From a virus, in IMG/VR virus record IMGVR_UViG_3300035661_000323, positions 1 through 24,484 of that record: a stretch of 24,484 nt of DNA; one strand, 5' to 3'. Positions 1 through 24,484 of the stretch are shown here, piece after piece (position 1 is the stretch's first letter; each line of letters opens with the position of its first letter). The notes beneath the pieces were generated by a model that saw only the letters and a program-made list of their open reading frames with translations, was not told the origin of the DNA and ran no database searches. Both the position numbers and the translations under genes were made by a program.

Positions 1-2
1 TC

Positions 3-353
3 TGGTACGACGACAGCAGCACCGTACTGGCCGCCAATGCCTCGTTCACCGGCACCAGCCGGGACGCCACGGTGACGGCCACCGCCACTGCCTTTGCCAA
101 CGCGGCCACCTTCGCGCAAGAGGTTCGCACGTCTGCCGAGTCGGACCAATCCGGCACGTTGTGGCTGGAAGTCAGCCGCGACAACATCAACTGGCGCCGC
201 GTCAAGGCATTGCCCACGGCCTCCGTGACCGGTGGCGCGCAATACGCGGAACTGGTGCACCGGCCTTCATGGCGCTACTGGCGCACAGGCTTCACCAACG
301 GGGCCACGCTGCAGACCCGTTTCTCCATTGGCTCTCTCGCCACGGGGCTCTGA
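3..353 (+). CDS. Virion-type beta-rich protein, 5' end missing
   Basis: The frame is open from the left edge of the window (first complete codon at base 3) to the TGA at 351-353, so the N-terminus lies outside. About 116 residues are visible. They read as a beta-rich segment with an aromatic core (LWLEV, INWRRV, WRYWRTGF) and a C-terminal NGATLQTRFSIGSL. This pattern of alternating beta strands ending in an NGA-x-x-Q-T-x-F-S motif is one I associate with small phage virion or adsorption proteins, but I cannot name a function. The next gene starts two bases after its stop, which supports one operon. An internal ATG at 72 is possible but not needed, because the frame is already open upstream. 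Confidence 0.6.
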   Translation, partial: WYDDSSTVLAANASFTGTSRDATVTATATAFANAATFAQEVRTSAESDQSGTLWLEVSRDNINWRRVKALPTASVTGGAQYAELVHRPSWRYWRTGFTNGATLQTRFSIGSLATGL

Positions 354-355
354 CC

Positions 356-505
356 ATGCAACCTGAAACATTCAACCCGAACATCGCGCACATCCGCGAC
401 GGCGAAGCGGCGTTCCAGGTGCTGAACGAAGACGGTACCGACTGGGACGAGGCGGCCACGAGCGCCGCCTACGAAGCCTGGAAGACGGAGCAGCCGGGCG
501 GCTGA
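356..505 (+). CDS. Small hypothetical phage protein (49 aa)
   Basis: A short ORF that starts with ATG two bases after the stop of the preceding gene (TGA-CC-ATG), consistent with translational coupling. The longer open frame beginning at 161 is an overlap artefact, because its first part lies inside the upstream gene. The product is acidic and rich in D, E and A (MQPETFNPN at the N-terminus, DWDEAATSAAYEAW in the second half), without membrane segment or signal peptide. I do not recognise the family. Small acidic proteins like this are common next to phage fibre or adsorption genes. Length and coupling support it as real, but no function can be given. Confidence 0.5.
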   Translation: MQPETFNPNIAHIRDGEAAFQVLNEDGTDWDEAATSAAYEAWKTEQPGG

Positions 506-512
506 TCACTGC

Positions 513-671
513 ATGCTGCTTCTCCTGTTCGCGTCGCGCCGAGCTCGTGCTCTGACGGCCGCCGACGCGGTCGCCGTCTTCCGGGTGCGCGTCGAGAAAC
601 GGGTGCTGCGCCTGCCCGCGGAGAACCGCGTGCTGGTCGTGCCGGCCGAGGACCGGGTCTACCGTGCGTAG
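513..671 (+). CDS. Small protein with PAENRV/PAEDRV tandem motif (52 aa)
   Basis: ATG at 513, seven bases after the previous stop, reads to TAG at 669-671 and gives 52 residues. The N-terminus is MLLLLFASRRARA, which is hydrophobic then basic. The C-terminal half has two imperfect units, RLPAENRVLVV and VPAEDRVYRA. I recall short phage proteins with tandem V-P-A-E-N-R-V type repeats encoded next to small Ig-like virion proteins, which is exactly the context here. That family link is from memory. The stop overlaps the GTG start of the next gene by eight bases, a typical coupling arrangement. Function is unknown; the run of leucines is too short to call a signal peptide safely. Confidence 0.55.
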   Translation: MLLLLFASRRARALTAADAVAVFRVRVEKRVLRLPAENRVLVVPAEDRVYRA

Positions 672-969
672 CTACTTTCGGATCGAGGGCGACAAGCCCA
701 CCATCGAGAAGGACTACCGCGCCTCGCGGGTCTACGGCATCGACGTGGTCGACGTCGACAGCCCGAACCAGGTCGTCGCCACGGTCAGCGCCGACGTCAC
801 CGCGGGCAGCGTGACCATCGTTGGCGCGGCTTCGTTCGACGGCACGGTGCTTCTGGTCAAGGTCGCGGGCGGTCTTGTCGGTGAGCTCGCCGCGGTCACG
901 TTCTCGTGGACAACCGCCGACGGCGACAGTGACTCGCGGACCATCTACTTCCGCATCGTTTCGAGGTAA
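664..969 (+). CDS. Small Ig-like/beta-sandwich virion protein (101 aa)
   Basis: GTG start at 664 overlaps the upstream stop by eight bases; GAGGAC lies about ten bases upstream and can serve as ribosome binding site. The 101-residue product is almost entirely predicted beta: VYGIDVVDVDSP, VVATVSADVTAGSVTIVG, TVLLVKVAGG and VTFSWTTADGDSDSRTIYFRIVSR. The last segment (T-x-x-G-D-x-D-x-R-x-x-x-F-R-I) resembles the end of small Ig-fold phage proteins that decorate virions or sit at the neck. No catalytic motif or membrane segment is present. It is probably a partner of the 52-aa protein upstream. Fold assignment is moderately likely; exact role is unknown. Confidence 0.6.
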   Translation: MRSYFRIEGDKPTIEKDYRASRVYGIDVVDVDSPNQVVATVSADVTAGSVTIVGAASFDGTVLLVKVAGGLVGELAAVTFSWTTADGDSDSRTIYFRIVSR

Positions 970-971
970 GC

Positions 972-1172
972 ATGCCCCAGATCAAACGCGGCCCCGTCAC
1001 CGTCGAGCATGACGAGGACTTCAAGAAGGACGTCACGATCACGCGGGGCGATGTCTCGATTGCGGTGCCAATGGAACTGCTGCGCGTGATCGTGGCCGAA
1101 GGTGTCCGCCGCGATCTCGTCGCCCAAGTTGCAGCCATGAAGCCGGTCGACCTTCTGCGTCGTCTTGCTTGA
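972..1172 (+). CDS. Small hypothetical protein (66 aa)
   Basis: ATG at 972, two bases after the upstream stop. The upstream stop region contains GAGG at 963-966, a good ribosome binding site at a spacing of five bases. The product begins with a charged beta-like stretch (IKRGPVTVEHDEDFKKDVTITRGD) and ends in an amphipathic helix (LLRVIVAEGVRRDLVAQVAAM, then VDLLRRLA). I do not recognise it. Position between small virion-type proteins and the large propeller-like protein suggests a structural or chaperone role, but that is inference only. Confidence 0.5.
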   Translation: MPQIKRGPVTVEHDEDFKKDVTITRGDVSIAVPMELLRVIVAEGVRRDLVAQVAAMKPVDLLRRLA

Positions 1173-1190
1173 CTGGGCGAGAGCACACAC

Positions 1191-3350
1191 GTGAGCAAGA
1201 TCCCGCAACTGCTGCGCGAGTTGGCCGACGAAGTCGAGCGTCGGGAAACGCCCGCGCCCGCGCCGGCACCCGAGCCCGCGCCCGCGCCGGCGCCCGAGCC
1301 CGCGCCGGCACCCGAGCCCGCGCCGGCGCCCGAGCCCGCGCCGGCACCCGAGCCCGCGCCCGCGCCGGCACCCGAGCCCGCGCCCGCCGCGGCTTTTGAG
1401 GTCCGCACGCAGTGGTTCAGCAAGCGTTTCGTGGTGTGGCCCGAGGCATACGCCTGGCAGTTTCCGCCCTACACGCGCGCCACACAGTCAGTTGTTGCGG
1501 CGCCTGGCGCACGCACCAGCGTGGTCTACAAGCGCGGCGACTGGAATGGCGACCACAGCGCCTGCCCGGCCCGCACCTACTTCCTGCTGCTGGATGGCGT
1601 GAAGGTCGCATCCGCCAATGTGGCGGCCGGGCAGTATTGGTGGGCGTTCGACTTCATCGCGCCAGCCGAACCCGGCTATCGGACGATGACCGTCAGCACA
1701 AGCGAAGACGAAGACTGCCCGGTCTACTTCTTCTGCGTCAGCGGTGGCACGCCCGACCTGATCCCGGTGGTCAAGTCGTCGCTGGAAATGAGCAAGGACC
1801 ACGAACATTTCGGCAAGGCCCCTGACGGGCACGAAGTCCAGCCGTGGGAGAACTTTGGCGGACCTATCCATGCTTGGACCTGGGTGCCGCCGACTGGTGT
1901 GGGGCCGGGCATGCCGACGCCGGATCGGTTCTACGCGCCGATGACCGCAGTTGTCTCCGAAGATGCTCGCCCGTGGGACCACCCCGTGGGCCACACGGCC
2001 GACATGCCGGTGGCTGGCGACATGCACATCAACGCCATGCCGCACCGCGAGCGCAACGGCGCCTGGACGACTGCGGGCGAGCAGCCGTACCACTGGCAGC
2101 AGATCAGCGGCGAGCGTGGCGACTTGCCTGCCGTGCCGCTGCGCGACGGCCCCCGTGGCGTGGGCACTTCCCCTTACACCACCCACGTCGAAGTGGGCAA
2201 GGCCACGCAGACCACCACCGACCTGACTCCGCGCCGCAACGCCTACATCTGCACCCCCTGGTCTTTCCGCCGCATGTCCAACACGGGCGAACTGACCACG
2301 CTGGCGGGTTGGCGGCACAAGATGAGCGCAGACGGCCCGACCGACGAACTGGAACTGGTGGGCGACTGGTCTGCCGTCCCCGAGGCCGAGCACGGATGGA
2401 AACTGTTGTGGGGCATGTGCTGGGACAGCCGCACGCTGGCTGCGGACACGACGCAGACGCCTATCGAAGGCCGTCCACCGCACGTTGTCGGCCCACGCGC
2501 CTACGTGGTGGACTCTCGCCGCAATTCTCTGTACCGGCTGCAGTTCCCGGCCGCATCGCACGGCCCCGCTATCGTAACCAAGCTCGCCATGATCAAGGGC
2601 ATGTGGGACTGTGTTGAAGACCCGGCCACCAACACCATGCTGGTATCCCTGCGCGACCAGCACAAGGTTGTCCGCCTGACCTTCGACGGCGAACTGCTGG
2701 AAACGGTGCTGGAACACAACTCGGCTCTGCCAGGCACCGCATCCCTCGGCTCCGACCACGTGATGTACCTGCAAGGCGCCACGCTGGATCAGGCCCAGGC
2801 ACATCCAGTGCTGGCCCCCGAGGGCCTGTACTTGCAAGACGACGAGTTGTATGTCGGCAGCAAGGTGCAGGGCCAGATCAAGGTCTTCAACCTGGCCACC
2901 AAGCGCCTGGTGCGCACCGTGCCGGTAGAGATCACCGGCAACAGCCGCTTTGTGAAGTTCGGTGTGAGCGATGGCAGCTACGCAGCGCGAGGCGCAGTCT
3001 TCTATGGCACGTTCGACGTGCAGCTTGGCGGGCGCTGGTTCGGCATCCAGCCCAACGGCCGCAAGTGGATAAGCGCGGAGAACGTGGCCTATCCGATGGA
3101 CAGCTACCAGATGTCTTTCGGCATCGGTGGCGGTCGGATGCTTTGCGGCGGATCGGATCACGGCCTGGTGCGGTGCTTTAAGGCTGCGTCGGATGCCAGG
3201 TTCAACTCAGAGTTGTACGAGCAAGGCCACAACGAATTCCGCCAGAGGCACCTGCGCCTGGCACATGGTGCGCACGGCGTGGGCCGCTTTGCAGTGCCCG
3301 ACGCAAGCCCGGCGCTGCGCTATTTCTTGGCCTTCAACCAACAGGGCTGA
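1191..3350 (+). CDS. Large virion/adsorption protein with Pro-Ala-Glu rod and probable beta-propeller (719 aa)
   Basis: GTG at 1191 follows the previous stop by 18 bases with a weak GGGCGAGA upstream. Domains in order: a charged helix at residues 1-20 (IPQLLRELADEVERRE), a PAPE-type low-complexity rod at about 21-67, a beta-rich domain at about 70-190 with four cysteines, a middle region rich in H, W and P at about 190-400, and a C-terminal region at about 440-700. The last has successive blade-like units such as AYVVDSRRNSLYRLQF, VSLRDQHKVVRLTF and LYVGSKVQGQIKVFNL, the look of an NHL/WD-type propeller. This points to a surface-exposed binding protein held away from the particle by the proline rod. 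I see no enzyme motif. The receptor-binding role is inference from context. Confidence 0.65.
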   Translation: MSKIPQLLRELADEVERRETPAPAPAPEPAPAPAPEPAPAPEPAPAPEPAPAPEPAPAPAPEPAPAAAFEVRTQWFSKRFVVWPEAYAWQFPPYTRATQSVVAAPGARTSVVYKRGDWNGDHSACPARTYFLLLDGVKVASANVAAGQYWWAFDFIAPAEPGYRTMTVSTSEDEDCPVYFFCVSGGTPDLIPVVKSSLEMSKDHEHFGKAPDGHEVQPWENFGGPIHAWTWVPPTGVGPGMPTPDRFYAPMTAVVSEDARPWDHPVGHTADMPVAGDMHINAMPHRERNGAWTTAGEQPYHWQQISGERGDLPAVPLRDGPRGVGTSPYTTHVEVGKATQTTTDLTPRRNAYICTPWSFRRMSNTGELTTLAGWRHKMSADGPTDELELVGDWSAVPEAEHGWKLLWGMCWDSRTLAADTTQTPIEGRPPHVVGPRAYVVDSRRNSLYRLQFPAASHGPAIVTKLAMIKGMWDCVEDPATNTMLVSLRDQHKVVRLTFDGELLETVLEHNSALPGTASLGSDHVMYLQGATLDQAQAHPVLAPEGLYLQDDELYVGSKVQGQIKVFNLATKRLVRTVPVEITGNSRFVKFGVSDGSYAARGAVFYGTFDVQLGGRWFGIQPNGRKWISAENVAYPMDSYQMSFGIGGGRMLCGGSDHGLVRCFKAASDARFNSELYEQGHNEFRQRHLRLAHGAHGVGRFAVPDASPALRYFLAFNQQG
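1251..1391 (+). repeat. In-frame tandem repeat encoding a PAPE rod
   Basis: About 140 bases inside the 719-aa gene are built from an 18-base unit, GCGCCGGCRCCCGAGCCC (APAPEP), with some 24-base versions carrying an extra AP pair. All lengths are multiples of three, so unit gain or loss changes rod length without breaking the frame. The encoded Pro/Ala/Glu stretch should be extended and stiff, like other PAPE linkers. The third-position A/G alternation in the GCR codon shows the units are not fully identical. Confidence 0.9.
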
Positions 3351-3379
3351 CGCGCCCGCCGGCAAAAGAGGATCACAAC

Positions 3380-3790
3380 ATGGCTACTCAAGACTCCACC
3401 GCCCAGCGCAATGCGTCGCTGACTGCGTTTGTCACGGCTCTCGGCGCCAATGCAACCTGCAAGCTCTACAGCGGCAGCAAGCCTGGTGTTGGCAACGCGG
3501 CCAGTGGCACCCTGCTGGCCACGCTGACCTTCGGCAGCACCAACATCCTGGACGCCAACGGCGGCAGCGCTGGCAGCGTGGCGAGCGGTGTGCTGACCTG
3601 CGGCGGCTACACCCAGACCCGTGCAGCCAACGGCACGCCGGGCTATGCGCGCTGGGCCACTTCTGGCGGCACTGTGGTACGCGACAGCGACGTGAGCACC
3701 AGCGGCAGCGGGAACATCATCTTCACCGGCACCGTGGACACGTCCATCCCGATCAGCGGCGTCATCACGTACACCGACGGCAACGCCTGA
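3380..3790 (+). CDS. Conserved-type phage virion protein, beta-rich (136 aa)
   Basis: ATG at 3380 with AGAGGA about ten bases upstream. The N-terminus, AQRNASLTAFVTALGANATC, is helical; the rest is Gly/Thr/Ser-rich beta structure (KLYSGSKPG, TLLATLTFGSTNI, GTPGYARWATSGGTVVRDSDV, IIFTGTVDTSIPISGVITYTDGNA). I recognise this layout (helix, then K-x-Y-S-G-x-K-P, then L-L-A-T-L-T-F, ending in an ITYTDGNA-like strand) from small uncharacterised phage proteins encoded beside fibre and spike genes, from memory only. It probably forms a small beta-sandwich adaptor or decoration protein. The hydrolase gene downstream starts eleven bases after its stop, indicating joint expression. Confidence 0.65.
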   Translation: MATQDSTAQRNASLTAFVTALGANATCKLYSGSKPGVGNAASGTLLATLTFGSTNILDANGGSAGSVASGVLTCGGYTQTRAANGTPGYARWATSGGTVVRDSDVSTSGSGNIIFTGTVDTSIPISGVITYTDGNA

Positions 3791-3800
3791 AGGCTTCGGC

Positions 3801-5207
3801 GTGGTCGCACCAGTTGCCAGCAGCTACACGGTAGCGACCGGACAGCCGATCTATGGCGGGCGCTTTGCGTCCGGGTTCGGCTCGGGTGCGGTGCTGGGCG
3901 GCATGCGTGCGGGCGGGGCGTTGGCAACGCCAGGCGCGTTCGTGGCTGGAGCTACGTTGGGAGGCGTGATCGCCAGCGGGTCGCTGCTGTCTGAGGACTT
4001 GGTTCGCCCCCCGGCAGCAGGCGTATCCAACAAGACCGCCCTCATCGGCGACAGCATCACCGAGCACTTCTTCCAGGCCACACCCATCTACTGGGGCAAC
4101 GGCCTCATCGGCGCGCCGCTGGACATCATCGCCAACAGCGGCGTCAGCGGGAGGTCCATCAATGACGTGGCCACGCAACTGTCCAACAACTACAAAGACG
4201 GGTCCGGCCACCCGGGCTTTGCGGGTCTGCCCGCGCTGGGCTGGGCCATCATGCCCTGCATCGGCACCAACGGCTGGCGCGGCGCTGGCACGGGCGCAGT
4301 GGTGGACAGCGGCACGCAATCCGACTTCCTCAGCTGCATTGCGCAGATGAAGACCTATGCCGAACACGTCGTCGTTGGTCCAATCCCGCCCGTTGTTGGC
4401 GTGACCAACGCCGATTCGCCTTGGCGCGCACTGGCCGCCTTCCAGCGGGCTGCGGTCACCGCAGACACATCAGGCCGGGTGCACCTGCTTGACGCAACCG
4501 ACGTGCTGCTGGACGGTTCGGGGGGTGGCAACCCAGCGTACTTTGAGGTTGACGGCTACCACCCCAACAAGCTGGGGGCCTATTTGTGGGGGCAGCGCTG
4601 GGCCACGCTGTTTTCCCAGTTGCTGGCGAATCAAGGCTACAGCCGCGCCCCGCTGGTCACCGATCCCGCCGACGTCTACCCTGCACAGCCGCAGTGGACG
4701 ACCAACCCAACCAACGTAGGCGGGGGTTCAACACCAACCAACGTCAGCGTGGGCCAGTACGGCAGCGGGTTCACCGCCTCGTCCTCCATCGTGGCCGCAG
4801 CCGGAGGAGACAGCAACACCGTGCCGTGGCACCGTGTGACGCCCACTGCCCTGGGCGTGGATGGGTACGCGCTGACGATCAACATGACCGGTGCGGGCCG
4901 CACGGTGACCACGAGCGACCCTTCGCAGTTCGAGCACCTGGTGGAACTGCGCTTCAACGGCCTGGTGGGGTTCAGGTTGCTGGAGTCATGGAGTCAGAAG
5001 ACTACCGGCGAGAAGATCACCCAGAAGGCGTACTTGCAACTTGATCCTGCGGGTATGACCGCAACCGCGGTGCTGCGCCTGAATTTCTACCGTTTCGGGG
5101 CAACAGCAGGCGGGCCCATCGAGCATGACATTTACCTGTGGAGCGCGGGCGCTACGTCTGGCTCCTTGGGATCTATCGACCAGCGGTGCTGGTCTGTGAG
5201 GGGTTAG
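3801..5207 (+). CDS. SGNH/GDSL hydrolase, virion-associated (468 aa)
   Basis: GTG at 3801 with GAAGG seven bases upstream. Residues 1-62 are glycine-rich with two copies of an 18-residue repeat (24-41 and 45-62). An SGNH hydrolase domain follows at about 78-280: block I is LIGDSITE with nucleophile Ser85, block II is NSGVSGRS, block III is GTNG, and block V is DGYHPN with Asp251 and His254. All elements of the Ser-Asp-His triad and oxyanion hole are present, so the enzyme looks active. The C-terminal 150 residues are a beta-rich, probably carbohydrate-binding or trimerising module. Phage SGNH enzymes of this sort commonly remove acetyl groups from surface polysaccharides. Substrate is not visible in the sequence. 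No signal peptide is seen, consistent with a virion protein. Confidence 0.85.
   Translation: MVAPVASSYTVATGQPIYGGRFASGFGSGAVLGGMRAGGALATPGAFVAGATLGGVIASGSLLSEDLVRPPAAGVSNKTALIGDSITEHFFQATPIYWGNGLIGAPLDIIANSGVSGRSINDVATQLSNNYKDGSGHPGFAGLPALGWAIMPCIGTNGWRGAGTGAVVDSGTQSDFLSCIAQMKTYAEHVVVGPIPPVVGVTNADSPWRALAAFQRAAVTADTSGRVHLLDATDVLLDGSGGGNPAYFEVDGYHPNKLGAYLWGQRWATLFSQLLANQGYSRAPLVTDPADVYPAQPQWTTNPTNVGGGSTPTNVSVGQYGSGFTASSSIVAAAGGDSNTVPWHRVTPTALGVDGYALTINMTGAGRTVTTSDPSQFEHLVELRFNGLVGFRLLESWSQKTTGEKITQKAYLQLDPAGMTATAVLRLNFYRFGATAGGPIEHDIYLWSAGATSGSLGSIDQRCWSVRG
3870..3986 (+). repeat. Two 18-residue Gly-rich repeats in the SGNH hydrolase N-terminus
   Basis: The gene encodes SGFGSGAVLGGMRAGGAL (3870-3923) and GAFVAGATLGGVIASGSL (3933-3986). 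They fit the pattern x-G/A-F-x-x-G-A-x-L-G-x-x-x-A-x-G-S/A-L also found in the next two gene products. Confidence 0.75.
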
Positions 5208-5210
5208 GCA

Positions 5211-6206
5211 GTGGCTATCGCAACCGTAGGCTCGGTGCTTTTTGCAAAGCGCAGTCTTGCCACTGCGGCGCTCTCCTATGACATCGCCACTGCGCTGAAC
5301 ATCGCTTCAGCGGGCCTTCGCATCCGGGTGCATGCCTGCATTTCGCGCTCTGAAATTGCGAACTACAGCGCCGGAACGGTCACGTGGAACGGCGTTGCGC
5401 TCACCAAGATCCCGAACGAGACCACGGGCGGTTCTGGCGAGTGGTGTGTCGGCTGGGAGCTGCGGAACCCGACGCCTGGCACCGGCAACTTGGTGATCAC
5501 CAACTCGTCGAACACCAATGACGGTACGTTCTGGGTCATCGTAGAAAGTGGCACAGACAACAGCGTGGCCGCAGTGGGCGCCGCGTTTGAGAACGGGTCA
5601 ACCACCACCGCCACGCCAGCAGCGACGGTTGTTGCTGGCGCTTCAGCCATTGTCTGCGGGTCCAGCTTCACGTATGGCGCTGCAACACCTGGCGCGCTTG
5701 TTGGCTCCCTGATCGGCGGCTTCGAGGTGTTCCGCTATGCCGCCCAGGCTATAGGCGCGGTGCCAAGCCTCGGTACATGGGCTTCCGCAAACCAGATCGC
5801 GGCGTTCACTTCGGTTGTGCAGGCCGCCGCGACGGCAGGATTCACGGGCGGCGCGACTCTTGGCGCAGTGGTCGCAGGCGGCTCGCTGCAGTCGGTCCTG
5901 GCTGGGTTCATAGGCGGCGCCACCCTCGGTGCTGTCGTCGCAGGCGGCAGCTTGGGCGCCACTCCCGGTACCTCCACCTTGGGGCCGATCCTGGTCAACG
6001 GCGTGGTGCAGGCCAACGCCGCGCTTGACTACGTGCGGATATACAGCGATGCGGGCATCCTGCTGTACGAACGCCTTGGCGGCTCACTCAACGGCAGCGG
6101 CAGCACCGCCCTCTCGACCAACGCAGCGCCCCCGGGGACGCCTGTCCGCATTGACTGGCAGCTATCCACGGGTAAGCGGCGCATGCCTCGGGTGACGATG
6201 GGATGA
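5211..6206 (+). CDS. Beta-rich virion protein with twin Gly-rich repeats (331 aa)
   Basis: GTG at 5211, three bases after the hydrolase stop, with GAGGGG upstream. Residues about 1-200 form a beta-rich domain (TVTWNGVALTKIP, GNLVITNSS, TFWVIVESGTDNSVAAVGAAF, AIVCGSSFTYG) that resembles jelly-roll domains of phage surface proteins. Two nearly identical 18-residue Gly/Ala repeats follow at residues 209-226 and 231-248. The C-terminal 80 residues are another beta unit (LDYVRIYSDAGILLYERLGGSL) ending in a basic tail, KRRMPRV. No catalytic residues are recognisable. The stop overlaps the next start as ATGA. It is probably a surface or adsorption component made together with the hydrolase; function unproven. 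Confidence 0.65.
   Translation: MAIATVGSVLFAKRSLATAALSYDIATALNIASAGLRIRVHACISRSEIANYSAGTVTWNGVALTKIPNETTGGSGEWCVGWELRNPTPGTGNLVITNSSNTNDGTFWVIVESGTDNSVAAVGAAFENGSTTTATPAATVVAGASAIVCGSSFTYGAATPGALVGSLIGGFEVFRYAAQAIGAVPSLGTWASANQIAAFTSVVQAAATAGFTGGATLGAVVAGGSLQSVLAGFIGGATLGAVVAGGSLGATPGTSTLGPILVNGVVQANAALDYVRIYSDAGILLYERLGGSLNGSGSTALSTNAAPPGTPVRIDWQLSTGKRRMPRVTMG
5835..5954 (+). repeat. Tandem 18-residue repeat, 66-base period
   Basis: AGFTGGATLGAVVAGGSL at 5835-5888 and AGFIGGATLGAVVAGGSL at 5901-5954 differ at one residue (17 of 18 identical). I count 40 of 54 bases identical, with almost all differences at synonymous positions, so this looks like an old repeat kept by selection on protein. 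Confidence 0.85.
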
Positions 6207-7231
6207 GCTACTTTTGTGACGACGTCGACGCGGCGCTCGGCGGGTACCACACGAGCGCGTACACCGGGCTCGGCCTCCGCGGCGACCAGGTGCCCGCGTC
6301 AGGCGCCGACGGCCCGTCCGTGCTGTACCCATGCCTGAGCCTGCCTGCGGACGCTGCGACCGAGGTATTCATGCAGCTTACGCGGCTGCCCACACTCGGT
6401 GTGTTGACCATCGAAGAAGATGGCAGCTTCGTCTACACCGGAGCAACTGACTACCTGGAATTTCGGTTGTGGGCCGGCGGCATCGCGTTCACCGCCGACA
6501 TCGGTTTCGGCCCAGGCATCGTTCGCGTTTCCCTCAACGTGGGGAACTCGGGGTTTGCCGGTGGCGGCCAATTGGCCGGCGTGCTGGCAGGGGGGTCGCT
6601 GACACTCAGTGGCGGCACGCCGCCGACGTTCTCGCAGCAGCCAGCCAACGCATCGCGCACCGCAGGGCAACAGGCCCAATTTCTTGCGGTCGTGCAGGGC
6701 ACGGCCCCGCTCACGGTGCAGTGGAAGAAGAACGGAACAGTGGTTGCGTCTACGGTATATCCGACGGCGCCCGCCACTGCGATCTACACGACCCCCGTCT
6801 TGACTCTCTCGGACAACGGGTCTTCGTTCGTAGCGGAGGCATCGAACGCGATCGCGACAAACGTGGCCAGTGCCTCGGCCGCATTGAGCGTCGTGTCGGC
6901 GCCCAGCCCGTCGCCGAGTCCGTCGCCCGGCCCATCGCCCGGTCCGAACCCCGGGGGAGGAAAACACGTGTCCAACAGCATCCTCGACGGGCTGTCGCTC
7001 GACTTCTTGACCGCGCGCTTGACCCAGATGCAGTTGGCCTACCTGGACCTGTCGTCCGGCGCCAAGCCGCAGGTCGTCTCGTACTCACAGGCTGACGGGT
7101 CCAAGTCCGTCAGCTACACGCAAGCTGACTTGGGCCGCCTGGCGCAAGCCATCAAAGCGGTCCAAGCGCAGATCGACGCCTTGAACGGCGTGACCTCCAA
7201 CCGCCGTCGCCCCATGCGGCCGCTGTTCTGA
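6203..7231 (+). CDS. Ig-domain virion protein, in frame with and containing the gpW connector (342 aa)
   Basis: ATG at 6203 overlaps the previous stop (ATGA). Parts in order: a beta domain at about 1-115 (FVYTGATDYLEFRLWAGGI), one Gly-rich repeat at about 116-133, an Ig-like domain at about 138-232 (PPTFSQQPANASRTAGQQAQF, VQWKKNGTVV, SSFVAEASNAIATN), a PSPSPSPGP linker at about 233-253, and a C-terminal gpW-like segment. No stop separates the Ig part from gpW. Either a true fusion is made, or the upstream protein reads through while gpW is also made from its own GTG at 6968. The Ig part alone would be a typical surface-exposed phage domain. A fusion of that domain to a neck protein is unusual, so the exact products are uncertain. 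Confidence 0.7.
   Translation: MSYFCDDVDAALGGYHTSAYTGLGLRGDQVPASGADGPSVLYPCLSLPADAATEVFMQLTRLPTLGVLTIEEDGSFVYTGATDYLEFRLWAGGIAFTADIGFGPGIVRVSLNVGNSGFAGGGQLAGVLAGGSLTLSGGTPPTFSQQPANASRTAGQQAQFLAVVQGTAPLTVQWKKNGTVVASTVYPTAPATAIYTTPVLTLSDNGSSFVAEASNAIATNVASASAALSVVSAPSPSPSPSPGPSPGPNPGGGKHVSNSILDGLSLDFLTARLTQMQLAYLDLSSGAKPQVVSYSQADGSKSVSYTQADLGRLAQAIKAVQAQIDALNGVTSNRRRPMRPLF
6548..6601 (+). repeat. Single 18-residue Gly-rich repeat in the Ig-domain protein
   Basis: SGFAGGGQLAGVLAGGSL fits the motif found twice in each of the two preceding gene products, and lies just before the Ig-like domain. Confidence 0.7.
6953..6960 (+). promoter_or_regulatory. Strong internal ribosome binding site for gpW
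   Basis: GGGGGAGG lies seven bases upstream of an in-frame GTG at 6968, inside the longer ORF. It also encodes part of the PGGG end of the proline linker. It decides the likely gpW start. Confidence 0.75.
6968..7231 (+). CDS. W: Head-tail connector, lambda gpW-like (87 aa from internal GTG)
   Basis: Lambda gpW (68 aa) closes the filled head below the portal and prepares it for the tail. The segment here has the gpW pattern: helix 1 (FLTARLTQMQLAYLDLSSG), a beta hairpin (VVSYSQADGSKSVSYTQ), helix 2 (DLGRLAQAIKAVQAQID) and a basic tail (RRRPMRPLF), matching the gpW order helix-hairpin-helix-R-R-R tail. It directly precedes the portal gene, as in lambda. The start is chosen at GTG 6968 because GGGGGAGG lies seven bases upstream and the resulting length fits the family. 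It is in frame with the Ig-domain ORF that begins at 6203, so a fused form may also exist. Family call is strong; start is likely rather than certain. Confidence 0.8.
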   Translation: MSNSILDGLSLDFLTARLTQMQLAYLDLSSGAKPQVVSYSQADGSKSVSYTQADLGRLAQAIKAVQAQIDALNGVTSNRRRPMRPLF

Positions 7232-7232
7232 T

Positions 7233-8936
7233 ATGAACCAACCCCTCTCCATCGTGGATTCGAGCGGTCGGCCTTTCAGCGCGCCGGCTACCCGTGGCCG
7301 CGTGCGCGCAGACGGGTTCTACGGCCCGAACGGCAGCACCACGATCCCCGGGTATGGCAGCAGCGCCTACCCCTATTCCGCGTCGAGCCCGGTCTCGCAA
7401 GAGATGGGCGACTGGTACCCGGTCATCCGGTCGCCCGACTCGGAAATCAACATCCTGCGCGACCGCATGGTCGCTCGGTCGCGGGACCTCACGCGCAACA
7501 GCGGTTGGGCGTCCGGCGGGATTTCGCGCATCCTCGACAACATGGTCGGCTCGCGCTTGCGCCTGTCGGCCGCGCCGGACTACCGCGCGCTGGCCTACAA
7601 GTTCAAGAAGTCGACGTTCGACGCGAAGTGGGCCAACGAATTTCAGCGCGCCGCTGAAGCCCTGTGGCGTTCGTACACCGAGAGCACGGGCCGCTGGGCC
7701 GACGTGCAGCGCCAGTTGACGATGGGGCAGATGTTCCGCCTGGCCGCGCGCCACAAGCTGGTCGACGGCGAAGGTCTTGCGCTGGCCTACTGGTTGCCGG
7801 ATCGCGTGGGGCAGGGCGGGGCGGAATACGCCACGTCGTTCCTGCTGATGGACCCGGACCGACTGAGCAACCCGTACCAGGCGCCCGACACGAAGAACCG
7901 CCGCGGCGGCGTGGAGATCGACGACGCAGGCATGCCGATCGGCGTGCATCTGCGCAAGGCACAGCAGAACGACTGGTACAACGCCATGGAGGCGAACACC
8001 TGGGAGTTCGTGCCCTACGAGGACGAGGACGGTTGGCGCCGCGTCATCCACGACTTCGACCCCGATCGCGCGGGCCAGCACCGCGGTATCGGCGTGTTCA
8101 CGAGCGTGCTCGAACACATGAAGATGCTGGGCCGGTACTACGGCGTCGAGCTCCAAGCCGCGACCCTGGCCGCATCGTTGGGCACGTATGTCACCAGCCC
8201 GTACGACGAGGAGATGGTGCAGGACGCCATCGCCGGTGCCGACCAGTTGAACAAGTACCAGGAGATCCGCGCCGAGTGGGCGAAGGAACGGCCGGCGATG
8301 TTCAACGGCGTCCGCATGCCGACGCTGGCCCCGGGCGAATCCATCGAAACCGTGCACGGCGCCCACCCGCACTCGAATTTCCCCGACTTCGCGCACGAGA
8401 TGCTGTGCGTGTTCGCGGCGGCCACCGGCGTTTCGGTGGAGCAAGTCACCCAGGATTGGTCCCGCACGAACTACAGCAGCGCGCGTGCCGCGCTGATGGA
8501 GACGTGGAAGACCCTCGTGCGCCGGCGCGACGACTTCGCAACGAACTTCGCCACGCCTATCTATTCCCTATGGCTGAATGAGGCGATGGACCGAGGCGAA
8601 TTGCCCCTGCCCGCCGGCGCACCTTCTTTCGTCGAGGCGGCGTCGTCGTTTTCGCGCTGCAAGTGGATCGGCCCGGGCCGCGGCTACGTGGACGGCGTGA
8701 AGGAACCCCAGGGTGCGCAACTGCGCATGAACATGGGCGTGTCGACGCTGGAAAACGAAGCGGCCGAACAGGGCTTCGACTGGGAAGAAAACCTCGACCA
8801 GCGCCAACTGGAAATGAAGGCGTTCGAGGAACGCGGCCTGCCGGCGCCGGATTGGTTCGGCGTCCAGCCCGAGCAAGGCACCGAATCCGGCGAACGGTCG
8901 CACGACCCCGACTCGCCCAACTACCGCAGCGCCTGA
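7233..8936 (+). CDS. B: Portal protein, lambda gpB family (567 aa)
   Basis: The dodecameric portal sits at one capsid vertex, takes DNA from the terminase and connects to the neck. ATG at 7233 follows the gpW stop by one base. The lambda-type pattern is clear near the N-terminus: ILRDRMVARSRDLTRNSGWASGGISRILDNMVGSRLRLS, which corresponds to the family's R-x-R-x-x-x-R-N-x-x-x-x-x-x-I-x-x-x-x-x-x-V-G-x-G element. Further family-like stretches are WRSYTES, FRLAARHKLVDGEGLALAYWLP, WEFVPYEDEDGWRRVIHDFDPDRAGQHRGIGVF and ATGVSVEQVTQDWSRTNYSSARAALMETWKT. Length is close to lambda gpB (about 530). The C-terminus is acidic and polar, without anomalies. The protease gene starts two bases after the stop. 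Confidence 0.93.
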   Translation: MNQPLSIVDSSGRPFSAPATRGRVRADGFYGPNGSTTIPGYGSSAYPYSASSPVSQEMGDWYPVIRSPDSEINILRDRMVARSRDLTRNSGWASGGISRILDNMVGSRLRLSAAPDYRALAYKFKKSTFDAKWANEFQRAAEALWRSYTESTGRWADVQRQLTMGQMFRLAARHKLVDGEGLALAYWLPDRVGQGGAEYATSFLLMDPDRLSNPYQAPDTKNRRGGVEIDDAGMPIGVHLRKAQQNDWYNAMEANTWEFVPYEDEDGWRRVIHDFDPDRAGQHRGIGVFTSVLEHMKMLGRYYGVELQAATLAASLGTYVTSPYDEEMVQDAIAGADQLNKYQEIRAEWAKERPAMFNGVRMPTLAPGESIETVHGAHPHSNFPDFAHEMLCVFAAATGVSVEQVTQDWSRTNYSSARAALMETWKTLVRRRDDFATNFATPIYSLWLNEAMDRGELPLPAGAPSFVEAASSFSRCKWIGPGRGYVDGVKEPQGAQLRMNMGVSTLENEAAEQGFDWEENLDQRQLEMKAFEERGLPAPDWFGVQPEQGTESGERSHDPDSPNYRSA

Positions 8937-8938
8937 CC

Positions 8939-9805
8939 ATGCAACCCAACTTTCCTCTCCTGGCGCAGCGGCTGTTCAACGTCCCGCTCGCGATCACGCC
9001 CGGCAAGGTCGAAATGATCATGGCGGCGTTGGCCGAGCGCGTCGGCATGGCCACGCTGACTCGCCCGACCGGCGAGGTCGTCATGCTGGCCGACGTCGAC
9101 ACCGACAGCGCGCCGCAGGCCCAGTACCGGCCGTACCAGGTCGTCGAAGGCGTGGCCATCATCCCGGTCGAGGGCACGCTCGTGCAAAAGCTGGGCTCGA
9201 TGCGCCCGTGGTCGGGGATGACCGGCTACGACGGCACTCGCGCGCTCCTGAGCCTAGCCATGGACGACCCGGACGTGCGCGCGATCATGTTCGACGTCGA
9301 CAGCCCGGGCGGCGAAGTCGCAGGGTGCTTTGACCTGGTCGACGCGATCTACGGCGCGCGGGGCGTCAAGCCGATGTGGTCGATCCTGAGCGAGCACGCC
9401 TACTCGGCCGCGTTCGCCATCGCCACCGCCGCGGACCGGGTCATCGTGCCCCGCACCGGCGGCACGGGCAGCGTGGGCGTGATCTGCGCTCACGTCGATT
9501 TCAGCAAGGCCCTGGGCGCCGCCGGCATCAACGTGACGTTGATCACTTACGGCGACCACAAGGCGGACGGCAACCAGTACCAGGCGCTGTCCAAAGAAGT
9601 GCTCGCGGGGTACCAGGCGGACATCGACCGCATGGGCGGTCTGTTCTGCGAGACCGTCGCCCGCAACATGGGAATGTCTACGGCCAAGGTGCGCAGCACC
9701 CAGGCCGCTACCTACATGGGCGCCGCCGGCGTCGATGTCGGCTTCGCCCACGCCGTCATGGCGCCGGACGAGGCTTTCCGGTCCCTACTCGCCGAGTTGG
9801 GCTGA
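8939..9805 (+). CDS. C: Prohead protease, S49 family, lambda gpC-like (288 aa)
   Basis: This serine protease matures the prohead by cleaving scaffold and head proteins. ATG at 8939 lies two bases after the portal stop; longer upstream frames overlap the portal gene. S49/SppA features: VEGVAIIPVEGTLV at the domain start, MFDVDSPGGEVAGCFDL, nucleophile Ser156 in SEHAYSAAFAIAT, the TGGTGSVGVICAHVDFS strand, and general base Lys208 in YGDHKADG. The Ser-Lys spacing of 52 fits the family. Unlike lambda gpC, the protein ends shortly after the protease domain, and the scaffold-like part is a separate gene downstream. It looks complete and active. Confidence 0.92.
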   Translation: MQPNFPLLAQRLFNVPLAITPGKVEMIMAALAERVGMATLTRPTGEVVMLADVDTDSAPQAQYRPYQVVEGVAIIPVEGTLVQKLGSMRPWSGMTGYDGTRALLSLAMDDPDVRAIMFDVDSPGGEVAGCFDLVDAIYGARGVKPMWSILSEHAYSAAFAIATAADRVIVPRTGGTGSVGVICAHVDFSKALGAAGINVTLITYGDHKADGNQYQALSKEVLAGYQADIDRMGGLFCETVARNMGMSTAKVRSTQAATYMGAAGVDVGFAHAVMAPDEAFRSLLAELG

Positions 9806-9832
9806 TTCACCACCACCACGAAGGAAACCACG

Positions 9833-10387
9833 ATGAGCCGATCTATCCTGGCCACGGTGGCGAGCGCCCTCTCGTTCGCCCACCTGAGCGGCCTGAACCG
9901 CGGACCTGCCGCCGAGTCCAATCCCCCGTCTGACAAGGACGAGGACGACAAGGACGACGAGAAGGGCGCTTCGGCCGATGAGCCGCCTGCCGACAACGAC
10001 AAGAAGGGCGCCGCTGACCCGGCCGCCCCGGCTGCCATCGCCCCCGCTGCACTCGTGGCCGCCCAAGGCCCGTCGATCGCCGAGGTCCAAGCCACCGCAC
10101 GCAGCGAAGGCGCCAAGGCGGAACGCGACCGTTGCGCGGCAATCTTCGCCGCCCCGGCTGCCGCCCGCAACGTGGCCATGGCCGCCGAACTGGCCTTCGG
10201 CACGGACCTGAGCGCCGAGCGCGCGATTGCCCTGCTGGACAAGACCCCCGCCCCGGCTGCAGCAGCCGGCCGTGCGGCCCGCAATCCGAACGTGGGCGCC
10301 AGCGCCCCGGCGGTGAACCCCCAGCAAGCGACGGCGGCGCGCTGGGATGCCCATCTGCAACAGGCCAACCCCAATCGCCGCGCCTGA
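9833..10387 (+). CDS. Putative capsid scaffold protein, separate from protease (184 aa)
   Basis: ATG at 9833 with AAGGAA eight bases upstream. The first 30 residues are a short helix, followed by a strongly acidic stretch (SDKDEDDKDDEKGASADEPP) and an Ala/Pro linker. A helical region follows at about 75-135: PSIAEVQATARSEGAKAERD then CAAIFAAPAAARNVAMAAELAFGTDLSAERAIALLDKTP. The latter pattern (E-R-x-R-x-x-x-I, then L-A-x-x-x-x-x-x-A-I-x-x-L) is like the C-terminal scaffold part of S49 peptidase/scaffold fusions in other phages. In lambda the scaffold Nu3 is nested at the end of gpC; here it is a separate gene. Place between protease and decoration genes supports a scaffold role. No enzyme motif. 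Confidence 0.7.
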   Translation: MSRSILATVASALSFAHLSGLNRGPAAESNPPSDKDEDDKDDEKGASADEPPADNDKKGAADPAAPAAIAPAALVAAQGPSIAEVQATARSEGAKAERDRCAAIFAAPAAARNVAMAAELAFGTDLSAERAIALLDKTPAPAAAAGRAARNPNVGASAPAVNPQQATAARWDAHLQQANPNRRA

Positions 10388-10418
10388 CCCTCCATCCAAC
10401 TGAAAGGAACCCCACATC

Positions 10419-11351
10419 ATGGGAAACCCGACTGTCACTCCTCTGCCGGAGTCGTTTCACAACGCCGGCTTCATCGTCTCCGAGGCGCCGAACTGGTACT
10501 CGCGTGAACAGGTCGCGCTGGCATCCGGCAACAAGCTCGGCGCCGGTACCGTCCTGGGCCAGATCCTGAGCGGTCTGACCGCCGCGGCCGTGGCCGTGGG
10601 TACCAACACCGGCAACGGCACCTTCGGCGCCATCACGCCGCAGGCCGCCCCCGGCACTCAGATCGGCGTGTACTCGCTGCTGATGACCGCGGCAACCACG
10701 TTCGTCGTGACGGCCCCTGACGGCGACACGGCGAACGGCACCACTGGTGTCGCGTTCAGCGCCCTCGGCATCGGCTTCACGCTGACCGCCGGCGGCACCC
10801 CGTTCGTGGCCAACGAGGGCTTCACGCTGACCACGGCTGCCGCGGTGGGCAAGCCCACGATCACCACCGCTGCCAACGTCGGCAACACCGGCAACGGCAC
10901 GATGGGTTCGACCAGCACCGTGGGCTACGCGGCCACGCCGGGCGTCTACACCGTGAACTTCGACGCGGCGACGCTCTACAACGTCAGCGATCCGACTGGC
11001 CAGGTGATCGGCCACGGCACGACCGGTGTCGCGTTCTCGGCCGGCGGCCTGTCGTTCACCATCACCGCGGGCGGTAGCGCCTTCGCGGCTGGCGATGCTT
11101 TCGCGATCACGGTCTCGGCCGGCTCGAACAAGTACGGCCAGTGGAACCCGTCCGCCACGGACGGCACCCAGATCGTGGCCGGCGTGCTGATCGCGGCGAA
11201 GGACGCCACTTCGGCGGACAAGCCCGCGGCGGCCCTGCTGCGTCAGGCGCGCGTCAACGCCAGCGAGCTCGTGTGGCCGACCGGCGCCAACGCCGCGACC
11301 ATCACTGCGGGCCTGGCCGGCTTGAAGAAGATCGGCATCCTCAACTCCTGA
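10419..11351 (+). CDS. D: Head decoration protein, gpD-like with two inserted beta domains (310 aa)
   Basis: Lambda gpD (110 aa) trimers stabilise the expanded capsid. ATG at 10419, AAAGGAA upstream. A gpD-like core is split: residues 1-56 (FIVSEAPNWYSREQVALASGNKLGAGTVLGQI) and 236-310 (YGQWNPSATDGTQIVAGVLIAAKDATSADKPAAALLRQARVNASELVW). Between them lie two related repeats at about 61-141 and 154-235. Both contain NTGNGTxG, a VYS/VYT strand, a short turn plus GTTGVAFSA-GG-x-FT-x-TAGG-x-xF, and end in FTLT or FAIT. They look like small beta-sandwich domains placed at the outside of the capsid. The repeats probably add surface-exposed material. Family call is strong; role of the insertions is inference. 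Confidence 0.85.
   Translation: MGNPTVTPLPESFHNAGFIVSEAPNWYSREQVALASGNKLGAGTVLGQILSGLTAAAVAVGTNTGNGTFGAITPQAAPGTQIGVYSLLMTAATTFVVTAPDGDTANGTTGVAFSALGIGFTLTAGGTPFVANEGFTLTTAAAVGKPTITTAANVGNTGNGTMGSTSTVGYAATPGVYTVNFDAATLYNVSDPTGQVIGHGTTGVAFSAGGLSFTITAGGSAFAAGDAFAITVSAGSNKYGQWNPSATDGTQIVAGVLIAAKDATSADKPAAALLRQARVNASELVWPTGANAATITAGLAGLKKIGILNS
10599..11123 (+). repeat. Two related beta-domain repeats inside the decoration gene
   Basis: Residues 61-141 and 154-235 of the decoration protein repeat the elements NTGNGT, GTTGVAFSA and TAGG-x-x-F in the same order and spacing. They diverge clearly elsewhere, so the duplication is not recent. Confidence 0.7.
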
Positions 11352-11373
11352 TCCACCGCATCCAACCAACGCC

Positions 11374-11397
11374 ATAGGGCGCCTCCGGGCGCCCTAT
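11374..11397 (+). terminator. Perfect 10-bp hairpin between decoration and capsid genes
   Basis: ATAGGGCGCC and GGCGCCCTAT flank a TCCG loop, a perfect 10-bp stem in the only gap of over 60 bases in the head module. Only a weak T-rich stretch (TTCATTTCCC) follows, so full termination is doubtful. It may be a partial terminator or an RNA processing or stability element that sets capsid gene dosage. It lies just before the AAAGGAA ribosome binding site of the capsid gene. Confidence 0.6.
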
Positions 11398-11419
11398 TCA
11401 TTTCCCGAAAGGAACTGCC

Positions 11420-12487
11420 ATGGCCGGCGAAATCATCGACATCTTCAACAGCGACGCGTTCAGCGCGCTGACTCTGTCTCAGGGCGTCCAGCGCAACCCG
11501 TACCAACCGGGCGCGCTGGGTTCCCTGAACATCTTCACCCCCAATCCGATCCGCACCACCGCGGTGTCGGTGGAGGAACGCACCGGCACGCTGAAGCTCA
11601 TCGGCTTCAGCGAGCGCGGTTCGGGTGAAGCGGCCCAACGCACGACCGAGAAGCGCAAGATGCGCTACTTCGACGTGCCGCGGCTGATGCACGCGGACAC
11701 GATCCACACGTACGAACTGCAGAACATCCGCGAGTTCCCCGAAGGTCCCACCGGACAGATCGTCACGGTGCCCATGCAGTTGGAGCGTGAAGTCGCGCGC
11801 CGCCTGTCCGGCCCCACCGGTCTGCAGGCCAACATCGAGTACACCAAGGAATACCTGCGCCTGGCCGCGCTGCAGGGCTTGGTGCTGGACCCGAAGGACG
11901 GTTCCGTTCTCTACAACTGGTTCGACGAGTTCCAGATCACGCAGGCGGCCGAAGTGGGCTTCGACCTGGCGGCCAACGTCGAGGGCAGTCTTCGCCCGCG
12001 CTGCAACGCGATCAAGCGCACCATGGCGCGCAAGTCGCAGGGCGCGTTCACCAACAGCACGCGTATCTACGCGCTGTGCGGCGACACGTTCTACGACCTG
12101 CTGGTGAACCACAAGGACGTGGCGAAGACGTTCATCAACTTCGAGGACGCCCGCCAACTGCGCGACGCGACCTTCGGTGATGCGTTCGCGGCGATCAGCT
12201 TCGACAACATCACCTGGGTGAACTACCGCGGTTCGGACGACAACTCCTCCGTGAAGATCGCCGACGACAAGGTGAAGTTCTTCCCGGTGAACGCCCCCGG
12301 CATCTTCCAAGAAGTGCTGGCCCCGGGCGAGTCGGCCGAGTTCATCAACCAGCCCGGCGCACCGCTGTACGTCCTGCCGATCATGGACCGCGACCGCCGC
12401 ATGTGGTGGAAGATGGAAGCGTACAGCTACCCGCTGTACCTCTGCACCCGGCCCGAAGTGCTGTTGTCCGGCAAGCAGCAGGCTTGA
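11420..12487 (+). CDS. E: Major capsid protein, lambda gpE family (355 aa)
   Basis: HK97-fold shell protein. ATG at 11420, with AAAGGAA eight to fourteen bases upstream. Length is close to lambda gpE (341). Family signs: the N-terminal IIDIFNSDAFSALTLSQGVQRNPYQPGALG, then KLIGFSERGSGEA and KMRYFDVPRLMHADTIHTYELQNIREF, the helix REVARRLSGPTGLQANIEYTKEYLRLAALQGLVLDP, and the C-terminal VKFFPVNAPGIFQEVLAPGE with a final strand YSYPLYLCTRPEVLLSGK. No N-terminal scaffold extension is present, in agreement with a separate scaffold gene. No damage visible. The next gene starts one base after the stop. Confidence 0.93.
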   Translation: MAGEIIDIFNSDAFSALTLSQGVQRNPYQPGALGSLNIFTPNPIRTTAVSVEERTGTLKLIGFSERGSGEAAQRTTEKRKMRYFDVPRLMHADTIHTYELQNIREFPEGPTGQIVTVPMQLEREVARRLSGPTGLQANIEYTKEYLRLAALQGLVLDPKDGSVLYNWFDEFQITQAAEVGFDLAANVEGSLRPRCNAIKRTMARKSQGAFTNSTRIYALCGDTFYDLLVNHKDVAKTFINFEDARQLRDATFGDAFAAISFDNITWVNYRGSDDNSSVKIADDKVKFFPVNAPGIFQEVLAPGESAEFINQPGAPLYVLPIMDRDRRMWWKMEAYSYPLYLCTRPEVLLSGKQQA

Positions 12488-12488
12488 C

Positions 12489-12833
12489 GTGATCGACTTC
12501 GACGCCCTGGTCTTGGGGCCCGCGATGGCTACGTTCGGCGAGGCGGTCTGGTACGTGCCAGGCCCGCGCTCGCCGATCTACACCGGAGCGGGCTTCGAGA
12601 TCACGGGCGTCTACGACCACGCCTACGTCGAAGCAGGCGAGTTGGGTTCCCCCGGCGTGAACACCACGCGTCCAGTGCTCGGGGTCCAACTCTCCCAATT
12701 CCCCGCCGGGTTCGACCCGGAGAATGCCCAGAAGGACACGTTCACCGTGCTCCGCACCGGCGAGACGTTCGTCGTCAAGTCCGGTAAGAAAGACAGCCAC
12801 GGCGGCGCACGCCTGGACGCGAACGCCGCATGA
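12489..12833 (+). CDS. FII: Head-tail joining protein, lambda gpFII-like (114 aa)
   Basis: GTG at 12489 directly after the capsid stop. The product matches the length of lambda gpFII (117) and its order of elements: an N-terminal helix (FDALVLGPAMATFGEAVWYVP), a beta barrel (PIYTGAGFEITGVYDHAYVEAG, PVLGVQLSQFP), then DTFTVLRTGETFVVKSGKKDSHGGARLDANAA. The R-T-G-E-x-F-V-V followed by D-S-x-G-x-A-x-L pattern is typical of this family, which forms the ring at the head neck to which the tail docks. It is the last lambda-type gene before the Mu-type tail block. The stop overlaps the next start (ATGA). Confidence 0.75.
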   Translation: MIDFDALVLGPAMATFGEAVWYVPGPRSPIYTGAGFEITGVYDHAYVEAGELGSPGVNTTRPVLGVQLSQFPAGFDPENAQKDTFTVLRTGETFVVKSGKKDSHGGARLDANAA

Positions 12834-13525
12834 GCCGCATCCTTGCCCAGCGTCAGCTACGGATGGCCATCCAAACGATCCTGGCCGTGTTGACGGGGGT
12901 CGAGACGCAAAGTCCGGGCGACTGGGACACGCCGTCCGAGCAACTGCCGGAACTGAAGGTTCGCGGCGTGAATGGGCGCAAGACGTCCATCGCCCGGGGC
13001 CCGGCCGGCTACACGTCGGTCATCGGCATTGAAGTCCTGGCCCGCGTGGGTGGGGACACCGCCGAGGCGGCCCAAGACGCGCTCGAAGCCCTTGGGTGCA
13101 CCGTGGAAGACGCCGTCATGTCCGCGCCCGCGCTACTGCAGTGGTTGCAGCAGATCGCCACCGTCAGCAGCGAAACGTCGATCACGGCGGCAGGCCGTCA
13201 ACACGTGGGCGAGATGCGCTGGATGTTCGACTGCGAGACGTTCGAGACGTTCGAGCGGTTCGACGTCGTACCTGAAGAATTTGTCGTGTTGCAACGCATG
13301 CTGCTTAACATCGACACGATCAAGCCGTTCGACCCCGGCGTGGCGTCGGCCAGCGCGCCATCCAACGTCATCAGCCCGGTTGCTTCTGCGCTGATCGTTT
13401 CGGGGTCCGGCTCTGCGGGCACCTACCCGAACCCGCCGCACCCAGAAACAGTCCTGCCCGCGCCGCGCGTATCGGGTCGGGATGGCCGCCTAGAAGGCGT
13501 GCTCGACCTCACTCTGCCCACCTGA
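12830..13525 (+). CDS. Putative tail terminator/neck protein (231 aa)
   Basis: ATG at 12830 overlaps the upstream stop. Residues 1-175 form an alpha/beta domain: helix RQLRMAIQTILAVLTG, KVRGVNGRKTSIARGPAGYTSVIGIEVLARV, helix DTAEAAQDALEALGCTVEDAVM, then GEMRWMFDCETFETFERFD. This length and order recalls minor tail proteins of the tail-terminator kind, which end the tail tube and meet the head. The last 60 residues are a low-complexity Ser/Pro/Gly tail (SGSGSAGTYPNPPHPETVLP). Position between head-joining and sheath genes fits a terminator. I do not recognise a precise family, so function is inferred from place and length. Confidence 0.55.
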   Translation: MSRILAQRQLRMAIQTILAVLTGVETQSPGDWDTPSEQLPELKVRGVNGRKTSIARGPAGYTSVIGIEVLARVGGDTAEAAQDALEALGCTVEDAVMSAPALLQWLQQIATVSSETSITAAGRQHVGEMRWMFDCETFETFERFDVVPEEFVVLQRMLLNIDTIKPFDPGVASASAPSNVISPVASALIVSGSGSAGTYPNPPHPETVLPAPRVSGRDGRLEGVLDLTLPT

Positions 13526-13535
13526 AGGACCCGCC

Positions 13536-13709
13536 ATGCACGTGCACGTCACCCCGGCCCCGGGGTTGCTCATCCCTGACCCTTCGCAACAATGGACGCC
13601 GGACTACTACCTGCCACCGGAGGGCCGCGTCGTCGAGTTCGACGACTTCTGGGCTCGCCGTGTGCGGGACGGCGACGTGACGGTCGCCACTGACACCCCT
13701 ACGACTTGA
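13536..13709 (+). CDS. DUF2635-type small tail protein, Mu gp38-like (57 aa)
   Basis: ATG at 13536, eleven bases after the previous stop with AAGGAC upstream. The 57-residue product has the DUF2635 pattern from memory: an N-terminal V-x-x-x-P-A-P-G-L-x-x-x-D-P (here VHVTPAPGLLIPDPSQQW), a central PPEGRVVE and an end of the type F-W-x-R-R-x-x-D-G-D-V (FWARRVRDGDV). In Mu-like phages this small gene sits immediately before the sheath gene, as here. It marks the start of the Mu-type tail module. Function of the family is not known to me. Confidence 0.75.
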   Translation: MHVHVTPAPGLLIPDPSQQWTPDYYLPPEGRVVEFDDFWARRVRDGDVTVATDTPTT

Positions 13710-13725
13710 GACACCGGAGCTCGCC

Positions 13726-15124
13726 ATGAACTTCAAGAACATTCCCTCTGCGATTCGCACTCCGCTGTTCTACGCGGAAGTCGACAACAGCCGCGCGAAC
13801 ACCGCGTTGGCCATCCAGCGTACGCTGATCATCGGCCAGATCGTCAGTGGCGGTACCGGCACTCCCAACGTACCCGTGATCAGTCAAGGCGTGGCCGATG
13901 CGGCGGCCGTGGGCGGCCCGAACTCGCTGCTGGCCCTGATGACCGCGGCTTACCGAAACGCCGACTCGTTCGGCGAAGTCTGGTACCTGCCGCTTGCAGA
14001 CGATGGTTCCGCGGTCGCTGCCACGGGTACGGTCGTGTTTTCGGCGGCTGCGACGGCCAACGGCACGTTCTACCTCTACATCGCCAACAAGCGGTACGCA
14101 CTGCCCGTGCTCACCACGCAGACGACGGCGCAACTGGCGACTGCCTTGGCTGCGCTGATCAACGCCGACCCCGGCTGCCCCGTTGGCGTACGCAGGCGGC
14201 GTGCAGGCCGGCGAAGCGATCCCGGCCGGGCTTGCCTGGACCGTGACCGCCATGGCCAGCGGCGCCACCCCGCCCAGCTTGACCGCGGGCCTGGCCGCCC
14301 TGGGCGACACGTCGTTCGACTTCATCGTCTGCCCGTACACCGATAGCACATCCCTTGACGCGCTGAAGCTGTTCCTCGACGACGCTACGGGCCGCTGGTC
14401 CTACGCGAAGTCGCTGTATGGCCACGTGTTCGGCACCAAGCAGGGCAGCCTGGGCACGCTGACCTCGTTCGGCGCCGCGCGCAACAACCAGCACGAATCG
14501 GTGCTGGGCATCGGTACCGGCCCGGCCGCCGCCTGGCAGATCACCGCGGCCTACGTGGGTTCCGCTGCGACCAGTCTGCGCAACGACCCGGCCCTGCCGC
14601 TGCAGACCCTGACGCTGCCCGGCATCCTGCCGCCGTTGGCGTCGCAACGCTTCACGCTGTCCGAGCGCAACTCGTTGCTCTACAGCGGCGTCAGCACGGC
14701 AACCGTGGACGACGACGGCACGGTGCGGATCGAGAACCTGATCACCACGTACCAAAAGAACGCGTTCGGCGCCCCGGACAACAGCTACTTGCAGGTCGAG
14801 ACGCTGTTCACGCTGATGTTCGTGCTGCGCTTCATGAAGACCGCGATCACCAGCAAGTACGCGCGCACCAAGCTCGCCGCCGACGGCACGCGCTTCGGCC
14901 CCGGCGCCAACATCGTGACGCCGAACATGATCCGCGCGGAAGTCATCGCGCAGTACCGGCAACTCGAATCGCTGGGCCTGGTGCAGAACGGCGACGCGTT
15001 CAAGGAGGGGCTGATCGTCGAGCAGAACGCATCGAACCCGAACCGCGTGGACGTCCTGTGGCCGGGCACGCTCGTCGACCAACTGCGGATCTTCGCCCTC
15101 CTCGCGCAATTCCGCCTCATCTGA
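13726..15124 (+). pseudogene. L: Contractile tail sheath protein, Mu gpL-like, broken by deletion/frameshift
   Basis: The sheath contracts to drive the tube through the cell envelope. ATG at 13726 with CGGAG upstream. The first frame runs to about residue 152 with sheath features (FKNIPSAIRTPLFYAEVDNSRA, VFSAAATANGTFYLYIANKRYALPV, ATALAALINADPGCPV), then becomes arginine-rich nonsense and stops at 14346. The frame one base on resumes at about 14184 (LAYAGGVQAGEAIPAGLAWTVTAMA, FDFIVCPYTD) and runs to 15124. Together the two parts give about 465 residues against about 495 for Mu gpL as I recall. The missing part is the strand region usually between the NAD-x-x-L-P-V and R-L-x-Y elements. This suggests loss of roughly 80-90 bases plus a frameshift. 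No slippery site is evident. It may be real decay or an assembly error. Confidence 0.8.
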
Positions 15125-15139
15125 CCCAGGAGCACCCAC

Positions 15140-15514
15140 ATGGCAATCACCGACAAGGCCCTCGCGGGCATTGCGTACCTCTCCGTCGACGGCAAGCGGT
15201 ACATGCTTGCGGGCGACCTGTCCTACAGCGTGTCGCGTCGCAAGCGCGAAACGCTCATCGGCCAGGACGAAGTGCACGGGTTCAGCGAGACGCCGCACGC
15301 CGGGTTCATCCAGGCGAGCGTGCGTGACGCGGGCAGCCTGAGCCTGGCCGACATCAACGCCATGACGAACGTCACCGTCATGCTGGAACTGACCAACGGC
15401 AAGATGGTCGTCGGCCGCAATATGTGGACGACCGACCCGCAGGAGGTCGAGACGATGGAGGCGAAGTTCACCGTGCGGTGGGAAGGCGTCTCGATCGAGG
15501 AGATCGGGGCATGA
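15140..15514 (+). CDS. M: Tail tube protein, Mu gpM-like (124 aa)
   Basis: Inner tube of the contractile tail. ATG at 15140 with AGGAG upstream. Mu gpM has about the same length. The N-terminus, DKALAGIAYLSVDGKRYMLAGDLSYSVSRRKRETLIGQD, followed by VHGFSETPHAGFIQASVRDAG, is the usual layout of this family (long strand pair, basic patch, G-x-x-x-V-H-G-x-x-E). The rest, MTNVTVMLELTNGKMVVGRNMWTTDPQEVETMEAKFTVRWEG, completes a beta barrel. It follows the sheath gene, as in Mu. The stop overlaps the next start (ATGA). Confidence 0.9.
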   Translation: MAITDKALAGIAYLSVDGKRYMLAGDLSYSVSRRKRETLIGQDEVHGFSETPHAGFIQASVRDAGSLSLADINAMTNVTVMLELTNGKMVVGRNMWTTDPQEVETMEAKFTVRWEGVSIEEIGA

Positions 15515-15795
15515 TCGAGCCGACCTGCACGCTGGTGCTCACGGCGCCGATCAAGTTCGGCGACGAGGTCATTGAATCGCTTGACCTGACCGAGCCCACC
15601 ATGGGCCAACTGCGGGCCGCTCACCGCGAGCCGTACGACCTCGACAAGTTGGCCAAGCTGATCCACTTGAACGCCACGATCCCGATGTCCGTGGTCGACA
15701 AGATGACGAAGCGGGACGTGGAGGCGTGCGACCGTTTTTTCGACCGTTTCAAGCTGCCGCCGGACTTGAAGCCCGACGCACCGGCGCAGCCCTGA
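15511..15795 (+). CDS. Tail assembly chaperone, Mu gp41-like (94 aa, unshifted product)
   Basis: Chaperone that coats the tape measure protein during tail assembly. ATG at 15511 overlaps the tube stop. The product has the family layout: strand TLVLTAPIKFGDEVIESLDL, then EPTMGQLRAA, DLDKLAKLIHLNATIPMSVVDKM and DVEACDRFFDRF. The run T TTT TTC at 15735-15741 lies in the codons for Phe76-Phe77. The -1 frame from there has no stop up to 15902, just before the tape measure gene, which predicts a second, longer product. This is the arrangement of lambda G/G-T and P2 E/E+E'. Chaperone call is strong by order and by motifs. Confidence 0.82.
   Translation: MIEPTCTLVLTAPIKFGDEVIESLDLTEPTMGQLRAAHREPYDLDKLAKLIHLNATIPMSVVDKMTKRDVEACDRFFDRFKLPPDLKPDAPAQP
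15735..15741 (+). promoter_or_regulatory. Programmed -1 frameshift slippery site T TTT TTC
   Basis: The heptamer fits X XXY YYZ with zero-frame codons TTT and TTC; after -1 slippage tRNA-Phe can pair with TTT TTT. P2 uses a similar T-run in gene E as I recall. The zero-frame gene ends 54 bases downstream, while the -1 frame stays open to 15902. Confidence 0.72.
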
Positions 15796-15902
15796 CGAAG
15801 TTCTTCGGCTGGGGCCCTTTCGACATGGACGCCATGACTTGGTCCGACCTGCAAGAGTGGGTCGGCCACGCCGAGTGGTTGACCGCGACTGAGAAGACCT
15901 GA
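15741..15902 (+). CDS. -1 frame extension of the tail assembly chaperone, P2 GpE-like
   Basis: After slippage at 15735-15741 translation would continue from CGA at 15741 to TGA at 15900-15902, adding 53 residues and giving a fused product of about 130 residues. The end reads KFFGWGPFDMDAMTWSDLQEW followed by VGHAEWL. The pattern F-x-W-x-x-x-x-x-D-x-M-x-x-x-D-L-x-x-W is that of the P2 GpE-type C-terminal segment. An ATG at 15825 is in this frame but has no good ribosome binding site, which favours the fused product. The tape measure gene starts three bases after the stop. Confidence 0.72.
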   Translation, partial: RPFQAAAGLEARRTGAALTKFFGWGPFDMDAMTWSDLQEWVGHAEWLTATEKT

Positions 15903-15905
15903 CGC

Positions 15906-16997
15906 ATGGCCACCAAGTTCGACATCGAGATCAATGCGCTCGACAAGTTCACGGCGGTGTTCCGCCGGCTGAACAGGGGCGCCGCGGAAGCGTCGAAGCC
16001 GCTCGTCAACATCAAACGCCAAGCGGGCGACTTGTTCTCGGAAATGAAGGTGCCCCAAACGTTGAGGGGCATCCGTAGCGTGTCGCGCGCTGCACAGGAA
16101 ATAAGCGGCAGCTTGGGCAGCGCGGGCGGCCCGGCCGCGGCGCTGTTCGGTATCGGCAGCGCGGGCGGGATCATCGCCACCGTGGCCGCCGTGGGGCAAC
16201 TGGCGTCAGCGTGGGCAGTGCTGGGCTTCGACGTCTTGCGCACGTCGTCCCTGATCGGCATGAACGCCCAGGAACTGCAGAAGTGGCAGGGCGCCGCCAG
16301 GCTGGCCGGCGTGAGCGCCGAGGAGATGACGTCCAGCCTGGGGAACCTGGCCAAGACGCAGCAGGACGCGCGCTACGGCCGCAACGTTCTCGCCGCTCAG
16401 GTCATGCGGGGTTTCGGGATCAACACGTCCGACCCCAGCAAGGCAATGAGCGACCTGTTCCGCGCGTCCGCCGGCATGACCCCGCAGACTCGGATCAAGC
16501 TGTTCGAGAGCATGGGCGTGTCGCCCGCGCTGATCCCGATGGGCCGCAAGAACATTGGCGTGCTCAAGCAAGAGGCGCAGGCGCGCGGGATGATCCTGAG
16601 CCCCGACGAACTCGACGCCGCGGAGAAGGTACGGCTTCAGGCTCTCGGTTTCGGCGGTACGGCGTCCGGCGTGGCCAACAAAGTCGGGGGCACGGTCGGC
16701 CCGGTGATCGGTGAGTTCGCCGACGACCTCGGCAACGCGTTGAGCCAAGAGAAGCGGCAACCACTTCCGGGCATGAACCGGGACAACCGACCCGCGTTTG
16801 TTCGCAGCCTATCGGGCGCAACGCAGAAGCAGCAGGACGACATGCGGGCGGCTTACGGGCGAGACCACGGGGCCAACCCCACGAAGGTACCCGTGGAGAT
16901 CACGGTTCGCATCCCGAACGCGCCAGGCGGTACTGAGGTGGAAGCGTCTGCGGACGGTCGCCCCCTGCCCGTGCGGATTTCAATGCCCGAGGAATAA
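15906..16997 (+). CDS. Tail tape measure protein, unusually short (363 aa)
   Basis: This protein sets tail length and leaves the tail during DNA entry. ATG at 15906 with GAGAAG upstream. The N-terminus, KFDIEINALDKFTAVFRRLNRGAAEASKPLVNIKRQAGD, is typical of Mu-type tape measures. A hydrophobic, Gly/Ala-rich region at about 77-114 (AAALFGIGSAGGIIATVAAVG) is a likely membrane-active segment. A mainly helical middle part follows, and the C-terminus, VPVEITVRIPNAPGGTEVEASADG, is the usual end of this family. Both ends are therefore present, but the total is only 363 residues against more than 600 in Mu gp42. No lytic domain is seen. At about 1.5 angstrom per residue the tail would be near 55 nm. 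Confidence 0.85.
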   Translation: MATKFDIEINALDKFTAVFRRLNRGAAEASKPLVNIKRQAGDLFSEMKVPQTLRGIRSVSRAAQEISGSLGSAGGPAAALFGIGSAGGIIATVAAVGQLASAWAVLGFDVLRTSSLIGMNAQELQKWQGAARLAGVSAEEMTSSLGNLAKTQQDARYGRNVLAAQVMRGFGINTSDPSKAMSDLFRASAGMTPQTRIKLFESMGVSPALIPMGRKNIGVLKQEAQARGMILSPDELDAAEKVRLQALGFGGTASGVANKVGGTVGPVIGEFADDLGNALSQEKRQPLPGMNRDNRPAFVRSLSGATQKQQDDMRAAYGRDHGANPTKVPVEITVRIPNAPGGTEVEASADGRPLPVRISMPEE

Positions 16998-17002
16998 GCA
17001 GC

Positions 17003-18397
17003 ATGAGTGTTTTCGGGATCTCGAACGGCGTGCAGGGGCTGGCCAACACCGCGAAGGGCGGGCTGGACATCTCGACTCGCCTGTCGGGCGGGTCGTACTG
17101 GTCGCAACTCAAGCCGGCGTCGTACAAGGGTGTTCCCTTCGGGACCATCGGCGGGTCGGCCACGTTCGGCCGCCGCAACGCCGTCCACGAGTACCCGTAC
17201 CGCGACACACCCTGGGTCGAAGACCTCGGCCGGGCGTCCCGCGAGTTCATCGTGTCGGGCTTCGTCGTGGGCGACGACGCCATTGCGCGCCGGGACCGCC
17301 TCATCGCGAAACTTGAAGAACCGGGCGACGGCGATCTGGTGCACCCCACGTTGGGCAAGCGCAAGGCCGCCGTCCTCGACTTCAACGTCCAAGAGCACCG
17401 CGACCGCGGCCGCGTGTTCGAGTTCACGCTCCGCTGCATGGAGCAAGGGTCCCGGCAGTACCCGGAGACGTCGAAGCAAGGTCAGGCCGCTGTGGGCGCC
17501 GCGGCGGACCTGTCCAACTTCCAAGCGGCCAAGGCGTTCGCCCAGAAGTCCCTGGCAGCCCTGAAAGCAGGCGCAGCCGCCGCGAACGAGGGCGCGCAGC
17601 AGGCCGCGGCGTGGGCATCGCTGGCGGTGCAGTACGGCCGCGACGCGACCAGCCTGATCAACCTGGCCAAGACCGTGCCGGGCCAGTTTGGGCGCCTGGT
17701 GGGGCAGACGCTGGGCGTGCGATCGGGCGAGCTCGTGCCCAAGACGCTCTACCGCACGACAGACGACCTGAAGGGCGTCGCGGCCGCCTCGCGCGTCAAG
17801 GTCAGCGACTCTCAGGCCAGCGTGAACACCGCGGGCACCGAACTCGGACCGAACTCGACCGATACGTTCACGACCAGCGTGCAAGGCATGGCCGCGACGG
17901 TACGCTCCGAGGCATCCACGCCGGGCGACGCCATCGTGGCGCTGTCGTCCATGGCGGGGTACTCCACGCCGCGCACCAGCAGCGGTGCGGCCGCTGTCGT
18001 ACTGGCCGAGACCGTCCTCCTGCTGCAGCGCGCCGCTGCCGTCGAACTGGCTCGCGCGGCGGCCGAGTACCGACCGGCGTCCAGCCAAGACGCGGCCCGC
18101 GTGCGCGACCTCGTGGCCGCCGTTCTCGAATTGCAGATGTTGTTGGCTGGCGACCGGGGCGACGACTCGACGTACCAAACGCTGCGCGACTTGCGCGCCA
18201 CCGTGATCGACGATCTGAACACGCGGGGCGGTTCGGTACCGGAGATCGTCACGGTGTCGTCGCCGTCTAGCCTGCCGTCGCTGGTGCTGGCCCAGCGCCT
18301 GTACCGCAACGTCGACCGCGAGGCGGAACTCGTGCAGCGTGCGCAGGCGGTACACCCGGCGTTCATGCCGACCACGTTCAAGGCGCTGAGCGCATGA
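17003..18397 (+). CDS. N: Mu gpN-like baseplate/DNA circularisation protein (464 aa)
   Basis: ATG at 17003 with GAGGA upstream. The N-terminal domain at about 28-150 has the signature of the DNA_circ_N family of Mu gpN: YWSQLKPASYKGVPFGTIGG, FGRRNAVHEYPYRDTPWVEDLGRASREF, VSGFVVGDD, and LVHPTLGKRKAAVLDFNVQEHRDRGRVFEFTLRCME. The rest is long, Ala-rich and helical, as in Mu gpN. Despite the older name, this family is now regarded as a baseplate component near the distal end of the tube. Length is close to that of Mu gpN. The stop overlaps the gpP start (ATGA). Confidence 0.9.
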   Translation: MSVFGISNGVQGLANTAKGGLDISTRLSGGSYWSQLKPASYKGVPFGTIGGSATFGRRNAVHEYPYRDTPWVEDLGRASREFIVSGFVVGDDAIARRDRLIAKLEEPGDGDLVHPTLGKRKAAVLDFNVQEHRDRGRVFEFTLRCMEQGSRQYPETSKQGQAAVGAAADLSNFQAAKAFAQKSLAALKAGAAAANEGAQQAAAWASLAVQYGRDATSLINLAKTVPGQFGRLVGQTLGVRSGELVPKTLYRTTDDLKGVAAASRVKVSDSQASVNTAGTELGPNSTDTFTTSVQGMAATVRSEASTPGDAIVALSSMAGYSTPRTSSGAAAVVLAETVLLLQRAAAVELARAAAEYRPASSQDAARVRDLVAAVLELQMLLAGDRGDDSTYQTLRDLRATVIDDLNTRGGSVPEIVTVSSPSSLPSLVLAQRLYRNVDREAELVQRAQAVHPAFMPTTFKALSA

Positions 18398-19623
18398 GCG
18401 ACCGCGTTGTCTTGACGAAGATCGACGACCGCGTCGAAGTCACCGCCAGCCGGACCGCTATCGACGCGGACGACTTCCGCATCGAGGTCGACGGCAAGGT
18501 CTTGGGCGGCTGGATGTCCGCTCGGGTCACGGCAGGCATCGAGCGATGCCCGCGGGATTTCGACTTCACGACGACAGAGAAATTCGCAAGCGACTCGAAC
18601 TCCATCGTTTGCAAGCCGGGCCAAGACTGCGTGGTGTGGCTTGGCAAGGACAAGGTCGTCACCGGGTTCGTGAATCGGTACCGGGTATCCATCTCGGCGC
18701 GCTCGCACACGATCTCACTCTCCGGGCGCGGCCTGTGCCAAGACCTGGTCGACTGCGCAGGCGAGTGGCCAGGCCAGCAGATCACCGCGTCATCCGTGCT
18801 GGACGTTGCCCGCAAGCTGATCGAGCCCTACGCGGACTCGGGGTTGACGGTTCGTGGTGACAAGGGCCTGTCCATCGGGCAACCCGACAGTGCGGTCATC
18901 CCGCAGTTGAACCTGATGCTGGGGGAGACCGCGTGGGACGTCATCGAGCGTCTGTGCCGGATCTCGGGCCTGCTGGCCTACGAGGACGCAGACGGTGCGC
19001 TTGTGCTCTCTCGGCTCGAACAGACCGACGCAAAGGGCCCCACGGGCTGGAAAGCCGAACGGGCCGCCAATGGCTTCCGCGAAGGCGTGAACGTCGTATC
19101 GGCCGCGGTCACGTTCGCCGACGACGGGCGGTACAGCGAGTACCAGGCGTACATCTTCGCCTTCAACCCGGTGCTCGAACTGGACAAGGTACAGAACCTG
19201 ATCGCGACGTACAACGATCCGGGCGTCAAGCGGCACCGTCGCCACATCACGCTACTCGAACAGGGTCACGCGCTGGCGTACGAGAACGCCAAGAAGCGCG
19301 CCGCGTGGGAGGCGTCTCGCCGTTGGGGCCGTTCAATGTCGGTCCACGTCACCACGGATTCGTGGCGGGACAAGGCCGGCGCGCTGTACCGCCCACGCAC
19401 ACTCGTGCCGGTAGACCTGCCGTCACTGAAGATCGTCAACCAGATGTGGCTGATCAGCGAGGTCACGTACCGCAAGGACGTCAACGGCACGGCCTGCGAT
19501 CTCGTGCTGTCCCCGCCCGAGGCGTTCAGCGTCCAGCCCACTCTGCCCAGCTATGGCATCCCGCTCGAACTGATCGAGGAGATGAACCGGACCCGCGGCC
19601 GCACGACCGCAAAGGCGGGGTGA
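18394..19623 (+). CDS. P: Baseplate hub protein, Mu gpP-like (409 aa)
   Basis: The hub joins tube and spike (gp27/gpD-like fold). ATG at 18394 overlaps the gpN stop. Features: an N-terminal strand pair (RVEVTASRTAIDADDFRIEV), GGWMSARVTAGIERCPRDFDFTTTE, KDKVVTGFVNRYRVSISARSHTISLSGRGLCQDLVDC, then VLDVARKLIEPYADSGLTV, AWDVIERLCRISGLLAYEDADGALVLSRL, and near the end LKIVNQMWLISEVTYRKDVNGTACDLVLSPPEAF. The S-G-R-x-x-x-x-D-L-V-D-C and I-S-x-V-x-Y-x-x-x-x-x-G elements are usual for this family. The stop overlaps the next start by one base. Complete and undamaged. Confidence 0.9.
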   Translation: MSDRVVLTKIDDRVEVTASRTAIDADDFRIEVDGKVLGGWMSARVTAGIERCPRDFDFTTTEKFASDSNSIVCKPGQDCVVWLGKDKVVTGFVNRYRVSISARSHTISLSGRGLCQDLVDCAGEWPGQQITASSVLDVARKLIEPYADSGLTVRGDKGLSIGQPDSAVIPQLNLMLGETAWDVIERLCRISGLLAYEDADGALVLSRLEQTDAKGPTGWKAERAANGFREGVNVVSAAVTFADDGRYSEYQAYIFAFNPVLELDKVQNLIATYNDPGVKRHRRHITLLEQGHALAYENAKKRAAWEASRRWGRSMSVHVTTDSWRDKAGALYRPRTLVPVDLPSLKIVNQMWLISEVTYRKDVNGTACDLVLSPPEAFSVQPTLPSYGIPLELIEEMNRTRGRTTAKAG

Positions 19624-20168
19624 TGTTCAACATTCGTGAATTGGCCAACCGGGTGCTGCACCTGGTGTCGCGTGGCCGGCTGCAGTTCGTGGACGACAGC
19701 GCATCGGTGCAGAAGGTCCAAGTGCGCGTGATCGCCGACGTGCTGCAAGACAACGTCCCGCGGCTGGCCGAGTACGGGTTCCAGAGCTCGCCGCCGCCGG
19801 ACAGCGACGCCGTGCTGCTGTACCTTGCCGGGAACCCCAGCGATGGCGTGGTGATCGCTACAGGGAACCAACAGTTCCGGCTGCGGTCGCTGAAGTCAGG
19901 CGAGGTCGCGATCAGCGACAACCAGGGCCGCAAGGTCTACCTGAGCGACGCAGGTATCCGCATCGAGGGCGCATCGTCCCCGATCCAGATCAACACCAGC
20001 AGCACGCTGACGATCAACGCGAGCGGCGGCGCGACGCTCAACGGCAACCTCGCCGTCGTCGGCAACACGACATTCACCGGTCAGGTATCGGCCAACGGCC
20101 ACCGGATCGACGAGACCCACAAGCACACCGGCGGCACGATCAGCGGCCTGACTGGGACGGTCCTATGA
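19623..20168 (+). CDS. Baseplate spike protein, Mu gp45-like (181 aa)
   Basis: Trimeric spike that pierces the outer membrane. ATG at 19623, overlapping the gpP stop by one base. Residues about 1-110 form an OB-fold and neck (LQFVDDSASVQKVQVRVIADVLQDN, EYGFQSSPPPDSDAVLLYLAGN); residues 110-158 form short repeated strands of a trimeric beta-helix (YLSDAGIRIEG, PIQINTSSTLTINASGGATLNG). The apex has His160 and an H-x-H pair, His166 and His168, in THKHTGG. In Mu gp45 an H-x-H pair at the tip binds iron, and the same is likely here. The stop overlaps the gp46 start. Confidence 0.92.
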   Translation: MFNIRELANRVLHLVSRGRLQFVDDSASVQKVQVRVIADVLQDNVPRLAEYGFQSSPPPDSDAVLLYLAGNPSDGVVIATGNQQFRLRSLKSGEVAISDNQGRKVYLSDAGIRIEGASSPIQINTSSTLTINASGGATLNGNLAVVGNTTFTGQVSANGHRIDETHKHTGGTISGLTGTVL

Positions 20169-20602
20169 GCGACATCGCCACGATCTGGAACACCACGCAG
20201 GGTGACTGGCAACTGAGCGGCAAGTCGCTCGCCTCCGGGCCCGACCTGGTCACGGCGATCACGATCAGCGTGTTCACTGACCGCCAGGCCGAGCAGGACG
20301 ACGCAGTCACTGACGGGTCGGGGGATCTGCGCGGCTGGTGGGGCGACGCCGAGGGCGCCCGCATCGGTTCACGACTGTGGCTGCTGGAACGGGCCAAGCG
20401 CACGCAGGCCACGCTGCAACTGGCCCAGGCTTACATCACTGAATCGCTGCAGTGGCTGATTGACGACGGCGTCGTAGCCAACTTCGACATCAGCGTCGAA
20501 TGGGTCAACCAAGGGCAACTGAGCGCGCAGGTCATTGCCTTGCGCGTCGACGGAACCACTCAGGCTGCGAACTTCGCGTGGGCCTGGAACGGGATCAACT
20601 GA
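20165..20602 (+). CDS. Baseplate protein, Mu gp46-like (145 aa)
   Basis: GP46 family member, part of the inner baseplate wedge. ATG at 20165 overlaps the spike stop (ATGA). The order of elements is as in Mu gp46: DIATIWNTTQGDWQ at the start, GPDLVTAITISVFTDRQAEQDD, then DGSGDLRGWWGDAEGARIGSRLWLLERAKRTQATLQLAQAYITESLQWLIDDGVV, and an end of strands (FDISVEWVNQGQLSAQVIA). The R-G-W-W-G-D and G-S-R-L-W-L-L elements are particularly typical. Length matches the family. Confidence 0.92.
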   Translation: MSDIATIWNTTQGDWQLSGKSLASGPDLVTAITISVFTDRQAEQDDAVTDGSGDLRGWWGDAEGARIGSRLWLLERAKRTQATLQLAQAYITESLQWLIDDGVVANFDISVEWVNQGQLSAQVIALRVDGTTQAANFAWAWNGIN

Positions 20603-20603
20603 C

Positions 20604-21734
20604 ATGCCATTCTCTCGCCCCTCCCTGAGCACGCTGCGGACGCAAGTCAAGCAGCAGATCGCCGCGGCCGTCCCCGGCAGCGACCCGTTGCTCAAGTTCT
20701 CCAACCTCGGCGTGCTCGGCGACGTGCAAGCGGGCTTGGCGCACTTGCACTATGGATACCTCGACTGGATCGCCCAGCAGTCCAACCCGAGCACCGCCAC
20801 CGACGAATACCTCGAAGCGTGGGGCGCCCTGAAGGGCGTTTACCGCAACCCGCCCACGCGCGCCACCGGCACGATCACGTTCAGTGGCACGAACGGCACG
20901 GTGCTGCCCAGCGGTACGCCGGTGGCGCGCGGCGACGGCAAGACGTTCACCACCACCGGCAGCGGCACGGTGTCCGCAGGCGTGGTCACGGTGGCCGCCC
21001 AAGCCGATGCCGACATCACCGGGCTCACCGGCGCGTGGGGCAACTGCGACGTCGGTACGTCGTTCTCCTTGGGTGTGCCGGTCGCCGGCATCGGGGCGGC
21101 TGGCACGGCTGCAACGGCGTTCACGGGAGGCACCGACATTCAGGATGACGACTCGCTGCGGTCCGAGATCCTTCTCGCGTATCAGTCGGTGCCGCAGGGC
21201 GGCTCGGCGGCGGACTACGTGCGCTGGGCCCGGGCCGTCGCAGGCGTCACGCGCGCCTGGTGCGTACCGCACGGCGACGGCGGCGGTACAGTGTCGGTGT
21301 ACTTCATGATGGACGTCGCGCAAGCCGTGCACGGTGGGTTTCCGCAGGGCACGGATGGCCGCGCTACCGCTGAGACGCGGGGCACTGTCGCCACCGGCGA
21401 TCAACTGGCCGTCGCCAATGCGATATACCCCGTGCAGCCGGTGACGGCGCTGGTGCGGGGCCGCGCGCCGACGCCCAACACCGTCGCGTTCGTGATCAAC
21501 GGCCTGACGTTGGCCAGCCCGGCGACCAAGACGGCAGTCGAAGCCGCCATTGACCAGGTGCTGCTGGACTTCGGGTCGGTGGGAAGTTCCAGCACCACCG
21601 TACCGATCAGCTACATCCAAGCCGCCGTGGCCGCCGTGCCGAACACGTCAGGCTTCGTGATCACGTCCCCCGCCGGCAACATCGTGAGCCCCGCAGGCTC
21701 GCTGCCGGTCCGCGGCGCAACCACGTACCCCTGA
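20604..21734 (+). CDS. Baseplate protein J-like, Mu gp47-like (376 aa)
   Basis: Wedge protein of the baseplate. The start is set at ATG 20604, one base after the gp46 stop, rather than at the open frame from 20535, which would overlap gp46 by almost 70 bases. Family signs: FSRPSLSTLRTQVKQQIAAAVPGSDPLLKFSNLGVLGDVQAGLAHLHYGYLDWIAQQSNPSTATDEYLEAWGALKGV, followed by ATGTITFSGTNGTVLPSGTPVARGDGKTFTTTGSG, ALPGT-like turn regions, then SLRSEILLAYQSVPQGGSAADYVRWARAVAGVTRAWCVP. This is the usual order for baseplate J-type proteins. Complete length, without damage. Confidence 0.92.
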   Translation: MPFSRPSLSTLRTQVKQQIAAAVPGSDPLLKFSNLGVLGDVQAGLAHLHYGYLDWIAQQSNPSTATDEYLEAWGALKGVYRNPPTRATGTITFSGTNGTVLPSGTPVARGDGKTFTTTGSGTVSAGVVTVAAQADADITGLTGAWGNCDVGTSFSLGVPVAGIGAAGTAATAFTGGTDIQDDDSLRSEILLAYQSVPQGGSAADYVRWARAVAGVTRAWCVPHGDGGGTVSVYFMMDVAQAVHGGFPQGTDGRATAETRGTVATGDQLAVANAIYPVQPVTALVRGRAPTPNTVAFVINGLTLASPATKTAVEAAIDQVLLDFGSVGSSSTTVPISYIQAAVAAVPNTSGFVITSPAGNIVSPAGSLPVRGATTYP

Positions 21735-21735
21735 C

Positions 21736-22332
21736 ATGCGGGCGCCCCTCTACACCACCGCGGACTACGTCACGCGGCTGCAGGCGCTTCTGCCGCGCGG
21801 GCGCGCGTGGCCCCGTGACGCCACGTCCATGCAAGGCAAGGTGCTCGCCGGCTTGGCCGAGTCGACGGCAGCCAGCAACGCCGCCGCGAACCAACTGCTG
21901 GTCGATGCGTTCCCCGCCACCACGGTCGCGTTCCTCGCCGAATGGGAGGCTGCGCTCGGGTTGCCCGGCCCGTACGGCACGCTGCCCGGTTCGACGGCGG
22001 GCAGGCAGGCCGCCATCGTCACGGCGCTGACGAACACCGGCGGCCAGTCCAAGGCGTATTTCATCGCGCTGGCCGCGGCGCTGGGCTTCACGATCACGAT
22101 CACTGAGTTCGTGCCGTACAGCGTCAGCCGACCTGTGAACACCCCGATCGCCAGCGACCAGTGGGCGCACGCCTGGCAGGTCAACGCCTCGATCTCGATT
22201 GGCGTCAGCTACACGCCCCCGCCTGGCCAAGACGTGGTGCAGGCCACGCCTGGGTTCGGCAACCCGCTGCTTGAGGCACTGCTGTCCGCCTACAAGCCCG
22301 CTCACACCATCTGCATCACTTCGTACACCTGA
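21736..22332 (+). CDS. Tail protein, Mu gp48-like, DUF2313 (198 aa)
   Basis: ATG at 21736, one base after the gp47 stop. The N-terminus, YTTADYVTRLQALLPRGRAW, is the hallmark of the DUF2313 (YmfQ/Mu gp48) family, followed by LAGLAESTAASNAAANQLLVDAFPATTVAFLAEWEAALGLPGP, and a C-terminal part of strands and loops including ITITEFVPYSV and AWQVNAS. Mu gp48 has nearly the same length. It links baseplate and fibres and lies directly before the fibre genes, as here. Confidence 0.92.
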   Translation: MRAPLYTTADYVTRLQALLPRGRAWPRDATSMQGKVLAGLAESTAASNAAANQLLVDAFPATTVAFLAEWEAALGLPGPYGTLPGSTAGRQAAIVTALTNTGGQSKAYFIALAAALGFTITITEFVPYSVSRPVNTPIASDQWAHAWQVNASISIGVSYTPPPGQDVVQATPGFGNPLLEALLSAYKPAHTICITSYT

Positions 22333-22345
22333 CACAAGGAACCAC

Positions 22346-22894
22346 ATGGACAACCGATCATGGGCATCTGGCGGGAACGGCTCGCCTCCGTCCGCTCCGG
22401 GCTCTCCTTCTTCCGGGTACCCGACCGATGGCGTGCCGGGCGTTACTCCCCCCACGAATCCCGGTGCGTACTGGTTCCACCAGATCGGCGAGGAACTGCG
22501 CGCGGTGCTGTCTGCGGGCGGGGTTACGCCGGCCGCAGGCACGCTGAATCAACTGCTGGCCGCAATGCGAGCGCTGTTCGGCACCGTGCTGACCTCGGGC
22601 AGCGTCCCCTACGGGATCAAGCTCGGATCGGTCTACGTTCAATGGGGGGCGTACACGTCCGACATCACCCCAGAAGGCGCCGGGCCGTCGATCTCATTCG
22701 ACACGGCTTTCCCGACGGCATGCCAATCCGTGATCTTGACTCCAAGGAACACCGGGTCGGACTTGGCCAGTGACTCGTGGATTGAAGTCACCGGGCAGAC
22801 GACCAGCGGCTTCACGACGCAAAACCAATGGGGCGGCGGCGGCGCGGGTACGAGAACCGTGCACGGGTTCAACTGGGTCGCATTCGGCTACTGA
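22346..22894 (+). CDS. Short tail fibre protein with gp53-like tip (182 aa)
   Basis: The start is set at ATG 22346 (AAGGAA upstream), not at the open frame from 22199, which lies inside the previous gene. Residues 1-30 are Gly/Ser/Pro-rich; residues about 20-80 contain the adaptor YWFHQIGEELRAVLSAGGVTPAAGTLNQLLAAM, also found in the next gene. The C-terminal part (VPYGIKLGSVYVQWGAY, ITPEGAGPSISFDTAFPTAC, SWIEVTGQTTSGFTTQN) followed by QWGGGGAGTRTVHGFNWVAFGY resembles the tip domain of gp53-like tail fibres. The G-F-T-x-x-N and F-N-W-x-A-F-G-Y ending is typical. It is a host-binding protein; receptor unknown. Confidence 0.8.
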   Translation: MDNRSWASGGNGSPPSAPGSPSSGYPTDGVPGVTPPTNPGAYWFHQIGEELRAVLSAGGVTPAAGTLNQLLAAMRALFGTVLTSGSVPYGIKLGSVYVQWGAYTSDITPEGAGPSISFDTAFPTACQSVILTPRNTGSDLASDSWIEVTGQTTSGFTTQNQWGGGGAGTRTVHGFNWVAFGY

Positions 22895-22902
22895 GGAGAA
22901 AC

Positions 22903-24484
22903 ATGGACCGCATCTATCAATCCGGCGCGTCTGGTACCGCCCCTACCCGTCCTTCGTCGCCTTCGACGGGGTACCCCCAAGCGGTGGGCAACGGCGGCCC
23001 CGTGACCGTGCCCGGGCCGTACTGGTACCACATGGTCACGGAGGAGATCCGCAACGCCATTGCAGGCGCCGGGATCACGCCCGATTCGGCGGACTTGAAT
23101 CAACTGCATGACGCGCTGGCCGCGGTTCTCACAAACGCAACTCGGTTCACCCAGCCAGGCCCCAACGGTTCCGAGACCACGGTGCAGGCAGCGTTGGGCG
23201 AGCGAGTCAGCCTGGCCCGTAACCTCTCGCTTGTCGAGATCATGAGTGTGGAAGCCGGGCTCGGCGCGCTCGACCTGACCGAGAAACTGCAAGAAACGAT
23301 TCAGTACGCCAAGGACATCGGCGGCCGAGTGATTGAAGCGTTCCCGGGCGTCTTCAAGTGCAACATCGAATTGTTCAAGGGCGTGATCCTTCAGGGCAGC
23401 GGGCGCGGTCAAGAGGTCAACTTCGGCGGCCCGATCCCCCAGACGTCGAACTACGCGTTCGCTGGGGGCGGCTCGACCTTCATCCCTGCGGACCGTGCGC
23501 TGCCGACGATCAAGACGTCCGGCTCGGGCGGCGCCGATGGCTGGCCGGTGTTCTGCCTGCGTGATCTGAAACTGAGCGACGTCGGCGGCGCGGTCGTCAA
23601 CACCACGATCGGCCTGCTGGCCGAGTTGTCGAGCAACTTTGAGTTGCACAACGTCGAGATCCGCAACATGGGCACCGGGCTGAAGATCGGCTCGCCAGGC
23701 AAAACCAGTTGGAGTTGGTCGCTGTCCACAGTGACCATTGCGGACTGCAAGCGCGGCATTGACGCGTCGGCAGCCACGCAGAACGCGGCGCCCCAGGTTA
23801 TGTATAACGTGGACGTCCGCCGTTGCACTGAGTACGGCGCGAAGTTCGACCAGTTCTGCTGCTTGGGTTGGTACGGCGGTACCATCGCCGACAACTTGAT
23901 CGGGGCCATCGTTCTGGGGGACACCAACGGTCAGGGCGTTGTGGCGTTCCACGACCTGCAGTGGGAGACCAACCTCCAAGCCGGCCTGGTCGTGGGTGGT
24001 TCGGGGCGGTTCCCCGGCGGCCCGGTGGTGGTCTGCGGCGGTCAATTCGCCGACTACCGAGGCACTGCCGGTGACGGCTCGGCGTGGCCGTCGGTGTACG
24101 CAGGCAGTGTGGCGATCGACTACAACGTCAACGAACCTACCTCGCGCTTGGTGCTGCGGGGGGTGTCGTTCGTCACCGTCGAAACCTGCATCCAGTACGC
24201 AGGCAACGGCATCGTCACGCGCGACGCCTGCCGCCTGTACCAGTGCACGCGGTGGGGTCAGGTGTTCCAGGCCGGCAGTCTTACCGACCAGATGGAAGAC
24301 GAATACAGCGCGGTCAAGAAGGACGGCTACGTCGGGTTCGGGTTTGGCCGCTTCCGGTACAGCACCAACGACTTCACGACTTACGGCAATAACTTCTACC
24401 TGATGCCGGCCAACCTGAACGGGGCCAACGTCGCCGGCCTGCTGCCGAACGGGACCGGGACATTTTCACAGTGGGGGCTGCACG
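22903..24484 (+). CDS. Beta-helix tailspike protein, 3' end missing (527+ aa)
   Basis: ATG at 22903 (GGAG upstream) opens a frame without stop to the right edge, so at least 527 residues are encoded and the end lies outside. Residues about 15-70 contain the adaptor PGPYWYHMVTEEIRNAIAGAG and LNQLHDALAAVL, like the previous gene. A helical linker follows at about 85-140 (ALGERVSLARNLSLVEIMSVEAG), then a right-handed beta-helix of pectate-lyase type: ELFKGVILQGSGRGQEVNFGGP, FCLRDLKLSDVGGAVVNTTIG, FELHNVEIRNMGTGLKIG, WSLSTVTIADCKRGIDAS, LVLRGVSFVTVETCIQYAGNG and DACRLYQCTRWGQVF. Such spikes usually bind or cleave surface polysaccharide. Catalytic residues cannot be identified by eye. Confidence 0.82.
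   Translation, partial: MDRIYQSGASGTAPTRPSSPSTGYPQAVGNGGPVTVPGPYWYHMVTEEIRNAIAGAGITPDSADLNQLHDALAAVLTNATRFTQPGPNGSETTVQAALGERVSLARNLSLVEIMSVEAGLGALDLTEKLQETIQYAKDIGGRVIEAFPGVFKCNIELFKGVILQGSGRGQEVNFGGPIPQTSNYAFAGGGSTFIPADRALPTIKTSGSGGADGWPVFCLRDLKLSDVGGAVVNTTIGLLAELSSNFELHNVEIRNMGTGLKIGSPGKTSWSWSLSTVTIADCKRGIDASAATQNAAPQVMYNVDVRRCTEYGAKFDQFCCLGWYGGTIADNLIGAIVLGDTNGQGVVAFHDLQWETNLQAGLVVGGSGRFPGGPVVVCGGQFADYRGTAGDGSAWPSVYAGSVAIDYNVNEPTSRLVLRGVSFVTVETCIQYAGNGIVTRDACRLYQCTRWGQVFQAGSLTDQMEDEYSAVKKDGYVGFGFGRFRYSTNDFTTYGNNFYLMPANLNGANVAGLLPNGTGTFSQWGLH

Follow-up and report, generated by a model that had tools for sequence, protein, structure and literature searches.

Lambda gpW, of the gpW/Ad1 family (PF02831, phrog_75), forms a 12-mer in which residues 1-3 are unresolved and helix 1 begins at residue 4 and extends to the hairpin. 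The hairpins form a barrel, with the hairpin residue Arg32 clamping the DNA, and the C-terminal arm attaches to the wing of the portal (PMC10721106). Neck adaptors with added beta-sandwich domains are Milano gp14, T7 gp11 and T4 gp13 (PMC10491603), and neck appendages have been described as the wac whiskers of T4 and the gp40 spikes of XM1 (PMC10491603) and as the gp30/gp31 whiskers of Sf14 (PMC11821841). The SPP1 major tail protein exists in two forms, gp17.1 and gp17.1*, which arise in a 3:1 ratio through a frameshift (Fraser et al., 2006, as cited in PMC8718954), and in a sheathed tail Ig decorations on the tube would clash with the sheath (PMC8718954). Phage endolysins are commonly made as double products from one frame (PMC9430671).

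In this work we looked at a stretch of viral DNA of 24,484 nucleotides (IMG/VR record IMGVR_UViG_3300035661_000323; hereafter the window), in which one ORF encodes, in this order, a D domain, an I-set Ig domain, a Pro/Ser/Gly linker and gpW (Table 1). The gpW part is like the gpW/Ad1 family in its sequence, its helix-hairpin-helix fold and its position directly before a lambda-type portal gene. It is unlike the other loci, where gpW stands alone, in that its frame stays open upstream into 255 more codons of a cassette protein, with the short form still encoded. The SPP1 pair, with its Ig-like/FN3 extensions, is similar in that a structural ring protein exists in a plain and an Ig-extended form; yet in SPP1, as described in the source cited above, a ribosomal frameshift places the extension at the C-terminus of the tail-tube protein, whereas in the window it is N-terminal, on a neck adaptor and combined with an in-frame second start. 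Both parts of the window ORF lie in one frame, which does not fit a frameshift of the type described by Fraser et al., and the window phage is sheathed, so that tube decorations of the SPP1 type would clash with its sheath. The two-polypeptide endolysins share with this ORF an in-frame internal start and a full-length plus a C-terminal product with a single stop, but they are lysis enzymes rather than virion connectors (PMC9430671). Milano gp14, T7 gp11 and T4 gp13 also have an extra beta domain on a 12-mer adaptor (PMC10491603), although there the domain is built into the fold of every subunit, with neither a linker nor a second start. The appendages formed by T4 wac, XM1 gp40 and Sf14 gp30/gp31 point outward from the neck, which is the location and role that we propose for the long form in the window, but they are separate proteins on the collar or adaptor, and no homology of the window proteins to them was found. 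Precedent therefore exists for each element (two-form Ig rings, in-frame doubles, beta-domain adaptors and neck whiskers), and their combination, free gpW together with a gpW N-terminally extended by a cassette protein through an in-frame second start, was not found in the literature searched.

Table 1. Features of the window around the gpW ORF, with the basis of each assignment.
Feature	Position	Strand	Basis
Stand-alone gp77 fibre-tail adaptor domain	664..969	+	PF23148, E 4.6e-9
Small gene, left edge of the insertion	972..1172	+	Homologs in the terminase-gpW gap of relatives
Inserted gene: short N-terminus MSKIPQLLRELADEVERRE, PAPAPEP linker of ~50 residues, large ectodomain	1191..3350	+	Directly after the small conserved gene
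Cassette gene A, virion structural protein	3380..3790	+	phrog_3758, E 1.6e-13; profile from L250-L252, E 2.9e-28
Cassette gene B, N-terminal tag and GDSL/SGNH hydrolase	3801..5207	+	PF13472, E 3e-8; tag profile E 0.0045, marginal
Cassette gene C, variable, fibre-like	5211..6206	+	Position; repeats common with D
D-Ig-linker-gpW ORF, 342 codons without interruption	6203-7231	+	Window translation
D domain (aa 1-114), conserved, N-terminal in the last gene of the mobile A-B-C-D cassette	6203..6544	+	HMM matches elsewhere
Gly-rich repeat stretch SGFAGGGQLAGVLAGGSL	6545..6622	+	Common to the upstream B and C proteins; repeat alignment
I-set/Ig-like domain	6623..6895	+	PF07679; phmmer
Pro/Ser/Gly linker SAPSPSPSPSPGPSPGPNPGGGKH	6896-6967	+	Translation; low pLDDT
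Shine-Dalgarno site of gpW GGGGGAGG (gggggagg)	6953-6960	+	Within linker codons
gpW head-tail adaptor, 87 aa, own GTG start	6968..7231	+	PF02831, phrog_75, predicted fold
Portal protein, lambda family	7233..8936	+	PF05136, E 1.6e-90

The Ig part of the ORF matches the I-set family at aa 141-184 with 25.1 bits against a cut-off of 23.7 (Pfam), and titin Ig domains with an E-value of 8e-19 (phmmer). Structure prediction gave weak models for this region (aa 140-235, pLDDT mostly below 60), and the models of both the D and the Ig domain are of poor quality, too weak for a fold search. The pLDDT falls below 50 for residues 192-245, a segment that covers most of the linker, and the linker is disordered in the model. 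The Pro/Ser/Gly pattern of the linker persists right to the start of gpW, with SPGPNPGGGKHVSNSILDG as the junction sequence, and the two other reading frames are not domain-like there. The gpW stop codon is a TGA at 7229-7231, one base before the ATG of the portal gene.

For gpW itself, PF02831 matches at aa 272-339 (Pfam, cut-off 22.5 bits); the full ORF scores 32 bits and the short form 36.6 bits. The PHROG family phrog_75, 'head-tail adaptor Ad1', matches them with E-values of 5e-13 and 2.5e-14, respectively. The gpW part is also where the predicted structure is confident (pLDDT mostly 67-93), with a helix at 266-284, hairpin strands at 291-306 and a helix at 310-328. The best Foldseek match is the phage Chi neck (prob 0.87), and lambda gpW is matched with a TMt of 0.54; the E-values are not significant because most of the model is poor. 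A PDB sequence search with gpW gave no adaptor among its matches. The search that matched the titin Ig domains also gave a weak match to '9occ neck whiskers gp24' (E 0.022). An earlier note on this DNA had described one uninterrupted ORF running from an Ig-like surface domain through a linker into gpW next to the portal gene. This layout holds, with the I-set and gpW parts both above their Pfam cut-offs, while the description of the N-terminal part has to be narrowed: the I-set domain is there, but aa ~1-114 are a separate conserved domain, D, with phage homologs. Based on sequence comparison, the region ahead of gpW is the last gene of a mobile virion cassette rather than a lone Ig surface domain.

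Related loci were gathered via the portal and via gpW itself, which gave 246 loci with 200 distinct contexts and 192 distinct gpW sequences. The gpW gene is present and stand-alone in 246 of the 246, as the earlier note had assumed for gpW in general, and a gpW fusion of the window type is absent from all of them. Usually the gene for the terminase large subunit is followed by gpW and then by the portal gene, in some loci with a small gene ahead of gpW, and the median distance from terminase to gpW is 32 bp. Homologs of the small gene lie between the terminase large subunit and gpW in L002, L010, L016, L036, L090, L092, L096 and others, and in close relatives the small gene is adjacent to gpW; in the window the two are 5.8 kb apart. 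By comparison of gene order, 5.8 kb has been inserted before gpW in the window. The first large gene of this insertion (1191..3350) gave no significant family match in Pfam or PHROG.

A parallel case is found in L108, where positions 2458-8738 hold an independent insertion of 6.3 kb with fibre-like genes, again between terminase and gpW, that carries repeats of its own (SLSQGxxxLSGxGxV type). The last inserted gene there overlaps the gpW start by 4 bp (ATGA), and the two are thus separate genes. A stop codon between the Ig part and gpW in close relatives had been named beforehand as evidence against a fusion; such a stop is seen in L108 and in every D homolog, none of which is a close relative of the junction, and none of the loci examined has a closely related cassette-gpW junction. 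Long open frames upstream of gpW at other GC-rich loci (up to 169 codons; 401 aa in L270) were considered as extensions and rejected, since they are rich in arginine and represent the terminase or another upstream gene read out of frame. In 369 genomes of the class, PF02831 gave eight matches in seven genomes, none of them with a true extension. Neither gpW nor the D-Ig part, each used by itself as a single-sequence query, gave a match in scans of viral contigs, and tblastn against 50,697 phages gave only two gpW matches, both stand-alone, and no match for A, B, C or the cassette DNA. A prophage gpW in L007 (7731-7992, on a contig shared with L149) has an in-frame TAG after ~28 codons and is therefore probably defective.

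The cassette A-B-C-D is found in ~17 other phages at varying genome positions, and is made up of a phrog_3758-like protein (A), a tagged protein with a variable enzyme domain (B), a variable fibre-like protein (C) and D as the last gene. With the N-terminal 140 aa as query, relatives were detected in three bacterial genomes, and their alignment then found 14 viral loci; the D HMM matches L002, L177, L178, L179 and L250-L263. The window itself scores E 1e-47, but it is among the seeds of the profile; the best relative, an independent homolog, is 56% identical over aa 12-138. The D domain belongs to the last gene of the series in nearly all D loci, and the window has both this domain and this position after A, B and C. 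By their profiles, A and D are recognized in the window with certainty, and the profile of A listed in Table 1 was built without the window. The tag of gene B reads MVAPxxxSYTVAxGxxIxGGR in the window and MVAPxxxSYTVASGxxIxGGR as the cassette form, and a C-terminal profile failed to detect gene C of the window. The domain behind the B tag is exchangeable, a hydrolase or another domain, for example GDSL in the window and an esterase in L177. The neighbourhoods of phrog_3758 in other genomes are mostly unrelated to the D cassette, and one bacterial genome (G186) holds five identical-scoring copies of a phrog_3758 protein in five places (e.g. L183), which suggests a multicopy prophage or element.

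The positions of the cassette differ between phages. In L177 it lies between the major capsid gene and an HK97-type adaptor, in L178 among Mu-like head genes, in L179 it adjoins tape-measure/tail genes, and in L002, whose portal is 62% identical to that of the window, it is upstream of the terminase. No case of D fused to a connector was found among the other cassette phages. In its homologs, D is either stand-alone or has the gp77 fibre-tail adaptor domain at its C-terminus (L002, L263 and weakly L261), and gp77 is the next gene after D in L254 and L262. In the window this domain (PF23148) is absent from the ORF and is instead a separate upstream gene. Given these forms of D in the relatives, replacement of the anchor by gpW describes the fusion better than addition of an Ig domain to gpW. 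The repeats in the D tail are Gly-rich or polar, phage-specific and common with C and partly with B (window, L002, L177, L250, L252 and others). In seven of nine phages they best match the C protein of their own phage, which suggests that B, C and D co-assemble or work together, or that they exchange sequence by gene conversion.

The start of gpW in the window can be recognized within the long frame. The GTG at 6968-6970 is in frame, exactly 255 codons after 6203, and follows the Shine-Dalgarno site after 7 nt, which agrees with the GGAGG seven bases before an in-frame GTG that had been reported earlier. It coincides with the gpW start in relatives (MxxRTSILDG...; MSN-SILDG in the window, MRRT-SILDG in L090 and MSCRP-SILDG in L091). 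Such a site is unusual for the window: among 420 in-frame ATG, GTG and TTG codons within 20 window genes, only two, 6968 and 15455, have GGAGG, AGGAG or GAGGT at 5-10 nt. The start at 15455 has a strong Shine-Dalgarno AGGAGGT at 7 nt and is close to the end of ORF 15140-15514. The D start at 6203 has a weak ribosome-binding site (RBS) and overlaps the stop of C (ATGA). Two products from one frame, as the earlier note had proposed, are plausible, since the ancestral start of gpW has a strong internal RBS and GTG and the linker runs exactly up to this start.

The mechanism that best fits these data, to which we give a probability of about 0.5, is that the cassette landed before gpW and that the phage makes free gpW together with a minor D-Ig-linker-gpW form that tethers an appendage to the neck. 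The A-B-C-D cassette would have inserted directly before gpW, and D would have been joined in frame to it via the Ig domain and the flexible Pro/Ser linker, so that gpW becomes the C-terminal anchor of D. Translation of D by coupling to C, with the ATGA overlap and the weak RBS, would give the long form in minor amounts, and the strong internal GGAGG/GTG at 6968 would give the bulk of free gpW. A few long-form subunits may then enter the 12-subunit gpW ring and tether D, and via D the B/C adhesin-hydrolase, outside the neck. A 255-residue N-terminal extension might not be tolerated at the twelve ring positions. We infer the expression, product ratio, incorporation, neck location and adhesin function from this arrangement. 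By analogy with lambda gpW, in which residues 1-3 are unresolved, and from the geometry of helix 1, the N-terminus of gpW would lie at the outer side and be able to carry an extension. A sheath gene (PF04984) among the tail genes indicates a contractile-tail phage, and the neck is a reasonable site for the appendage because Ig decorations on the tube would clash with the sheath. A more tentative proposal, which we regard as less likely than not, is that gpW acts as the C-terminal part by which a multi-protein surface appendage is anchored to the virion, in a mixed 12-mer ring that carries a few D-Ig, the B hydrolase and the C fibre.

One alternative is that the sequence is real but the fusion is without function: D lost its stop codon by accident, gpW is translated from its own RBS, and rare read-through is neutral or its product is discarded. 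The very strong gpW RBS has been kept while that of D is weak, the fusion is unique among ~200 contexts, and stops are rare at 66% GC, so that an open frame of 24 codons is not improbable per se. However, the open stretch is an organised linker, unlike random sequence, and stops precisely at the gpW start, which is sensible only as a link joining two domains; a C-terminal anchor is also to be expected in the window D, as D ends in the gp77 anchoring module in some relatives. Based on this we consider a fusion without a role unlikely.

Another hypothesis is a sequence artefact, in which too many or too few bases in the G5/A4 run at 6953-6964, or a miscalled base, hide D and gpW genes that are truly separate and overlapping or abutting. 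The fusion is known from a single contig, and the sheath gene is split near 14180 over two overlapping frames, 13726-14346 and 14183-15124, with PF04984 only in the second part. This split is a probable frameshift or sequencing indel, so the contig contains at least one likely indel, real or technical. D is stand-alone in all homologs, and the short overlap before gpW in L108 shows how two separate genes may be arranged at this place. Yet a shifted frame in the run would end D at 7008 or 7093, with an overlap of 41 or 126 nt with gpW, and would leave a long Pro/Ser linker without a domain to follow it, whereas the linker as read is in frame and clean up to the RBS. We therefore think an artefact improbable as well. 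That only the fusion is made, with gpW as a permanent C-terminal domain and an appendage on all 12 ring subunits as in the Milano and T7 beta-sandwich neck proteins, agrees with the single frame and with the known adaptors that have permanent extra domains, but is very improbable given an internal RBS and GTG at the ancestral gpW start that are stronger than nearly all annotated starts of the window.

If the free and tethered forms of gpW are both made, the window would represent a simple genetic route to neck decoration, with a set sub-stoichiometric amount of the appendage, in a contractile-tail phage. As D is fused to gpW, the fusion is also a direct clue to the virion site, at the head-tail junction, of the widespread and uncharacterised A-B-C-D cassette. 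Because D has different anchors at its C-terminus, gp77 in relatives and gpW in the window, the idea of an exchangeable anchor can be tested.
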